DNA from: Aureispira anguillae
GTDB lineage: Bacteria > Bacteroidota > Bacteroidia > Chitinophagales > Saprospiraceae
Direction: 5' to 3'
Assembly (NCBI RefSeq): GCF_026000115.1
Contig: NZ_AP026867.1
Location: forward strand, 5,258,001-5,322,000
Length of the DNA: 64,000 bases
The translations under genes were made by a program, and so were the position numbers. The notes beneath the pieces are model-generated. The model saw only the letters and a program-made list of their open reading frames with translations. It did not search any database and was not told the origin of the DNA. The stretch's first letter is position 1; the number at the start of each line of letters is the position of its first letter. Below, piece by piece: positions 1-64,000 of the stretch.

Positions 1-165
1 ATGCTCCACATTCATCTTATGCAAATAAGCATCACTGCAAAAAATATAGGTCAGCCCTCCCAAGGTCCAATTTTCATTTTTGATCACCCCTTTCAACCAG
101 TTTTTGATTTTTTCTACTTCTGCCAATTCAAAATCAATATCTTCCGAATAAAATGTTAATTGCAT
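1..165 (-). CDS. ybeY: Endoribonuclease YbeY, N-terminal part (runs off the window)
   Basis: The first 55 codons of a reverse-strand gene are present; it starts with ATG at 165 and is still open at base 1. The N-terminus (MQLTFYSEDIDFELAEVEKI, then a segment ending YIFCSDAYLHKMN) matches Bacteroidota YbeY, the metal-dependent RNase that matures the 16S rRNA 3' end. The catalytic His-rich motif lies outside the window, so activity cannot be judged. The call is supported by the upstream neighbours on the same strand, a small HATPase and DUF4175, which commonly precede ybeY in Bacteroidota. It lies 105 bp downstream of the ATPase gene, behind a probable terminator. Confidence 0.85.
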   Translation of the reverse strand, partial: MQLTFYSEDIDFELAEVEKIKNWLKGVIKNENWTLGGLTYIFCSDAYLHKMNVEH

Positions 166-198
166 TTTTACTATTTCACGTTGATTAATTCAAAAACA

Positions 199-229
199 AT
201 CCCGACTCAGTCCTATGCTCAGTCGGGAT
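199..229 (-). terminator. Probable rho-independent terminator after the HATPase gene
   Basis: A perfect 9-bp inverted repeat (ATCCCGACT / AGTCGGGAT) encloses a 13-nt loop. On the reverse strand it is followed by TGTTTTTG. It sits 41 nt past the stop of the 271-678 gene and about 34 nt before the ybeY start. Confidence 0.65.
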
Positions 230-270
230 CAAAATACATTTATATAAGGTGTAAATATACACTTTCTATT

Positions 271-678
271 TTATTGCAAAGAAAATTCTAGTGTGACTAA
301 ACGCCCATCGTCACCAAAGGTAACAGCGTCAGAAAGCTGTCTCATCAAGAAAACACCTCTACCACCAGGAGTTAGGATGTTTTCTGGAGCCGTAGGATCA
401 GGTAAACCATCGGGATCAAAGCCAGATCCTTCATCTTGGACGGTAAAGCAAATTTTTTGTTGCGAACAGTTGGTAGAAACAAATACTTTCTTTGCCGCTT
501 TGGCACTATTCCCATGTATGATAGCATTACTTACTGCTTCTGTTAGCGTAATTAACATATTACCATATAACTCTTGATTGATCTCATATTTTTTAACCAC
601 CTGAGTAACATAAGGTTCTACCTCTGCTATGTTTTTAGGATGAGATTCAAGTGTTAAGTTAAGTGCAAGTTCTGTCAT
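271..678 (-). CDS. RsbW-like serine/threonine kinase / HATPase-domain protein
   Basis: A 135-aa soluble protein with one GHKL ATPase fold. The N box is EAVSNAIIHGN at residues 47-57, the G1 box is DEGSGF at 82-87, and the glycine-rich lid is GGRG at 105-108. The size and motifs match stand-alone anti-sigma-factor kinases (HATPase_c_2, RsbW/SpoIIAB type), which phosphorylate an anti-anti-sigma partner. No sigma factor or STAS partner lies nearby, so its target is unknown. It follows DUF4175 by 156 bp and precedes ybeY, a conserved Bacteroidota order. The family call is firm; the physiological role is inferred only. Confidence 0.85.
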   Translation of the reverse strand: MTELALNLTLESHPKNIAEVEPYVTQVVKKYEINQELYGNMLITLTEAVSNAIIHGNSAKAAKKVFVSTNCSQQKICFTVQDEGSGFDPDGLPDPTAPENILTPGGRGVFLMRQLSDAVTFGDDGRLVTLEFSLQ

Positions 679-834
679 TAGAAAATGTTGGTTTTTAGTT
701 TTTTAATAATTAATGCTTCTTAGAATTTGTCTATAAACACACCAGCACAAAAATAGGGGAACTATTTAAAACTGGGGTAAATAAGATGCTTTTAAAGCTC
801 CCTAATTCTTTAAAAGCAACTTTCTAATAAGCAT

Positions 835-3800
835 TTAATTTAATGCTCTAAAATACCTTTCTACGAGATTTTTGTAATAAGGTTTCAATGAAGGCGAAAC
901 AGTTTTGAACATTTCCACTTGACCCTGACGTTTTTTGAGATATTCTTCCAATGCAGGAGGCATTTTAGGAACATATTCATCTGGGCGTTCTGCCTTTCGT
1001 TTTTCATCCAATTCACGTTCACGTTCTGCATTTTCAGCCTGCAACAAACGAGTCAAAATATCCTTTTGGCGTTTTTGCATATCATTGGGCAAACGCTTAT
1101 TGACCAAATCCGTTTCTACTTTGTCCATTGCATCAATCATATCTTGCAATTCTTTTCCACCACCTTTTCCTTTCTTTTGTCCTTTCTTTTTGGCATCCTG
1201 CAATGCTTTTCGAATAGCGGCTTGTTTAGCGGCCATTTGAGCAAACTGTTTTCCACCAGGCATTTTACCTTGTTTCATTTGTTCCTTCATTTGCTGCATT
1301 TGCTTATTCAATTGCTCTTGCAACTGACGCAAGCCCCCCATACCAGGTTTTTTGCCCCCTTTGCCCATTCCATTCCCCTGCCCTCCAGGTTTTCCGTTAC
1401 CAGGCTTTTCACACATTTGATCTCCAGGCATTTGCTGTGCCATTTGCTGCTGCATTTGATCCATTGCTTCATTGAGCATTAAAGCCAAATCATTAACACC
1501 AGTCATCGTATATTGTTGTTGTACAACAGCAGTACGTTTTTGGCGTTCTTCTAAGGTTTTCACACTCTTCTTAAGCGTTTTTTTCACTTCTGTAACTTTT
1601 TCTGTAACAAAAGCCTCTATTTGGTAAACTCGTTTACTCAACGCTTGTAAGCTATCTTCAATATGACGGAAATCATCTTTGATTTTATCTTGTTGTTGCA
1701 CCAATTTGACATAAGTAGGTGTATTGGTAACGGTTATATTAACTTCATCAATCAGATCCTCTTGGTCAAAAGACATATCTACCAAATTTTCTAGCAATTG
1801 ACGCATACTCTTAATGTCTTCCTTCATTTGCTCCATTTGGTTCATCTGCATCATTTCTTTCATTTCTTTCGACATTTCCTTCATCTTCTGTGCAGCATTC
1901 TTTTGAGACTTAGAAGCCTTTTTATTGTTTTTTTTCTGCAACTGTTGGCTACTATTTTGAAGATTTTCTTTGGTATCTTTTTCTTGTTGATCCATTTCCT
2001 CATTCTCCATATCCATCGGACTCTCTAGTTCTTCGTTTTTCTCTTTGGCCTCCTTTACCTTCTCCATGACCTCGTCAAACTTCTTATTAATTTCCTCTTG
2101 CTTTTTTTCGATCTCCTCTTGTGTCATTTTCTTTTCCTCTTGCTTTCCATCTTTATTTTTATCGCCCTTCTCTTTATTTCCATCTTTATTTTCCTTGTCT
2201 CCTTTTTTATCTTCTTTATTGGCATTTTCCTCTGTTTGTTTACTCAATTCCTCCTGTTCTTTTGCCAAAGAATCCAATTCATTCACTGCATCTTCCATCG
2301 CTTTTTCTACTTCCATTTTCTTAAAGAGCTCCAGCATTCGATCCAGTTCTTTCTCCATTTCTTCCTCGCTCATTTTGATTTCATCCAACTGTTCCTTTAG
2401 CTTTTCTTGATCCATCTCATTGAGCATTTCCTCCATCTCATTAAACAAATCCTTCATTTCGTCATTCATGACCTCATCAAAAAGCTTTTGAAGCATTTCT
2501 TGTTTTTCAGCAATCTCTTTGCTTACCTCTTGATATTCCTCTTGTTTTTGGACATTTTCATCAAAGTTCTCTTTAGCATCTTGAATTTCTTCTTCGATGG
2601 CCTCTCTTTCTTTGATCAACTTCTCTAATTCCCGTCTATCCTGCCAATTCATATCCTTTTTTTGCAAGATTCTATTTTGGACCCGTTTTACATCATCGCC
2701 CAATTTTTTCATTTTCTTAATAGCATCCTCCAGCTCATTCTTAATCTCTGCATTATTGGTTGTTTCCTGCTCTTTTAATTCCTCAATAGAAGGCATTTCA
2801 TAATACATGACGGCTGTTTTAACCGACTTACTTCCATTAACAGCATCATTATCAAAAGCTTCAAAATAATAACTAAGTTTGTCCCCTGGTTTTAAATCAA
2901 GCTCCTTAACATTAAGAATATAATCATAAGTGGTTTGCTTTCCTTTGGTAATTGACATTGCCAGCTGATCTTCCTTAATTGCTTGCTCAGCTCGTTCTAT
3001 TTTGTAATTAAAATTCAACGCTTTTAAGCCATAATCATCTGATGCCTCACCAACAAAATACACCACCTTATCATTTAGACTGTCTCTATTGGATTTGACA
3101 TCAATAGAAGGGTACATATCAGGAATAAGTGTCAAAGAATACGAAATAGAATCGCCTTTAGGCAATTCTTTATTGGCAATAAAAATTTTGTATTCGCCTT
3201 CTTTTAAAATGCGCTTCTTAACGGTAAAAGCAGATTCTCCAACTTGAGTAGTAGCGATGCGGTTTTTCTCACCAGGAAATTGAACATTTAAACTATTGGT
3301 ATTAATAGATTTAAATAGCCACTCAATATTGGTTCCTACTGGAACAATCAAGTCTCCAATCCCTGTAATTGATTCGTTAGACCTTCCAGTATAAGAAGGA
3401 TATTTTAGATCGATGTCAAAATCTGCAATTTGAGGTTTCTCCAAGACATCAATTCCATATTTTTTGGAAACAACACCATGGGCAGTAAGGTTGAACTCTG
3501 TATCCTTACGCAATTCAACAAAAGTATATCTAAAAGTATTAGGATCTACTTTTTCTAATTTGTATTTATAGTTATCAACCTCTATAAAAACCTCATTAAG
3601 CGAATACTCTCCTTCTATTTTTACTTCTAGATTATAATTCTCATACTGAACAACTTTGCGCTCCACATCTTCCACAATAAATCTAAACGCTGCTGCTTTC
3701 TCAAATTCTTTATTATTGTTGATAATACGGCTGGTGCTCTCTTCCAAAATATTAGACGTAAGCAACAACAATAGTAAGAGTAACAATGGAGGGATTGCAT

Positions 3801-4287
3801 AACGGAGATAACGCTTATTTTCTTTTAGATCAATAGCCGCAGCAAAAGGAACAGGTTTGAGTGTTTTTATTTTTTGATTGATACTAGCTTCCACCAACAC
3901 AGAATCCGTATAGCCCATTTGTTCCTTTAATTGCAAAACATTGAGCAATTTATCTTTTACTGCACCAAAATGTTGTCCTATGATTTTAGCAGCTTGCTCG
4001 TGCGAAATAACATCTCCTAACTTAAAATATTGCAACAATGGTCGAAAAACAAACCAGCCTAAAGTCAAAGCGCTAATTCCCAAAAAGGAATAAAAAAGCC
4101 CTTTTCGGAGTTCCATAGAAGATACCGTTGCATTAAAGTAATAATACTCTAAGAGCGCAAAACTAATAAAGGCAGCCAACAGCCCTCCTATACTATACAA
4201 GCTTCCACGAATAAGATTATTCATGTAGTATTTTCGGGTAAATTGGTCTATTTTCTCAATTAAGGATTGGTAATTATTATTTTGCAT
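835..4287 (-). CDS. DUF4175 family large membrane/coiled-coil protein
   Basis: A 1150-aa protein with two hydrophobic segments in the first 90 residues and a third around 165-180 that is a near-continuous run of leucines. A periplasmic-type beta-rich part follows (about 190-500). From about 500 onward the chain is extremely charged and rich in Lys, Glu, Met and Gln, predicted as long coiled coil, with a Gly/Lys/Met-rich stretch near 960-1010. This is the architecture of Bacteroidota DUF4175 proteins, whose function is not established. The Met/Gln/Lys composition makes the opposite strand appear to code (Phe/Leu/Ser-rich open frames), but those are compositional artefacts. It is followed by the HATPase and ybeY. 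Confidence 0.85.
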   Translation of the reverse strand: MQNNNYQSLIEKIDQFTRKYYMNNLIRGSLYSIGGLLAAFISFALLEYYYFNATVSSMELRKGLFYSFLGISALTLGWFVFRPLLQYFKLGDVISHEQAAKIIGQHFGAVKDKLLNVLQLKEQMGYTDSVLVEASINQKIKTLKPVPFAAAIDLKENKRYLRYAIPPLLLLLLLLLTSNILEESTSRIINNNKEFEKAAAFRFIVEDVERKVVQYENYNLEVKIEGEYSLNEVFIEVDNYKYKLEKVDPNTFRYTFVELRKDTEFNLTAHGVVSKKYGIDVLEKPQIADFDIDLKYPSYTGRSNESITGIGDLIVPVGTNIEWLFKSINTNSLNVQFPGEKNRIATTQVGESAFTVKKRILKEGEYKIFIANKELPKGDSISYSLTLIPDMYPSIDVKSNRDSLNDKVVYFVGEASDDYGLKALNFNYKIERAEQAIKEDQLAMSITKGKQTTYDYILNVKELDLKPGDKLSYYFEAFDNDAVNGSKSVKTAVMYYEMPSIEELKEQETTNNAEIKNELEDAIKKMKKLGDDVKRVQNRILQKKDMNWQDRRELEKLIKEREAIEEEIQDAKENFDENVQKQEEYQEVSKEIAEKQEMLQKLFDEVMNDEMKDLFNEMEEMLNEMDQEKLKEQLDEIKMSEEEMEKELDRMLELFKKMEVEKAMEDAVNELDSLAKEQEELSKQTEENANKEDKKGDKENKDGNKEKGDKNKDGKQEEKKMTQEEIEKKQEEINKKFDEVMEKVKEAKEKNEELESPMDMENEEMDQQEKDTKENLQNSSQQLQKKNNKKASKSQKNAAQKMKEMSKEMKEMMQMNQMEQMKEDIKSMRQLLENLVDMSFDQEDLIDEVNITVTNTPTYVKLVQQQDKIKDDFRHIEDSLQALSKRVYQIEAFVTEKVTEVKKTLKKSVKTLEERQKRTAVVQQQYTMTGVNDLALMLNEAMDQMQQQMAQQMPGDQMCEKPGNGKPGGQGNGMGKGGKKPGMGGLRQLQEQLNKQMQQMKEQMKQGKMPGGKQFAQMAAKQAAIRKALQDAKKKGQKKGKGGGKELQDMIDAMDKVETDLVNKRLPNDMQKRQKDILTRLLQAENAERERELDEKRKAERPDEYVPKMPPALEEYLKKRQGQVEMFKTVSPSLKPYYKNLVERYFRALN

Positions 4288-4449
4288 ATTTTGTCCTCCT
4301 ACTTTATATTTTAGGGATTATAACAAACCATTGGTCTAGGAAGTTGAGGCCTAGAACATTAAGATACTTGTTTTCGTACGAAATAGATGATCCATTTAGA
4401 AAACTTTAACGTTTTTAACAGGATATTTCAACTCTTTCCCAAACTAAAA

Positions 4450-4478
4450 ACAGCCATCTAATCCAAATAGATGGCTGT
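4450..4478 (-). terminator. Rho-independent terminator of citrate synthase
   Basis: An 11-bp perfect stem (ACAGCCATCTA and complement) with a 7-nt loop. On the reverse strand it is followed by TTTTAGTTT. It lies 36 nt past the citrate synthase stop codon. Confidence 0.8.
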
Positions 4479-4513
4479 ATTGACAAGTTAAACAGGTCAG
4501 TATCTTAAAAGTA

Positions 4514-5842
4514 CTACTCTTTGGTTGCAGTAGTTTCTTTCTCTATAAAATTCTTAATAGCAAGTGATGTCAAAGATTTAGGACGCTCCAAAGGCATTCC
4601 CAATGCTCTAGACCATACTCCCGATGCCAATACTCCCATTGCACGAGAAACACCAAATAATACGGTATAGAAACTAAAGTCTTTTAGACCATAATGCATC
4701 AACAAAGCACCAGAATGAGCATCTACATTCGGCCAAGGGTTTTTAACCTTACCCAAATCTTGCAATAGAGGAGGAACAATATCAAACAATTTCCATACAA
4801 TTTTAACAATTGGATCATCACTGATATAATCCTCTGCAAAAACACGTTGAGCCATATAACGAGGATCTGGTTGACGCAATACAGCGTGACCATAACCAGG
4901 AATTACTTTTCCTTCGGCCAATGTTTTGTTGATATAATCTGTGATTTGATCTGAAGTTGGCGTATCTGTCCCCAAATCTTCTACCATGTTCAAAATCCAT
5001 TTGATTACCTCTTGATTTGCCAAACCATGCAATGGTCCAGCCAAGGCGTTCATACCTCCCGATAACGAATAATAAGGATCACTCAAGGTAGAACCAACAA
5101 GATGAGTAGTGTGAGCAGAAGCATTCCCCCCTTCATGATCGGCATGAATGGTCAAATACAAGCGCATCAAACTCATAAAGTCAGGATTATCACTAACTCC
5201 TAACATATGCGCAAAGTTAGCTCCCCAGTCCAAATCAGGATTAGGCGCAATATGCTCATTGTTAAAATACGTACGACGGTAAATATAAGCCGCTACTCGT
5301 GGCAAACAAGCTACCAAATTCATGGTATCTTCATAATAAGCATCCCAATAATCTTGCTTGCTGATTCCTTCTGCATAACGCTTAGCAAAAACGCTTTCTG
5401 TTTGCATAGACAAAATCGCTGCACTAAATTGTGTCATCGGATGCGTTGTTGCTGGCAAAGAGTCCAACATTTTGAACGTATGATCTGGAACAGAGCTTCG
5501 TTTTTTCCATTCTTCTGACAACCATTTAACTTCTCTATCTGTCGGAATATCCCCCACTAACATCAACCAAAATAACCCTTCTGGTAGTGGTTCTTTGCAA
5601 CCCTCAGCTTTGGGCAATGCTTTGCGTAGTTGGCGAATAGAATAACCTCTAAAGCGAATGCCCTCATAAGCATCCAATTCTGAAGTTTCCCATACCATAC
5701 TCTTCATACCACGCATTCCACCAAACATTTGGCGGATAGAAACTTTATCGATTGCTAAATCGCCATGTTCTTTAAGCATATCTTTATTTGCCTTGAATAG
5801 AGCAAATGCCTTCGCTTGAAATTTTTGTTTTAAAATATCCAT
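4514..5842 (-). CDS. gltA: Citrate synthase, eukaryotic type
   Basis: A 442-aa enzyme condensing oxaloacetate and acetyl-CoA to citrate at the entry of the TCA cycle. All active-site landmarks of the pig-heart type are present: DHEGGNASAHT at 235-245, His272 in PLHGLANQEV, His319 in GYGHAVLR and Asp374 in NVDAHSG. Length and sequence resemble the mitochondrial-type enzyme found in some Bacteroidota (Saprospiria) rather than the hexameric E. coli type. It appears monocistronic: its own terminator lies at 4450-4478 and the upstream gene is 289 bp away. The start is ATG at 5842. Confidence 0.95.
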   Translation of the reverse strand: MDILKQKFQAKAFALFKANKDMLKEHGDLAIDKVSIRQMFGGMRGMKSMVWETSELDAYEGIRFRGYSIRQLRKALPKAEGCKEPLPEGLFWLMLVGDIPTDREVKWLSEEWKKRSSVPDHTFKMLDSLPATTHPMTQFSAAILSMQTESVFAKRYAEGISKQDYWDAYYEDTMNLVACLPRVAAYIYRRTYFNNEHIAPNPDLDWGANFAHMLGVSDNPDFMSLMRLYLTIHADHEGGNASAHTTHLVGSTLSDPYYSLSGGMNALAGPLHGLANQEVIKWILNMVEDLGTDTPTSDQITDYINKTLAEGKVIPGYGHAVLRQPDPRYMAQRVFAEDYISDDPIVKIVWKLFDIVPPLLQDLGKVKNPWPNVDAHSGALLMHYGLKDFSFYTVLFGVSRAMGVLASGVWSRALGMPLERPKSLTSLAIKNFIEKETTATKE

Positions 5843-6130
5843 TTAATCTTTTTTTGTTGCATATAAATCGACTCTCCACAGAGAGAAATACTGTCATGTC
5901 GTAAATTTAACAAATTTTGTTAGAATTCCATCTAAGAAAGATAGACAAATTGTGTTGGCTTTTTTTTCGAAAAAAAAACCGATTAATCCCAACCCAATTA
6001 TCAAAATTTATTTGCCCAATAAATAGGGTTTATTTTTTCTATTAGATTCAACAATTATTTGTTAAATATGGTTCTCCATAATTTGCCTTAAGTTCCAAGT
6101 TTTGTACTTTTTTATCCTCCAAAGGTCACC

Positions 6131-7000
6131 TTACCTCCCCCATTCCAACACTTTGTACAAATATTGCCCATAGCCACTTTTTTTGTATTTATCCGCAGCT
6201 TGTTCTAGTTTTTCGTCATTGATAAAACCTTGTCGATAAGCAACCTCCTCAATACATCCAATTTTCAAGCCTTGGCGCTCTTCAATTACTTCTATAAATT
6301 GACCTGCTTGCATCAAAGATTTGTGCGTTCCTGTATCTAACCAAGCAACCCCACGTCCCAAAGGCATTACTTTGAGTTTTCCTTCATTGAGGTAATGCTT
6401 GTTTACATCGGTAATTTCATATTCTCCTCTTGCGCTTGGTTTGAGATTTTTAGCGATTTCAATAACCGAATTGTCATAAAAATAAAGCCCAGGTATAGCG
6501 TAATTAGACTTAGGATTGCTGGGCTTTTCTTCGATAGAATAAGCCATGTTATTTTCATCAAAAGCCACTACCCCATAACGTTCAGGATCAGCAACTTGAT
6601 AAGCAAACACAATTCCACCATCAGGATTATTGCTTTGTTCTAACAATTGATTTAAATTGCTTCCATAAAAAATGTTGTCCCCCAAAATCAAAGAAACACT
6701 ATCGTTACCAATAAATTCTTCTCCCAATACAAATGCCTGAGCTAATCCATTTGGAATAATTTGTTCTTGATAGCTTATACGACACCCAATCTGCGACCCA
6801 TCTCCTAATAGTTTTTGGAAATTAGGTAAATCATATTGAGTAGAGATAATCAAAATTTCTCTAATTCCTGCTGACATTAAAGTGGATAGAGGGTAATAAA
6901 TCATTGGCTTGTCATAAACAGGCATTAGTTGTTTACTTACTGCTAATGTAAGAGGATACAAGCGTGTTCCTAATCCCCCTGCTAAAATAATTCCTTTCAT
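6131..7000 (-). CDS. rfbA: Glucose-1-phosphate thymidylyltransferase
   Basis: A 289-aa nucleotidyltransferase that makes dTDP-glucose from dTTP and glucose-1-phosphate, the first step to dTDP-L-rhamnose and related sugars for surface polysaccharide. The nucleotide-binding signature [11 protein letters not shown] occupies residues 8-18, followed by [12 protein letters not shown] and the metal-site segment ILGDNIFYG (Asp108). The length is typical of short RmlA enzymes. rfbB, rfbC and rfbD are not in the window, so the pathway must be completed elsewhere. Its 5' end is divergent from the PorE-like gene at 7329. Confidence 0.95.
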
Positions 7001-7328
7001 AAACTTAGCTTAGTATATGTTTTCGTAATTCCTAAAAATTAGGGTAATTGTTTTTGGCACAAACTGTGCGTTAGATTATCAAAACAAGTGGTTTACTTTT
7101 ATTATCAATACAGCCCTAAAGAGCTTTAACCTAACACACAAACTTAAAAAAATTTTAAACTACTTAACCAAAGACAATAAAATATTATCGCAAATCATTT
7201 TATTTTTAAGTATTTTGTCCCTGAAGGACATAATAACAAATCAATCATTTCGCAAATACAATAAATAAGCTGTACTTTTGTTCATACACATACAACTTGT
7301 TGATTTTTTTTTAAACTTAAGCAACAGA
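7001..7328. other. Intergenic region between divergent genes
   Basis: This 328-bp AT-rich gap separates rfbA (reverse) from the PorE-like gene (forward), so it must hold both promoters. No stable hairpin, RNA gene or clear operator is visible. An upstream in-frame ATG exists at 7278, but the peptide it would add has no signal-sequence character. Confidence 0.5.
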
Positions 7329-9605
7329 ATGAGAAAATTATATATTTCCCTGCTCTTATCTGCTATGTTTGTAGGATTCGCCAATGCGCAGAAAACATTG
7401 CCATGGAAAAAGCGACTCAAAATGGCTCAAAATTTTGAGAAGGCTGGCGATTACTATCAAGCCGCAGTATACTATGAAGGCATCTATGCTGAAAAAAGCG
7501 ACAAACCTGAATATAGTTATCAAGCAGGTGTTTGCTATTATCTCTTACGTGATTATGCCAACACTGTCAAAACATTAGAACCTGTTAAGGATCAAAATGA
7601 TATTTACGACAAACCTGGCTATAAATACGCTGTAGCATTAAAACAAACAGGTCAGGCCGCAAAAGCCAAAAGTGCATTTGATCAATTTATAAAAAGCTAC
7701 CCTTCTACTAAAGATGACTATAAAGAGTTCAAAGAAGCTTGTGAAAATGAAATCAAAGGTTGTGACTTTGCCCTAAACAAAAAGAAACACACGAATGATG
7801 CAGTCAAAATAGAATTGTTAGATGCCAAAATAAATACCAACAAAACAGAGTTTGCTCCTATTCCTTTTGATGAGAATATTCTTTATTTCTCTTCGTCTAC
7901 AACAGGTGCGGCAAAGGTTTATCGTTCTCAAAAAAATGGGGACAATTGGTCTCGCCCTCAAGTGCCTAAAATTTTTGAAGGAAAAATGGCACGACCACAT
8001 TTTGGCAATGGTACCTTTACAGAAGATAATGAACGTTTTTATTTTACCCAATGTGATCTTCCCAATGGAAAACCTAATTGTGCGATTTATGTCATGAGCA
8101 AAATTAGCGCAGAGGAATGGTCTGATCCAGTTATGTTGCCAGACTATATCAATGAAGATGGAGCCAACACAACCCATCCTTGTGTAGTTACGACTGATGA
8201 TAAAGAAATTTTATATTTTGTTTCGGATCGAGAAGGAGGACGTGGAGGTTTAGACATTTGGTTCACGACAAGAACCGTTGGGAGTTCTAGCAATAATTTT
8301 ACGCTTCCTAAAAATTTAGGTAGAAACATCAATACATTTGGCGATGAAATTACCCCTAATTATGATAAAGCAGAGGGAGTGCTTTACTTTAGTTCAAATG
8401 GTCGTGTCAGTGCAGGGGGATTAGATATTTTTAAATCCAAAGGCGAGAAATTGCAATGGGAAATTGCTCAAAATTTAGGCTTTCCCCTTAACTCTGCTGC
8501 GGACGATCTTTATTACACGGTTAGTGAAGCCCATGGGGGTGGATACTTTGTGTCTAATCGCCTCTTAGCTCCTAAAAAAACGGCAACAACAGACGATGAC
8601 ATTTTTTACTTTGGAGAAAACAAAATTATTGTAACAATTAGTGGGGCGATTACAGATGCCAATTACCCTGACAATGGTCCCTTAACAGATGTGAACATCA
8701 AGCTATTTAATGAAGATGAGTTGGTTGAGGAACGTATGTTATCCATTGCCGAATATCGTTTTAAATTAGGTCCAAAAAAACAATATACCATAGAAATATA
8801 CAAGGAAGATTACAACTTAGCGAGCTTTGATGTCAATACAAGTAATTTTGAATACTCTGAAGATGTTGTTAAAGATGTAGCGCTTGAAATTCCAAAAGAA
8901 GACCCCATCCCAACAGTACCAGACGATCCAGAAGAAGTGGATTGGGATGCCGTAAAAGCTCAAATTGTTCCACCTGAATATGATTCTAGAGATAATCCAT
9001 ATAGTTTTCCAGAAGAACCCTTTGACCCTCTTACAGGTGAAGAATATGTTGGTCCTTATTTAGAGGTTTATAATGAGATCAAAAATGATGTTGCCAACTT
9101 ATCCAATGAAAGTAAAGTTTATTACGATGGTCCTGATGGTGAATTACTACCTTATATGGGAGATGTTTTTGACGATGTTGTAGAAGAACCTATTGTTGAT
9201 ACTCCCATCGAAAAGATTTATCCAGACGATGAACTAGCACCAGAAGGTACTGTTTACAAAATTCAAGTTTCTGCTGTTCGACGCTTTAAGAGTTACAAAT
9301 ATGATGCGTTAGGAGAAGTGGGTAAATTGGCTTTTGAGGACATTGATGATGGAATTAGACGAGTGATGGTCGTTCCCGAAGAATTAACCGACGATGGTCT
9401 AGAAGGATTCAAATCTAAAGGAGATGCCTTAAATACACTTTCGTATGTCATTAACAATACTCGATTTGAAAATGCATTTGTCATCAAAGTAGTTAATGGC
9501 GAACGAGTTGGAGAAGGATTTAGAGGTTGGGATGAAGAGGAAAATAGTTCTTCAGATTCAGAAAGTACAGAAAACAATGTGAATGAAGATTATGAAGGTT
9601 TTTAG
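7329..9605 (+). CDS. PorE-like TPR / PD40 / CRD protein with C-terminal SPOR-like domain
   Basis: A 758-aa exported protein. The start at 7329 is chosen because MRKLYISLLLSAMFVGFANAQ is a clean signal peptide. The order is TPR repeats (about 25-150), PD40/WD40-like beta-propeller blades (about 170-430, with repeated LYFSS / GGLDI motifs), a carboxypeptidase-regulatory-like fold (about 435-530), an acidic Pro-rich linker, then VYKIQVSAVRRF...GFKSKGDALN...AFVIKVVNGE near the C-terminus, which fits a SPOR peptidoglycan-binding fold. T9SS PorE has the same first three modules but ends in an OmpA domain. A tandem paralogue follows at 9876. A periplasmic or outer-membrane, wall-anchored location is likely; a role in T9SS is inference. 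Confidence 0.8.
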   Translation: MRKLYISLLLSAMFVGFANAQKTLPWKKRLKMAQNFEKAGDYYQAAVYYEGIYAEKSDKPEYSYQAGVCYYLLRDYANTVKTLEPVKDQNDIYDKPGYKYAVALKQTGQAAKAKSAFDQFIKSYPSTKDDYKEFKEACENEIKGCDFALNKKKHTNDAVKIELLDAKINTNKTEFAPIPFDENILYFSSSTTGAAKVYRSQKNGDNWSRPQVPKIFEGKMARPHFGNGTFTEDNERFYFTQCDLPNGKPNCAIYVMSKISAEEWSDPVMLPDYINEDGANTTHPCVVTTDDKEILYFVSDREGGRGGLDIWFTTRTVGSSSNNFTLPKNLGRNINTFGDEITPNYDKAEGVLYFSSNGRVSAGGLDIFKSKGEKLQWEIAQNLGFPLNSAADDLYYTVSEAHGGGYFVSNRLLAPKKTATTDDDIFYFGENKIIVTISGAITDANYPDNGPLTDVNIKLFNEDELVEERMLSIAEYRFKLGPKKQYTIEIYKEDYNLASFDVNTSNFEYSEDVVKDVALEIPKEDPIPTVPDDPEEVDWDAVKAQIVPPEYDSRDNPYSFPEEPFDPLTGEEYVGPYLEVYNEIKNDVANLSNESKVYYDGPDGELLPYMGDVFDDVVEEPIVDTPIEKIYPDDELAPEGTVYKIQVSAVRRFKSYKYDALGEVGKLAFEDIDDGIRRVMVVPEELTDDGLEGFKSKGDALNTLSYVINNTRFENAFVIKVVNGERVGEGFRGWDEEENSSSDSESTENNVNEDYEGF

Positions 9606-9710
9606 TCCGCTACTGCAATTTTATTTTTAACAGTGGATACTATTCTTTTGAAAAACAATAGTAGAGTACTTTTATTTGAAGCAATCTAGACCTCAACTAT
9701 AATCATTACT

Positions 9711-9778
9711 AAGGTTTCAGATTTTAGGCATAACCGTAATTGATTATAATTCGGAACAATCCTAGAATCTGAAACTTT
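9711..9778. terminator. Long imperfect hairpin between the two PorE-like paralogues
   Basis: An 18-nt arm at 9711-9728 pairs with 9761-9778 with only two mismatches, and a smaller imperfect repeat (CCGTAATT / AATTCGG) sits in the loop. It lies 106 nt after the 7329 gene and 98 nt before the 9876 gene. No clean U tract follows, so it could be a terminator, an RNA-stabilising element or a mobile hairpin. Confidence 0.45.
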
Positions 9779-9875
9779 GAAGTTTAGGGCATATTGTGAA
9801 TGTATTTTTTGACACTTTGAAGGAATAACAAAGATTAAGACAGCTAAGCACCTTTTCTAACAAAGAATTTACAGA

Positions 9876-12137
9876 ATGAAAATACCATATTTTACGCTTT
9901 TTATTTTTCTGTCCTCTTTTATAACGATAGAGACGCAAGGTCAAACCCCTTGGCGGAAACGAGCAAAAATAGCTGCAAATTTTGAAAAAAGCGGTGATTT
10001 ACATCAAGCTGCTATTTATTATCGTAGTGTTTATCAAGAAAAGCCTGAAAAATTGGAATATAGCTTTAAGGCAGGGCAATGCTTTTTAGAATTAAGAGAT
10101 TATGAAAATGCCGTGAAGTCCTTAGAAGTCGTTAAAGATGAAAATAACAATCCTAAATACAATAAGCCAGGTTATAAATATGCTTTGGCTCTTAAGCAAA
10201 AAGGAGCCGTAAACGAGGCTAAGGAAGCTTTTAATCATTTTTTATTGGATTATCAAGGGGTTGACAAAGCGCTTTATCAAGAGTTTGTTGAAAATGAATT
10301 AAAAGGCTGTAATTATGCCTTAAAGGCACAACAATATACCAACCCAACTGTCAAAATTGAACACCTAGACGCTAAGATTAATAGTTCCAAAACAGAATTT
10401 GCTCCAATTCCTTTTACCAATGATGTATTGTATTTTTCATCCACCATTAAGGGCGTTGCCAAAATCCACAGAACAGTAAAACAAGCCGATGGGTGGGTTC
10501 GCCCCCAAATACCTTCTATTTTTTTAGGAAAAATGGAACGTGCTCACTTTGGAAATGGTTCTTTTACACAAGACGGGCACCGATTTTATTTCACTCAATG
10601 TGACATCAAAGATGGCAAGCCTCAATGTGCTATTTACTTGATGGAAGATTTGGGCGATGGACAATGGTCTACCCCTGTTATCCTTCCCGATTACATCAAT
10701 CCTGAAAATGCCAATACCACACATCCTATTGTTGTCAATTCTGGCGATCACGAAATTCTATATTTTGCCTCTAATCGACCTGGAGGAAAAGGAGGGCTAG
10801 ATTTATGGTATTCTACACGCCCCATTACAGGAGATAATAAAAGTTTTACCTTGCCCAAAAATCTTGGTCGAAACATCAATAGTATTGGAGACGAGATTAG
10901 CCCATTCTATCATAAAGCGACTGGAACACTATATTTTAGTTCGAATGGTCGTGTCAGTGCTGGAGGCTTAGATATTTTTAAATCTAAAGGACAAAAATTA
11001 CAATGGGAAGTTGCTCAAAACTTGGGCTTTCCGATTAACTCCTCTGCGGATGATCTATACTATACCATTAGTGAAGCGCATGGCGGAGGCTATTTGGTTT
11101 CCAATCGCCCTTTTCTACCCGAACGCAAAACGACAACAGATGACGATATTTTCTATTTTGGCATTGAGAACATTGAAATTAATGTTTCTGGCGCAATAAC
11201 GGACTCTGATTATCCTGAAAAAGGACTGCTAAAAGATTTGAATATTAAGTTATTTAAAAAAACAACTATTGGGGATGAGGAATTAATAGATGAACGTATG
11301 TTAGCCCTTGGGGAATATCAATTTGAGGGCTTGTCTCCCAATACTTCTTATATTATTGCAGTAGAAAAAGAAAATTTTCACGTTACTAGTTTTCCTTTTA
11401 CAACGGGAAGTAAGTCTCAAAATACAAACTATGATATAGAGTTAATTGCCCGAACAGACATTGTTATCCCTCCCAAAACAGACCCACAAGCTATTCGGCA
11501 TTACATTATGCATCCACGCCATCAATCCAATGATAATGCTTATCAATTGCCTGTTGATCCTATCGACCCCAATTTGGGAATAGAATACGAAGGAGATACC
11601 CTCAAAATTTTTTACGAGTTTGATGCGATTGCTGGTCTAGGAGATCATCGCAAGTTATACTATGATCAGTATGGCAACCCCCAACCCTACCATGAGCCAA
11701 TAATTCCAACACAACAAAACCAAAAAGAGCCTTCTTCGGTTCCAGGACCTTATCCACCTAGCCCTCTTGCCGCTCCTAATGTTGTTTATAAGATTCAGGT
11801 TTCTGCCGTTCGAAAATTTAGAGCGGATAAATATGAAGATTTAAAAGAAGTGGGCCGTTTATCAACAGAAGAAATTGCTGGTGGAATCAAACGTATTTTG
11901 GTCATTAATAAAAAGATAAATAATGAAAATATAGATGGATTCAAACGAAAATCCGATGCCTTAAATGCACTATCTTATGTTTTAAACAATTCTCGATTTG
12001 AGTATGCTTTTGTTATAAAATACGTCAATGGAGAGCGTATTGGAGAAGGCTTTCGGGGTTGGGATGAAGAAGAAGGTTTAGAAACGGATACCAAACCTGA
12101 TGGGCGCATTCCCAAGGATGTTTACGAAGGTTTTTAG
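9876..12137 (+). CDS. PorE-like TPR / PD40 / CRD protein with SPOR-like C-terminus (paralogue)
   Basis: A 753-aa paralogue of the preceding gene with the same module order: signal peptide (about 1-23), a Trp-Arg-Lys-Arg start of the mature chain, TPRs, PD40 blades with GRNINS.GDE and GRVSAGGLDIFKSKG motifs, a CRD-like domain (about 425-520), a Pro-rich linker and a terminal SPOR-like domain (VYKIQVSAVRKF...GFKRKSDALN...AFVIKYVNGE). Both copies end in the same GEGFRGWDEEE ... YEGF tail. Divergence is greatest in the linker. The tandem arrangement implies a local duplication. Start ATG at 9876. Confidence 0.8.
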   Translation: MKIPYFTLFIFLSSFITIETQGQTPWRKRAKIAANFEKSGDLHQAAIYYRSVYQEKPEKLEYSFKAGQCFLELRDYENAVKSLEVVKDENNNPKYNKPGYKYALALKQKGAVNEAKEAFNHFLLDYQGVDKALYQEFVENELKGCNYALKAQQYTNPTVKIEHLDAKINSSKTEFAPIPFTNDVLYFSSTIKGVAKIHRTVKQADGWVRPQIPSIFLGKMERAHFGNGSFTQDGHRFYFTQCDIKDGKPQCAIYLMEDLGDGQWSTPVILPDYINPENANTTHPIVVNSGDHEILYFASNRPGGKGGLDLWYSTRPITGDNKSFTLPKNLGRNINSIGDEISPFYHKATGTLYFSSNGRVSAGGLDIFKSKGQKLQWEVAQNLGFPINSSADDLYYTISEAHGGGYLVSNRPFLPERKTTTDDDIFYFGIENIEINVSGAITDSDYPEKGLLKDLNIKLFKKTTIGDEELIDERMLALGEYQFEGLSPNTSYIIAVEKENFHVTSFPFTTGSKSQNTNYDIELIARTDIVIPPKTDPQAIRHYIMHPRHQSNDNAYQLPVDPIDPNLGIEYEGDTLKIFYEFDAIAGLGDHRKLYYDQYGNPQPYHEPIIPTQQNQKEPSSVPGPYPPSPLAAPNVVYKIQVSAVRKFRADKYEDLKEVGRLSTEEIAGGIKRILVINKKINNENIDGFKRKSDALNALSYVLNNSRFEYAFVIKYVNGERIGEGFRGWDEEEGLETDTKPDGRIPKDVYEGF

Positions 12138-12153
12138 GGCACTAAAAAAACGA

Positions 12154-12179
12154 AGGGGGATCAAAAATTTGATCCCCCT
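12154..12179. terminator. Terminator between convergent PorE-like gene and recA
   Basis: A perfect 12-bp inverted repeat (AGGGGGATCAAA and complement) with only two intervening bases. On the reverse strand it is followed by TCGTTTTTTT, so it mainly serves recA; on the forward strand the tail is only CATTTT. Confidence 0.85.
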
Positions 12180-12237
12180 CATTTTAACTAATCTATTGTT
12201 GTTTTTTATAGTACACTAATCCATGATTAGGATTAGA

Positions 12238-13302
12238 TTAGGCATCAACGCCTTCTGCTTTTTTTGTTTTTTCCTCTTCTTCCAATTCTGTCCCCATTAG
12301 TTCGGCACGAATTTTTGCTTCAATTTCTTCTGCTACCTCAGGGTTGTCCAGCATAAACTGTTTAGCAGCCTCACGCCCTTGCGCAATTTTCCCATCTCCA
12401 TATCCATACCAAGCACCACTCTTAGACAAAATGCCAAACTCTGTTCCCAAGTCAACAATTTCACCACTTTTAGAAATTCCTTCACCATACATAATATCAA
12501 ATTCTGCAATTTGGAATGGTGGAGCCAATTTATTTTTGACCACTTTAACCTTAACGTGATTACCAACAACTTTGCCTTCTCTATCCTTAATTGCTCCCCC
12601 TGAACGGCGAATGTCCAAACGTTGAGAAGCATAAAATTTCAATGCATTACCACCTGTTGTTGTTTCAGGGTTGCCAAACATAACCCCAATTTTTTCACGC
12701 AATTGATTGATAAAGATACAACAGCAATTTGTTTTGCTAATAGCCGACGTCAATTTACGCATTGCTTGAGACATTAAACGAGCTTGTAATCCCATTTTAG
12801 AATCCCCCATTTCGCCTTCGATTTCACTTCGTGGCACCAACGCTGCAACAGAGTCAACCACCAAAATATCAATAGCACCTGAACGAATAAGACTCTCTGC
12901 AATTTCCAATGCTTGTTCACCATAATCAGGTTGTGCAAAAATCAACTCGTCAACATCAATCCCTAGTCCCTCTGCATAAAAACGATCAAAAGCGTGCTCT
13001 GCATCAACAAAAGCAGCAATTCCTCCACCTCTTTGGCATTCCGCTATTGCGTGCAATGCAATAGTCGTTTTACCAGAAGATTCAGGACCATAAATTTCAA
13101 TTACACGACCTTTTGGAAAACCACTAGTACCTAAGGCTACATCTAAGGCAACAGATCCTGTAGAAATGGTATCAATTTTTTCAACTTGCTGATCCCCTAA
13201 GCGCATTACAGCGCCTTTTCCATATGTTTTTTTAAGACGATCTAAGGTTGTTTGTAATGCTTTTAACTTATTGTCGTCTCCAGAAGTGCTTTTTTTGGCC
13301 AT
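12238..13302 (-). CDS. recA: Recombinase RecA
   Basis: A 354-aa RecA, the DNA-dependent ATPase for homologous recombination and SOS-type repair. Walker A is GPESSGKTT at 72-80, Walker B is [15 protein letters not shown], and the L2 DNA-binding loop is [13 protein letters not shown]. The C-terminus is Glu/Lys-rich as usual ([13 protein letters not shown]). It is convergent with the PorE-like gene and has a strong terminator 58 nt past its stop. No LexA-type box was recognised in the upstream 550 bp. Confidence 0.98.
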
Positions 13303-13852
13303 TATGTTTCTAGTTTGATTTTCAAAAAAAATGTTCTACAACATTTTGTTTTAATTTTATTTATTGTCAAGTGTGATACAAATATAAGTGAATATTTTAC
13401 ACTTTGCAAGTTTATTAGGCAAAAAAATTACACTTTTTGCAAAAAAATGTTTCAACAAACTGTTTCAAAGCAAGCAAATAAACCTTTTTGTTTCTGTTAG
13501 AGTTGGTTTATTTTCGTACTTTTCTACCATTCAAGATACAATATTTATTATCCACCTTTTTTACAATCATTAACTCATAACATTACAAGTCCAAAATTTA
13601 TAGTATGAATCTTGCCTTGCTAGTTATATTATCCTTAATTTTGTCCTATTAAACAAGCATCCAACATTACTTAGGCAACCTCATCTTCGTTTATACAAGT
13701 ATGTTTTTATTAGTTTTAAAACAAGTATAACGATGAGCAGCCTAATTTGTTTGCTTATAAAAATAAACAATCGAACAACTATTATATTATTATCTGCATC
13801 TAGATAGATAAACAGACTATTTCGATGACAATTATTCAAACCATTTAATCTA
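13303..13852. other. Divergent intergenic region, recA / DUF4837
   Basis: A 550-bp, very AT-rich gap that must contain the promoters of recA and of the DUF4837 lipoprotein gene. Short open frames on the forward strand here have low-complexity Phe/Lys-rich translations and no family resemblance, so they are not called. No RNA gene or strong hairpin is visible. Confidence 0.5.
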
Positions 13853-14929
13853 ATGCAGCATTTTCTAAGCTACCTTATCACCACAATCATCATCATTAGC
13901 GTACTTTTTAGCTGTACCGAAAAACAACGTACTCGATTTGCCGTTACGCCAACTGCCTATGGAAAAGTTGACAACATTATGGTTGTTGCAGACGAATACA
14001 CTTGGACCACAACAATAGGTGATACCTTTCGAAATTATTTTGAAGCCTTATACCCTGTTACACCACAACCCGAGCCGATTTATGATTTGCGCTATAAAAC
14101 ACCTACTCAATTCAAAGAAGGGAAAATACTCAAAACTCATCGTGCCATTCTTATTATAGGAGCATTAGACGATATGAATGATCCAGCTAGTGCCGAAATA
14201 CGGAAAGCTATAGGAAAGGAAAACGTTCAACGAGCAAAAGAACAAAGCACCTACCGCATAGCAATCCACAAAGATCGTTGGGCACAGGGACAAACGGTAA
14301 TCTATTGGTTTGGACCAACTAGAAATGAATTGCTAAAAACAATAGTGAAAGATTATCAAAAGGTAATGAATCAATTCAATAAGGCGGATACCAAATTGTT
14401 TATTCAGCAAATTTATGCTCCTGGACAAAACATAGCCGCAAGCAGGGAGATTCAAAAAAACTTCAATCTTAATCTGAAAATTCCCAAAGAATATGTCGTT
14501 GCCAATCTGGATAGTGCTTCTATATGGTTAAGAAGAGAAACCAACAAAACCAGTAGCAGTATATTCATTTATAGTTTGCCCTTAGCAGATTCTACTCTAC
14601 CTAGTCCTAAGCATCACAAACACTTTCGAAATAAATTGACCAAGGTTTATTTTTCCACCCGCATAAAAGGATCTTACATGACAATGGACGATATTTCATT
14701 GCCCATCTATTATCAAGAAATGAATTTTGACAACAAGCCTACTCTACAAGCCAGAGGGCTTTGGAAAATGGAAGTTGACCAGATGGGGGGATCTTTTGTT
14801 ACTTATATGATAAAGGATGTTCCCAATAATAGGGTCATCTTACTGGATGGGTTTGTTCATGCTCCTGGACAAAAAAAGCGCCCTGAGATGCGCAAGTTGG
14901 ACATGATTTTTTCTACCTTATCTTCTTAA
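13853..14929 (+). CDS. DUF4837 family lipoprotein
   Basis: A 358-aa protein with a hydrophobic leader and a lipobox ending in Cys21 (SVLFSC), so probably an envelope lipoprotein. The mature part begins with a GKVDNIMVVADEYTW segment, then GDTFRNYFEALYPVTPQPEP, and ends with a GSFVTYMIKD...LLDGFVHAPGQ.KR segment, the layout of Bacteroidota DUF4837 proteins. Function is unknown. It appears monocistronic with its own terminator at 14937-14976. Confidence 0.8.
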   Translation: MQHFLSYLITTIIIISVLFSCTEKQRTRFAVTPTAYGKVDNIMVVADEYTWTTTIGDTFRNYFEALYPVTPQPEPIYDLRYKTPTQFKEGKILKTHRAILIIGALDDMNDPASAEIRKAIGKENVQRAKEQSTYRIAIHKDRWAQGQTVIYWFGPTRNELLKTIVKDYQKVMNQFNKADTKLFIQQIYAPGQNIAASREIQKNFNLNLKIPKEYVVANLDSASIWLRRETNKTSSSIFIYSLPLADSTLPSPKHHKHFRNKLTKVYFSTRIKGSYMTMDDISLPIYYQEMNFDNKPTLQARGLWKMEVDQMGGSFVTYMIKDVPNNRVILLDGFVHAPGQKKRPEMRKLDMIFSTLSS

Positions 14930-14936
14930 TTATTAT

Positions 14937-14976
14937 AGAACTGCTTGATTGACCATTGCACCAATCAAGCAGTTCT
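14937..14976 (+). terminator. Terminator after the DUF4837 gene
   Basis: A perfect 15-bp stem (AGAACTGCTTGATTG and complement) with a 10-nt loop, followed on the forward strand by TGCTTTATTTTTT. It abuts the stop of the convergent porQ gene (14981) and may act in both directions. Confidence 0.85.
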
Positions 14977-14980
14977 TGCT

Positions 14981-16072
14981 TTATTTTTTCTTTTTCCAAG
15001 CACCTTTTAAGATGGCATCTAAATTGACAGCAAGACTAAAATGATGTGCAGATCCTGCAAAATGATAGCCTCCAAATCCATAATCAAGCTGAAATTGTTT
15101 GATGCGAAGCCCACAACCAAAAGAAAAGCCCGCTATATCACTTAAATTTGCCGAAAGCAATTCTCCTCTACGCATGTGATTATAACCTACTGCTACTCGA
15201 AAAACTTCTGGTTTGCCTTTTTTGCCAAATAGCAACTCCATATTAAAGATAAAATGTCTAAAAATATCGTCTACTACTTTTATGGCTGAATTATCCGTTT
15301 GCTGATCTTCATTGCCAGTCAATAGCACTTGATTATCTTGTTGGCTAGGGTCGTCATAAACAATCCCCCATTGTTGTATATTGTGCATAATAACAGAAAA
15401 ACGCAAAGGGATGTATTTTAGACGGTGAGCAAACCCAATTTGCAAATCAAAAGGCAGCGGTTCCATATTTCCATTACGAGCATAAGTAGAAAACTGCGTC
15501 CCCATATTTTTAAAGGCTACGGTCAAACTGATCTTTTTAGCCGTATCTGAAAACATAGCAGCAGCATCAAAAGCCATCCCTGTAGAATTGTAACTTCCTA
15601 AATAAGAAAGAATCGTTTTGGCATTGGCTCCTACCGACAAAAATTTGCTAATTTGATAACCTGCTCCTATATTGATAGCGTATTCCGCAGCACTTGTTTC
15701 GCCTGTATATGTTCCTGTTACGTCTCTATTTTGAAATTTTCCATAACTAATATACTGCAAGCCTGCATGCACCATTACTGGTACTTTGCCTTGGTCAATA
15801 TAATGACCATACGCCAAATATCCGTGCGTCACTCCTCCCATATATGCACTTTGATTAAATGCAATTCGACGATGCATAGAAGGATTTAAAGCTGCTGGGT
15901 TGTGATAGGCCAAATTGAGGTCAGCATCTCGGACAGTAATTAAACTCCCCCCTAGGGCAGTAATACGAGCAGAATTGGGTATTCTCAAAAATTCATAGGT
16001 GCTATTTCCCCCTATTTGTGCATAGGTTCCCAAACTAATAAAAAGAAGGAATACAATAAGCCAATATTTCAT
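14981..16072 (-). CDS. porQ: Type IX secretion system protein PorQ
   Basis: A 363-aa outer-membrane protein with a signal peptide (MKYWLIVFLLFISLGTYAQ). The mature start IGGNSTYEFLRIPNSARI and the ALGG...D.NLAYHNPAALNP segment are characteristic of PorQ, a FadL-like barrel needed for T9SS cargo attachment at the cell surface. The later barrel strands (GYQISKFLSVGANAK, GFSFGCGLRIKQFQLDYGF) fit too. The start is ATG at 16072; a TTG two codons upstream is possible. porU/porZ partners are not in the window. Confidence 0.9.
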   Translation of the reverse strand: MKYWLIVFLLFISLGTYAQIGGNSTYEFLRIPNSARITALGGSLITVRDADLNLAYHNPAALNPSMHRRIAFNQSAYMGGVTHGYLAYGHYIDQGKVPVMVHAGLQYISYGKFQNRDVTGTYTGETSAAEYAINIGAGYQISKFLSVGANAKTILSYLGSYNSTGMAFDAAAMFSDTAKKISLTVAFKNMGTQFSTYARNGNMEPLPFDLQIGFAHRLKYIPLRFSVIMHNIQQWGIVYDDPSQQDNQVLLTGNEDQQTDNSAIKVVDDIFRHFIFNMELLFGKKGKPEVFRVAVGYNHMRRGELLSANLSDIAGFSFGCGLRIKQFQLDYGFGGYHFAGSAHHFSLAVNLDAILKGAWKKKK

Positions 16073-16337
16073 AAACAAGAGTTGTTTTATAGGAATAATT
16101 TGCTGCTTTTAGAACAAATTAATGTGATGAACAAAACGTAATTTATCCAACAGTAACCAAAAATATAAAAATAATTACACTCTCAAGATAGTTTAACACG
16201 ATTCATTGATGGTGATGGGTTACTTATTACGATTTCTTGATAATGTAGAAATATTAGACGATATAATGAGAAATTTAGTGATAAGAATAATAGATAGAGC
16301 TTCCTTTATTTACTTATAGAAATAACGCATCATTTAC

Positions 16338-17033
16338 CTAATCGCTGCCCAATCTTTCTTCTTTTTCCTTGGATTCCTTCATAATTTCATCACAAACACT
16401 TGTCATTGGTCTTAAATAGCCCTTTCCTCGTTGCCAAATAATGCAACAAAACCCTTCATCACAGCGTTTCTTGGTCATTAGCTTTCTTGTTTCGGCATCA
16501 TACTCATATAATAAACCATGTTCTAGACCTTCTTCATCTCCCAAAATAGAAACATAGTTTCCTTCTCGTATCAAAACACCTTCAGGCGAATATTCCTGAA
16601 AAGGACCATCTTCCATGTTCCTTTTGATGGTTACACACTCTTTGAGCTGCCCTGTATTATAATAAGAATACAGTTTTCCCATCAGCACATCATCTTTATA
16701 ATAACCTTTTTGTTTGATGGTTCCTTCTGGATGATAATAAATAAAAGGACCTTGATATTTTCCTTTTTCCAGATTCAAAACCCCAGACAAAGAACCATCT
16801 TCGTGATAAATTTTTTCTTCCCCTTGCAACTTCCCTTTCTCATAGGTATGTTCTAAGGCTAAATTACCATTATCGTGATACACTTTATAATAACCATGAC
16901 GAGTATTGGTTTTAGCGAGTACCTGATAACGTTCTACCACACGTTTGTCATACCGAACAATGACGGTTTTAGTTTTGCAAGCATAGAGGCAAAAGAATAG
17001 AACAAAACTTATGAATATTTTGAGTAAATGCAT
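16338..17033 (-). CDS. MORN-repeat (YwqK-like) lipoprotein
   Basis: A 231-aa lipoprotein (lipobox FCLYAC, Cys19) made of about six MORN/YwqK-type repeats of the G.Y..Y...G.L......KG pattern at about 45-160. Such repeats form a beta meander; 'YwqK antitoxin' is the database name for the repeat and is not evidence of antitoxin function here. After the repeats comes a distinct tail with CDEGFCCIIW and a later SVC.EIM. The same tail occurs in the paralogue at 17330. Role unknown; no toxin gene is adjacent. Confidence 0.75.
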   Translation of the reverse strand: MHLLKIFISFVLFFCLYACKTKTVIVRYDKRVVERYQVLAKTNTRHGYYKVYHDNGNLALEHTYEKGKLQGEEKIYHEDGSLSGVLNLEKGKYQGPFIYYHPEGTIKQKGYYKDDVLMGKLYSYYNTGQLKECVTIKRNMEDGPFQEYSPEGVLIREGNYVSILGDEEGLEHGLLYEYDAETRKLMTKKRCDEGFCCIIWQRGKGYLRPMTSVCDEIMKESKEKEERLGSD

Positions 17034-17329
17034 AACATTAATTGGTCTTAAAATTGGCTAATTGCTGAAATAGAGTCCCCCAATTTATTGTTCCTCCCCA
17101 ACAGCTAATCTAAAGGGATTCATAAAATTAACGAACTCTTAGTAAAAATTTCTGTTTTGCTACAAAAAGTCCTCTTTTTTTCTTGGAGTAAGCAATAAGC
17201 TGTTAACACGCTTTGTTCCTAGGCACCATACAAAAGACTACTTAAATTTACACTCATTTGTTCAGGGCACTTTCTAGTTTGCCAATCAAAGATTCAATAC
17301 TCCTCCATTCTAATTAACAGAGTAATGAA

Positions 17330-18079
17330 TTAAGATTTATGCTCATTAATAATCGCTTCACAAAGTTTGCTGCTGGGTTTTACCGCTCCATCCTCTAAGG
17401 TCCAAATCGTGCAACATTGACCATCTTTACAAACCATTTTTTGGATAAGTTCGCCATTTTCATCGTACAATTTTAGAGGGCCATGTTCTAAATTTTCTCG
17501 ATCACTTTTGCTCGTATAGCCCCCTTCTGCCTTTAGGCTACCGTTTTCGTTGTACTCCTTAAAAACTCCTTGCGTAAGTCCATCAACGTGCATAACCTCT
17601 TCTTTTAAAGTGCCATTGGCATAATAAGAACTCAGAACGCCTTCCATTTTCCCCGCTTTGTAACTCCCCTGCTGCTTTAGCGTACCATCTTCATAATAAT
17701 ATTTAAATACGCCATCGTGTACCCCATCTTTGTAGGTAAATTCGCCATCAACTTGACCGTTAGCAAAATAAATTTTTTCAAGCCCTTCTATTTTATTTTG
17801 AACGTAAGTTCTCTCTGTCATTAATGCCCCCGTTGGAACATCATATTCTTTATAAATACCATGTTTATAACCAGTTGCTTTATCAATTTGATGTTGAATT
17901 TTCACCATGCTATCAGCACTGTATTGTTCTGTATCCTCTAATTCAATGGCAACAACAGGAGCTGCTGTATTTTGATCTACAGTTGTGGTATTATCACTTT
18001 GATCGTCAGCAGTTGAAGTACAAGCCACCACCCCCAATAGGAATAGGCTACTGATCGCTATTATTTTTATTGCTTTCAT
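17330..18079 (-). CDS. MORN-repeat (YwqK-like) lipoprotein, paralogue
   Basis: A 249-aa lipoprotein (lipobox GVVAC, Cys20) with a Thr/Asp-rich linker and then about six MORN-type repeats (YKHGIYKEYD, GQVDGEFTYKDG, DGTLKQQGSYK, NGTLKEEV and others). It ends in the same conserved tail as its neighbour: CKDGQCCTIW...SKLCEAI. The two genes are separated by 296 bp on the same strand and probably arose by tandem duplication. Function unknown. Confidence 0.75.
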   Translation of the reverse strand: MKAIKIIAISSLFLLGVVACTSTADDQSDNTTTVDQNTAAPVVAIELEDTEQYSADSMVKIQHQIDKATGYKHGIYKEYDVPTGALMTERTYVQNKIEGLEKIYFANGQVDGEFTYKDGVHDGVFKYYYEDGTLKQQGSYKAGKMEGVLSSYYANGTLKEEVMHVDGLTQGVFKEYNENGSLKAEGGYTSKSDRENLEHGPLKLYDENGELIQKMVCKDGQCCTIWTLEDGAVKPSSKLCEAIINEHKS

Positions 18080-18319
18080 AATTTAATTCCACCTTTTATT
18101 GTTCTAATAATATTTCTTATATAATCATTAATTTATGCTTAGTTACAAAAATAGCTTAACTTTCTAAAAACACAAAGGATGCTTTATTTGGATAGATATT
18201 TGAAGCATAAAAGTTTAAGTAATTCTGTGTAGTTACTTATTTTAATGCTACGCTGCTCTAGCCGAGTAATGTTATATAACTAGAACAATTTTTTAATACG
18301 ATATACTAAACCACTCACA

Positions 18320-18778
18320 ATGAGACTATTTATTGCCTTATTATTTCTGTTTTTGGGGATATCACCAAGCATCCAAGCACAAGAGTTTGTATACATAGAC
18401 GACGATATTAGTGATGCACCACTCACCATCAAAATAGCCGATGAGGTTACCTTTCCTGACCTACAAGTGGTGTTAGGACGAGATATTCCGTTTGAAGATT
18501 TTACAGTAGGGATCACCCCTTACAAACAACAAGCTAATTATATCATTACCAAACGTCCTACGGATGCAGAACGGCTTGTCAAAGTGGACAACTGTGATAA
18601 TTTCCCAGATTTAAGCATCTTGGTAAAAGATAAGTTGTCCTTCCCAGATGTGCGGATTGAATTTCGAGACAATAGTTCATTTGTAGACATCCTCATTTAT
18701 TCCGAAAAAACAACCGTTTCAGAACAAGAGTTGATTGCTTGTTTACTGCCCTTAATAAGAGAAAAAGCAAAAAAATAG
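18320..18778 (+). CDS. Exported hypothetical protein
   Basis: A 152-aa protein with a clean signal peptide (MRLFIALLFLFLGISPSIQA) and a mature part rich in Asp, Ile and Phe. Three loosely repeated segments of the form DEVTFPDLQVVL, DNFPDLSILVK and LSFPDVRIEF suggest a small repeated beta structure. I do not recognise a family. It is convergent with queG, with only 7 bp between the stop codons. Confidence 0.65.
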   Translation: MRLFIALLFLFLGISPSIQAQEFVYIDDDISDAPLTIKIADEVTFPDLQVVLGRDIPFEDFTVGITPYKQQANYIITKRPTDAERLVKVDNCDNFPDLSILVKDKLSFPDVRIEFRDNSSFVDILIYSEKTTVSEQELIACLLPLIREKAKK

Positions 18779-18785
18779 GGCACGA

Positions 18786-19709
18786 TTATTTTTTTAGAAA
18801 AGCAATATTTCTCGTTAGACCAGCGTATTTTGTTCGCTTCACAGCAGACTTCTTAAACACCTTTCTAAAGACCTCCTCTGTAATTTCTTCCCAATCTTTA
18901 TTGGTCATTGTCAGCAAATCAGGATGGGGATCAAAAGCAGGCTCTTGATGCTGTTTAGCAAAACGATTCCAAGGGCAGACTTGTTGGCAAACATCACAAC
19001 CAAACATCCAATTGTCAAACTTTCCTTGCATTTCTTGGGGCAATTCATCTTTTAATTCTATTGTAAAATAAGAAATACATTTGCTTCCATCTACCCAATA
19101 ACCTTCGGGGTGAATTGCCTCTGTTGGGCAAGCATCTATACAACGTGTACAGCGCCCACAATAATCCTTAATAGGACCATCGTCCTCTAATTCTAAATCA
19201 ATAATCAACTCTGCCAAGAAAAAATAAGACCCCTCGCCTTTGGTAATGAGCAAGGTATTTTTACCGATCCAACCAACCCCACTATGTTTTGCCCAGTCTC
19301 GTTCCAAAACAGGAGCAGAATCAACAAAACAACGCCCACTAACGGCTCCAATTTCTTCTTGAATGTATTCCAATAGCGAATACAATTTTTGCTTGATGAT
19401 TGTATGGTAATCTTTCCCGTAAGCATATTGAGAAATCTTGGGAGCCGTTGGATCTTCTTGTGTTTGAGTAGAATGATAATTGTATAATAAAGTGACAACT
19501 GTTTTGGCTCCATCTACCAATTTTCGGGGATCAATCCGTTTATCAAAATGATTGCCCATATAATGCATTTGCCCGTGCATTCCTTGATTCAGCCATTGTT
19601 CCAATTTACGGGCTTCATCCGTCAGTTCTCTTGCTGCCGAAACTCCCATAAAAGAAAACCCTAATTCATAAGCCTTTTCTCGAATAAGCCGTTTGTTTGC
19701 TCCCTCCAT
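18786..19709 (-). CDS. queG: Epoxyqueuosine reductase
   Basis: A 307-aa cobalamin-dependent iron-sulfur enzyme for the last step of queuosine synthesis in tRNA. Two 4Fe-4S motifs are visible: [12 protein letters not shown] at 184-195, and [11 protein letters not shown] at 238-248. The active-site segment [11 protein letters not shown] (130-140) and GWIGKN are present. Queuosine is placed in tRNAs with GUN anticodons; in this window the Asp, His and Asn tRNAs of the array carry such anticodons. It lies 6 bp after the DUF1573 gene and is probably co-transcribed with it. Confidence 0.95.
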
Positions 19710-19715
19710 ACGATT

Positions 19716-20264
19716 CTATTCCTTCACTACTCCTTTTAGCGATAAAACATCCCCCTTGGCATTGGCATTGCTATACACCGTAATGGTCGTAAACTGAGGT
19801 CCTTTCTTTCCTTTGCTATCAAATCTTGCTTTTATCACACTTTCTTCATTAGGCGCAATATCAAGAAATGGATAACTCCCAATTGTACAACCACAAGAAC
19901 CTTTTACATCTTTGATAGACAAAGGACGTTCGCCCTCATTTTTAAATTTGAAACTATACTCTACGATCGCTCCTTGTTGAATGGTGTCGTAAGTGTACGA
20001 AATTGTTTCAAACTTTATTTTAGGTGGTTTGCGAGTCGGACGCTCTATTTTTTGAACTTTTTTGATGGTATCTATTGGCATACTATCCATAACAACAGTA
20101 TCGATTGCAATAGTATCCGTTGACGGTTGTTCCACCTTCGGTACGACAGGGGTATCTTGGTGCGTGAGATTATTGGTTGTCTCTGTTTTTGGAGGCGCAT
20201 CGTTACAAGATACAATTAATAGAAACAAGGAACCCAACCAAAAAAAAGAAGAAATCTGTGCCAT
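19716..20264 (-). CDS. DUF1573 domain lipoprotein
   Basis: The start at 20264 is chosen because MAQISSFFWLGSLFLLIVSC gives a lipoprotein leader with Cys20; an upstream in-frame ATG at 20321 would bury it. A Thr/Pro/Asp-rich linker (about 25-80) leads to one DUF1573 domain (about 90-180), an Ig-like fold with QQGAIVEYSFKFKNEGERPL, GSCGCTIGSYP and P..I.P.ee....a.FDSKGK motifs. Function of the domain is unknown; it is common in Bacteroidota envelope proteins. It lies just upstream of queG. Confidence 0.85.
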   Translation of the reverse strand: MAQISSFFWLGSLFLLIVSCNDAPPKTETTNNLTHQDTPVVPKVEQPSTDTIAIDTVVMDSMPIDTIKKVQKIERPTRKPPKIKFETISYTYDTIQQGAIVEYSFKFKNEGERPLSIKDVKGSCGCTIGSYPFLDIAPNEESVIKARFDSKGKKGPQFTTITVYSNANAKGDVLSLKGVVKE

Positions 20265-20321
20265 TTGAAGTATTGTTTTAGAAGTATGCTCAATTAACAT
20301 TACTTCGTAGAGAAATCGCAT

Positions 20322-20794
20322 TAAATTATTACATGAGTGCTGCGCAGTTGATTGCCAATAAGATAAACCTCAAACATCCAAAACATTAAGACACTAATAA
20401 TCAACCCAATGCAAGATGCTTTTTTGTGTTTTTTATAAAAAAAGCAAAAAGTCCACGAAGTATTAAATTAAATAACATGCTAATTTTATCCACCAATCTC
20501 ATTATTCCTTAGCATGCAAGTAGACAAAGTTACTTAATAGTTGGTTATACTTGGGCTCTACAGTTGTTGATTTTTTTGTTTTTTTGTAAAAAAATCTGAG
20601 TACAGGACAAAAAATAATGAAACCAGAGAATTGTGATTCAATCCCCATCTTATTCTTAAAAATATTGTTTTAGAATAAATTTATAAGATTAGAAGATACT
20701 AACCATAGGCATTACACCCTTCAAAATAAATTTAGAGAATGGTCTATTCGATCTAAAACTTGGAACTCATCAATCAGATTAGTATATTTGTAGC
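20322..20794. other. Intergenic region upstream of dnaX
   Basis: A 473-bp AT-rich gap between divergent DUF1573 and dnaX. Two short inverted repeats made mostly of A/T runs lie at 20418-20445 (GCTTTTTT/AAAAAAGC) and 20569-20596 (GATTTTTTT/AAAAAAATC). They could be weak terminators or simple-sequence accidents. No gene is seen. Confidence 0.4.
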
Positions 20795-22618
20795 ATGAGC
20801 AATTTCGTAGTATCAGCAAGAAAATATAGACCTATTCGCTTTGATGATGTTGTTGGCCAACAGCATGTATCTCAAACCCTAAAGAATGCTATTCAGAGCA
20901 ATCATTTAGCGCAGGCGTTTTTATTTTGTGGCCCTAGAGGGGTCGGAAAAACAACTTGTGCCCGTATTTTAGCGAAAGTGCTCAATTGCCAAGCGCCAAC
21001 GGAAGCAATGGAACCTTGTGATACCTGTGAGTCTTGCCAATCGTTTAACAACAATGCTTCTTTAAATATTTCTGAGCTGGATGCTGCATCCAACAACAGC
21101 GTTGAGCATATACGAGCATTAATTGAACAAGTGCGTTTTGCCCCACAAAGTGGACAATACAAAATCTATATTATAGATGAGGTACACATGCTTTCTCAGC
21201 AGGCCTTTAATGCTTTTTTAAAAACGCTAGAGGAGCCTCCTGCTTATGCTATTTTTATCTTAGCAACCACGGAGAAACATAAGATAATTCCTACGATTTT
21301 GTCTCGCTGCCAAATATTTGATTTTAATAGGATTCAAGTCGCAGATATGGCTGCGCATTTGCAGCGTATTTGCCAAGAAGAAGCAATCGAAGCAGAAGAA
21401 GAGGCACTAAATGTTATTGCTCAAAAAGCAGATGGGGCACTTCGAGATGCACTTTCTATTTTTGATAGAATTGTTAGCTTTTCTGGAAACTCCATTGCTT
21501 ATAAAGATGTTATTGAAAACCTTAACATCCTAGATTATGATTATTATTTTAAAGTAGTCGAAGCCATCTTAACTGAAAATGCCAGTCAGCTACTTTTGTT
21601 GTTTGACCAAATTTCTAGAAAGGGGTTTGATGGCGATATTTTTGTTAATGGTTTAGCCGAACATCTGCGAAATTTATTGGTTTGTAAGGACGCAAAAACC
21701 TTAGAGCTATTAGAAGTTAGTGGTAATATCAAAGATCGCTATCAACAGCAAGCCGCCTTGGTTCCAATGGCTTTGGTTTTATCAGCACTGAGCATCGCCA
21801 ATGACTGCGATGTCAATTATAAAATGGCTAGAAATAGCCGTTTGCACGTTGAAATGGCCTTGATAAAAATGGCTTACATCCAACGTGCCATGCGCCCCCA
21901 GGTAACCGTTGCTGCACCCTTAGAAAAAAAAACGGTAGACGATAATATTCCCAATACCCTTCAAGATACAGCACCTAATTATTCGCCTCCACCAGTAGAA
22001 AAAAACGTCATTGAGCCTCAGAAAGAAACCACCAAAACAACGACCACTAGTTCTATTGATTCAGCTCCTAAAGCAGAGTTAAAATCTGACAACAAGCCTG
22101 TTTCAATGCCTGAAACGGTTAAAGTATCTAGTAATTTTGCTGAAAAATTAGCCAAAAAAGCAGGCAATGGTTTCTTATCTAAAATAACAGACCAGGTAAA
22201 AGAGGAACAAGAACAACCTGCTGAAGAAGCAATGCCCTTTACGCTAGATAACCTAGAAATTATCTGGAAACAATATTGGTCGGCTATCGAGTCTCAATCT
22301 ACTCAAATTCTATTCAAAACGGCTCAATTATCCATTTTGGATGAAGAAAAGGGAACCCTCAAAATAGTAACGGCAGGGAACAGAGCCAAAGATGCTATCT
22401 TTAGGGATCGAGCGGTTCGACAACTACTGATTAATACTTTTCAGAAGAAAGAACTTAGTTTTGAAGTCGAAATTGATCAAACTAAAATAGAAACGCCTAA
22501 ACCTCAAAAAATGATCCCACAAACTGACCGTGAAAAATACGTCCATTTTTTAAAACTGAACCCTGTGCTTAAAGAATTTCAAAAACGTTTCCAATTATTA
22601 CCCCCAAAGAATAATTAA
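20795..22618 (+). CDS. dnaX: DNA polymerase III subunit gamma/tau
   Basis: A 607-aa clamp-loader ATPase. Walker A is GPRGVGKTT (46-54), the zinc site is Cys65 with C75, C78 and C81, Walker B is IIDEVHML, and the SRC sensor/arginine-finger motif follows the TTEKHKIIPTILSRCQ stretch. The N-terminal 360 residues are the loader domain; a Pro/Thr/Lys-rich linker (about 370-440) leads to a C-terminal tau-type domain. No obvious poly-A slippage site for gamma was identified. Start ATG at 20795. Confidence 0.96.
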   Translation: MSNFVVSARKYRPIRFDDVVGQQHVSQTLKNAIQSNHLAQAFLFCGPRGVGKTTCARILAKVLNCQAPTEAMEPCDTCESCQSFNNNASLNISELDAASNNSVEHIRALIEQVRFAPQSGQYKIYIIDEVHMLSQQAFNAFLKTLEEPPAYAIFILATTEKHKIIPTILSRCQIFDFNRIQVADMAAHLQRICQEEAIEAEEEALNVIAQKADGALRDALSIFDRIVSFSGNSIAYKDVIENLNILDYDYYFKVVEAILTENASQLLLLFDQISRKGFDGDIFVNGLAEHLRNLLVCKDAKTLELLEVSGNIKDRYQQQAALVPMALVLSALSIANDCDVNYKMARNSRLHVEMALIKMAYIQRAMRPQVTVAAPLEKKTVDDNIPNTLQDTAPNYSPPPVEKNVIEPQKETTKTTTTSSIDSAPKAELKSDNKPVSMPETVKVSSNFAEKLAKKAGNGFLSKITDQVKEEQEQPAEEAMPFTLDNLEIIWKQYWSAIESQSTQILFKTAQLSILDEEKGTLKIVTAGNRAKDAIFRDRAVRQLLINTFQKKELSFEVEIDQTKIETPKPQKMIPQTDREKYVHFLKLNPVLKEFQKRFQLLPPKNN

Positions 22619-22643
22619 CTATTTTACGAACTTATGATGAACC

Positions 22644-22781
22644 ATGAAGGATAAAAATATACAACTTGATCTTAGTTTTGAGGAAGTTAATATCATATTA
22701 AAAGCATTAGGTCAATTACCATTTAATGAAGTTTATGATATTATTGGTAAAATTCACGATCAAGCCAATAAACAAAGCTAG
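22644..22781 (+). CDS. Small conserved-looking protein, 45 aa
   Basis: A short ORF 25 bp after dnaX, starting with ATG at 22644. It translates to MKDKNIQLDLSFEEVNIILK followed by ALGQLPFNEVYDIIGKIHDQ and ANKQS. The pattern of an amphipathic strand, then EVN.IL..LG.LPF..V...I.KI..QA is one I have seen in small uncharacterised proteins of bacteria and phages. The codons look native. Probably co-transcribed with dnaX. Function unknown. Confidence 0.6.
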   Translation: MKDKNIQLDLSFEEVNIILKALGQLPFNEVYDIIGKIHDQANKQS

Positions 22782-22873
22782 ATTGATCAGCACTATGCCC
22801 CTTTTTAGCACCCAAAACTACAAAACCATAATAATCAACAAAGTATTACTATTAAAACTACTTTTATTGATCG

Positions 22874-23383
22874 ATGAACCAACTATTTGAGATATCGGAT
22901 GATGCTAGCTTTTTAGGGCTTATCAATACAGATCTCTATGCTTCTTTTATAGGGGAAAATTGGGAATTTGACCAACTAAAGCAACGGATTCTTACCGAAT
23001 CAAAAAAAGGGCATTTACTCTTTTGGGGAACTGAAGTCCCTAATTTTTGGACGATCCGAATTTGCAATCACCCCATCTCCAATCAAGAAAGCAAATCTTT
23101 TCAAGCTCAAATAAAGGTTTCAAACAGCAGACTATACCTAATTAACTATGAATCGATTACGCTAGCGGCTCAATTTGAGGATGAGCAATTGCCAGAAAGC
23201 CATCTTGAAGATCTTTATGTCTCTTTGGAAAATGGTATTTATAATGTTACGGTTCGACAATTATTTGATATAGAACAAGATCTTATCGAAGAAGAGATGC
23301 TTGGCTTTGAAATAATTCTACAAAAAACTACCAGCACTACTCCTTCCAATACATTTAAGCAATTAATTTGGTCTGATTACTAA
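22874..23383 (+). CDS. Hypothetical protein
   Basis: A 169-aa soluble, acidic protein without signal peptide or transmembrane segment. It begins MNQLFEISDDASFLGLINTD and has a Trp-containing middle (HLLFWGTEVPNFWTIRI) and a beta-rich second half. I do not recognise a family. It follows dnaX and the 45-aa gene on the same strand and may be the last gene of that transcript. Initiation at ATG 22874. Confidence 0.65.
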   Translation: MNQLFEISDDASFLGLINTDLYASFIGENWEFDQLKQRILTESKKGHLLFWGTEVPNFWTIRICNHPISNQESKSFQAQIKVSNSRLYLINYESITLAAQFEDEQLPESHLEDLYVSLENGIYNVTVRQLFDIEQDLIEEEMLGFEIILQKTTSTTPSNTFKQLIWSDY

Positions 23384-23640
23384 TTCTAACATTTCGTAAT
23401 TTGCTTTTTTTGCCTAATAATTAGACATTTATCTAATTAACTAATATATTTAATATCATCAACTGCATAGAAAACAAACATCCAAGCCCACGAACTACCA
23501 AGCAAGAACTAAAGTAATTATTCAGAATTGATGATTACCACCCTATCATGTATTTTAGCGATTCAGGATACAAAAGACCAACAACCTTGTTTTATAATCA
23601 ACAGAATATTAACCCCACAACGCTATTAGAATAACCGTCT

Positions 23641-23904
23641 ATGAATAATCTTTTCAAAGCATTAAATGATCAAACTAGGCGACAAATACTAGAATTGCTC
23701 AAAGAAAAGGACATGACTGCAGGAGAAATTGCAGATCAATTTAACATTTCGAAACCAAGTATTTCACACCACTTAGATTTGCTCAAACGGGCGGATTTGG
23801 TCGTCAGTATACGTCAGGGGCAATTTATTTCCTATTCTCTAAACATGAGCGTTTTTGAAGAGGTAATTCAGTGGTTAATGCAATTTAGAGATGAAAAGAT
23901 ATAA
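23641..23904 (+). CDS. ArsR-family repressor, SdpR-like
   Basis: An 87-aa winged-helix protein. The HTH is DMTAGEIADQFNISKPSISHHLDLLKRADLV, close to Bacillus SdpR and other autorepressors that lack metal-binding cysteines. It is followed 51 bp later by an SdpI-family membrane protein, as in the sdpRI operon, where the membrane protein sequesters the repressor when it binds its peptide ligand. Presumably it represses its own operon. No operator palindrome could be identified with confidence in the 257-bp upstream gap. Confidence 0.88.
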   Translation: MNNLFKALNDQTRRQILELLKEKDMTAGEIADQFNISKPSISHHLDLLKRADLVVSIRQGQFISYSLNMSVFEEVIQWLMQFRDEKI

Positions 23905-23955
23905 AGCATCAATTTAGCTATTTTATAACCCCCACTCCGATAAATAAAATCAATT

Positions 23956-24627
23956 ATGGAATCCAATCATTCACCCAAACAAACTTCTTTTTTTAAAGAG
24001 CTTCTAATCTTTGGAATAGCAATTGCGCCTATTTTTTACCTTTTATCCATTTGGGAGTCATTGCCCCAACAAATTCCGATCCACTGGAACATCAAAGGAG
24101 AGGTAGACGGTTATAGCGATAAATCCTCGCTCTGGTGGGTTATTCTAGCCATGAACGCTCCCATCTATTTGCTATTGCTATTCTTACCCAAATTGTCTGC
24201 AAAACAAAAAAACATTCAATTAATGGGGAAAAAATATTATCGCTTGCGATTGATTTTACAATTATTTTTATCCGCTTTGGTTTTTGCGATCCTCTTGGCT
24301 AGTTCAGGCAATAGTTCAGCCAGTATAGAAACTTTATTGGGCTATTGTTTTGTGTTTTTCATGTTGTCCTTTGGCAATTATATGGGCAGTATTCGCCAAA
24401 ATCACTTTATGGGAATCCGAACACCTTGGACACTTGAAAATGAAGAAGTTTGGAAAAAAACGCATCAGTTAGGCGGTCGTTTATGGATTGGAAGTGCGAT
24501 AATAGGATTAGTTTTACTCCTTATTTTGCCTAGCAACTGGATACTTATTATTATAGTTGCACTGATGACAATCCCCATGTTTGCGGCAGCTATTTATTCC
24601 TTTATTCTATTTAAGAAGATTACCTAA
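23956..24627 (+). CDS. SdpI-family membrane protein (DUF1648)
   Basis: A 223-aa integral membrane protein. The N-terminal DUF1648 motif (WESLPQQIPIHWNIKGEVDGYSDK, residues about 29-52) is followed by four to five further hydrophobic helices and the SdpI signature GNYMGSIRQNHFMGIRTPWTLENEEVWKKTH. In Bacillus the relative gives immunity to the SdpC toxin and signals to SdpR. No sdpC-like gene is seen here, so the ligand is unknown. It forms an operon with the preceding repressor. Confidence 0.9.
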   Translation: MESNHSPKQTSFFKELLIFGIAIAPIFYLLSIWESLPQQIPIHWNIKGEVDGYSDKSSLWWVILAMNAPIYLLLLFLPKLSAKQKNIQLMGKKYYRLRLILQLFLSALVFAILLASSGNSSASIETLLGYCFVFFMLSFGNYMGSIRQNHFMGIRTPWTLENEEVWKKTHQLGGRLWIGSAIIGLVLLLILPSNWILIIIVALMTIPMFAAAIYSFILFKKIT

Positions 24628-24703
24628 ATCAGCGCAGTTAATCGTATTAAATCAGCACGATAACTTTTTTATATAGCTGTCACGAAGTATTACAAAAAAG
24701 AAA

Positions 24704-24734
24704 AAGCGACTAGCCTGGTTCTTGCTAGTCGCTT
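24704..24734 (-). terminator. Terminator, mainly for the WG-repeat gene
   Basis: A perfect 11-bp stem (AAGCGACTAGC and complement) with a 9-nt loop. The reverse strand continues into TTTCTTTTTTG, a U-rich tail, and lies 56 nt past the stop of the reverse-strand gene at 24790. Confidence 0.8.
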
Positions 24735-24789
24735 GTCTTGCATTGGTTATGTATGATTCGTTGGTGAAATCCGTTCTTTAGTCCATTTT

Positions 24790-25383
24790 TTACAAAGCAG
24801 AAGTTGCAAATGTCCCATCAATATCCTTCTTAGCATTAAAAGGTTTCCAAGTATCATTTTTTTGAACCCAAATTTTGTGATCTTGATCTACTTTTACGGC
24901 ATCATAAATAGTAGGTACTACCTCAAAACCTTGCTCGTTCAACAATCCCCATTTGCCATTAGTAGAAACAGCAGCTAAACCATTATTAAAACCGCCTACC
25001 CAATCGTAACGCAAAGGAGTTAATTTTTGACCTTGTTTATTGACAAAAGTCCATTTTCCATTTTTCTTTACAGCAGCATATCCTGCATTGTACAAATGTA
25101 TATCATCATAAATAGGTTGGCAAATCTCGTATCCTTGTTTGTTAATCAACCCGTATTTGTTTTCCAATTTTATAATTGCTGCTCCCTCTTGATAAGCAGA
25201 AATAACAGTAGCACCAGTACTAGTAAGCTCCATGCTTGCAGTAGCGTCTTTTTGTAAAGATGCAATAAATGCTTCTTCAGAAAATGTTGCAGCAGTAACA
25301 AATTGTGCTTGTGCGTTCATAGCTAAAAGAACCAAAGCCATGATTACCATAAAGTTTCTTGAGCTTTTGATTGACCCTTTCAT
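24790..25383 (-). CDS. WG-repeat exported protein
   Basis: A 197-aa protein with a signal peptide (cleavage after about residue 26, ...MNAQA). After an N-terminal low-homology part (27-65), three WG repeats follow: KYGLINKQGYEICQPIYDDI, KWTFVNKQGQKLTPLRYDWV and KWGLLNEQGFEVVPTIYDAV, plus a partial fourth. WG repeats form small beta structures in exported proteins of unknown role. Its promoter must lie in the long upstream gap. Confidence 0.8.
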   Translation of the reverse strand: MKGSIKSSRNFMVIMALVLLAMNAQAQFVTAATFSEEAFIASLQKDATASMELTSTGATVISAYQEGAAIIKLENKYGLINKQGYEICQPIYDDIHLYNAGYAAVKKNGKWTFVNKQGQKLTPLRYDWVGGFNNGLAAVSTNGKWGLLNEQGFEVVPTIYDAVKVDQDHKIWVQKNDTWKPFNAKKDIDGTFATSAL

Positions 25384-26010
25384 AATTTAATGTTGTTTAA
25401 AGTTAAAATTATATTTTTAATAAAAAATTATTTACTTATTATTAATTGTCACAATGTTTCATATTGGATATTAATAATTCATCTGACATTAAAAACAATA
25501 CCAATTGTAGGGTAGAAAGTTCCTGTATTAAAAATGAATCGACTAGTCTCTTATTTTTATCGATGAAAATTATCTTTTTTCTGCTTCCTAACATTTTTTT
25601 AAAGAAGTCTTACAAAAATTTCAAGTCGAATTTTTCTTAAGATTTTTAGTTGAATCTATTCTAAAAAAACAATCCACCAAATTCTATTTGGAGGCTTTCA
25701 CTTTTTGAAAGTAATTATTGTTTTCTGTCAAAATAACTATTGTTTTTATCCTTAAATATTAAACATTTTCGAAATATGAATTGCCATTAAAAACAACTTA
25801 TATATCTAACAATAGTACAAATGTAAACTATTATTCTTACAAATGCACTATAAAAATGTTAAAACAAAATTAAATTTTGCAATAACTTAGTTAACATAGA
25901 CAAATTATAGCCCTCTATTACATTAAAAAATTTGGGTTTATTTTGTCTATAGAATTCTTTGTACCTTTACAATAGTAATCCACAATTGAAGTAATCTGAA
26001 TCTACCTATT
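25384..26010. other. Long AT-rich divergent intergenic region
   Basis: 627 bp between the WG-repeat gene and the lipoprotein gene at 26011. It is strongly AT-rich. Small hairpins are visible, for example CTTTCA/TGAAAG at 25695-25711 beside CCACCAAATTCTATTTGGAGG. A short forward open frame (25446-25640) has a low-complexity translation and is not called. No RNA gene is recognised. Confidence 0.4.
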
Positions 26011-26553
26011 ATGCAAAATTTTAATTTTCTTCTATTTTTTTTGATTTTTTTTACAATTCTACTAGTAAGCAGTTGCAAAAACAGAGTAATTGACCAACTT
26101 CGCCCCGAAACCGTTACTTTTTTGAGTAATCAAGAGAAAGCTAGATGTGCTTGTCTTGATACCTATGGCAAAGAATTCTTAAAAAAAACAAATAATGGAA
26201 TTTCCTATATCAATTCTCTTGAAGCAACTTATAATTTAGATAGTTTGTCACTTTCTGAGCTGTATGAGATCAAACTTCAATTGGTAAGTTTTATGAGTAT
26301 TGTAAAAACGGTATCTAATTGTGTTGCCCAAAAAACACCTCCTATTGATCAATTTACAGGAATGCTAATGCAGGAAGATTTAAAAGTTGTTCTGGAGATT
26401 GATAGTACGATGTCTGAACAAGAGCAATTGGAGCGTATGAATGTGCCTAGTCTTGAGTTGCTAGACGAATATTGCCCTCAGCACAAAGAAGCAGTACTTA
26501 AATTGCAGGAATTAATTCATGCAGCACAAATATTGCCACCAGGCTTACAATAG
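26011..26553 (+). CDS. Hypothetical lipoprotein with Cys pairs
   Basis: A 180-aa lipoprotein with a long hydrophobic leader and lipobox LLVSSC (Cys22). The mature part is helical and contains CAC near residue 47, a single Cys near 108 (SNCVAQK) and a late YCPQHKEAVLKLQ. I do not recognise a family. The gene at 40868 has a similar plan (lipobox, C.C pair, late Cys-Pro), so the two may be distantly related. Confidence 0.65.
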   Translation: MQNFNFLLFFLIFFTILLVSSCKNRVIDQLRPETVTFLSNQEKARCACLDTYGKEFLKKTNNGISYINSLEATYNLDSLSLSELYEIKLQLVSFMSIVKTVSNCVAQKTPPIDQFTGMLMQEDLKVVLEIDSTMSEQEQLERMNVPSLELLDEYCPQHKEAVLKLQELIHAAQILPPGLQ

Positions 26554-26648
26554 GCATCGATGGCTTATAAGAGTGAAAAAATCTTTTCTCTACTCGATAT
26601 TTTTGTAAAAATTAAAATTTGATGTACACTATATATATATGCATTTAA

Positions 26649-26687
26649 AAATTAGCCTCCAATTAAATTGTAATTGGAGGCTAATTT
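26649..26687. terminator. Bidirectional terminator
   Basis: A 17-bp perfect stem built on TAGCCTCCAATTA and its complement with a 5-nt loop. Both ends run into A/T tracts (reverse strand TAATTTTTAAATG). It lies between the stop of the forward lipoprotein gene and the stop of the reverse methyltransferase gene. Confidence 0.85.
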
Positions 26688-26766
26688 CTAAAGGTGAAAC
26701 GATCTAACATTCGGTTAAAAAACATCGAGTAACGTAGAAAACCTTATGCATACTATAAACCGTAAC

Positions 26767-27924
26767 TTATTGAAGTAATTTTTCAAGATAATGCTGTTTA
26801 ATTCCAAATTGAGCTTTGAGTTCCGCTACCCTTTTTAAACGTTCTGCTGTAGTAGCAGAAGACATTTTATCTTGTTTAACGGCAGTTATCATTAAGTTTT
26901 TAGCCGTATGCTCCGAAGAAATAAACTCAAAAACTTTGGTTTGATACCCATGCGCCTCTAATAACAAGGCTCGAATTCCATCGGTAACAATTTCGGCCTG
27001 ACGCTCTTCTAAAATACCATGCTTAAGAATAGCCTGAAGTGGGTTCGTTATTGACGAATTCATCGCCTTTCGAATTTGTTTGTGGCAACAAGGAGCAACA
27101 ACAATCAGTTGTGCATTGGCTTGAATTCCTTTAGCAATCGCAATATCTGTAGCTATATCACAAGCATGCAAAGCAATCAAGACATCAATCTTATCATCGT
27201 CATAGGTCAGAATATCTTGTGCTATAAATTGAAGCTCCTTCCAACCTAAGGCTGCTGCTTGTTTGGTGCAAAATTGGGTCAAATGTTCTCTTAATTCAAT
27301 GCCAACAATCGTAGCATTTTCCTCCAAATGAGCCTGAATATAATCATAGAGCGCAAAGGTCAAATAGCCTTTTCCACAGCCCATATCTACTACCTGCAAA
27401 GGATTGGGCAAAGAAGCTTGCTCCAAAAGCCCTGCCATGACCTCTATATATTTATTAATTTGGCGGTATTTATCTTGGTGTGCCTTAAGCACTTTTCCAC
27501 TATCTGCCACCCCCAATTTAGCCAAAAAGGGAGCATTTTCTTCAATCAAATATTGTTTCTGCTTATTGTGATTGGTATTGGGCAATCGCCGAGTGGTTGG
27601 TTTGCGATATTGAATACGAGCTTTGCGCTTTTTGTTAAATTGAACGACTACATCTTGCTCCGTTGTTAATAAGGTTCCTACCAAAAAATCCTTTCCCAAG
27701 TGTTCCTCTAGCAAATGAATTGCTTCCTTCAAGGTATAATTCTTAACAACATCTTGGTTGGCATAATGATAAGTGAACGATAAATACAATACTCCCTTAA
27801 GATCAATTCTTCGAACATAAATATTCTTTAAATCCGAAGATTTTGGAGCGCACTTGCTCAATGTAATTTTTACAAATTGATTTTGCTCAACACTTCCTTC
27901 TATTGCTTCTATAAAATCTTCCAA
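26767..27924 (-). CDS. Class I SAM-dependent methyltransferase (METTL25/Methyltransf_32-like)
   Basis: A 385-aa protein. After an N-terminal domain of about 150 residues, motif I is VVDMGCGKGYLTFALYDY and a downstream motif is VLIALHACDIATDIAIAKGI. The VVAPCCHKQIR motif is typical of the Methyltransf_32 group that includes eukaryotic METTL25 and GSTCD. The substrate is unknown; RNA or protein is possible. The frame has no ATG; the TTG at 27924 is the likely start. It follows the DUF389 gene by 25 bp and is probably co-transcribed with it. Confidence 0.8.
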   Translation of the reverse strand: MEDFIEAIEGSVEQNQFVKITLSKCAPKSSDLKNIYVRRIDLKGVLYLSFTYHYANQDVVKNYTLKEAIHLLEEHLGKDFLVGTLLTTEQDVVVQFNKKRKARIQYRKPTTRRLPNTNHNKQKQYLIEENAPFLAKLGVADSGKVLKAHQDKYRQINKYIEVMAGLLEQASLPNPLQVVDMGCGKGYLTFALYDYIQAHLEENATIVGIELREHLTQFCTKQAAALGWKELQFIAQDILTYDDDKIDVLIALHACDIATDIAIAKGIQANAQLIVVAPCCHKQIRKAMNSSITNPLQAILKHGILEERQAEIVTDGIRALLLEAHGYQTKVFEFISSEHTAKNLMITAVKQDKMSSATTAERLKRVAELKAQFGIKQHYLEKLLQ

Positions 27925-27949
27925 TGCTTCTTTTCCGTAATATCAGTGA

Positions 27950-29434
27950 TTAATAAATGACAACCTCAATGGTATCCAATTTCATACGTGTTTGAAAAAA
28001 CCTTTCCATTCTCTTTTTTTGTTCCGTTCTTATCCTCCTGCCTTTCCAATTAATAACAACCGTTGGCAAAGTATCTAAGGTTTTGGTTGCCGTGTTCATC
28101 TTTACCAATTCATTGTAGGCAATTTCTACAGCATCTGGATACAACGTTGAAAATTCTAATGCAATATCATCAACAGGCTTGCTAATTTGTTTGTGATGAC
28201 TTTGGTATTTTGACAATTCAGCTTCTAAAAACTTGATGCGTTCTGTCTTATTCTTGAGCACAATTTCATTATCTTCATAGAGCTTTTTAAGCATGCCAGA
28301 ATATTCTTCTCGAATTGTAGTAAACTTGGTTTGTAAGTTTTGCACTTCAGCCAACAATACCTCTACATCTAAATTACCTTCTCTAAATTCCAATTTAGCA
28401 TTCCCCAGTCCTACTTCTGTCATTTCATGAAATAAGTTGTCTTTGTCGCTTTCTCGAATCCCTCCTGATGTAATTAATGTAATAGTGGGCGTGTCCCGTC
28501 TATAATCAGCCTTCTGATCGATAATAACTCCTTTTTCTAAGTGGTACTCTTCCACTTTAGCCTCAAACAAAGCAGCCTTGCTATTAAACAGCTCTCTTTG
28601 TACCAAATTATATCCTGTCCAAAGACTAGGAATAATGGTAAAAATAGCAATTGCAACCAAAATTAATTTATAACGTTGTTCCCGAACAGGGTCCAAAAAT
28701 TCTTTTTTAGGAAACTGAAAAGCACGAACAAACACCAAAGATGTTCCTGCGATAAATACAGAATTAATAAAAAACAAGTAAAAAGCGCCCCCTGCATAAG
28801 CCCACTGAGCGGTTGCAATTCCATATCCTACCGTACACAAAGGAGGCATTAGAGCCGTCGCAATTGCCACACCAGGAATCGCATTTCCTCGATCTGATCT
28901 AGAACTTGCTACAATTCCAATCGCACCACCACAAATAGCAATCATTACATCATAAAAAGTCGGATAAGTTCGAGCCTCTAATTGATCGGTTAGTGTCTTA
29001 ATAGGGGAAATCGAAAAATAGACGATTGAAGCTAAAATCGAACCAACAATAAAGATAACTAAATTTCGAAACGCATACTTTAAGGTATCAAAATCATTGG
29101 TTGCCAAAGCATAACCAATTCCAACAATTGGTCCCATTAATGGAGATATTAACATGGCTCCAATTACAACTGCTCCCGAATTCATATTCAGACCAATAGC
29201 AGCAATAAAAGCAGCAAAAATTAGTCCCCATAAATTTCCTCCCTTAAATTCTATACTCTTATGAATGCTTTCAATTGTTCCAGCCTCATCTGTATCTAAA
29301 TGTAAATTGAACAGTTCCTTAAGCTCATTAATGGCTCTAGATATTAAATATACGGCCGTTGAATGCTGATGCTCAATTTCTTTCTCTTTTGGTTGAAGTG
29401 GTTCATTTTTGTCAGGTGTTCTATTTTCTTCCAT
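27950..29434 (-). CDS. DUF389 integral membrane protein
   Basis: A 494-aa protein with a hydrophilic N-terminus (about 1-65), then the DUF389 core (about 66-270) carrying about six transmembrane helices with NSGAVVIGAMLISPLMGPIVGIGYALATND and RGNAIPGVAIATALMPPLCTVGYG. After it comes a long soluble C-terminus with a coiled coil near 370-420. The role is unknown; related proteins are proposed membrane transport or sensing components. Start ATG at 29434. It precedes the methyltransferase at 26767. Confidence 0.88.
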   Translation of the reverse strand: MEENRTPDKNEPLQPKEKEIEHQHSTAVYLISRAINELKELFNLHLDTDEAGTIESIHKSIEFKGGNLWGLIFAAFIAAIGLNMNSGAVVIGAMLISPLMGPIVGIGYALATNDFDTLKYAFRNLVIFIVGSILASIVYFSISPIKTLTDQLEARTYPTFYDVMIAICGGAIGIVASSRSDRGNAIPGVAIATALMPPLCTVGYGIATAQWAYAGGAFYLFFINSVFIAGTSLVFVRAFQFPKKEFLDPVREQRYKLILVAIAIFTIIPSLWTGYNLVQRELFNSKAALFEAKVEEYHLEKGVIIDQKADYRRDTPTITLITSGGIRESDKDNLFHEMTEVGLGNAKLEFREGNLDVEVLLAEVQNLQTKFTTIREEYSGMLKKLYEDNEIVLKNKTERIKFLEAELSKYQSHHKQISKPVDDIALEFSTLYPDAVEIAYNELVKMNTATKTLDTLPTVVINWKGRRIRTEQKKRMERFFQTRMKLDTIEVVIY

Positions 29435-29505
29435 ATAGTTAAGAGCTTATATCATCAAGATATTTCACATTATGATTGTACTTACTATAAGCAATATACA
29501 AACTA

Positions 29506-29522
29506 TTTTGGTTCTTTGACAA
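29506..29522 (+). promoter_or_regulatory. Stable-RNA leader-like motif (GGTTCTTTGACAA)
   Basis: The 17-nt string TTTTGGTTCTTTGACAA occurs here and again at 63940-63956. GTTCTTTGAC is a motif I associate with leaders or promoters of Bacteroidota 16S rRNA operons. Here it lies about 1.6 kb before the tRNA array. Assignment rests on the repeat within this window and on memory of the motif. Confidence 0.4.
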
Positions 29523-30052
29523 TTTTTCGTTCCACTAAGCAATATAGCGCTCTAAGTCCTAAAATTTATATTCATTGGACAACCTACTTTCATTTCCTGG
29601 ATGCGACAACAGTACAAAAAATCATTTTTTATTTTTTTTTACAAAAAAATGATTTTCATTCACTTTCCACAAAACACTTATTTACAAGACAATACAATCA
29701 CAACACAAAAAAAACTGAAAAAAAAATCATTTTTTTTCCAAAGCTCAGGAACTATCCTTTCCCCTATGAAGTTATATACCTCGAACAGCGCAATGAAACA
29801 TTTATAAAAATCATTGCCAACCTAAATAATAAGATAATTTTATCTTACAAAATAGGTAATAAAAAGTAATCTAAAACAATTAATAGTTAAGTATGGTATT
29901 TATTCATTCACATATTTGTCCGACCAACACATCAATGCTCATTAGTGAGTTTGGTGATTGGAAAGCACCTGTAGCGATAGCCAATCGTCAAGGGATGCTG
30001 TTAGGGCAGGATGAAAATGCCAAGTTAGCCAACAGTTCAGATTTTAGTTCTT

Positions 30053-30232
30053 TTAATAATTATAAATTACATCTTCACTACGAGCGGTCCTAAGCTCAAA
30101 CGACTTAAATTGTTCGTAGTGTTGTGCAAGTAACAAACTGCGTTCAAACCAATCTAAGTTTACTTTTATTCCATTTGGTGCCACGTTAATTTTGTTAGTT
30201 GCAAAGTATGTAACTTTATCATTCTTTGACAT
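30053..30232 (-). CDS. Possible small protein, 59 aa
   Basis: An open frame from ATG at 30232 to TAA at 30053. It begins MSKNDKVTYFATNKINVAPN, continues GIKVNLDWFERSLLLAQHYE and ends with QFKSFELRTARSEDVIYNY. The composition is protein-like (mixed charged and aromatic residues), but no family is recognised and it has no conserved neighbour. It overlaps another short frame on the opposite strand, so at most one is real. Confidence 0.3.
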   Translation of the reverse strand: MSKNDKVTYFATNKINVAPNGIKVNLDWFERSLLLAQHYEQFKSFELRTARSEDVIYNY

Positions 30233-30615
30233 TATTATAATAACGGTTCAACAAAAGAATGGATGGATAGAACTCTTTCATATTGATTGCCTAGTTCGAC
30301 GATTCTATCGTTCAAAATGCGTTAGCCCTCGTTATACATAATATTTATTAACTAAATTTTATAACACACTAAACGGAAACTTGTATTTAATACAAATCAA
30401 AACATCAACAACTAATTCCTATAGATTGAAAAATCCAGGAAAGCAACTATTTTACCTACTATAAGTTAGCACAATAATAACTTTAGAACATCGAACTTTT
30501 CGATCAAAGAAAAGACCTGCTTTCTTGTCTCATTAATAAAGCAATATCTATTGATAGAATCTATATGCTTTGTTTGAGCGGTCTCTACAATCTAGAACAC
30601 TTGAATCATTAAATT

Positions 30616-30852
30616 ATGAAAACTTTAATTCGAACAAGAGTGCCTCTTTTTACCAACACAATGCGACCAGACATCAAAAAAAACAACTCGTCTGTAACGA
30701 TTGTGAACGATGGTAATGACACTGCCAAACCACACCAACACAGTGGACAAGCGCCAATTGGTACCTCTAGATCTAGTGACCAAAATTGCCTAGATGGTAC
30801 ACTGAGTTTTTGGCAATTACAAACACAGCGAGAGCATCTACGCCAACAATAA
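30616..30852 (+). CDS. Possible small hydrophilic protein, 78 aa
   Basis: An open frame with ATG at 30616 giving a polar, probably disordered protein (Thr, Asn, Gln, His-rich: DIKKNNSSVTIVNDGNDTAK then PHQHSGQAPIGTS). No family is recognised. It lies in the leader of the tRNA array about 270 bp before the first tRNA-like sequence. It may equally be non-coding. Confidence 0.25.
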   Translation: MKTLIRTRVPLFTNTMRPDIKKNNSSVTIVNDGNDTAKPHQHSGQAPIGTSRSSDQNCLDGTLSFWQLQTQREHLRQQ

Positions 30853-31126
30853 TTCTTCCCTTTAGGTCGAATTCGTAATTGGCTAGAAAATGAATCTACA
30901 ATTGCGAATAGCACCTTATTATTTTACCATAATTATGTATTCGCAGTTGTAGTTCGCCTAAAAAATTCTAAAAATCCCTAAAAAATAAACATACAATGTT
31001 GCGAAAAAAAAATAACATAGAGCATCCACTCCGCTCTTAATTGGTAATAACTTTTTCTCTTTTACAAAAAATATTCTGCTTTGTATTTGTTCTAATAAAA
31101 TAGAACAGCAAAACCAGATGCCCACT

Positions 31127-31230
31127 AGCGATGTAGCTTAGCTGGTTAACTATGCTTGCGGTCTCATAAGCGGTAGCGCACTAAAGCGTTTGACTGATAC
31201 TCAAAAGATCATAGGCTCAAGTTATACTTC
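31127..31230 (+). pseudogene. Decayed tRNA-Ile(GAT) with an insertion in the D loop
   Basis: The anticodon arm TTTGA-CTGATAC-TCAAA (31189-31205) gives anticodon GAT. The D stem can form from GCTT and AAGC only if about 35 nt between GGTTA and AAGC are removed. That insert is flanked by ACTA at both ends and itself contains a CTCATAA loop like a Met-type anticodon. The T arm (ATAGG...TATAC) pairs poorly, and no proper 3' acceptor strand follows. It is the first element of the array and looks non-functional. Confidence 0.45.
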
Positions 31231-31234
31231 ATAA

Positions 31235-31306
31235 GATGGTGTGGCGCAATGGCAGCGCAGGGGATTGTCTATCCTCAGGTTGCGAGTTCGAGTCTCGTCA
31301 CCATCG
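31235..31306 (+). tRNA. tRNA-Asp(GTC)
   Basis: Acceptor GATGGTG/CACCATC, D stem GCGC/GCGC, anticodon loop TTGTCTA, T arm GCGAG-TTCGAGT-CTCGT, discriminator G. CCA is not encoded. Confidence 0.92.
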
Positions 31307-31398
31307 CAATTACAAATTGGATCAAGTAGGTATAAGCCCCGAATTATTTACAAATAGAATAATTCTTAAGGACAATCTATGCCCATACTGATCAATAT

Positions 31399-31473
31399 AG
31401 AAACATAGCTCAGTTGGTTTAGAGCACTTGGTTTACACCCAAGCGGTCATAGGTTCGAATCCTATTGTTTCTA
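31399..31473 (+). tRNA. tRNA-Val(TAC)
   Basis: Acceptor AGAAACA/TGTTTCT, D stem GCTC/GAGC, anticodon stem CTTGG/CCAAG with loop TTTACAC, T arm ATAGG/CCTAT, discriminator A. CCA is not encoded. Confidence 0.93.
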
Positions 31474-31482
31474 CTTTTTAAT

Positions 31483-31556
31483 GGTACTATAGCTCAGCTG
31501 GTCAGAGCGTTGGTCTGAAAAACCAAAGGTCCTTAGTTCAACTCTAAGTAGTACCA
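31483..31556 (+). tRNA. tRNA-Phe(GAA)
   Basis: Acceptor GGTACTA/TAGTACC, D stem GCTC/GAGC, anticodon stem TTGGT/ACCAA with loop CTGAAAA, T arm CTTAG-TTCAACT-CTAAG, discriminator A. Confidence 0.94.
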
Positions 31557-31564
31557 CTATTCTT

Positions 31565-31610
31565 GCTCGTTCACTTTCAATTGTGTCTAATGGCACTCGT
31601 AAATAACGAG
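31565..31610 (+). repeat. Intergenic hairpin element, copy 1
   Basis: A 46-nt element between tRNA-Phe and tRNA-Lys. CTCGTT pairs with AACGAG at the ends, and an inner GTGTC/GGCAC-type stem has a TAA-rich loop. A second version is at 31807-31852 between tRNA-Asn and tRNA-Thr. Confidence 0.6.
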
Positions 31611-31625
31611 AATATTAAAACAACT

Positions 31626-31699
31626 GAACTGGTAGCTTAGCTGGCTAAAGCATCTGACTTTTAATCAGAAGACCGTGGGTTCGAATCCCACTCGGTTCA
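31626..31699 (+). tRNA. tRNA-Lys(TTT)
   Basis: Acceptor GAACTGG/TCGGTTC (two G-U pairs), D stem GCTT/AAGC, anticodon stem TCTGA/TCAGA with loop CTTTTAA, T arm GTGGG/CCCAC, discriminator A. Confidence 0.93.
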
Positions 31700-31725
31700 C
31701 ACAATATAACTAAATTATAACCATT

Positions 31726-31799
31726 GGATTGGTAGCTCAGTTGGTTAGAGCGTCTGACTGTTAATCAGAACGTCGCAGGTTCGAGTCCTGCCCAGTCCG
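31726..31799 (+). tRNA. tRNA-Asn(GTT)
   Basis: Acceptor GGATTGG/CCAGTCC, D stem GCTC/GAGC, anticodon stem TCTGA/TCAGA with loop CTGTTAA, T arm GCAGG/CCTGC, discriminator G. Confidence 0.95.
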
Positions 31800-31806
31800 C
31801 TATTTA

Positions 31807-31852
31807 GCTCGTTCAATTTCAACAGTGCCTAAAGGCACTAGTAAACAACGAG
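31807..31852 (+). repeat. Intergenic hairpin element, copy 2
   Basis: A 46-nt element related to 31565-31610: outer stem CTCGTT/AACGAG, inner perfect stem AGTGCC-TAAA-GGCACT. It lies between tRNA-Asn and tRNA-Thr. The shared shape suggests a processing or stability element in the array transcript. Confidence 0.6.
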
Positions 31853-31866
31853 GACAACTTTTATTT

Positions 31867-31940
31867 GCCAACATAGCTCAGCTGGTTAGAGCAGCTGATT
31901 TGTAATCAGCAGGTCGGGGGTTCAATTCCCTCTGTTGGCT
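31867..31940 (+). tRNA. tRNA-Thr(TGT)
   Basis: Acceptor GCCAACA/TGTTGGC, D stem GCTC/GAGC, anticodon stem GCTGA/TCAGC with loop TTTGTAA, T arm GGGGG-TTCAATT-CCCTC, discriminator T. Confidence 0.94.
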
Positions 31941-32141
31941 CTAACTTAACTGTACTAAAAATAATAAGATACAATGAATAAAGTATTGTACGCTGATTGT
32001 CATCAAGATTTTTTAACGATTAAAAATGGTTTTGTGGTTTTGCGTCTTGTGGTATTTGATTAACAACCTATAACATATATACTCTGGTTGTTACTACAAT
32101 AATAATCCATTCGCATCCATTTTAGCAAAACCTACTAATAT

Positions 32142-32227
32142 GGTGGTGTATACAAGTGGTCAAAGTAGCTAGGCTTTCAACCTAGTCCAAATTATTGAGT
32201 TCGCGGGTTCGAATCCCGTCGCCACTA
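32142..32227 (+). tRNA. tRNA with Glu anticodon (TTC) and a long variable region
   Basis: Acceptor GGTGGTG/CGCCACT, a three-pair D stem TAC/GTA with AAGTGGTCAAA loop, anticodon stem CTAGG/CCTAG with loop CTTTCAA (anticodon TTC), a 17-nt variable region, T arm GCGGG-TTCGAAT-CCCGT, discriminator A. The D arm and variable region are of the class II (Ser/Leu) shape, which is not expected for Glu. It folds well, so it is probably a real tRNA; the amino acid it receives is uncertain. Confidence 0.75.
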
Positions 32228-32254
32228 CGATGAATGCTAGTAATTTTCCAGAAT

Positions 32255-32341
32255 GGTATCCGTGTGCGAGCGGTTTAAGCAAGTAGATTGTGACTCTACT
32301 GGACGATAAGTCCGTCACAGGTTCGAATCCTGTCGGGTGCC
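32255..32341 (+). tRNA. tRNA-His(GTG) with a long variable arm
   Basis: An eight-pair acceptor including an encoded G-1 opposite C73 (the His identity pair), D stem TGC/GCA with GAGCGGTTTAA, anticodon stem GTAGA/TCTAC with loop TTGTGAC (anticodon GTG), a variable arm with stem GGAC-GATAA-GTCC, and T arm ACAGG-TTCGAAT-CCTGT. Histidine tRNAs normally have a short variable loop, so this is a class II shape on a His tRNA. Confidence 0.8.
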
Positions 32342-32624
32342 CGATTCTGAGTAAGTTTTGTATCCTGTTATATAAGGCTTATCTCCATTAAGAAGTTTAT
32401 TGATTATGTTTTGGAGAACCATAATTAATAGATTCAACAATTAATGATCGATGGTATAATACCGTGAATCAAAACAGAAAAAGTTCTTAAACCAAAGTGA
32501 TTTAATCATCACTTGTTGTCCAACAAAAAGTAGAGTAAAGATTAGCGTAGCAATTCCCTAATTGTGCCGTTACAATCGCCAACTACTACAGGGCAACAGG
32601 CAGGCTGTTTGTCTGTCTATATTT

Positions 32625-32707
32625 GGAGGATTGGCCGAGTGGTAAGGCACTTCCCTGCTAAAGAAAGGTTTCCTAGCGGAACATAGGTTCGATTCCTATA
32701 TCCTCCT
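32625..32707 (+). tRNA. tRNA-Ser(GCT), irregular anticodon stem
   Basis: Acceptor GGAGGAT/ATCCTCC, D stem GCC/GGC with GAGTGGTAA, loop CTGCTAA giving anticodon GCT, a long variable arm with TTCC/GGAA, T arm ATAGG-TTCGATT-CCTAT, discriminator T. The anticodon stem pairs poorly (C-A mismatches, or an 8-nt loop if shifted by one), so function is less certain than for the other members. Confidence 0.75.
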
Positions 32708-32724
32708 TTTTTACCATAACGACT

Positions 32725-32811
32725 AGAAAGGCAAGCCAATTGGTGGTGGCCACAGTCTTGAAAACTGTTCGGAGTTAATGACTCGTGTGGGTTCGACTCC
32801 CACCCTTTCTA
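32725..32811 (+). tRNA. tRNA-Ser(TGA)
   Basis: Acceptor AGAAAGG/CCTTTCT, D stem GCC/GGC with one extra base between acceptor and D stem, anticodon stem ACAGT/ACTGT with loop CTTGAAA, long variable arm with GAGT-TAATG-ACTC, T arm GTGGG/CCCAC, discriminator A. Confidence 0.85.
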
Positions 32812-32820
32812 CCATTATTT

Positions 32821-32894
32821 AAGGGTATAGCTCAATTAGGCAGAGCATTGGTCTCCAAAACCGAAGGTTGTAGGTTCGATCCCTACTGCCCTTG
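32821..32894 (+). tRNA. tRNA-Trp(CCA)
   Basis: Acceptor AAGGGTA/TGCCCTT, D stem GCTC/GAGC, anticodon stem TTGGT/ACCGA with loop CTCCAAA, T arm GTAGG/CCTAC, discriminator G. Confidence 0.93.
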
Positions 32895-32944
32895 CTAAAT
32901 AATTTGATGATTCAAATTATAACTAAACCATAAAATTTAAGTAC

Positions 32945-33018
32945 TCAGGTATGGCTCAATTGGTTAGAGCGCTGGACTTTGACTCCAGAGATTGTAGGTT
33001 CAATTCCTTCTACCTGAT
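32945..33018 (+). tRNA. tRNA-Gln(TTG)
   Basis: Acceptor TCAGGTA/TACCTGA, D stem GCTC/GAGC, anticodon stem CTGGA/TCCAG with loop CTTTGAC, T arm GTAGG-TTCAATT-CCTTC with one T-T mismatch, discriminator T. Confidence 0.9.
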
Positions 33019-33027
33019 CTAATTTAT

Positions 33028-33102
33028 ACGGGAGTAGCTTAACAAGGCTAAAGCGCTAAGTTTGGGACTTAGAGGATGCAGGTTCGATCCCTGTCACCCG
33101 TA
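33028..33102 (+). tRNA. tRNA-Pro(TGG), copy 1
   Basis: Acceptor ACGGGAG/CACCCGT with one A-A mismatch, D stem GCTT/AAGC, anticodon stem CTAAG/CTTAG with loop TTTGGGA, T arm GCAGG/CCTGT, discriminator A. A copy differing at one base lies at 33832-33906, on the other side of the 75-bp repeats. Confidence 0.9.
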
Positions 33103-33145
33103 CTATAATGGTAGCTTTTTTTGACCTGCTATTCTTGAGCAATCA

Positions 33146-33733
33146 ATGCCCGCTTTGCGGTTCATTCGCTTAAAGGTCTTTCTAGACCTTTATTTTGAGC
33201 TGCGCTCTTTTAAGGCTTTAATGCCCGCTTTGCGGTTCATTCGCTTAAAGGTCTTATTAGACCTTTATTTTGAGCTGCGCTCTTTTAAGGCTTTAATGCC
33301 CGCTTTGCGGTTCATTCGCTTAAAGGTCTTATTAGACCTTTATTTTGAGCTGCGCTCTTTTAAGGCTTTGATGACCGCTTTGCGGTTCATTCGCTTAAAG
33401 GTCTTTCTAGACCTTTATTTTGAGCTGCGCTCTTTTAAGGCTTTAATGCCCGCTTTGCGGTTCATTCGCTTAAAGGTCTTTCTAGACCTTTATTTTGAGC
33501 TGCGCTCTTTTAAGGCTTTAATGCCCGCTTTGCGGTTCATTCGCTTAAAGGTCTTTCTAGACCTTTATTTTGAGCTGCGCTCTTTTAAGGCTTTAATGCC
33601 CGCTTTGCGGTTCATTCGCTTAAAGGTCTTTCTAGACCTTTATTTTGAGCTGCGCTCTTTTAAGACTTTGATGACCGCTTTGCGGTTCATTCGCTTAAAG
33701 GTCTTTCTAGACCTTTATTTTGAGCTGCGCTCA
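33146..33733 (+). repeat. 75-bp tandem repeat, about 7.8 units, inside the tRNA array
   Basis: Units begin at 33146, 33221, 33296, 33371, 33446, 33521, 33596 and 33671; the last stops after about 62 bp. Each unit holds three consecutive hairpins: CCGC-TTT-GCGG, an 8-bp stem AAAGGTCT/AGACCTTT with a 4-nt loop, and GAGC-TGC-GCTC. The loop of the middle hairpin varies (TTCT or TATT) while the stem is constant. Units 4 and 8 start ATGACC instead of ATGCCC. Because 75 is divisible by three, one frame stays open (a 25-aa repeat, 203 aa in all), but I consider it non-coding. Confidence 0.92.
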
Positions 33734-33747
33734 AAAATCGCTCATTC

Positions 33748-33821
33748 ACCTTCATAGCCCAACTGGTAGAGGCGGTAGGTTTAGAACCTATTTAGTGTGA
33801 GTTCGAATCTCACTGAAGGTA
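33748..33821 (+). tRNA. tRNA-Leu(TAG) with a short variable loop
   Basis: Acceptor ACCTTCA/TGAAGGT, D arm GCC/GGC, anticodon stem GTAGG/CCTAT with loop TTTAGAA (anticodon TAG), 5-nt variable loop TTAGT, T arm GTGAG-TTCGAAT-CTCAC, discriminator A. Bacterial Leu tRNAs normally carry a long variable arm; this one does not. Confidence 0.85.
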
Positions 33822-33831
33822 CTAACAACAT

Positions 33832-33906
33832 ACGGGAGTAGCTTAACAAGGCTAAAGCGCTAAGTTTGGGACTTAGAGGATGCAGGTTCGATTCCTGTCA
33901 CCCGTA
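33832..33906 (+). tRNA. tRNA-Pro(TGG), copy 2
   Basis: Identical to 33028-33102 except for one base in the T loop. The same acceptor A-A mismatch and anticodon loop TTTGGGA are present. The near identity indicates recent duplication. Confidence 0.9.
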
Positions 33907-33922
33907 CTATTTTTTTTATGTT

Positions 33923-33996
33923 GCAAATGTGGCCCAACTGGCTAAGGCACCTGGTTTCCACCCAGAAGATTGTGAGTTCGAATCTCACCATTTGCT
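33923..33996 (+). tRNA. tRNA-Gly(TCC)
   Basis: Acceptor GCAAATG/CATTTGC, D arm GCC/GGC, anticodon stem CCTGG/CCAGA (one C-A mismatch) with loop TTTCCAC, T arm GTGAG/CTCAC, discriminator T. Confidence 0.88.
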
Positions 33997-34001
33997 CTAC
34001 T

Positions 34002-34075
34002 GCTCTAATAGCCCAATTGGCAGAGGCGTGCGGCTTAAACCCGTTTTAGTATAGGTTCGAATCCTGTTTAGAGCA
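34002..34075 (+). tRNA. tRNA-Leu(TAA) with a short variable loop
   Basis: Acceptor GCTCTAA/TTAGAGC, D arm GCC/GGC, anticodon stem TGCGG/CCGTT (T-T mismatch at the outer pair) with loop CTTAAAC, 5-nt variable loop TTAGT, T arm ATAGG/CCTGT, discriminator A. Same architecture as the other two Leu tRNAs here. Confidence 0.82.
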
Positions 34076-34095
34076 CCACAAATTAGTAACCAAAA

Positions 34096-34169
34096 GCCTT
34101 TGTAGCCCAATTGGAAGAGGCAATAGATTCAAAACCTATACCGTGTGAGTTCGAGTCTCACCAAAGGCA
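34096..34169 (+). tRNA. tRNA-Leu(CAA) with a short variable loop
   Basis: Acceptor GCCTTTG/CAAAGGC, D arm GCC/GGC, anticodon stem ATAGA/CCTAT (A-C at the closing pair) with loop TTCAAAA, 5-nt variable loop ACCGT, T arm GTGAG/CTCAC, discriminator A. Confidence 0.82.
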
Positions 34170-34192
34170 CTTTTTGTATACAATTATGATCA

Positions 34193-34265
34193 GGGACAGT
34201 AGCTCAATTGGCTGAGCATCTCGTTTGCAACGAGAAGGATGCGGGTTCAAATCCCGCCTGTTCCA
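34193..34265 (+). tRNA. tRNA-Ala(TGC)
   Basis: Acceptor GGGACAG/CTGTTCC, D stem GCTC/GAGC, anticodon stem TCTCG/CGAGA with loop TTTGCAA, T arm GCGGG/CCCGC, discriminator A. Confidence 0.95.
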
Positions 34266-34273
34266 CTACCTTA

Positions 34274-34345
34274 CGCACGGTGGTGTAAAGGCAAACATCA
34301 AGGTCTCATAAGCCTTGGCTATGGGTTCGAGTCCCGTCTGTGCGT
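34274..34345 (+). tRNA. tRNA with CAT anticodon (Met, or Ile2)
   Basis: Acceptor CGCACGG/CTGTGCG, three-pair D stem GTG/CAT, anticodon stem AAGGT/GCCTT with loop CTCATAA, T arm ATGGG-TTCGAGT-CCCGT, discriminator T followed by CCA in the DNA. It lacks a mismatched 1-72 pair, so it is not an obvious initiator. Elongator Met and lysidine-modified Ile2 cannot be separated by eye. Confidence 0.82.
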
Positions 34346-34348
34346 CCA

Positions 34349-34767
34349 ATTATTTATTTCTTAATCTTGTAGATGATAACACCTTATTGGTTGGAAGAAG
34401 TATGGTGCTAACCCCTCTAAAAAATTCCAATGGTAAATCGTGTAGCTCTACGCTAAATTCAATGTCATGTTTTGGCTTATTCTTATCGCAATACTGGTCG
34501 TTGATTGCTCTTTGGGAGAATATTCTCCATAATGCAGCTTTATATTGCCTACGAATTAAACAATCGGTCTCGTAGCAGAGTAATCAATGGCTCCAGTTTG
34601 AAGTACCTTCCTTCAACTAAATTTAGCTATGATTAAGAAAAATAAAGAATCACTAAAAAAGGAGGTGCTTATCTAATATTTGATCTTGGGTCAATTTATA
34701 TTTTCTTTAAAAGGACTAAAAAAGTAGGTACTTATTGACCCATTTTCAAATTACCTTACTTTTAAAT
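34349..34767 (+). other. Gap in the tRNA array before tRNA-Arg
   Basis: 419 bp with no tRNA recognised. A 14-bp palindrome GGAGAATATTCTCC lies at 34515-34528. An 8-bp stem GGGTCAAT (34688) / ATTGACCC (34734-34741) encloses a loop that contains one of two similar AAAAAAG.AGGT.CTTAT segments. The open frame at 34315-34575 overlaps the Met tRNA and is not called. Confidence 0.45.
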
Positions 34768-34841
34768 AGCTCTATCGTCTAACTGGATTAGGACTGCAGA
34801 ATACGAATCTGCCAATTGGGGTTCGAATCCCTATGGAGCTA
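34768..34841 (+). tRNA. tRNA-Arg(ACG), last gene of the array
   Basis: Acceptor AGCTCTA/TGGAGCT, D stem GTCT/GGAC, anticodon stem GCAGA/TCTGC with loop ATACGAA, variable CAAT, T arm TGGGG-TTCGAAT-CCCTA, discriminator A. Its 3' end is the start of an 86-nt block repeated at 37143. Confidence 0.92.
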
Positions 34842-34913
34842 CTAATTAGGATGGTGTTTTATGACGTTTTTTTACGTTTTCTGCGGCTACAACGGTGTTG
34901 TGGCCGTTTTTTT
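34828..34913 (+). repeat. Direct repeat block, copy 1 (tRNA-Arg 3' end plus terminator)
   Basis: An 86-nt block starting in the T stem of tRNA-Arg. It aligns without gaps to 37143-37228: 20 of the first 27 bases and, by eye, nearly all the rest match (two differences in the last 64). Confidence 0.85.
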
Positions 34914-34915
34914 TT
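34884..34915 (+). terminator. Strong terminator of the tRNA array
   Basis: A 10-bp stem CGGCTACAAC/GTTGTGGCCG with a 3-nt loop followed by nine T residues, 43 nt past tRNA-Arg. Confidence 0.92.
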
Positions 34916-35245
34916 GGAGTGGCGAATAATATTCTATAACCTTCTATAGTATTCTTTATAGTCACTTTTTTTTATAGAAGGTACTGTTAGAAAAAAAGGC
35001 AGTGGACAAACAAGGTGTATACCTCAATGTGGGCTTTCGGAAACGGTGATATGTCAAACGCATGTTAAATGGGCAACAAGATCTACAATTTTGCTAGAAC
35101 CTGAAGAAAAAATTACTATCAAAATCTGCAATTTTTCTTTGGGGAATGCTTATATTTAGTTTGCATAACTTGTGGTACTACATATATCAAAATGTTAGCA
35201 TTGATACCCCACTAATCGGTAAAACAGAATTACACCAAATAAAAA
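34914..35245. other. Intergenic region between the array terminator and the serine hydrolase
   Basis: About 330 bp with no gene recognised. It must hold the promoter of the 35246 gene. Short repeats around TTCTATA (34931-34980: TATTCTATAACC, TCTATAGTATTC, TTTATAGAAGG) are visible, but no clear operator. Confidence 0.4.
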
Positions 35246-36892
35246 ATGAAACTCTATCTCCTCGTCATTCTTGTTCTGATCAGTTCGATCTCACACGCTC
35301 AAAATTATCAAACTGAATCGATCAACCAAATCTTGAATTTATACGTTAACACAGCATCCCAGCCAGGACTAACAGTAGGGGTTGTAAAAAATGATACACT
35401 GATTTACCACAATAGTAAAGGATGTATGAATCTGGAGTACGATATACCATTCAATGATTCTACTGTTTTTAGTTTGGCATCTGTTACAAAACAATTTACA
35501 TCTGCCTGTATCGGAATATTGGAAAATCAAGGTAAATTGTCAGTAAATGATGATGTTCAAAAGTACATTCCTGAACTATCAATTTATTCTGACACCATTC
35601 GAATTAAACACCTGCTAAATCACACTAGTGGTATCCGAAACCATAACGTATTACTTGACTTGAAAGGCTTTGACTACGAACATCAAGGGTATACAAACAA
35701 GATGATTCAAGAACTTATGTTTAAGCAAAATGGAGTCAATAATTTGCCAGGTGAAAAGATGTTGTACTCCAACACTAATTACGTGCTTCTAGCATTAGTT
35801 ATTGAACGGGTTTCTAAAATGAAACTTCATGAATTTGCGAAACAAGAATTATTCGAGCCTATGAAAATGACAAGTACTTTTTATCGAAGCAATCTTGAAA
35901 AGGTCATAAAAAATCGAGCATATTCTTACTACAAATCCAATGAAAACTACCACCAACCAAAGTCGTTAACTCTTTGTGTGGGTGCTGGTGGTATGGGAAG
36001 TACCATTGAAGATTTGGCAAAATGGTCTAGTATTTTCTTAAATCCAGAACATAAATTTTCTTACTTAAGCAATTTTATAACGGAACTGGACACTTTGAAG
36101 AATGGAACAGCAATGACGCATGCAAGAGGCATGTTCGTTTCTCCATATAAAGACTATGTCACTTTTAACCATAGTGGACGAGATTTAGGTATGCGCTCAC
36201 AATTCATTTGTGTTCCAAAGAAAAATCTGGCAATTGTAGTTTTCACAAATTCAGAAGACATAAACGCTGTTAATATTTCATACCAAATTCTAGATTTATT
36301 TATTGAAGAAGTAGGTACAAATGAAAAGATGGTTAAGCATTACGAACATTCATCAAAGGAGCTTAATAAGTTTACTGGAGTTTATCAAGAATTAAATAGT
36401 GATTTAAGAATGGTAGTTTTTATAGAAAACGACTCTTTAAAAGTAATCAGTAGTTTTGGTAGAAATGCGACTCCTTTAGTCTCACAAACTGCGAATACAT
36501 TATGTAGAATAGATAACCCCTCAATCAAATATTCGTTTCAAAACGAAGGAAGTGAAGAGGCAGACTTATACATCGATTTTGGAGGTGCTATTTTCTATTT
36601 TGAAAAAATATATCTCAAGTCAAATCCCAATAAAAATTTAGAGGATTACATTGGTGACTATTATTCAAAAGAACTAGATATTATCTATTCAATTAAAGCT
36701 GAAAATGACACATTAATTCTGAGCTATCCCAACAATGAAAATATTGTTATTAAAGAGGGAGTAAAAGATACTTTTGGGGCAAATAGAAGAACTAAATATT
36801 CCTTTATTCGAGATAGTGAAGGAATTGTAACCTCTTTTGAAGTAGCTTCTGAAGGTACTGTGAAAGATATAATATTTGAAAAAACAAACTAA
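35246..36892 (+). CDS. Serine hydrolase, class C beta-lactamase / PBP family
   Basis: A 548-aa exported protein with signal peptide (MKLYLLVILVLISSISHAQ). The catalytic motifs are SVTK at 79-82, YSN at 174-176 and HSG at 309-311 (in place of KTG), as in the Beta-lactamase (PF00144) family of esterases, D-peptidases and class C enzymes. About 170 residues after the catalytic domain form one or two beta-rich C-terminal domains. The substrate is unknown; resistance should not be assumed. It is the only gene between the two 86-nt direct repeats and looks like cargo. Confidence 0.88.
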   Translation: MKLYLLVILVLISSISHAQNYQTESINQILNLYVNTASQPGLTVGVVKNDTLIYHNSKGCMNLEYDIPFNDSTVFSLASVTKQFTSACIGILENQGKLSVNDDVQKYIPELSIYSDTIRIKHLLNHTSGIRNHNVLLDLKGFDYEHQGYTNKMIQELMFKQNGVNNLPGEKMLYSNTNYVLLALVIERVSKMKLHEFAKQELFEPMKMTSTFYRSNLEKVIKNRAYSYYKSNENYHQPKSLTLCVGAGGMGSTIEDLAKWSSIFLNPEHKFSYLSNFITELDTLKNGTAMTHARGMFVSPYKDYVTFNHSGRDLGMRSQFICVPKKNLAIVVFTNSEDINAVNISYQILDLFIEEVGTNEKMVKHYEHSSKELNKFTGVYQELNSDLRMVVFIENDSLKVISSFGRNATPLVSQTANTLCRIDNPSIKYSFQNEGSEEADLYIDFGGAIFYFEKIYLKSNPNKNLEDYIGDYYSKELDIIYSIKAENDTLILSYPNNENIVIKEGVKDTFGANRRTKYSFIRDSEGIVTSFEVASEGTVKDIIFEKTN

Positions 36893-37142
36893 TGCTAACA
36901 ACGTATAAGTAGCATTAAAACGACCGCTTAGACTAGCCCCTTTTACATACCAATAAAACGTGATCCAATTTATTTCTGTTAGTATTAATTATTGGCATTT
37001 CAACTCTAATTTGCACTAACTATAAAGTTGTTGTTTTTGATAGCTAATAATAATATTATAAAGCGCTTGCTTTTACCCTATTTTTGTCCCCAAAAACAAA
37101 AAACGCCACAAAAAAACTAACACTAAAACAATCCTGATCAAG

Positions 37143-37228
37143 TCCCTATAGAATTAGGGATTAAGATGGTGTTTTATGACGTTTTTTTACGTTTTCTGCG
37201 GCTGCAACGGTGTTGTGGTCGTTTTTTT
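37143..37228 (+). repeat. Direct repeat block, copy 2 (tRNA-Arg 3' remnant plus terminator)
   Basis: Matches 34828-34913 over 86 nt without gaps. The first 27 nt correspond to the 3' end of tRNA-Arg in decayed form (TCCCTAT then diverging). The remainder is almost identical. Confidence 0.85.
37199..37228 (+). terminator. Second copy of the array-type terminator
   Basis: Stem CGGCTGCAAC/GTTGTGGTCG with a 3-nt loop and seven T residues. Both base changes relative to copy 1 keep pairing through G-U wobbles, so the structure has been preserved. It could end the serine hydrolase transcript. Confidence 0.8.
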
Positions 37229-37417
37229 GTTTTTTGAAGGAGCTAATGCCAGCAGATATAGTAAAACTATTTTTAAAGAGCTTTAGCTAAAGCGAAAATT
37301 GAAAAAAATGGAACGCCCCTTAAGACATAGCCTTGCTAGTCCTTTAGGCTTTTTAATATTTTAGAGCCTACCGAGCGCATGCATCTACTACAACCGCCAT
37401 TCTCCCTAGTTTTTAAT

Positions 37418-37774
37418 CTAATTTTCGGTTTTACTCATTGTTTCTTTTCTATGCTGAGTGCCCCATTCTACCATCGCCTCAAGAATAGGTTCTAGTGTTT
37501 TGCCTGATTCTGTTAATTCATATTCTATTCGAATAGGTCTTGTATTATAAACATTTCTTTGGACAATATTATTTAACTCTAACTCCTTGAGTTCTTTTGA
37601 AAGCATTCTAGGAGTTATTTTTTTTATTGTTGTTTCTAATTCATTAAAGCGTTTTGGACCAAAAAAAAGCGCCCCAATTATTGGAACTTTCCACTTTCCA
37701 TTTAATACCGTTAAGCAATCGTGTAATGCTAATATTGTTGCCGCTGGACACTCAGGAATATTTCTAGGATTCAT
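37418..37774 (-). CDS. HxlR-family transcriptional regulator
   Basis: A 118-aa winged-helix protein with the HxlR signature CPAATILALHDCLTVLNGKWKVPIIGALFFGPKRFNEL and ITPRMLSKELKELELNNIVQR. Cys9 and Cys20 flank the first helix; a redox- or aldehyde-sensing Cys at this position is known in HypR/YodB-type members. It is divergent from an NmrA-type oxidoreductase with a perfect palindrome between them, the usual arrangement of an HxlR regulator and its target. Confidence 0.92.
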   Translation of the reverse strand: MNPRNIPECPAATILALHDCLTVLNGKWKVPIIGALFFGPKRFNELETTIKKITPRMLSKELKELELNNIVQRNVYNTRPIRIEYELTESGKTLEPILEAMVEWGTQHRKETMSKTEN

Positions 37775-37788
37775 AAAATTATAATTTC

Positions 37789-37810
37789 TTACTATACATT
37801 TGTATAGTAA
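37789..37810. promoter_or_regulatory. Probable HxlR operator, perfect 22-bp palindrome
   Basis: Half-site TTACTATACA and its exact complement are separated by TT, 15 bp upstream of the HxlR start codon. A second weaker site (CTATA-CTTTC-TATAG, about 37828-37842) lies closer to the NmrA-type gene. Placement between divergent genes suggests autoregulation and control of the partner. Confidence 0.7.
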
Positions 37811-37876
37811 TATTTACTAAATAGCTACTATACTTTCTATAGCAAAAGTAGTAATTTTGAAAAAAAAATTATTATT

Positions 37877-38746
37877 ATGATACAGAAAATTGCATTTATT
37901 GGGGTCACAGGAAATCTGGCTCCCTTCGTTTACAAAGAATTAATCAAACAAGGAATCATTATTAAAGCACTTGTTCGTAATCTAGATAAAGTGAAGAAAA
38001 TTCCTAACTTTCCGAAGGAAATCCAAATCATTCAAGGGGACTTGAGCAATCTTGATGATTTAAGAGAACTCTTTTCTGATACGGATGCAGTATATCTAAA
38101 CTTATCTACATCAAATTCTGAAGCTCTTTTTCAACCAGAAATTGATGGAATAAAAAACGTTATTAAAGTTGCCAAAGAAAAAGATATAAACCGAATTTTT
38201 CATGTTTCTGCTGTAACAGCAGCCTATCCTGAATTTGCTCAAGGTGCTGAATTATTTATCAATGATATAAGAAAGGTTGGATATCATCTCTTAAAAGAAT
38301 CTAATATTCCTTGTACGTTCTTTCATTGTTCTTGGATTATGGATACAATAGAGTTTTCTATGAGAAAAGGGAATACACTTCAAGGGTTCAAGTCAATCCG
38401 TTATCCAATTTTTTGGTTAGCAGGGAAAGATCTAGGCAAAATGATAATGAATGCTGTAAAACAATCTGATCATTCTTTAACAAAAGACTATATCATGCAA
38501 GGAAAGGAAGCTATTACTTTTAAAGAGGCCCTTAAGAGATATAGCAGCACTTATAGTCCAAACTTAAAAGTACAATTGGCTCCCATTTGGCTACTAAAAA
38601 CTATTGGACTTTTTAACAAAGAAGCACGGTTAGCAGCTCAAATGGCTTCTTTTTTTTCAAACTATAAAGAAGAATTTAAAGCCAAACAAACATGGAAGGA
38701 GCTTGGAGAACCTATTCACAACATTGAAAATTTCATGCATTCGTAA
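37877..38746 (+). CDS. NmrA-like NAD(P)-binding oxidoreductase
   Basis: A 289-aa atypical short-chain dehydrogenase. The Rossmann motif is IGVTGNLAPFVYKEL (residues about 8-22), followed by ALVRNLDKVKKIP, QGDLSNLDDLRELFSDTDAVYLNLS and HVSAVTAAYP, close to NmrA/azoreductase-type proteins often controlled by HxlR regulators. The catalytic YxxxK of classical SDRs is not evident. The likely role is detoxification or redox sensing of small electrophiles (inference from context). Confidence 0.85.
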   Translation: MIQKIAFIGVTGNLAPFVYKELIKQGIIIKALVRNLDKVKKIPNFPKEIQIIQGDLSNLDDLRELFSDTDAVYLNLSTSNSEALFQPEIDGIKNVIKVAKEKDINRIFHVSAVTAAYPEFAQGAELFINDIRKVGYHLLKESNIPCTFFHCSWIMDTIEFSMRKGNTLQGFKSIRYPIFWLAGKDLGKMIMNAVKQSDHSLTKDYIMQGKEAITFKEALKRYSSTYSPNLKVQLAPIWLLKTIGLFNKEARLAAQMASFFSNYKEEFKAKQTWKELGEPIHNIENFMHS

Positions 38747-38994
38747 CAACAAAATAGTAGTTTAGAATGGGCATATGCTCATTCTAGACATTTTAAGGTG
38801 CTAAATTTAGATTTTTTGTCCCATCCTAAAAATAGTAATTTTACTAGTACTCAAAGTCAAAATTACTAGCAAAACCTACGTTTTTGCTCTGTTCGAACAC
38901 TTACTTTTCGTATTTTACTCCTTTGTACAACCTATCACACTCACATTGTGCATGAGCTAAAAACTATTAAACGAAAGAAGATCAGAAAAGTAAA

Positions 38995-39492
38995 ATGGAA
39001 AATTTGAATAAATATGTTTCGATTTATAAAGAGCAACTCAACAAAGGAGATATATTAATAGCCTACAACGGGTTAATAAAATTTGTCATGAAATTAAGAA
39101 CAGATTTCATCAAAAATCTTTCTGACCAATATTCCTTTGCAGGAATCCTTCACGGATATATGGACTATACGTATTTCTACTATTCAAATGATTTTTTAAA
39201 AAGTAAAAAGTTAAAACTTGGGCTGGTATTAAATCACCTAGAAATGAAATTTGAGGTTTGGCTACTTGGAAATACAATAGCGATTCAAAAAAAATATTGG
39301 GAACTGCTAAAAACAACACAGTGGAATAAGGAAAAAACAGAAATGCCTAAATATTCAATCCTTGAAGCGACATTGGTTGAAAATCCTGATTTTAATAACC
39401 TTAACGCACTGGCGAAACAAATAGAAACCAAAATGATTCAAGTTTCGGATGAAATATTGGGTTATCTAAAAACATTAAGTAACCGTTCGTAA
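38995..39492 (+). CDS. DUF7000 family protein
   Basis: A 165-aa soluble protein with N-terminal YVSIYKEQLNKGDILIAYNGLIKFVMKLR, then GILHGYMDYTYFYYSNDFLKSKKLKLGLVLNHLEMKFEVWL and VENPDFNNLNALAKQIE, matching a family now called DUF7000. Function unknown. It lies 11 bp before a small membrane protein on the same strand, probably the same transcript. The neighbourhood looks accessory. Confidence 0.78.
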   Translation: MENLNKYVSIYKEQLNKGDILIAYNGLIKFVMKLRTDFIKNLSDQYSFAGILHGYMDYTYFYYSNDFLKSKKLKLGLVLNHLEMKFEVWLLGNTIAIQKKYWELLKTTQWNKEKTEMPKYSILEATLVENPDFNNLNALAKQIETKMIQVSDEILGYLKTLSNRS

Positions 39493-39503
39493 TAATTTCA
39501 ATT

Positions 39504-39983
39504 ATGAAAAAAATATTCAAAAATCCCTTTATTTATCCGCTGATTATCTGTCTGTGTTTGTGTGGGTATACACAAGTTGTTCTTTTTGGAAATCAACCAA
39601 TCAACCTATCAGGTCGACCGCTTTATGATAATCATATCTTGATTTATGTGGCTACTTTTATTTTTTTTATAAAAGTTGGGATATGGGCTTATTTTTCAGA
39701 AAAAAAGAGCAGTAATTTTTTGTTAATATTGAGTTTTGGAATAGACATCATCTGGTTGGTTGGCTTAGTCATAATTTCTATTGAAATCATTAACTTTCAC
39801 GTTTATTACAAAGATTATAGCCCTTCCTTGCGAGGAGATGAATATAGCCGAATAAAAACGATTTCAGCCCCCTTTAATTTCATTTTTAGCCTTAATATTT
39901 TCCTTTTTTTAATCTCGGTACTTATCCTTTATATAAGACTCCCTAAGTTGAAATACCATGCCGATGTATTAGACCATCACTAA
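39504..39983 (+). CDS. Small membrane protein, hypothetical
   Basis: A 159-aa protein with four predicted transmembrane helices (about 8-26, 45-65, 72-95 and 127-148) and short polar loops. No family is recognised. Start ATG at 39504, 11 bp after DUF7000. Confidence 0.65.
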   Translation: MKKIFKNPFIYPLIICLCLCGYTQVVLFGNQPINLSGRPLYDNHILIYVATFIFFIKVGIWAYFSEKKSSNFLLILSFGIDIIWLVGLVIISIEIINFHVYYKDYSPSLRGDEYSRIKTISAPFNFIFSLNIFLFLISVLILYIRLPKLKYHADVLDHH

Positions 39984-40152
39984 ATCAAGGATTTTTTTGT
40001 ACGCTAAATTCTTTTCGATTAAAGAACATTATTATTTCATTGAAATTCTTTCCGTTTAATAATTCCACCTATTTTTGTTATTTTGGAAGACACTCAACTT
40101 GTCCTGAACAAAACCATTCCACAATATTTATATTCAATTCTTTTAAATTTTC

Positions 40153-40560
40153 ATGACTCAATCCAATACAATCAATCAGCAAGAGCGGCTAAAAAGTCGG
40201 AAGCAAATTGGGCTTTTGTTTAAGAATCGGCAAAGTGTGGGAGCTTATCCACTGCGTATTTTCTGGAAAGAAATCCCACCCAACGATAGCCCTTATCCCG
40301 TTGCGATTAGTTTTAGTGTTTCCAAAAGAGTCTTCAAACATGCCGTAAAACGAAATCGACACAAAAGGTTGATGCGAGAAGCATTTCGGCTCAACAAGCA
40401 CCAATTGTATAAAACGCTAAAAGCAGAAACCAAACAGCTCAACTTGATGTTAATTTATGTAGGCAAAGAAGCCTCAGATTTTGCTACCATTGAGAAGAAA
40501 TACCTTCGCTTGATGGATAAATTGTTAGAACAAATTGTATCAAAAGATGAAAATCATTAA
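40153..40560 (+). CDS. rnpA: Ribonuclease P protein component
   Basis: A 135-aa basic protein; the RNR signature is [24 protein letters not shown] (about 56-79). It binds the RNase P RNA and helps process pre-tRNA 5' ends. It overlaps yidD by 14 bp, the conserved rnpA-yidD arrangement. rpmH is not seen immediately upstream. In this window its substrates include the large tRNA array. Confidence 0.93.
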
Positions 40561-40798
40561 CGCTTTATTTTCTCTTCCTTTTAAACTTATTGGTTTAGCC
40601 TTTATTGGTCTAATTCGTATTTACCAATTGGCAATTTCTCCCTTATTGCCCTCTTCTTGTCGTTATACGCCCACTTGTTCGCAATACAGCCTAGAAGCAA
40701 TCAAAAAATATGGTCCATTTAAAGGCAGTTATTTAGCATTTCGTCGTATCTTGCGTTGCAACCCTTGGGGCGGGCATGGTCATGATCCTGTTCCTTAA
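40547..40798 (+). CDS. yidD: Membrane protein insertion efficiency factor YidD
   Basis: An 83-aa protein from ATG at 40547, overlapping the end of rnpA by 14 bp. It has the family signature [30 protein letters not shown] followed by [18 protein letters not shown]. It assists insertion of inner-membrane proteins with YidC. An in-frame ATG four codons upstream is possible. Confidence 0.95.
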
Positions 40799-40867
40799 AA
40801 ACCTTATAAAAGCTAGAAATAAAGTAATTAATAGTTGTACTTTTCTTTAAAGTAAAACATCACTTCT

Positions 40868-41209
40868 ATGAAAAAAATTATTGGCAGCACACAGCAAGTT
40901 CATTGGTTGGGGCTTATTGTGACATTTTTATTCCTAACAAGTTGTGGCGGTCCATCGGCTTCTAAATATGCTCAAAAACTATGCGACTGTTCAGAAGCTT
41001 TTTCTAAGGCAGCCATACAGTTGCGATCAGGAACAATTAATCAAGCCACATTTGATCAAATAAAAAAAGAACACGATGCTTGCATGGGAGAAGACAACCC
41101 ATTAGAAAAACTAGCAGATGATCCTGAAGCACTGGTTCAATTTAAAGCAGAATTTTTAATTGAGCTAGAAAAAAGTTGCCCTGAGGTTGCTCGTAATATG
41201 GGCTATTAA
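40868..41209 (+). CDS. Hypothetical lipoprotein
   Basis: A 113-aa protein with lipobox FLTSC (Cys26) preceded by a hydrophobic stretch. The mature part is helical, with CDCSEAFSKAA, a central HDACMGEDNP and a final SCPEVARNMGY. No named family is recognised. The Cys pattern resembles the lipoprotein at 26011. Confidence 0.65.
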   Translation: MKKIIGSTQQVHWLGLIVTFLFLTSCGGPSASKYAQKLCDCSEAFSKAAIQLRSGTINQATFDQIKKEHDACMGEDNPLEKLADDPEALVQFKAEFLIELEKSCPEVARNMGY

Positions 41210-41305
41210 AAATAAACTATTATTTTACCTTCTTTCCCAACGTATCTTAAGCATTTTTTTTAACCATTCTCCCTCCCCAATATATTTTTAGAAAAATACA
41301 ATTCA

Positions 41306-41914
41306 ATGAAATTAATTAGTAAAATTTACTTAAAACTAACTGGCTGGAAAGTCGAAAGCAATCCCCCTAAAGAAATTCATGAAAAATGCGTTATGATTTG
41401 TGCTCCTCATACATCCAATTGGGATTTTCCTACCACCTTAGCCATCATGAGTATTCTCAATGTTAAGGCGCGTTATGCCATCAAAAAAGAATTGATGGGC
41501 TTGCCTTTTGGACCTCTTCTTAGAGCAGTTGGGGGAATTGCCATCAATCGCAAGCCTAAAAAAGAAGGAGAAAAAAGACAAAGTACCGTTCAAGCAATTG
41601 CCGATTTATTTTCAAAAGAAGATAAACTTTGCTTGATGATTGCAGCAGAGGGAACCCGATCTTTACAAAAAGAGTGGAAAACTGGTTTTTACTATATTGC
41701 ATTGCAAGCAAAAGTACCAATTTGTCTGGGGTACTTGGATTATAAAACTAAAATTGGAGGCTTTGGAAAAGTAGTACATCCAACGGGAGACATCCATGCA
41801 GATATGGCAGAAATTATGGATTTCTTTAAAGATAAAACAGCTAAAAAACCAGCTAACTTTAGCCTTGATTATAGATTTATACAAGAAGACCACTTATCTG
41901 ATCAAAACAAATAA
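41306..41914 (+). CDS. 1-acyl-sn-glycerol-3-phosphate acyltransferase-like protein
   Basis: A 202-aa PlsC-fold acyltransferase. The HX4D motif is HTSNWD at 35-40, with APHTSNWDFP context; the second motif GGIAINRK and the AAEGTRS motif follow. It belongs to the short PlsC-like group without an obvious N-terminal anchor. It probably acylates lysophosphatidate or a related lipid. The next gene starts 6 bp downstream, so they are likely co-transcribed. Confidence 0.85.
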   Translation: MKLISKIYLKLTGWKVESNPPKEIHEKCVMICAPHTSNWDFPTTLAIMSILNVKARYAIKKELMGLPFGPLLRAVGGIAINRKPKKEGEKRQSTVQAIADLFSKEDKLCLMIAAEGTRSLQKEWKTGFYYIALQAKVPICLGYLDYKTKIGGFGKVVHPTGDIHADMAEIMDFFKDKTAKKPANFSLDYRFIQEDHLSDQNK

Positions 41915-41920
41915 AAGGCA

Positions 41921-42886
41921 ATGCTCCACTTTATTTCTGCATATATTAGTTGTTTGTTGCTTATTAGTTGTAATAACAGTCACCCTAATAGTAATTTACG
42001 ACCCAATAAATCTACCAGCAATTTAGAACAAACAACAGCTATTATGCCAACCAGCAATCGTATCGGGTATCAATTGGATCAGCCCAACAATAGGTTTAAG
42101 TTGTCTAAGGAATTGAAGGAAATTTCGGGACTTGTTTGCTATAAAGATCAATGGTTAGCAGCCGTACAAGACGAAAAAGGGGCGATTTACCTCCTTGATA
42201 AGGACAATGGAGCTATCCTAGATGTTATCGAATTTTCTGCGGATGGAGATTACGAAGGGATTACTGTTGTCAAAGATGTATTTTATGTACTCCGAGCGGA
42301 TGGGGTCTTATTTCAAATTAAACATTGGAATAAAAAAAACAAAAACATCAGTACAAAGGTTATTGATACGAATCTTGGCGAAATTAATGACACAGAAGGG
42401 CTGGCTTATGATCCTGTAAAAAACCAACTGCTTATTGCTTGCAAAGGTTCTGCTTCCATTGGCGAAAAAGAGCATAGCTTTAGGGCTATTTATGCTTACG
42501 ATTTGCAAAAACAGAAATTTAACACAAACCCCATTTTCACCTTAGATCGAAAGCAGTTCAAACATTTTGTTCAGGACAACCTAAAACAAAACCCTGATTA
42601 TAGCTCCTATAAAAAAGAGCTAAAAAAAGCTAAAAAAAGTATGCTTCTAGCACCTTCTGCCATTGCCGTTCACCCCATCACTAAGGAATTTTATTTATTG
42701 TCAGCAGCAGGAAATAGTTTGATTGTATTGGATCGCAAGTATCAAATCAAATACCTTAAACGCTTGCCTTCTGATCATTTTGAACAACCAGAAGGACTTA
42801 CATTTAATTCTAATGGAGATCTATTTTTATCTTCTGAAGGGATAAAGAAAAAAGCTCGAATTTACAAATTTGACTATCTACCTTAA
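41921..42886 (+). CDS. SdiA-regulated domain lipoprotein
   Basis: A 321-aa protein with lipobox LLISC (Cys17), then a six-bladed propeller-type domain: KELKEISGLVCYKDQWLAAVQDEKGAIYLLD, EGITVVKDVFYVLRADGVLFQI, NDTEGLAYDP and QPEGLTFNSNGDLFLSSEG. These are SdiA-regulated family features. In Enterobacteria the name reflects regulation, not a known activity. Probably periplasmic. Confidence 0.8.
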   Translation: MLHFISAYISCLLLISCNNSHPNSNLRPNKSTSNLEQTTAIMPTSNRIGYQLDQPNNRFKLSKELKEISGLVCYKDQWLAAVQDEKGAIYLLDKDNGAILDVIEFSADGDYEGITVVKDVFYVLRADGVLFQIKHWNKKNKNISTKVIDTNLGEINDTEGLAYDPVKNQLLIACKGSASIGEKEHSFRAIYAYDLQKQKFNTNPIFTLDRKQFKHFVQDNLKQNPDYSSYKKELKKAKKSMLLAPSAIAVHPITKEFYLLSAAGNSLIVLDRKYQIKYLKRLPSDHFEQPEGLTFNSNGDLFLSSEGIKKKARIYKFDYLP

Positions 42887-42917
42887 CCCCTAGTCATCCA
42901 TTTATAAATGGAGTAAA

Positions 42918-43451
42918 TCACATTTCTAGTAACTTAGAAACGGTGCGCCAATTTCGTGTTGTTGCCGATACTTGTAATTTTTTTTCTATCGTCGTATTGC
43001 TTAATTTTGTACGCCCATAACCGTTGGGAGTATACAAATAGACTCGATTGTTTATAATTGCTAATTCATCTGTTCCAGCAGCGACTTCTTGCAATGCTTT
43101 GATCGAATCAACTGTTGGCACTTCTGCCAAAAAGGTGACGTGCAAAAATTTAATTTCCAAATCAGGGTTAGCCTCCAAAAATGGATTATTAACAGCGACT
43201 TCTTTCCAATAATCCTCTGTGCGAACCATAACAGAAACATCATAACCAAAAGTAGTTTGGATTTTTTGATGCATGCTTTGGGCTATCCAATCCGTATCCT
43301 CTTCTGCTCCTTCAAATACAATATTACCGCTTTGTATATAAGTTTGTACATTTTGATACCCCATTGTCTCACACATCGTGCGCAAATCAGCCATTTTGAC
43401 TTTTTTTTGCCCACTCACATTAATCCCCCTTAATAAAGTGATGTATTTCAT
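42918..43451 (-). CDS. DUF1697 domain protein
   Basis: A 177-aa soluble protein with the family start YITLLRGINVSGQKKVKMADLR, then YIQSGNIVFEG and a late NNRVYLYTPNGYGRTKLSNTTIEKKL. Function unknown; the family is widespread. It is convergent with the preceding gene. Confidence 0.88.
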   Translation of the reverse strand: MKYITLLRGINVSGQKKVKMADLRTMCETMGYQNVQTYIQSGNIVFEGAEEDTDWIAQSMHQKIQTTFGYDVSVMVRTEDYWKEVAVNNPFLEANPDLEIKFLHVTFLAEVPTVDSIKALQEVAAGTDELAIINNRVYLYTPNGYGRTKLSNTTIEKKLQVSATTRNWRTVSKLLEM

Positions 43452-43543
43452 AAGTAACTTGTGTTATTTCAATAATATTCCATGGACTAACTGCGTTGCG
43501 ACTACGTGTTTTTTAACGGAATAATGATTTCAAATAAGCGGTC

Positions 43544-44719
43544 TTATTTTAAAACATTTTTCTCTTGTGAGAATTGTTTATAACTAATCAACACCGACAA
43601 AGTAGCAAAGACAATTAAAGAAAAGACAATCGTAATGTACTGCCCTAAATGTATCGTACCAGCAATAATTTCTTTGGTAGCCAATGCAACATTTAGAATA
43701 GGAATAAGAGCAAATTGCCAATTCAGTTCTACTCCTGGCATAGTCGCTACTAAGGCTGGAATTATCACCACAAACGTCATAGGAGTAACATAGCTTTGTG
43801 CTTCCTTAAAACTACTCGTTCTGACTACCATAGCCGATAAAACTCCAGCAAAAAAGAAACTCAATGGCAAAAGCATAGCAAAAAGCATTAAGATGAATTT
43901 TAAACTCAACATATCTGCAATAGAATCCATAAAACTAGCAGGAATATCACTGCCTAAATTTAATGCTAAAATCATCCCTCCTATGGTCATTACAGATGCC
44001 ACTACCCCAACTAATGCAATCGTTATCGTCTTGCCAATCAGAATGCTAAACCTAGACGCAGGTACTGTTAACAGTGTTTCTATTGTACCTCGCTCCTTTT
44101 CGCCAGTAATCAAATCCAGCGCAGGATACATACAGCCCATAAAGCAAAATAAAATGAAGATATAAGGAATAAATCCTCCGATGCTCTTTCCGATTTGCTC
44201 TTTGGCAGAAGCCACATTAATTGTTTCCAACTGAACAGGCGTTAAAGTTTCTTTAGCAATGTTCAACTGTTCCATTCGTTGATTTAATACAATTGCTTCA
44301 TAAGCATCTAGTTTTTCTTTTAAGCGGCGTTCCACCATGATATTAGTTGACTTGTAATACATATTCACAACGCCTTTTTTGAAGCTGTCAATATTGGTAG
44401 CAAAAGAAGGGGCAAACTCTAAGACAGCATCTAAGTCTTCGCTAGCAACAGAATCTTTGGCCTGATTTAAATCCATGCTTGCCAATAAAGTAATGCTCTC
44501 ATCTTGGAACTGTGCAGAAACGGCTTCAGGAGCATTGATTAAAACAACTTTTAATTGTTTTTCTTTCTCTTTATTAATTAAGTTCTTCTGCAAAGAAGAA
44601 ACCCCTAGCAATAACAAAGGAATTGCCAAAGCAGGTAAAATAATTGCAGAAAACAAGGTTTTTTTATCTCGTAAGGTATCTTTTAATTCTTTTTTTATAA
44701 CGGTTAGAATGGTATGCAT
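43544..44719 (-). CDS. ABC-2 type transporter permease (NatB-like)
   Basis: A 391-aa membrane protein with an N-terminal helix (about 22-45), a large extracytoplasmic domain (about 50-170), and five further helices from about 180. GEKERGTIETLLTVPASRFSILIGK (about 207-231) is typical of ABC-2 permeases of the NatB kind. It pairs with the ATPase gene 89 bp upstream. The substrate is not determined; sodium export is known for Bacillus NatAB, and peptide or drug export is equally possible. Confidence 0.88.
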   Translation of the reverse strand: MHTILTVIKKELKDTLRDKKTLFSAIILPALAIPLLLLGVSSLQKNLINKEKEKQLKVVLINAPEAVSAQFQDESITLLASMDLNQAKDSVASEDLDAVLEFAPSFATNIDSFKKGVVNMYYKSTNIMVERRLKEKLDAYEAIVLNQRMEQLNIAKETLTPVQLETINVASAKEQIGKSIGGFIPYIFILFCFMGCMYPALDLITGEKERGTIETLLTVPASRFSILIGKTITIALVGVVASVMTIGGMILALNLGSDIPASFMDSIADMLSLKFILMLFAMLLPLSFFFAGVLSAMVVRTSSFKEAQSYVTPMTFVVIIPALVATMPGVELNWQFALIPILNVALATKEIIAGTIHLGQYITIVFSLIVFATLSVLISYKQFSQEKNVLK

Positions 44720-44808
44720 AATTTTTTATTGTTGACTTTGACAATAGCGTTATTTCTTTTATAAATCTATACAGGATTTTTGTTTAGATTTTTATAAAAA
44801 CTAAACCG

Positions 44809-45579
44809 CTAGGAATTACTACTTTGATTGACTAATTGGATAAATGTCTCTGTTAGCGATTGATTGCTAGAAATTTGACGATAAGCATCCATCGTATTAT
44901 TGTAAATAAGTTTTCCTTTATTAATAATTGCTAAATCATCGCATAACAAATCTACTTCACTCATAATATGAGAAGAAAAAATAACGGTTTTACCCTCTTG
45001 TTTGCAATTTTTAATCAAGTCAATAATGCTATTGGCTGTAATTACATCTAAGCCAGAGGTAGGCTCGTCAAAGATTACAACATCAGGATTATGAATCATA
45101 CTTCTGGCAATAGACACTTTCTGCTTCATTCCCGTTGAGAGCTGCCCAATTCGTTTTTTGAGAAAATCATTAATGCCCAATTGCTCAAAGAGTAGTTCTT
45201 TCCGCTCTTTAAATTCACTTTTGCTCATTCCATACAAATCTGCAAAATATTTAACAATTTCACTAGGCGTCAATCGGTCATATAAGTTGGTTGAGCCCGT
45301 CAAAAAACCAATTTTTCGACGAACGGCTTCTGATTCTTGTACCACACTATGCCCACTAACCAAAACATCGCCCTTAGAAGGTTTTAGAATTGTTGCAATC
45401 ATCCTAAGGGTTGTTGTTTTGCCTGCCCCATTGGGACCCAGTAGGGAAAAAACCCGTCCTGGTTGACAAACAAAACTAATATTATTGACTGCAAAAATAG
45501 AATCGGTTTGTATTTGTAGTTCCTGCTGTTGCTGCTTGGTTAATTTATATTGTTTACTAAGTTGTTCAACTTGAATCAT
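44809..45579 (-). CDS. ABC transporter ATP-binding protein (NatA-like)
   Basis: A 256-aa ATPase: Walker A GPNGAGKTT, signature LSTGMKQKVSIARSM, Walker B VVIFDEPTSGLD, H-loop SSHIMSE. It carries the short N-terminal insertion (KQQQQELQIQTDSIFAV) seen in some NatA-like proteins. It forms an operon with the permease downstream. Confidence 0.92.
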   Translation of the reverse strand: MIQVEQLSKQYKLTKQQQQELQIQTDSIFAVNNISFVCQPGRVFSLLGPNGAGKTTTLRMIATILKPSKGDVLVSGHSVVQESEAVRRKIGFLTGSTNLYDRLTPSEIVKYFADLYGMSKSEFKERKELLFEQLGINDFLKKRIGQLSTGMKQKVSIARSMIHNPDVVIFDEPTSGLDVITANSIIDLIKNCKQEGKTVIFSSHIMSEVDLLCDDLAIINKGKLIYNNTMDAYRQISSNQSLTETFIQLVNQSSNS

Positions 45580-45751
45580 TGGTGTTTTATTTTGTGTTAT
45601 TCGCTTGATGTTTTGTTTATTGTTCTAAAAAATTTCAACGACCTCTATTTCCTACTTTTACTAACTCTTATAAAAAGCAGAAGGTTCGTTTAATGATTTA
45701 GATCTAATGTTCCTTATACCAACCTTGCATTTTGTTCGACCAAAGAAGGTT

Positions 45752-46318
45752 TTAAAGTAGCTTTTGGTCCAATAACAATTTGGTCTTAAACAAAGCCAAT
45801 ACAGATAAGCTATCCGTAATCGTTCCATTCATACATAAGGCTATTGCCTCCTCAAAAGGCAGCTTTTTTAATTGTAACTCTTCCGTATCCTCAGGAGTTG
45901 CCTCTCCTAGCGTTAAACCCTGAGCAACAAAAGCATATCCAACCTCATCCGTCACAGAGTTAGAGGTATGCATTTCTAGAATTTCGGTCCACTGAGTTGC
46001 AACTAATCCTGTTTCTTCTTGCAGTTCTCTTTGTGCAGCTCCTAATTTAGTTTCTTTTCCAATCAAGCAGCCCCCTTCTGGAATTTCCCAACTATAGGCA
46101 CCCAAAGCATAGCGATATTGCCCAACCAACCACGTATTATAGGCTTCATCTAAAGGTACAATTCCTATGGCAATATTTTTAAACGAAACAATTCCATATA
46201 TTCCAGCATTTCCAGAAGGATTGATGACCTGATGTTCTGTAACTTTAATCCAAGGGTTGTCATACATAACTTGACTTTCTAGGGTTTTCCAAGGATTTTT
46301 TGTTTCACTTTTTTTCAT
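45752..46318 (-). CDS. NUDIX hydrolase, ADP-ribose pyrophosphatase-like
   Basis: A 188-aa protein with a complete Nudix box: GCLIGKETKLGAAQRELQEETGL, preceded by EIPEGG and RYALGAYSWEIPEGG, as in ADP-ribose pyrophosphatases. It starts 10 bp after the Sir2 gene, so the two are probably co-translated. Since Sir2 enzymes release O-acyl-ADP-ribose, the NUDIX partner could clear that product (inference). Confidence 0.9.
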   Translation of the reverse strand: MKKSETKNPWKTLESQVMYDNPWIKVTEHQVINPSGNAGIYGIVSFKNIAIGIVPLDEAYNTWLVGQYRYALGAYSWEIPEGGCLIGKETKLGAAQRELQEETGLVATQWTEILEMHTSNSVTDEVGYAFVAQGLTLGEATPEDTEELQLKKLPFEEAIALCMNGTITDSLSVLALFKTKLLLDQKLL

Positions 46319-46328
46319 GTTCTTTACC

Positions 46329-47012
46329 TTATTTCATCAATTCATCCACTAAAGTACGCACCCCTGTAGACGCCTTATCGGCTATAACCCTTAAGTTAGG
46401 CACCTCAACAGGAGCAGGCTTAGGGTCTATAAAATACTTAGGTACTTTTGTATCCACATAATTGATTAAACCCGCAGCAGGATAAACCTGCATAGAAGTT
46501 CCAATTACGATAAAAATATCAGCAATTTCACAAATTTGAGTCGCTACTTCAATTAATGGTACCGCCTCTCCAAACCAAACAATATGAGGCCTCAATTGTG
46601 CTCCTTTTTCGCACTTATCTCCTATATTCACATCGTTTTCCCAATCATAAACCAAATTAGGATCCAAGGTCGATCTCACCTTCTTTAGCTCCCCATGTAA
46701 ATGTACCACTCTAGAGGAGCCACCACGTTCATGCAAATCGTCCACATTTTGAGTAATCACACAAACCTCATATTTTTCTTCCAACTCTGCCAATGCTTTG
46801 TGTGCAGCATTAGGCTGAACCGTATTTAGTTGCGCTCTACGTTGGTTATAAAAATCCAGTACCAATGCCTTATTTTTAGCCCATCCTTGTGGAGATGCCA
46901 CTGCCATTACATCATGACCTTCCCACAAACCATCTGCATCCCGAAAGGTCTGAATACCACTCTCGGCACTAATTCCTGCACCAGTCAGTATAACTATTTT
47001 TTTCTTTTTCAT
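46329..47012 (-). CDS. cobB: NAD-dependent protein deacylase, Sir2 family
   Basis: About 227 aa from ATG at 47012, chosen because the N-terminus KKKKIVILTGAGISAESGIQTFRDADGLW then fits the family; an upstream ATG at 47102 would overlap the HD gene. The catalytic segment is TQNVDDLHERGGSSRVVHLHGE. LDFYNQRR resembles the Tyr/Arg pair of the desuccinylase (SIRT5-type) group. The usual zinc tetra-cysteine is missing (one Cys remains in GDKCEKG), as in Bacteroidota relatives. Confidence 0.9.
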   Translation of the reverse strand: MKKKKIVILTGAGISAESGIQTFRDADGLWEGHDVMAVASPQGWAKNKALVLDFYNQRRAQLNTVQPNAAHKALAELEEKYEVCVITQNVDDLHERGGSSRVVHLHGELKKVRSTLDPNLVYDWENDVNIGDKCEKGAQLRPHIVWFGEAVPLIEVATQICEIADIFIVIGTSMQVYPAAGLINYVDTKVPKYFIDPKPAPVEVPNLRVIADKASTGVRTLVDELMK

Positions 47013-47064
47013 ATTTCTTATAATTTGGGTTTGTTGCCAACCATTATCACAACCAAAATTTAAG

Positions 47065-47607
47065 CTAGTCACAATATTGTTGGTAATTTTTGATTTTTGC
47101 ACTCAATCGTGCCTCTATATAAGGATTGATGCCCCCTAATGAGTCAAGAATTAATTGAGCTTCTTTTTGGTAACGTCTTATTTTGAAAGCATCCCAGTGC
47201 GCAGGGGGCGCCTGCAAATTATTAATTCGATCAGCCATTTTAACCATTCTAACCTCAGCCCCTTGTTTCACAATACGTTTTAGACTGTCCAACATTTGTT
47301 CTTCTTTAGGCAGGCTATTATTTTTAGTCAAAGCCAAAACGCCATCGGCTATCGGCTGCCCAAATTGCTCTTCAATGTTCTCATAAGTAACGGTTGTATC
47401 CTCTATGGTATCATGTAATAACGCACATTGGATCGCTAACGTTCCATTTAGATTAGGATCATTAGAATGAACCAACGCATTGGCTACTTCCATAGCAACA
47501 TTGGTGATATGCACAACATAAGACATATCCGAAGCGGGTACCTTTTGTTTGCTATGTGCTTTTCCAGCAAAAATAAGTGCTTCTAAATACAAATCTTGGT
47601 TCCACAT
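47065..47607 (-). CDS. HD-domain (MESH1/SpoT-type) pyrophosphohydrolase
   Basis: A 180-aa stand-alone HD hydrolase: His near the N-terminus (YVVHITNVA), HD motif ALLHDTIEDT, and KMADRINNLQAPP. Length and motifs match the small hydrolases related to the SpoT hydrolase half and metazoan MESH1, which remove a pyrophosphate from (p)ppGpp or NADPH. It is first in a three-gene cluster with Sir2 and NUDIX, all acting on nucleotide cofactors or signals. Confidence 0.85.
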   Translation of the reverse strand: MWNQDLYLEALIFAGKAHSKQKVPASDMSYVVHITNVAMEVANALVHSNDPNLNGTLAIQCALLHDTIEDTTVTYENIEEQFGQPIADGVLALTKNNSLPKEEQMLDSLKRIVKQGAEVRMVKMADRINNLQAPPAHWDAFKIRRYQKEAQLILDSLGGINPYIEARLSAKIKNYQQYCD

Positions 47608-47751
47608 TCTTAACGATGTTTAGGTTAGACAAATCCTTCATTTCTGATGATACAGCTTTCTAACCAAAACAAAAAGAATCCTTTGTTAATTTTGAAAATC
47701 TTTATTTCCAAACCCAAAGATAGATCACAACCAAAAGGTAACACAACTAGC

Positions 47752-49287
47752 TTATAGATAGCGAGGCATATAAATAATACTTGTCTGAGGCAACAAGTTT
47801 TGCAGGTTAGTATGTTCAGAAGAATTCAAACTAATATCATTCATCCAAAAATGAAGCACTTTTAAGTTTTTAAGCTTTCCTATAGCTGTAGAAACACTTG
47901 AAATATTGTTATCAATTAAACTCAAGGTTTCCAAATTATCCATCAAAGAAAGTGTTTCAAATAAAGCATCTAAATGAAGTGCTGGATTATTCCCTAGCTC
48001 TAGTTCTTTTAGATTATTTAATTGTTTAATCTCTTCGTCTACCTTTTCCAAACCATTACTACTCAAAATCAGCGTTTCTAAGCTTTTTAGTTTAGCAATA
48101 TTAAAGAACGCCTGTTTCCAATCCATATTGGGGTTAGATCCCAAATGTAAATACTTAAGTTGACTAAGATGGATAATTTCTGAAGGTAGTTTTTGTATAT
48201 CATTATTGGAGACATCCAATTGCTGTAATGGTTTAATTTGAGACAGTTGCTTAAAAGCCGACTCCCAATTCATTTCAGGGTTTTGTTTTACATCCAATGT
48301 CTTCAAATTTTTTAAGCCTACAATATTAGGGGGCAAATCAATCAACCTGTTATTAATTAGATTTAAAACGACTAACTTATTCATTCTTTGAGGCTGTAAA
48401 AACAAGGTCAGCCAATTCATATTGGGGTTTCCTTCCAAATCTAAGCTTCTTAGGTTAAAAAGCCCTGAAAAGCCCTTGGGCAAGTACAATAAGTTGTTAT
48501 ATGCCAATCCAAGTGTTTGCAAATTTTTAAGTCCTCTAATCGATTGGGGCAAAGTAGTCAGATTGTTCCCTCCTAAATTGAGCATTCTCAAATTGCTCAG
48601 TTGACCGATTTCTGACGGCAATTCTGTCAAATAATTATTCCACAAATATATTTTTTGTAATTTTTGGAGTTTTTTAACCGTAGAGGTTAGCCTTCTCAAC
48701 TGATTGTTGGATAAATCTAATTCTCTCAAATTGCGTAAATTGCCAATTGTTGGAGGTAAATTAATCATTCGATTCCCCCAAATCAACAACTTTTCTAAGC
48801 TCCCTAAATTGCCAATATTCGGAGGTAAATCTTTGATGCGATTATTGCCTATATCCAACAGTTTGAGCTGACTCAAATGCGTCAAAAACTCAAATGTCAA
48901 TTCCCAATCCAAATTAGGATTTCCAACCAAGATTAGTTCCTCTAGGTTTTCCAATTGGGTAATTGATTCAGGAAGCTTCTCGATTTTATTCTCACTAAGA
49001 CTCAGTTTTTCCAAATTAGGTAATTGAGCCAATAGATCTAAGGTAATATCCCAATCTAAGTCAGGGTTCCCCCCCAATTGCAATTCTTTCAAATTCTGAA
49101 ACTGGACAATAGTAGGGGGCAATTGGGTCAATTCATTATGATCCAAATACAGTTTAAATACCTTCTTAGGCGTTTGTAAAGCCTCTTTTATATTATAAAA
49201 AATTCTTGTTCCTCCCCCGTCATTTCCGTATTGCCCTAACAAGTTGGTACTCATTAAAAGGATAACTAGAATGCTAATCAACTTCAT
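47752..49287 (-). CDS. Leucine-rich-repeat exported protein
   Basis: A 511-aa protein with a signal peptide (MKLISILVILLMSTNLLGQ) and about 18 leucine-rich repeats of roughly 23 residues (L..L.LS.N.I..LP..I..L..L), with repeated GNPNLDW insertions every second or third repeat. The solenoid fills almost the whole chain; no enzymatic domain or T9SS C-terminal signal is visible. It probably mediates binding at the cell surface or in the periplasm. Confidence 0.88.
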   Translation of the reverse strand: MKLISILVILLMSTNLLGQYGNDGGGTRIFYNIKEALQTPKKVFKLYLDHNELTQLPPTIVQFQNLKELQLGGNPDLDWDITLDLLAQLPNLEKLSLSENKIEKLPESITQLENLEELILVGNPNLDWELTFEFLTHLSQLKLLDIGNNRIKDLPPNIGNLGSLEKLLIWGNRMINLPPTIGNLRNLRELDLSNNQLRRLTSTVKKLQKLQKIYLWNNYLTELPSEIGQLSNLRMLNLGGNNLTTLPQSIRGLKNLQTLGLAYNNLLYLPKGFSGLFNLRSLDLEGNPNMNWLTLFLQPQRMNKLVVLNLINNRLIDLPPNIVGLKNLKTLDVKQNPEMNWESAFKQLSQIKPLQQLDVSNNDIQKLPSEIIHLSQLKYLHLGSNPNMDWKQAFFNIAKLKSLETLILSSNGLEKVDEEIKQLNNLKELELGNNPALHLDALFETLSLMDNLETLSLIDNNISSVSTAIGKLKNLKVLHFWMNDISLNSSEHTNLQNLLPQTSIIYMPRYL

Positions 49288-50022
49288 ATATCATTAAATA
49301 TAGATTGTGTGAGTGATAGTGGAAAATTTAAATCCTGTTATTAGGTATTGTGTTATAATAACCTAATCTGCTTAAATAGGACTTTAATTTGAAGTGAGGG
49401 AAGTTCAATTTAGCAAAAAAAAGGATCAAAAAGAAGTTTTAACCCATTTTTATTTTGAAGTTGTTTAAAAATGGAGTTTTGTTGATAATGAGTACTAATT
49501 TTTAGATAAACAAGGCAAAAATTTTCTTCATAGCAGCGCTATGGAGCAAATTTTTAACGCAGAGTAGCTAGAAATTAGCTTTCATTAGTGATTTAAGGCT
49601 ATTCTTAAACAACTTCTTTATTAAAGTGTCCTTATTCCTGCTTATACTCTCCTATAAACAAAAAGGTCTTGGCGTATAAGCTGCTCCCCCAATTGTACAT
49701 TTTTTTAATAAAAACAACGCAAAAAAGATAGGTTTTCTACCATAGGTCTTCCTTTGTGACGGGATTATTATTCTTAAAAAAAAGTAAGCCTCTTGTAGAT
49801 TTAATGATAAATTGCTTTGGTTTTTTGCCATAAAAAATCAAACTTTGCTACCGCACAATTTTATAGAAGTATTACTTTTATAAAATCATTAATCGTACTA
49901 CAACCATGTAGTCATTTATTTATGCTTTTAGTTTTGTTCTTCATTACTCATTGTACTTCGTTTGAAGCTTGGTTTTTCGAAAAACAAAAAGCATTATTCG
50001 TCTATAAACAACTATTCTAATC
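49288..50022. other. Long intergenic region with a putative MITE
   Basis: 735 bp between divergent genes. It contains the inverted-repeat element at 49457-49616. A 67-aa forward frame (49817-50020) ending one base before the carboxylase start is Phe/Leu-rich and lacks any family resemblance, so it is not called. Confidence 0.5.
49457..49616. mobile_element. Putative MITE / structured repeat, 160 bp
   Basis: Terminal inverted repeats GAAGTTGTTTAA (49457-49468) and TTAAACAACTTC (49605-49616) match over 12 bp. Inside is a strong hairpin around CATAGC-A-GCGCTATG flanked by AAAATTT/AAATTTT, plus partial repeats of CTAATTTTTAG / CTAGAAATTAG. It has no coding capacity. No clean target-site duplication was identified, so the mobile nature is inferred. 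Confidence 0.5.
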
Positions 50023-51564
50023 ATGCAAGACAAATTTGAAATCCTCTCCAACAAAATAGCTGAAGCCAAACTAGGTGGTGGTGAAAAAAGAATAGAAAAA
50101 CAACATCAGAAAGGAAAATTAACTGCTAGGGAACGAATTCATTTTTTATTGGATGAAGGTTCTTTCGAAGAAATTGGAATGCTTGTTACACATCGATGTG
50201 TAGATTTTGGCATGGAAAAGCAGAAATTTTATGGAGATGGTGTAGTAACAGGATATGGTACTGTCAATGGTCGATTGATCTATGTCTTTGCTCAAGACTT
50301 CACCGTTTTTGGTGGATCACTATCTGAAACCCATGCAGAAAAAATTTGCAAGCTAATGGACATGGCTCTTCGCAACGGAGCGCCCATCATTGGTCTAAAC
50401 GATTCGGGAGGTGCCCGTATTCAAGAAGGTGTTCAATCTTTGGGAGGCTACGCTGATATTTTTTACCGAAATACGAGAGCATCAGGAGTAATTCCTCAAA
50501 TTTCAGCTATTATGGGTCCCTGTGCTGGTGGAGCGGTTTATTCTCCTGCTATAACCGATTTCATTTATATGGTGGAAAATACTTCTTATATGTTCATCAC
50601 AGGACCTAATGTTGTTAAAACAGTAACCAATGAGGATGTTACGTCTGAGGAGCTAGGAGGTGCAATGACGCATGCCACCAAATCGGGAGTAACACATTTT
50701 ACTGCTGCCAATGATATTGATTGTATTAATCAACTCAAACAGTTACTCTCTTATATCCCTCAAAATTGTGAAGAGGAAACTCCTCGTTTGGCTTATACTC
50801 CTGGCAAAGAGGAACGCCCTGCATTAGATAACATCCTTCCTGATAGTGCTAATGTGCCTTATGATATGCGAGAAGTCATCGGAGAAATCGTAGATGCAGA
50901 TTCTTTCTATGAAGTGAATAAGGATTATGCCGAAAATATTCTAGTGGGTTTTGCTCGTCTAGGCGGTAGAGCAATTGGAGTAGTTGCCAATAATCCAATG
51001 ATTTTAGCAGGATGTTTAGATGTCGATTCTTCTAGAAAGGGAGGTCGCTTTGTTCGCTTCTGTGATAGCTTCAATATTCCTTTGTTGGTGCTAGAAGATG
51101 TTCCTGGATTTTTACCTGGTACCGATCAAGAATGGAATGGAATTATTACCAATGGCGCTAAGTTATTGTATGCTTTTTGTGAGGCAACTGTTCCTAGAAT
51201 TACGGTTATCACCCGTAAAGCTTATGGCGGAGCTTATGATGTAATGAACTCAAAACATATTGGTGCCGATCTAAATTATGCTTGGCCTACTGCTGAGATT
51301 GCCGTAATGGGTGCGAAGGGGGCTAGTGAAATTATTTTCCGCAATGAAATTCAAAATGCTGAAGATCCTGCTGCAAAATTAGCTGAGAAAGAAGCAGAAT
51401 ATGCTCAAAAATTTGCCGACCCTTATCGTGCTGCTTTCCGTGGTTTTGTAGATGAAGTAATTGAACCTAACCAAACTAGACAGAAATTAATCAGAGCATT
51501 CAAAATGCTAGAAAATAAAGTAGACAAATTGCCAAAGAAAAAACATGGTAACTTGCCTTTATAA
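50023..51564 (+). CDS. Acyl-CoA carboxylase beta (carboxyltransferase) subunit
   Basis: A 513-aa biotin-dependent carboxyltransferase of the propionyl-CoA/methylmalonyl-CoA family. [55 protein letters not shown] and the C-terminal [15 protein letters not shown] are diagnostic for the acyl-CoA/carboxybiotin site. The biotin carboxylase and carrier partners are not in the window. The biotin ligase gene is 6.5 kb away and not linked. It ends in a terminator at 51572. Confidence 0.93.
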
Positions 51565-51571
51565 AACAATC

Positions 51572-51598
51572 AAAGGAGTAGCTTTTTGCCGCTCCTTT
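51572..51598 (+). terminator. Terminator of the carboxyltransferase gene
   Basis: AAAGGAG...CTCCTTT with an inner GC/GC pair and a T-rich loop, followed by TTCTTTTTC. It lies 8 bp past the stop codon and before the ATG of the next gene, which supports the start chosen there. Confidence 0.75.
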
Positions 51599-51612
51599 TT
51601 CTTTTTCTATTT

Positions 51613-52497
51613 ATGATTCAAACCAATTCCATTCCTATTCGCAAAGGGATTCTCAATCATCTAAAAAAGTTACAAGATCAGATTGATGCCTTGCCAACGT
51701 ACAAAGAACAAGTAAAACAAGCCAAGGTATTGTGGCAGAACAAAAAAAAGACCAATGCTCAAAAGGCAGCTTTTAATCGAGTAGAGAAAGAGCTTCAAAA
51801 AATAGCCATTGGAACCTCCAATTGTTGCAATTATTGTGAATCCAATCTAGGTACCACTATCGAGCACATCTACCCCAGAGGGCTTTATCCTAACAAAACC
51901 TTTGTTTGGGAAAATTTTTTGTGGACTTGTAAAACATGTAATGGAAAACATAAAATTTCTCAATTCCAAATTTTTGAAACGCCACTTTCTTCCAATACCA
52001 TTAACCTAGTCAAAGATTACACCTTTACTCCTCCTCCCAATGCCGATGCTGTTTTTATTAACCCAAGAACTGAAAATCCGCTCCATTATTTACAATTGGA
52101 TCTCAACAGTGGTTTGTTTAGCCCCACACATTCTGATCCAGCATCTAGAGCTTACAAACGTGCTGTTTATACCTTAGAAACACTACAGCTCAACACACGA
52201 AAAGCACTCGTCATAAAACGTAAGGAGGCTTACCAAAAATATCTTCAACTCATTCAAGATTATGCCCTAATTCAAGAAGCTACTTCCCTCGATGAATTAG
52301 TTTGCTTTCAATCGTACATTTCTATTCGCCGAAACTATTCGCTAGAAGCATTAAAAAGTAGATTGTCATTAAGCATCCAAAAGACATTAATTTATGCCCC
52401 CCATCCCACCGTTTGGAAAGAAATGCAGAGACAAGCAACTGATGTTTCTTTACTCAACCAATTATTTTTACAAATTCCTCAAGTACTTCATTGGTAA
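51613..52497 (+). CDS. HNH endonuclease domain protein (PtuB-like), orphan
   Basis: A 294-aa protein from ATG at 51613 (an upstream frame would start inside the terminator). An N-terminal helical segment (about 1-65) leads to a zinc-type HNH module: CCNYCESNLGTTIEHIYPRG, then WENFLWTCKTCNGKHK. About 180 residues of helical C-terminus follow. This resembles HNH proteins of the PtuB/TIGR02646 kind that act with ATPases in Septu-type defence, but no ATPase partner is adjacent. The role is unknown. Confidence 0.78.
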   Translation: MIQTNSIPIRKGILNHLKKLQDQIDALPTYKEQVKQAKVLWQNKKKTNAQKAAFNRVEKELQKIAIGTSNCCNYCESNLGTTIEHIYPRGLYPNKTFVWENFLWTCKTCNGKHKISQFQIFETPLSSNTINLVKDYTFTPPPNADAVFINPRTENPLHYLQLDLNSGLFSPTHSDPASRAYKRAVYTLETLQLNTRKALVIKRKEAYQKYLQLIQDYALIQEATSLDELVCFQSYISIRRNYSLEALKSRLSLSIQKTLIYAPHPTVWKEMQRQATDVSLLNQLFLQIPQVLHW

Positions 52498-52831
52498 AAG
52501 CTCCTCTCAATTGTCTTTTTAGCCGCAATCAACCTATGTATTTTAACATAGTATTTATTTTTTTTGACAAAAAAATAGACCAAATCAAATATTTACTTCA
52601 AATAAAATACATAAAGCACTACTAAACAAATATCTATTCAAAAAAATAGCAATTAAAACATAGTTTTATTTGATTAAAAAAGTGTTATTAAATATAAAAA
52701 ACTCTTTTTTGTTTAACTTTATTTCAAATAAAATCCAAAAAAGTTAAACAAAAACAAAATAAACTATGTTATAATACCAAATTTAAGCTTAAATGAAACG
52801 TATTTAGATAACTTCTTAACACGCAATCATT
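52498..52831. other. Intergenic region with nested AT-rich inverted repeats
   Basis: 334 bp upstream of the DUF2141 gene. It contains TATGTATTTT (52535-52544) / AAAATACATA (52604-52613). A second, larger structure has outer arms AACATAGTTTTATTTG (52657-52672) / near-complement (52755-52770) and inner arms of about 15 bp (52706-52720 / 52740-52754, based on TTTGTTTAACTTT). No gene is seen. It may be a small palindromic mobile element or a long RNA structure in the leader. Confidence 0.5.
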
Positions 52832-53260
52832 ATGAAATTTGGACTTTTGTTTATTCTATCTAGCCTTTGGTTTTTTCCTCCCTCTAACACCCAAAATATT
52901 CACTTCAAGATCACTAATATCAGAAATACAAAGGGAAATTTTGTGCTTTGTTTTTTTGATAGCCATACTAATTATATAAATGGTCAAACTTGTCTTCGTA
53001 GAGAAATTGATAAAAAAAACATTCAAAATGGAGAGCTTAACCTAAGTATCCCAATGCCAGAGGGAACATTCGGGGTCGTTTTGCTAGATGATGAAAACCT
53101 AAATGATAAAATGGATTATGGAATTTTATTACCAAAGGAAGGTTTTGGTTTTTCCAATCATTATCCAACAATCCGAAAACCTACCTTTCAAGATTTTGAT
53201 TTTAACATATCCTCCAACACTAATTTCTCCCCCATCCTAATCAAAGTTAAATACATGTAG
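52832..53260 (+). CDS. DUF2141 domain exported protein
   Basis: A 142-aa protein with a signal peptide (cleaved after about residue 21) and one DUF2141 domain: IRNTKGNFVLCFFD, GTFGVVLLDDENLNDKMDYGILLPKEGFGFSNH. Function unknown. DUF2141 genes are often next to carotenoid or polyene biosynthetic genes, and here a phytoene-desaturase/RetSat-like gene follows 52 bp downstream on the same strand. Confidence 0.88.
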   Translation: MKFGLLFILSSLWFFPPSNTQNIHFKITNIRNTKGNFVLCFFDSHTNYINGQTCLRREIDKKNIQNGELNLSIPMPEGTFGVVLLDDENLNDKMDYGILLPKEGFGFSNHYPTIRKPTFQDFDFNISSNTNFSPILIKVKYM

Positions 53261-53312
53261 CCATGCTCTACATCCAAATTCAACTCATTCAAAAACTTAC
53301 AAAACTATTATT

Positions 53313-54947
53313 ATGAAAAAAGAATATGATTCGATCGTTATTGGCTCAGGAATTGGAGGATTGTCTACTGCTGCATTATTATCAAAAGCATATAACCAAA
53401 AAGTATTGGTTTTAGAAAAACATTGGACGCTCGGAGGGCTAACTCATGAATTTGAACGAGAAGGAAACTATAGTTGGGATGTAGGAGTTCATTATTTAGG
53501 AGCAATGGAAGCAGGTGAATTGCCCTATGATATTTTTGATTATATCAGTGATGGACAATTAAAATGGGATAAGATAAATGATCCTTATGATATTTTTTGG
53601 TATCCAGATCTAAAATTTGGGGCTGTTTCTGGTGCAAAAAACCTCAAGGCGGATCTAATCAAACAATTTCCTGAAGAACAGAAGGCCATTAATCAGTATT
53701 TTAAAGACATCCAGAAAGCTGTCAATTGGGGTAGGGATCGATTTTTGTCGATTTCATTGCCTAAACCCGTGGCTAGCATTCCTAAATTTTTGGCAAAACG
53801 AAAAGAAGACTTTTTTCTACAATCTGCCCAAAGTTATTTTGACAGTCATTTTAAAAACAACCAATTAAAGTCTTTGCTACTTTCTCAATGGGGCGACTAT
53901 GGGATTGCTCCCTCCAAAGCTGTATTTTGGGTACATGCTTCTGTTGTTGCTCATTATATGGAAGGTGCTTATTACCCTAAAGGAGGAGCTAAAAAAATTG
54001 CTGAAACTATTGTTCCTGTTATCAAACGCTCAGGAGGAGAATGCCTAACCAATTGTGAAGTAGGCGAAATTATTATTGAAGACAACAAAGCTGTTGGGGT
54101 CAGATATCGCCAACGCAAAGGAAAAAGATGGGTTCATCGAACGGTCTATGCTTCAAATATAATATCTAATGTTGGTGCTAAAAATACATTTCAAAGCTTA
54201 TTGAGGGCTCCCATTCACCCCGAAATAAACCAATTAAAAGGGGAAGCCACTGCTATCACGATCTATTTAGGACTAAAAGAAAACCCCGCCTCTAAATTCA
54301 ATGTCAATGGAGGTAATTTTTGGTTTTTTGAAGATTATAACCACAATAAAATGGCAACCAACCAAGAATTAATAAACGGCAATATTGATATGTGCTTTTT
54401 ATCTTTTCCCTCTCTAAAAGATCGTTCCAAAACGGCTCATACCGCAGAAATTGTTGCCTTTGCTCCCTATGAGGCATTCCAAGCGTGGAGCGATACCAGC
54501 TGGCAAAATAGAGGAGAAAGTTATCAAACGCTAAAAAACAAAATTGCCACAGCGTTTTTAGCCTACATTGATAAAAAGTTGGAAGGTTTTTCAGATATGG
54601 TTTCATTTGTGGAGGTCTCTACGCCCCTATCTTTAGAACAATTTACCAATCGGAAAGGAGGCGCAATGTACGGCTTGCCCTGTACCAAAGAACGTTTTCA
54701 AATGGAATGCTTACAGCCTAGAACTTCTATTAAGAACTTGTATTTATCGGGAGGAGATGTTTTTATGTTGGGTGTCTGTGGTGCTTTGCTAGGAGGTTTA
54801 GCCAGTGCCTCATTGGTAGGGAGTAAATTTGGAATTGCTAGCTTATTTCCTAAAATAATGATGGAATTAAAAAAGCAGCGAGGAGCAAACCATAAAGAAG
54901 GGGCTACGACTAAGAAGGGAATTCCTAAACTTGAAACAAGTTATTAA
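53313..54947 (+). CDS. FAD-dependent oxidoreductase, retinol saturase / carotenoid isomerase type
   Basis: A 544-aa flavoprotein. The dinucleotide-binding motif is VIGSGIGGLSTAALLSKAY (8-26), then VLEKHWTLGGLTHEFER, the RetSat/CrtISO pattern WDVGVHYLG, and a C-terminal GGDVFMLGVCGALLGGLASA FAD segment. It may saturate or isomerise a carotenoid or a retinoid. Crt genes such as crtB or crtI are not in the window. It forms an apparent two-gene unit with DUF2141. Confidence 0.85.
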   Translation: MKKEYDSIVIGSGIGGLSTAALLSKAYNQKVLVLEKHWTLGGLTHEFEREGNYSWDVGVHYLGAMEAGELPYDIFDYISDGQLKWDKINDPYDIFWYPDLKFGAVSGAKNLKADLIKQFPEEQKAINQYFKDIQKAVNWGRDRFLSISLPKPVASIPKFLAKRKEDFFLQSAQSYFDSHFKNNQLKSLLLSQWGDYGIAPSKAVFWVHASVVAHYMEGAYYPKGGAKKIAETIVPVIKRSGGECLTNCEVGEIIIEDNKAVGVRYRQRKGKRWVHRTVYASNIISNVGAKNTFQSLLRAPIHPEINQLKGEATAITIYLGLKENPASKFNVNGGNFWFFEDYNHNKMATNQELINGNIDMCFLSFPSLKDRSKTAHTAEIVAFAPYEAFQAWSDTSWQNRGESYQTLKNKIATAFLAYIDKKLEGFSDMVSFVEVSTPLSLEQFTNRKGGAMYGLPCTKERFQMECLQPRTSIKNLYLSGGDVFMLGVCGALLGGLASASLVGSKFGIASLFPKIMMELKKQRGANHKEGATTKKGIPKLETSY

Positions 54948-54960
54948 ATTAAGTAAAATT

Positions 54961-55002
54961 AATTGAAGCATTAAAAAGGTAGCTCTTTTTAATGCTTCAA
55001 TT
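54961..55002. terminator. Bidirectional terminator between RetSat-like gene and trxB
   Basis: An 18-bp stem (AATTGAAGCATTAAAAAG and complement) with a 6-nt loop. Stem ends run into A/T tracts on both strands. It lies 14 bp after the forward stop codon and 27 bp before the trxB stop. Confidence 0.88.
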
Positions 55003-55028
55003 TCAATATTTTAAGCCTTAAAAGCGAT

Positions 55029-55970
55029 TTAAATCACTCCTTTTGCCGCCAAATAACGTTCTGCATCTAGGGCTGCCATACAACCCGTCCCAGCAGCAGT
55101 AACCGCTTGACGATAATCTTTGTCTTGTGCATCTCCACTAGCAAAAACACCATCAACATTAGTATGTGTGCTACCAGATTTGGTAATTAAATATCCTGTT
55201 TTGTCCATATCCAACCAACCATCAAAAATTTTGGTATTAGGAACGTGACCAATGGCAACAAAAAAGCCCCATAAGCTAATTTCAGTTTTTTCATTGGTTT
55301 TGTTATTGATCACACGTACACCTGTAACCCCTTCATCGTCTCCTAAAATCTCATCTACCTCTGTATTCCAATGCACTTCAATTTTATCATTATTCAAAAC
55401 ACGCTCTTGCATAATTTTGGAAGCACGCAGTTCATCTCTACGAACAAACATATGTACCTTTGGGCACAACTTCGATAAATAAGTAGCCTCTTCACAAGCA
55501 CTATCGCCACCACCAACAATACACACCTCTTTTCCTCTATAGAAAAAACCATCGCAAACAGCACAAGCAGAAACGCCCTTATTCATGAATTTTTTTTCAG
55601 ATTCTAAGCCCAAGTATCTAGCCGAAGCTCCTGTAGCAATAATCACAGAGTTGGCATGAATCTCTTCCCCTCCATCTGTCCATAATTTATGTACAGGTCC
55701 TGAAAAATCTACTTTCTCAATCATAACCCCCACATTAACTTCTGTATCAAAACGAAGTGCTTGCTGTTTCAGATCTTCCATCATCTCAGGTCCCATAATT
55801 CCTTTGGGATAGCCAGGGAAGTTTTCTACATCATTGGTAATCATTAACTGTCCCCCAGGTTCTTTTCCTGTAAACAAAACTGGTTTCATATTTGCTCTCG
55901 CAGCGTAAATTGCAGCAGTATAACCAGCAGGTCCTGAGCCAATAATGACACATGTTTCTTGTCTAGCCAT
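55029..55970 (-). CDS. trxB: Thioredoxin reductase
   Basis: A 313-aa flavoprotein from ATG at 55970, chosen because it gives MARQETCVIIGSGPAGYTAA with the FAD motif at the N-terminus; a longer frame from 56111 adds an unrelated Phe/Tyr-rich extension. The redox-active CAVC site lies in GVSACAVCDGFFYRG, the NADPH motif is CIVGGGDSACEEA, and the C-terminal GVFASGDAQDKDYRQAVTAAG segment is present. It reduces thioredoxin with NADPH. Confidence 0.95.
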   Translation of the reverse strand: MARQETCVIIGSGPAGYTAAIYAARANMKPVLFTGKEPGGQLMITNDVENFPGYPKGIMGPEMMEDLKQQALRFDTEVNVGVMIEKVDFSGPVHKLWTDGGEEIHANSVIIATGASARYLGLESEKKFMNKGVSACAVCDGFFYRGKEVCIVGGGDSACEEATYLSKLCPKVHMFVRRDELRASKIMQERVLNNDKIEVHWNTEVDEILGDDEGVTGVRVINNKTNEKTEISLWGFFVAIGHVPNTKIFDGWLDMDKTGYLITKSGSTHTNVDGVFASGDAQDKDYRQAVTAAGTGCMAALDAERYLAAKGVI

Positions 55971-56248
55971 TTTTTTTAATTGATTTTTATTTTTGTAATA
56001 ATAGTTCTGATTTTGTTCTTCAAACTTCCTAAGTAAAAAATAAGGAACAAAAAAGTAGTTCATTCTGTTCACACAATGCCATCTTCCTAAAAGTAGATTG
56101 ATAACAAACAACGGTTGAACTTTTATGCAAAACGATAATTTATTTTATACACTTATTGCGTTTACAAACTTAACAAAATATGAGAAGCTTATCGCATAAT
56201 CAAATTAATAGTCCCTTTACATTTTTTTGTAGACTGTTCTATTCCAAT

Positions 56249-56635
56249 CTAGCCCCTCAATTGATCCACTATAGAATAATCACCGATGCATAAATCGTAT
56301 TGAATGGGTTTGTTGATATCAATCCACGCTAGTTGTAAATGTTCTAATAAGGTAATTTCTCCTCCTATGATGGTGCAAAAAAACGGAATCAGTTCAATGA
56401 TGACATTGGATTCTTCTCGTTCAATAGGAATCAAACGCTCTCCTACCGCTACTTCTATATCCAATTCTTCCTTTAACTCTCTAGCCATACATTCGGACTC
56501 TGTCTCCCCTGGGTCAACTTTGCCGCCAGGAAATTCCCACTTAAAAGCATGGCTAGTTCCCCCAGCACGCTGCACAATTAAAAACTTTCCTGCTTGTTTA
56601 ATGACTCCACAAGTTACTCGCATTCTCTGCTTCAT
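56249..56635 (-). CDS. MutT-like NUDIX pyrophosphohydrolase
   Basis: About 128 aa from ATG at 56635; a TTG at 56659 and an ATG at 56623 are alternatives. The Nudix box is GGKVDPGETESECMARELKEELDI, with Asp replacing Gly near the end, and EFPGG is just before it, as in 8-oxo-dGTP/CTP pyrophosphohydrolases. Probably a nucleotide-pool sanitising enzyme. Confidence 0.85.
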   Translation of the reverse strand: MKQRMRVTCGVIKQAGKFLIVQRAGGTSHAFKWEFPGGKVDPGETESECMARELKEELDIEVAVGERLIPIEREESNVIIELIPFFCTIIGGEITLLEHLQLAWIDINKPIQYDLCIGDYSIVDQLRG

Positions 56636-56787
56636 TTTCTTCCATTTTACCAAGGACAATAATAATCACCTCTTCAATATAGTAAGATTCTGAATAGATT
56701 ATGCTAGTCTCATAAAAATAACTATTTTTGTGATCTTAAAATCAGGCATCATCAGAATCACCCAAAGCGTATCCTTTTATAATCAAA

Positions 56788-57987
56788 ATGAAGAAAATAC
56801 ATATTATCCGACTATTGGCATCTATTGTTTTAATTGCTTACACCATTAGCTGTTCGTGGGGAAGCGATGCCCCTACCATAACCGAAGATTATCAAACAAT
56901 AGATTCGACCTTTATTGACACCCTTGTTGTCCCCAAGGAAGATAGTATTTCCATTGTTGCCGTAGGAGATATTATGATGGGAACCAATTATCCCACAACA
57001 AAAACACTCCCTCCTAAAGACGGAAAAACATTATTCAAAGGAGTACAACAATATCTAGCTCCTTTTGATCTTACATTTGGTAACTTAGAAGGCGTAATTG
57101 GTAGAGGTGGCGTACCAAAGTCTTGCAATCAACCCAAATATTGTTATACGTTTAGAATGCCATCACATTATACCAATCATCTAAAAAATGCAGGGTTTGA
57201 TTTTGTCAGTATTGCCAATAATCACGCAAACGACTTTGGTGCTGGAGGAAGAAAAGCCAGTGCTGCGGTATTGGACACTTCTGGGCTTTTTTATGCAGGG
57301 TCAATAGACAAACCTTATACTATTTTTGAAAAAGACAGCATCAAATATGGCTTTTTGGCAGCAGCTCCTAATAGTGGTTGTTTTAGTATGAAAAATTATA
57401 AAGAAGCTGCTAAAATTGTTCGTCGATTAGATAGTCTTTGTGATATTGTTATTGTTTCTTTCCATGCAGGCGCAGAAGGTGCAAGTGCAATACATACCCC
57501 TAGAAAAGATGAAGTGTTTTTAGGCTATAATCGTGGCAATGTCTATAAATTTGCACACGATTGTATTGATGCAGGGGCAGATATTTTGTTAGGGCATGGC
57601 CCCCATGTAACACGTGCGGTTGAATTGTATAAAGAACGTTTCATTGCTTATAGTATGGGGAACTTTTGTACCTATGAGAAATTTAGTTTAAAAGGACCTA
57701 AAGGGGTTGGTCCGATCATTCAATTGCAAGTCAACAAAGAAGGAAAATTCCTCGCAGGAAAAGTCATTCCAACCAAACAATTGGGAGAGGGAATTCCTGT
57801 TTATGACGAAGAAAAACAAGCCTTGCAACAGTTGATTGATTTATCCTTAGAAGATTTTAAAGAATCGCCTCTCGTTATTCACCCCGAAACGGGAAACATG
57901 ACTTATCAACCACCTAATTCAACCACTGTAGATAGCACTAGTAGTCCAAATCCAGATAGTACACAGCAAAACAACAAAGAAAAATAA
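56788..57987 (+). CDS. CapA-family lipoprotein (metallophosphatase fold)
   Basis: A 399-aa protein with a lipobox (ISC, Cys22) and a CapA/PgsA fold: AVGDIMMGTNYP, FDLTFGNLEGVIG, FDFVSIANNHANDFG, IVSFHAGAEG and ILLGHGPHVTRAVELYKE. CapA proteins take part in poly-gamma-glutamate or capsule handling in some bacteria, but many members have unknown substrates. capB/capC neighbours are absent. The C-terminus is a Ser/Thr/Pro-rich tail. Confidence 0.88.
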   Translation: MKKIHIIRLLASIVLIAYTISCSWGSDAPTITEDYQTIDSTFIDTLVVPKEDSISIVAVGDIMMGTNYPTTKTLPPKDGKTLFKGVQQYLAPFDLTFGNLEGVIGRGGVPKSCNQPKYCYTFRMPSHYTNHLKNAGFDFVSIANNHANDFGAGGRKASAAVLDTSGLFYAGSIDKPYTIFEKDSIKYGFLAAAPNSGCFSMKNYKEAAKIVRRLDSLCDIVIVSFHAGAEGASAIHTPRKDEVFLGYNRGNVYKFAHDCIDAGADILLGHGPHVTRAVELYKERFIAYSMGNFCTYEKFSLKGPKGVGPIIQLQVNKEGKFLAGKVIPTKQLGEGIPVYDEEKQALQQLIDLSLEDFKESPLVIHPETGNMTYQPPNSTTVDSTSSPNPDSTQQNNKEK

Positions 57988-58026
57988 GAAACAAGTATTG
58001 TATCAGCCTGTATGGTCTAATCTTGT

Positions 58027-58800
58027 CTACTGAAAAGAGACCTCTTTAAAATAAAATTCCAATTTATTCTGTCCAGTCTGTATCTGAAGTTTTCCTTCAG
58101 GAGAAATGCCAGTTATTTTGCCTCGAATTATTTGTTGCGTACTTTCTATTTTATAATTGCGCCATTTCTCATAACCATAGAGCACTTGCAAATAATCTTG
58201 ATCCAACTGCTGGTATTCTTCCGCTTTTAGTTGCAGGTAACGATGCTCTAGGCATTCACAGAAATGCCCAATTAATTCATAAATATCTTGCGACTGTCCT
58301 GTTTCTAGCAACAAGGAAGTTGGATTAGGCAAGTTAGTTGGAAATACTTCTTGGTTAATATTGAGCCCTACGCCAATTATGGTATTAGCCAACAGCGTCC
58401 CTTTTAATTTGTTTTCGATTAAAATCCCCCCTATCTTTTTGTCCTTAATGTAAATATCATTAGGCCACTTAACCGATAATTGATCCAAAGGGAAAACATA
58501 AGCACTCAATAAATCGTAAATAGCTAAAGCGGCTACTTGATTTAACTTAAATTGTGATTGGAGCGCTAAAAATTTGGGATATAAAATGACCGATACAATA
58601 ATGTTCTTTCCAGTCGCACTTTCCCATTTGCTGCCAATCTGTCCTCTTCCAGCATACTGATGATCGGTATAAATGACAGTTCCATCAATTGGAGTGCTTT
58701 TTGACAATAGATTATTAGCGAAAATATTGGTAGAATCGACACTTGCTACATAATTTGCAACTTTTCCAATAAAAAGGCTGTTAGAAGAGATAAGTTTCAT
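58027..58800 (-). CDS. birA: Biotin--[acetyl-CoA carboxylase] ligase, monofunctional
   Basis: About 257 aa from ATG at 58800. The active-site loop HQYAGRGQIGSKWES and the KWPNDIYIKDKKIGGILIE segment are clear. There is no N-terminal DNA-binding domain, so it is a ligase without the repressor function. It activates biotin and transfers it to carboxylase carrier domains. It is divergent from rsfS-ftsH, as is common in Bacteroidota. Confidence 0.92.
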   Translation of the reverse strand: MKLISSNSLFIGKVANYVASVDSTNIFANNLLSKSTPIDGTVIYTDHQYAGRGQIGSKWESATGKNIIVSVILYPKFLALQSQFKLNQVAALAIYDLLSAYVFPLDQLSVKWPNDIYIKDKKIGGILIENKLKGTLLANTIIGVGLNINQEVFPTNLPNPTSLLLETGQSQDIYELIGHFCECLEHRYLQLKAEEYQQLDQDYLQVLYGYEKWRNYKIESTQQIIRGKITGISPEGKLQIQTGQNKLEFYFKEVSFQ

Positions 58801-58965
58801 ACCTAAGACCAATTATTTTAGTTATTTTTACACAAGGTTCTTTTAGCAAGGTTCCAAAAGTATAATTTTCTTTTGGATTTTTACCTTAGATCCTAAAAAT
58901 AAAGTCCCTCGATAATTCAGACAGGGCAAAAACAGAAAACTATTATTAACCAAACAACAATACTA

Positions 58966-59355
58966 TTGAGCAACAAAAATATTGCTTTCCAAAAAAATGC
59001 ACCACATCCAAGTGTATTAAACAATCTTATCATTGATGCTATTCAAGATAATAAAGGAAAAGATATTGCATTATTTGACATGCGCCATCTAGAAGAGGCT
59101 AGCAGTGACTTTTTTATCATCTGTAGTGGCAATTCAAAAACACAAATTTCTGGTATTATCAAAAATATAGAACAACGTGTTTATGAAACGCTAAATATTC
59201 GTCCTAACCATTCTGAAGGTCAACAAGCGAATTGGATGTTAGTCGATTACTTTTCTGTAATTGTACACATCTTTTCTCGTGAGAAAAGAGCCTTTTACAA
59301 TTTAGATGATTTGTGGAGCGATGCAAAAATTACTAAATACGATGACAAAGATTAA
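58966..59355 (+). CDS. rsfS: Ribosome silencing factor RsfS, TTG start
   Basis: A 129-aa protein of the RsfS/Iojap family. Motifs are DIALFDMRHLEEASSDFFIICSGNSKTQI, then EGQQANWMLVDYFSVIVHIFSREKRAFYNLDDLW. It binds uL14 and blocks subunit joining in stationary phase. The likely start is TTG at 58966; no in-frame ATG precedes the conserved part. ftsH follows 138 bp downstream. Confidence 0.94.
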   Translation: MSNKNIAFQKNAPHPSVLNNLIIDAIQDNKGKDIALFDMRHLEEASSDFFIICSGNSKTQISGIIKNIEQRVYETLNIRPNHSEGQQANWMLVDYFSVIVHIFSREKRAFYNLDDLWSDAKITKYDDKD

Positions 59356-59493
59356 GAGCACATTTAGTAAATAAAAAGAACTTTAATTGTTTATTAAGTC
59401 AAAGTTTCTTTTTCTGACAGTTTTAATGCAACTTTTTAGCTTTTTTTTAGTTTTAAATAAGACGAATAGACAAATTTATAGATATCAATTAAT

Positions 59494-61506
59494 ATGGAAC
59501 AAAAAAATTCACCTAGTAATAAACCAAAGTTTAATGCATATTGGTTCTATGCTATTATAGCGGTGATACTTATCTCTCTCAATCTGTTTAATTTAACAGG
59601 CTCTGTACCTGACATAACGATGTCCAAACTAACCGAACTTATCAAAAAAGGGGATGTTGGTAAAATCGTTGTGATTAGTACTGGAGAGCAGAGCAAGTAT
59701 GCCGAAATTTATATTGACAAAGACAAGCTTTCAGACAAAGCTTATGAAGACGTAGCAAAATCAACAATTGGCACTGGCAACCCTGGCCCTCATTACAAAC
59801 ATACGATTGTTGTTGTTGAAAATTTTATAGAAAAAGTAGATAAAGCTAAAGCTGAATTTTTGGCAGCAAATCCAGATGCTGAAGATATTCCAATTACAGC
59901 AGATACCAAAGGAACACTTACTGGTATTATCATGTGGTTGTTTCCTTTCATTTTACTAATTGCTATTTGGGTATTTTTCATGCGTCGTGTTGGCGGCGGT
60001 GGCGGTGGTGCTGGCGGTCAAATCTTTAACATTGGACGTTCTAAGGCAACGCTATTTGATAAAGACACTAAAGTTAACGTTACCTTTAAGGATGTTGCTG
60101 GTCTTGATGAAGCAAAAGAGGAAGTAATGGAGGTCGTTGATTTCTTACGTTCGCCCAAAAAATATACCGTTTTAGGGGGTAAAATTCCTAAGGGAGTTTT
60201 GTTAGTAGGCCCTCCTGGTACAGGTAAAACCTTACTGGCTAAAGCTGTAGCAGGTGAAGCGGATGTTCCTTTCTTTAGTATTTCGGGTTCAGATTTTGTC
60301 GAAATGTTTGTTGGAGTTGGTGCATCTAGAGTTCGTGACTTGTTCCGTCAAGCTAGAGAAAAAGCTCCTTGTATTATTTTTATTGATGAAATTGATGCCA
60401 TTGGTCGTGCTAGAGGTAGAAATTCTATGCAAGGGAATGATGAGCGTGAAAACACCTTAAATCAGCTTTTGGTAGAAATGGATGGTTTTAGCACTGACAA
60501 AGGAGTAATCCTTGTTGCTGCGACCAACCGCCCTGATATTTTAGATACAGCGTTGTTGCGTCCTGGTCGTTTTGATCGTCAAATCGGAATTGGCAAACCA
60601 GACTTAGTTGGACGAGAACAAATTTTTAAAGTGCATCTAAAACCGATCAAAATCAGTGATAATGTAGATGCCAAAACATTGGCGATGCAAACACCTGGTT
60701 TTGCTGGTGCTGAGATCTCTAATATTTGTAATGAAGCGGCTCTTATTGCTGCTAGATACAATAAAACAGAAGTTGAAATGGAAGATTTCAACAAAGCTAT
60801 TGATCGAGTTATAGGTGGTCTTGAAAAGAAAAATAAATTGATTTCTCCTGAAGAGAAACGAGTGATTGCTTACCATGAAGCTGGTCATGCTATTAGTGGC
60901 TGGTTCTTAGAACATGCGCATCCTTTGGTTAAAGTAACCATTGTTCCAAGAGGCTTAACTGCTTTGGGATATGCTCAGTACTTGCCTAAAGAAAAGCATA
61001 TTGTTCCCAAACAACATCTGTTGGATCAAATGTGTGGCTTGTTGGCTGGACGTGCTGCGGAAGATATTGTCTTTGGACAAGTCTCAACAGGGGCTCAAAA
61101 CGATTTGGATCGTGTAACACAACACGCTTACAACTTGATTATGATTTATGGTATGAACGAAAAGGTTGGCAATGTTTCTTATTATGAAATGATGAAAAAC
61201 AACCAATTTGCTAAGCCTTACTCTGAAGCAACCGCTCAGTTGATCGATCAAGAAATTCGAAAAATTATTGACGAGCAGTATGCTAGAGCACTTCAGTTGC
61301 TAAAAGAAAAACGCAATGAGTTGGAATTACTCGCCAATGAGTTATTAAACAAAGAAGTGTTGCTCAAAGCTGATGTAGAGCATCTTATCGGAAAGCGTTT
61401 ATTTGACGACATTCCAGATGAAAAAAACGGCGAAAAAGCAGTTGGTGAAAACAATGGCGTTGACACCTTATTGGATAAAGATGATCTTCCTGACGAGATC
61501 CACTAA
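59494..61506 (+). CDS. ftsH: ATP-dependent zinc metalloprotease FtsH
   Basis: A 670-aa membrane protease. Helices lie near 12-30 and 145-163, followed by a Gly-rich linker. The AAA module has Walker A GPPGTGKT, Walker B IIFIDEID, second-region-of-homology Arg residues in [13 protein letters not shown], and the zinc-binding HEAGH motif in [11 protein letters not shown]. It degrades misassembled membrane proteins and some regulators. An rsfS-ftsH-LUD order is typical of Bacteroidota. It has a strong terminator at 61521. Confidence 0.97.
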
Positions 61507-61520
61507 TGTTAAATATTAGT

Positions 61521-61561
61521 AAAAAAAAAGTTCGAACTATGTTAGTTCGAACTTTTTTTTT
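61521..61561. terminator. Terminator after ftsH
   Basis: A perfect stem AGTTCGAACTA/TAGTTCGAACT with a 3-nt loop, flanked by nine A residues and nine T residues; the arms can extend to 19 bp. The stem is itself palindromic at TTCGAA. Confidence 0.95.
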
Positions 61562-61782
61562 GTTTTAAAAAATCAAAAAATGTATCTTGCACAGTTCATT
61601 TAACCCTCCTTCCCCATCTAACTAGCTAAAAATAGATAGCACAATTGCTATCCGTCTGCTTCTACGCATCAAACCTTATCACTTTTATTGTATTTTCATC
61701 CCTAGAACTCAAGTAGTGAATGCAGGATTTTTTTACTATAAAATATGCCCCTTTATTATTATTTAAAGCCAGATAACAGAGC

Positions 61783-62409
61783 ATGAATTCCGCTAAAAAC
61801 AATATACTGAAACGACTGCAAAATGTCAATAGTCCTCTAAAAGCTCAGCCTGCAACCATCGATAAGATGGATGCGTTTTATCCTGAAGCAACCGATGAAT
61901 TGGATATCTTATTTGCCCAAGCTTTCCAAAAGAATGGAGGAAAATTCATTTACTGTGAATCGCAAAAGGAATTAATGGAAAACCTTCATCTCCTAGCCAA
62001 ACAAAGAAATTGGTCTAACCTATATTGTTGGAATCAGGCACTACAACAAATTTTTGAGCGACACAATTTTGCCTACTGCACGACTAGAGACAATTTGATT
62101 AATTCTGATGCTGGCATTACTACTTGTGAGGCATTGATCGCTCGAACAGGATCTATTTTATTGAGTAGCAATTCTGAATCAGGTCGCAGCCTTTCTATCG
62201 TCCCCCCCGTTCATATCGTTATTGCAACTCCCAATCAAGTTGTTTATAATTTGAAAGAAGTATTGAGTTTACAAACAGCTCGAGCAGACCAATGGCCTTC
62301 TATGTTATGCTTTACCTCAACCAATAGCCGTACTGCCGATATTGAAAAAACACTAGTTAATGGTGCTCATGGTCCCAAAGAAATTTTTGTATTCATGTTA
62401 GATATATAA
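61783..62409 (+). CDS. LUD-domain protein (LutC-like)
   Basis: A 208-aa protein of the LutC/YkgG (LUD) family: GGKFIYCESQKELMENL near the N-terminus, SDAGITTCEALIARTGSILLSS in the middle and a late FTSTNSRTADIEKTLVNGAHGPKEIFVFML. Family members take part in lactate oxidation, but Bacteroidota copies next to ftsH lack LutA and LutB, so the role is unclear. Confidence 0.9.
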   Translation: MNSAKNNILKRLQNVNSPLKAQPATIDKMDAFYPEATDELDILFAQAFQKNGGKFIYCESQKELMENLHLLAKQRNWSNLYCWNQALQQIFERHNFAYCTTRDNLINSDAGITTCEALIARTGSILLSSNSESGRSLSIVPPVHIVIATPNQVVYNLKEVLSLQTARADQWPSMLCFTSTNSRTADIEKTLVNGAHGPKEIFVFMLDI

Positions 62410-62535
62410 TAATCCTTTTTTTCAACCAAGAAACAATCATTAAAGAACAAAAGATCAATTAATAATGAAATTTCATTCCTAATAATATTTCATAAGATGA
62501 TCTAATTACCTCATCCCCCTTTATAATAACAATCA

Positions 62536-63813
62536 ATGAGACTTTTTATTTTTCTTAGTATTTTATCGTTCTGTAGCCTTGGCTTACAGGCAACCACCCC
62601 TAGTATTTCTGAAATTAAACAGCAACCTATAAAAATAGTCATTCAAGAAGCTGAAAAATTATACAACAATGCCATTTATGAAGAAGCCTATTATTATTAT
62701 CAGGCATTGAGTGAAATGAAAAAAAAGCCTAGTGCCCAAGATTTATATCGCTTAGGAAAAACAGCACTCATTGCTAAAAAATACGATATATGTCAAGAGA
62801 CTCTAGCCCCTCTCCTCTCCAAATCAAAACGATTTCCATTAATTCATTACGAATATGCCTCTGCGCTCAAGTATACAGGACAATATGTTTTAGCTAGCCA
62901 ACATTTCCAATCTTATCTAAATGCCAATCAAAACGAACAGAACAACGATTATATAAAATTGGCACAAATGCATCTGAATATCTGTCAAAAAGCCTTAAAA
63001 GAACAAGAAAATACCTCCGCTTGGTTTTTTGATGCTTTAGCAAAAGAACAGACAGAAGAAGAAACAACATATAGAGCCTTGACACAAGCAAGTAAGTACA
63101 AAATTAGTTTAATTGAATGCCAAACTAGCAAAGGTACTTGCATCAAAAAAGTGTATCCTGATAATACCATTGAACCTCTTCAAAATTCAGTTGGTAATCC
63201 CATTTTTAATAGTTGCGCTCCACATATAGCCCCCGATGGTGAAACGGTCTATTTTGCACAACAAGAAATGGGAAAAACAGAATATCAAATTTTTACAGGA
63301 AAAATGACTTCTAATGGAGAAATTGAAGACATCAAAAAATTGGGTTCAGGGGTTAACCGAGCTGGTTTCTCAAGTACTCATCCTACCATTGGACTAACGA
63401 GTAAGGGGCAACAGATTTTGTACTTTGCCTCTACACTCCCTGGCAGTAAAGGAGGGTATGACATTTGGTATGCGGTCAAAACGTTAGATGGTCAATTTAC
63501 AATGGCTTACAACCTCGGAACTCGTGTCAATGGCGAAGGAGATGACATTACTCCTTTTTATTACCAAAATGATGGAGAGCTTTATTTTAGCTCTGAAAAA
63601 CCTAGGGGCTATGGTGGCTTAGATGTTTATAAAATGACTGGAGAGAAAAAACGCTGGCTGCAAGCAACTGCACAGCATTTAGAAAGCCCTGTTAACTCAA
63701 CAGCCAATGATTTTCATTTCAAAAAAACAGCACAGGGAAAAGGGCATTTTTCTAGCGATCGAAATGGAAAGAAAGAAGCAATCATCAAATACAAAAAAAA
63801 TATTGGTGCTTAA
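62536..63813 (+). CDS. PorE-like TPR / PD40 protein, shorter form
   Basis: A 425-aa exported protein (signal peptide ending ...SLGLQA, residue 20). TPR repeats (about 35-150) are followed by PD40-type blades (about 180-420: HIAPDGETVYFAQQE, SKGGYDIWYAV, GDDITPFYYQNDGELYFSSEK and GYGGLDVYKM). It stops after the propeller: there is no CRD-like, SPOR-like or OmpA domain, unlike the two paralogues at 7329 and 9876. Whether this is a natural short form or a truncation cannot be decided here. Confidence 0.78.
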   Translation: MRLFIFLSILSFCSLGLQATTPSISEIKQQPIKIVIQEAEKLYNNAIYEEAYYYYQALSEMKKKPSAQDLYRLGKTALIAKKYDICQETLAPLLSKSKRFPLIHYEYASALKYTGQYVLASQHFQSYLNANQNEQNNDYIKLAQMHLNICQKALKEQENTSAWFFDALAKEQTEEETTYRALTQASKYKISLIECQTSKGTCIKKVYPDNTIEPLQNSVGNPIFNSCAPHIAPDGETVYFAQQEMGKTEYQIFTGKMTSNGEIEDIKKLGSGVNRAGFSSTHPTIGLTSKGQQILYFASTLPGSKGGYDIWYAVKTLDGQFTMAYNLGTRVNGEGDDITPFYYQNDGELYFSSEKPRGYGGLDVYKMTGEKKRWLQATAQHLESPVNSTANDFHFKKTAQGKGHFSSDRNGKKEAIIKYKKNIGA

Positions 63814-63939
63814 ATAATAGATGTTATTATCGTAGAATTGATGGGATCAAATGCAACAATGACCAACTATTTGCGTATACTATCTTGCAAAATTCATTTA
63901 TTTGATTACACAGATTAACTCAACGTGAATTTATATTAT

Positions 63940-64000
63940 TTTTGGTTCTTTGACAAATTGTGTGGTATCGTAAACTACCTTGCCTGCTTATTACTACTTT
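63940..64000 (+). promoter_or_regulatory. Possible rRNA operon leader at the window edge
   Basis: TTTTGGTTCTTTGACAA (63940-63956) repeats the motif at 29506 and is followed by sequence without a reading frame. I associate GTTCTTTGAC with Bacteroidota 16S rRNA leaders; a 16S gene would then begin beyond base 64000. The identification is tentative. Confidence 0.45.

Follow-up and report, generated by a model that had tools for sequence, protein, structure and literature searches.

Putative Glu and His tRNAs with long variable arms in an apparently phage-type tRNA array on the chromosome of Aureispira anguillae

Introduction

Bacterial tRNAs are split into class I and class II according to their amino acid, and a long variable arm is normally found on serine, leucine and tyrosine tRNAs. 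For allo-tRNAs, an acceptor branch with an 8/4 split is known. A 12-bp branch with a 9/3 split is also described for them in the accessible part of the literature. Allo-tRNA and tRNA-Sec share with the tRNAs reported here a long variable arm outside the Ser, Leu and Tyr isotypes, but in the available text (PMC7609411) they have a longer acceptor branch than the ordinary 7+5 bp of the Aureispira Glu and His genes.

The Anabaena trn operon and the Mycobacterium array units are, like the locus studied here, dense groups of more than 20 extra tRNA genes, and they are linked to plasmids and phages (PMC10272220, PMC5966550). According to the available sections of these reports, the Anabaena array is silent and is induced by translational stress, with TrcR as repressor (PMC10272220), while the Mycobacterium arrays have ties to phages and plasmids, with an L-array defined by at least 20 tRNA genes (PMC5966550), and have been called a putative antidefence system (PMC5966550, PMC12803027). 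Exchanged variable arms are not mentioned in these sections, whereas the Aureispira array has them and is chromosomal.

Phage tRNAs that resist host tRNases are also divergent tRNA copies. It has been argued, in the accessible text, that they escape anticodon nucleases through changes in the loop (PMC10264068), and for the T5 tRNA-Tyr resistance to retron-Eco7 was attributed to the variable loop (PMC13096335). In the parts available of these two papers and of PMC11555353, the change lies in the anticodon loop or within a tRNA-Tyr that is normally long-armed; in the Aureispira Glu and His genes it is the arm class itself that is swapped. Regarding the synthetases, the excerpted text of PMC9976931 states that the G-1:C73 pair transplants His identity, that tRNA-Leu without its long arm is still active, and that the main recognition features for GluRS1 of Acidithiobacillus ferrooxidans are the deletion of nucleotide 47 and an augmented D stem. 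No long-armed Glu or His tRNA of phages or arrays was found in the accessible portions of the literature consulted, including PMC7609411, PMC5733544, PMC13096335, PMC11555353, PMC6409571, PMC5966550, PMC10264068, PMC12482277 and PMC13191261. This search is weak on subscription papers and preprints, so novelty is to be taken as "not found" rather than as certain. Elements of the same type as the array have been described before; its exchanged arms, as far as seen, are new.

Results

The array and its chromosomal setting

The window, i.e. the whole 64,000-nt stretch of DNA that was analysed and to which all coordinates refer, lies within a 7.6-Mb contig of the 7.8-Mb Aureispira genome. It carries the following tRNA features.

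31235..34842, + strand: tRNA array, 21 genes in 3.6 kb (ARAGORN; Rfam)
32725..32810, + strand: array tRNA-Ser(UGA), a type also present in nine stretches of viral contigs
33748..33821, + strand: short-armed tRNA-Leu(UAG), 5-nt variable loop (ARAGORN, sequence reading)
34002..34075, + strand: short-armed tRNA-Leu(UAA), 5-nt variable loop (ARAGORN, sequence reading)
34096..34169, + strand: short-armed tRNA-Leu(CAA), 5-nt variable loop (ARAGORN, sequence reading)

The order of the genes is Asp Val Phe Lys Asn Thr Glu His Ser Ser Trp Gln Pro Leu Pro Gly Leu Leu Ala Met Arg. Rfam thresholds are passed at the same 21 places as those called by ARAGORN, with the tRNA model or, for one gene, the tRNA-Sec model. 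The latter gene is the tRNA-Ser(UGA), which scores 50.7 bits (cut-off 47) despite its UGA anticodon. Both the size of an L-array (at least 20 clustered tRNA genes) and its redundancy are found here, all 17 array isotypes having a copy elsewhere in the genome. The initial annotation, which dealt with the Glu and His genes, had overlooked that these belong to a 21-gene array and that the array also contains the reverse swap, all three of its tRNA-Leu genes having short variable loops.

The array is eroded in this genome, as its tRNA-Ile is broken and no tRNA-Tyr is called, which counts against a working set. Remains of the tRNA-Ile are seen at 31090-31222; three other Aureispira genomes (G003, G006 and G008) have an intact tRNA-Ile and an upstream tRNA-Tyr that is called. 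Between tRNA-Pro and tRNA-Leu, a 75-bp unit is repeated in 7.8 tandem copies (33145-33732), with related unit(s) in G003 and G008; the 203-aa ORF that covers this repeat (33146-33757) is probably an artefact. The Bacteroidota promoter pattern TTTG-N-TAnnTTTG matches six times in the window (4.6 expected), none of the matches being just upstream of the array.

A prophage was considered and rejected: among the tested flanking ORFs no phage structural or integration gene was recognised, the following phrog matches aside. A beta-lactamase-fold protein at 35246 matches phrog_382 (tail protein with lysin activity), phrog_22561 (minor tail protein) and phrog_13201 (unknown function), which we read as a shared domain. 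Phage matches were also given by two ATPases of cellular type, a DNA polymerase III clamp loader at 20795 and an FtsH-like protein at 59494. Phrogs of unknown function are matched by an LRR protein at 47752, a carboxyltransferase at 50023 and an ORF at 37418 (phrog_11195).

Structure of the Glu and His genes

32142..32227, + strand: long-armed tRNA-Glu(UUC), A73 at 32227, no encoded CCA (ARAGORN, Rfam, sequence reading)
32142-32148/32220-32226, + strand: tRNA-Glu acceptor stem, 1:72 being G:U
32151-32153/32165-32167, + strand: tRNA-Glu D stem, 3 bp
32176..32178, + strand: tRNA-Glu anticodon UUC (sequence reading)
32186..32202, + strand: tRNA-Glu variable region, 17 nt, weak 3-bp stem
32255..32341, + strand: long-armed tRNA-His(GUG), G-1 at 32255, C73 at 32341 (ARAGORN, Rfam, sequence reading)
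32256-32262/32334-32340, + strand: tRNA-His acceptor stem
32265-32267/32279-32281, + strand: tRNA-His D stem, 3 bp
32290..32292, + strand: tRNA-His anticodon GUG (sequence reading)
32300..32316, + strand: tRNA-His variable region, 17 nt, 5-bp stem with one U:G

Glu and His anticodons had been reported on two adjacent tRNAs with three-pair D stems and 17-nt variable regions, and this description stands. Both genes are called by ARAGORN and by the Rfam tRNA model (54.5 bits for tRNA-Glu and 44.2 bits for tRNA-His, the gathering score being 29), and neither was assigned an ordinary short-looped cloverleaf. The anticodon and T stems are unbroken, with 5 bp each, and the acceptor branch is of the ordinary kind in both. 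Arm lengths throughout this study are taken from ARAGORN structures, ARAGORN being the sole tRNA finder applied to the viral loci as a whole.

These genes thus resemble canonical tRNA-His and tRNA-Glu in anticodon and acceptor-end identity, and differ from them by the 17-nt variable region and the 3-bp D stem. The His gene has GUG and the G-1:C73 pair but not the short variable loop, and the Glu gene has UUC and a host-type acceptor end. The features of tRNA-Ser (G73, a long variable stem and a Ser anticodon) are absent from both, as are those of GluRS1 substrates (deleted nucleotide 47, augmented D stem) from the Glu gene.

A Ser/Leu-like shape had also been proposed, and it holds for arm length. 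The three Aureispira versions of the His arm form stems better than shuffled sequences (0 of 500 shuffles as good). The stem of the Glu arm is at chance level (mean 3.00 bp, 3.28 expected), so that its likeness to Ser and Leu tRNAs is one of length and not of a firm helix. The variable stems of the three host tRNA-Ser sequences are 6-7 bp long, versus 3 bp in the Glu arm and 5 bp in the His arm.

Amino-acid identity

Outside the array, 34 distinct host tRNA sequences were read, a list that is incomplete as tRNA-Ile GAU is missing from it, and all have the arm class usual for their isotype. Ordinary Glu (four copies) and His (two) tRNAs are short-looped, and Leu and Ser tRNAs are long-armed. 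The array is hence additional to the host set and follows different rules. The end of the long-armed Glu gene (G1:U72, G2:C71, U3:A70 and A73) is common to host Glu only and is seen in 0 of the 33 other host tRNAs. Among the 34 sequences, G-1 or C73 occurs in host His only. The three tRNA-Ser sequences have G73 and a G:C pair at 1:72, and neither long-armed gene matches them. A dedicated synthetase was looked for and rejected: the genome has a single full-length hisS, a single gltX and a single serS, all outside the window.

The same positions were compared in the viral tRNAs described below. In the 38 distinct viral long-armed Glu genes, 1:72 is G:U in 26 and A:U in 7, and A73 is present in 35; in 27 viral short-armed Glu genes, G:U is found in 21 and A73 in 25. 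All three viral long-armed His genes have C73 and two have G-1. Of 20 viral tRNA-Ser genes, 18 have a G:C pair at 1:72; position 73 is G in 12 and U in 8. Viral long-armed Leu has 1:72 G:U in 19 and A73 in all of 35 genes. Since Glu and Leu are inseparable by end positions in the viral set, tRNA bodies were compared, with the anticodon loop and the variable region masked and isotypes ranked by their three best ordinary neighbours.

The cognate isotype ranked first for the long-armed bodies of Glu (30/38), His (3/3) and Asp (4/4), and for part of those of Met (5/8), Asn (3/6) and Thr (1/2). For the other isotypes it ranked first in 1/7 Gln, 1/5 Cys, 0/3 Ile, 0/3 Val, 0/2 Lys, 0/1 Trp, 1/3 Pro and 1/2 Ala, and it scored better than Ser, Leu and Tyr in 2/7 Gln, 1/5 Cys, 0/3 Ile, 1/3 Val, 0/2 Lys, 0/1 Trp, 1/3 Pro and 1/2 Ala. 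Bodies of this last group mostly lack resemblance to their cognate isotype. The Aureispira His body is closest to ordinary phage His. Among ordinary tRNAs, Glu is not the closest to the Aureispira Glu body; nearer are array Tyr (24.0) and the Phe of a phage (23.5), and the body comparison gave no single ordinary isotype as its source. It is as if another body had received a Glu end and anticodon, whereas the majority of viral long-armed Glu genes resemble Glu tRNAs to which an arm was added. There may thus be at least two routes to the same form.

Conservation within the genus and search in other bacteria

Sixty genomes were searched, including that of A. anguillae itself and eight others of the genus. 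Thirteen of the 60 matched, namely its own, three of the same genus and nine in which the match was limited to short segments of 21-32 bases. The Glu-His pair is thus found in four of the nine Aureispira genomes examined (its own, G003, G006 and G008), the whole stretch being conserved in the latter three at 94-95% over 201 nt, and the five other relatives gave no match to the pair. The flank at 28059-29347 is common to the window, G003 and G008 at about 80% identity, and the array is at one locus in all three. As the Glu and His genes are identical in G003 and G008, there are three distinct Aureispira versions.

The tRNA content of the array varies between Aureispira species. Compared with the other arrays, its tRNA genes have best identities of 0.65-1.00, mostly at least 0.85. 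Between versions, Glu is 97-98% and His 91-92% identical, whereas four other array spacers are 18-67% identical. The spacer between the two genes is itself conserved:

32228..32254, + strand: Glu-His spacer, 27 nt, 93% identity versus 18-67% for four other spacers

A 6-bp inverted repeat, CAGAAT/ATTCTG, flanks tRNA-His (32249-32254 / 32344-32349). Together, the conserved spacer and the repeat are perhaps a processing or regulatory element.

Among the three versions, one of 20 pairs varies in Glu and three of 21 in His; none of these four has lost its pairing, and in two both sides have changed. When the three Aureispira His genes were compared with five phage ones, 97.0% of the 168 cells of the cloverleaf (G-1:C73 included) pair and 41 cells have changed on both sides, which 0 of 500 shuffles match; hence this cloverleaf is not due to chance. 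The encoded G-1 paired to C73, already pointed out in the initial annotation, is present in seven of these eight genes.

A pattern scan of bacterial genome contigs for long-armed His gave 32 stretches, only one of which, in another Aureispira, has such a tRNA; the pattern requires GAGCGG, so that variants are missed, including that of G003. With a long-armed Glu model, 395 Bacteroidia genomes were searched and, among the 30 best loci, only its own is a long-armed Glu, in a search with strict filters that scored 11 candidates per genome and does not prove absence. The own gene scored 83.4 bits and the next 68.9, the high score following by construction from its presence among the 40 sequences of the model. 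Another of these 30 loci, in a different Bacteroidia genome, is a long-armed tRNA-Lys(UUU). In a genome of the same family, a short-armed tRNA-Leu(UAA) is one of five tRNAs that lie together, perhaps as another array.

Relatives in phages

In viral contigs, a pattern scan for long-armed His returned five stretches, of which three are true (two with the same tRNA) and two are tRNA-Tyr. The scan for long-armed Glu returned 50, of which 44 are true, with 38 distinct sequences. Long-armed His is rarer than long-armed Glu, and it is also present in two of the long-armed Glu stretches. A search for the same combination elsewhere, suggested earlier, thus found the pair in three of eight congeners and side by side in a phage: in LR756500, an uncultured phage of 462 kb, only 21 nt separate a long-armed His gene from a long-armed Glu gene, and the His acceptor strand of this phage, GTATCTG, is the same in G003 and G006. 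A long-armed His gene with both G-1 and C73 is also present in the Microbacterium phage A3Wally, where it is annotated as tRNA-Val. Tandem long-armed Glu genes (UUC and CUC) are present in the viral contig L201, and its UUC gene gave the best score against the Aureispira genes.

The two scans and Cellulophaga phage phi4:1_13 make up 56 viral loci (55 plus one) with 572 distinct tRNAs. In this selected set, where Glu is over-represented, a long arm is seen in 46 of 385 tRNAs of short-arm isotypes when Glu and His are left out, and 20 of 86 Ser, Leu and Tyr tRNAs have a variable region below 10 nt. Ten named phages, a small sample picked by similarity to the Aureispira array, have a long arm in 3 of 101 tRNAs of short-arm isotypes and a short arm in 5 of 26 of long-arm isotypes (all Leu); at least one swap is present in six of the ten, and short-armed Leu in four. 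Two of them, pEP20 and Patelgo, are in the set because they match the short-armed Leu genes of the array, and without them the counts are 3/80 long-armed and 2/18 short-armed, with swaps in four of eight. The arms of 83 odd viral tRNAs have a mean stem of 4.34 bp versus 2.80 bp when shuffled (0 of 1000), so that they are maintained structures; a benefit over a short loop is not thereby proven.

Other exchanged arms were seen in these loci. At 7719-7807 of phi4:1_13 there is a long-armed tRNA-Asn where the record has a single gene, labelled tRNA-OTHER, tRNA-Pseudo. The tRNA-Gly(UCC) of Vibrio phages VF16 and Chester is long-armed in both. Long-armed tRNA-Met is found in L067, L133, L147 and other viral loci, with a U:U mismatch at 1:72 in five of eight distinct sequences, as if those with the mismatch were initiators.

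Discussion

Taken together, these data suggest that the two genes are probably working Glu and His isoacceptors of a phage-type array residing on the chromosome, charged with Glu and His, their long arm being tolerated, and belonging to a reserve set. Judged by sequence, the acceptor-end and anticodon identity of both has been kept, and charging by the host's own GluRS and HisRS would follow from it. This is one of the two options left by the initial annotation, normal His and Glu tRNAs with an unusual arm, and G-1/C73 of the His gene, the end of the Glu gene that matches host Glu only, and the ends kept in phages speak for it. The enzymes would then ignore and tolerate the long arm, which fits published HisRS and is doubtful for GluRS. 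Two of the three exchanges concern enzymes, HisRS and LeuRS, that do not need the arm, with Glu as the exception, and GluRS is the weak point of this explanation. By analogy with the Anabaena array, the set would most likely be a redundant reserve for times when the housekeeping tRNAs are damaged. The swapped arms (long on Glu and His, short on Leu) may in addition hide the set from tRNA-cutting defences, and they may have persisted because the part of the tRNA that some of these defences attack is altered. This last idea is left out of the probability that we give to the explanation as a whole.

The arm could also be a neutral by-product without benefit, unread by HisRS, LeuRS and perhaps GluRS. 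This is compatible with the working-isoacceptor explanation, and we consider it quite possible, if short of an even bet. Tolerance is known for HisRS and LeuRS (PMC9976931, accessible text), and swaps occur across many isotypes. The stems of the 83 odd viral arms, which exceed their shuffled counterparts, weigh on the other side as a sign of maintenance, without showing an advantage over a short loop.

More tentatively, the exchange of arm class could be a widespread phage device that keeps identity and evades host tRNases reading or cutting the tRNA body, Aureispira keeping a protected reserve. Such a device would cover long arms on Glu, His, Asn, Asp, initiator Met and Gly, and the stripping of the arm from Leu.

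It is unlikely that the genes are relics, i.e. phage-derived tRNA genes stranded on the chromosome, unmade or uncharged, and drifting. The broken tRNA-Ile, the tRNA-Tyr that is not called, the content varying between species, the host copy of each array isotype and the lack of a promoter match would fit such a decay. Drift is difficult to reconcile with Glu and His genes 91-98% identical between species beside four spacers at 18-67%, and with the four of four varying stem pairs that remain paired.

Charging by SerRS through the long arm, with Ser inserted at His and Glu codons, was the other option of the initial annotation and finds no support here. Arm length and the 3-bp D stem are indeed those of Ser tRNAs, but the three host Ser tRNAs have G73 where these genes have A73 and C73, the acceptor ends of the two genes, 1:72 pair included, are those of Glu and His, their arm stems are of 3 and 5 bp instead of 6-7 bp, the viral versions retain Glu and His ends, and the viral UUC and CUC pair would mistranslate Glu codons at large; we regard it as very improbable. 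Likewise very improbable are decoys, uncharged tRNA-like baits that would occupy or absorb tRNA-cutting toxins: supernumerary genes of odd structure would suit this role, but a bait does not need the anticodon loops and identity ends that are retained.

Under the explanation that we favour, that of working Glu and His isoacceptors, the class I/II rule is broken both ways with the amino acid seemingly unchanged. For annotators, odd-armed tRNAs call for caution as they can be mislabelled, like the tRNA-Pseudo of phi4:1 and the tRNA-Val of A3Wally. These genes reveal where in a tRNA change is permitted and constitute natural tests of recognition by GluRS, HisRS and LeuRS. They also suggest that changes of the anticodon loop might not be the only way for phage tRNAs to withstand tRNA-cutting immunity.
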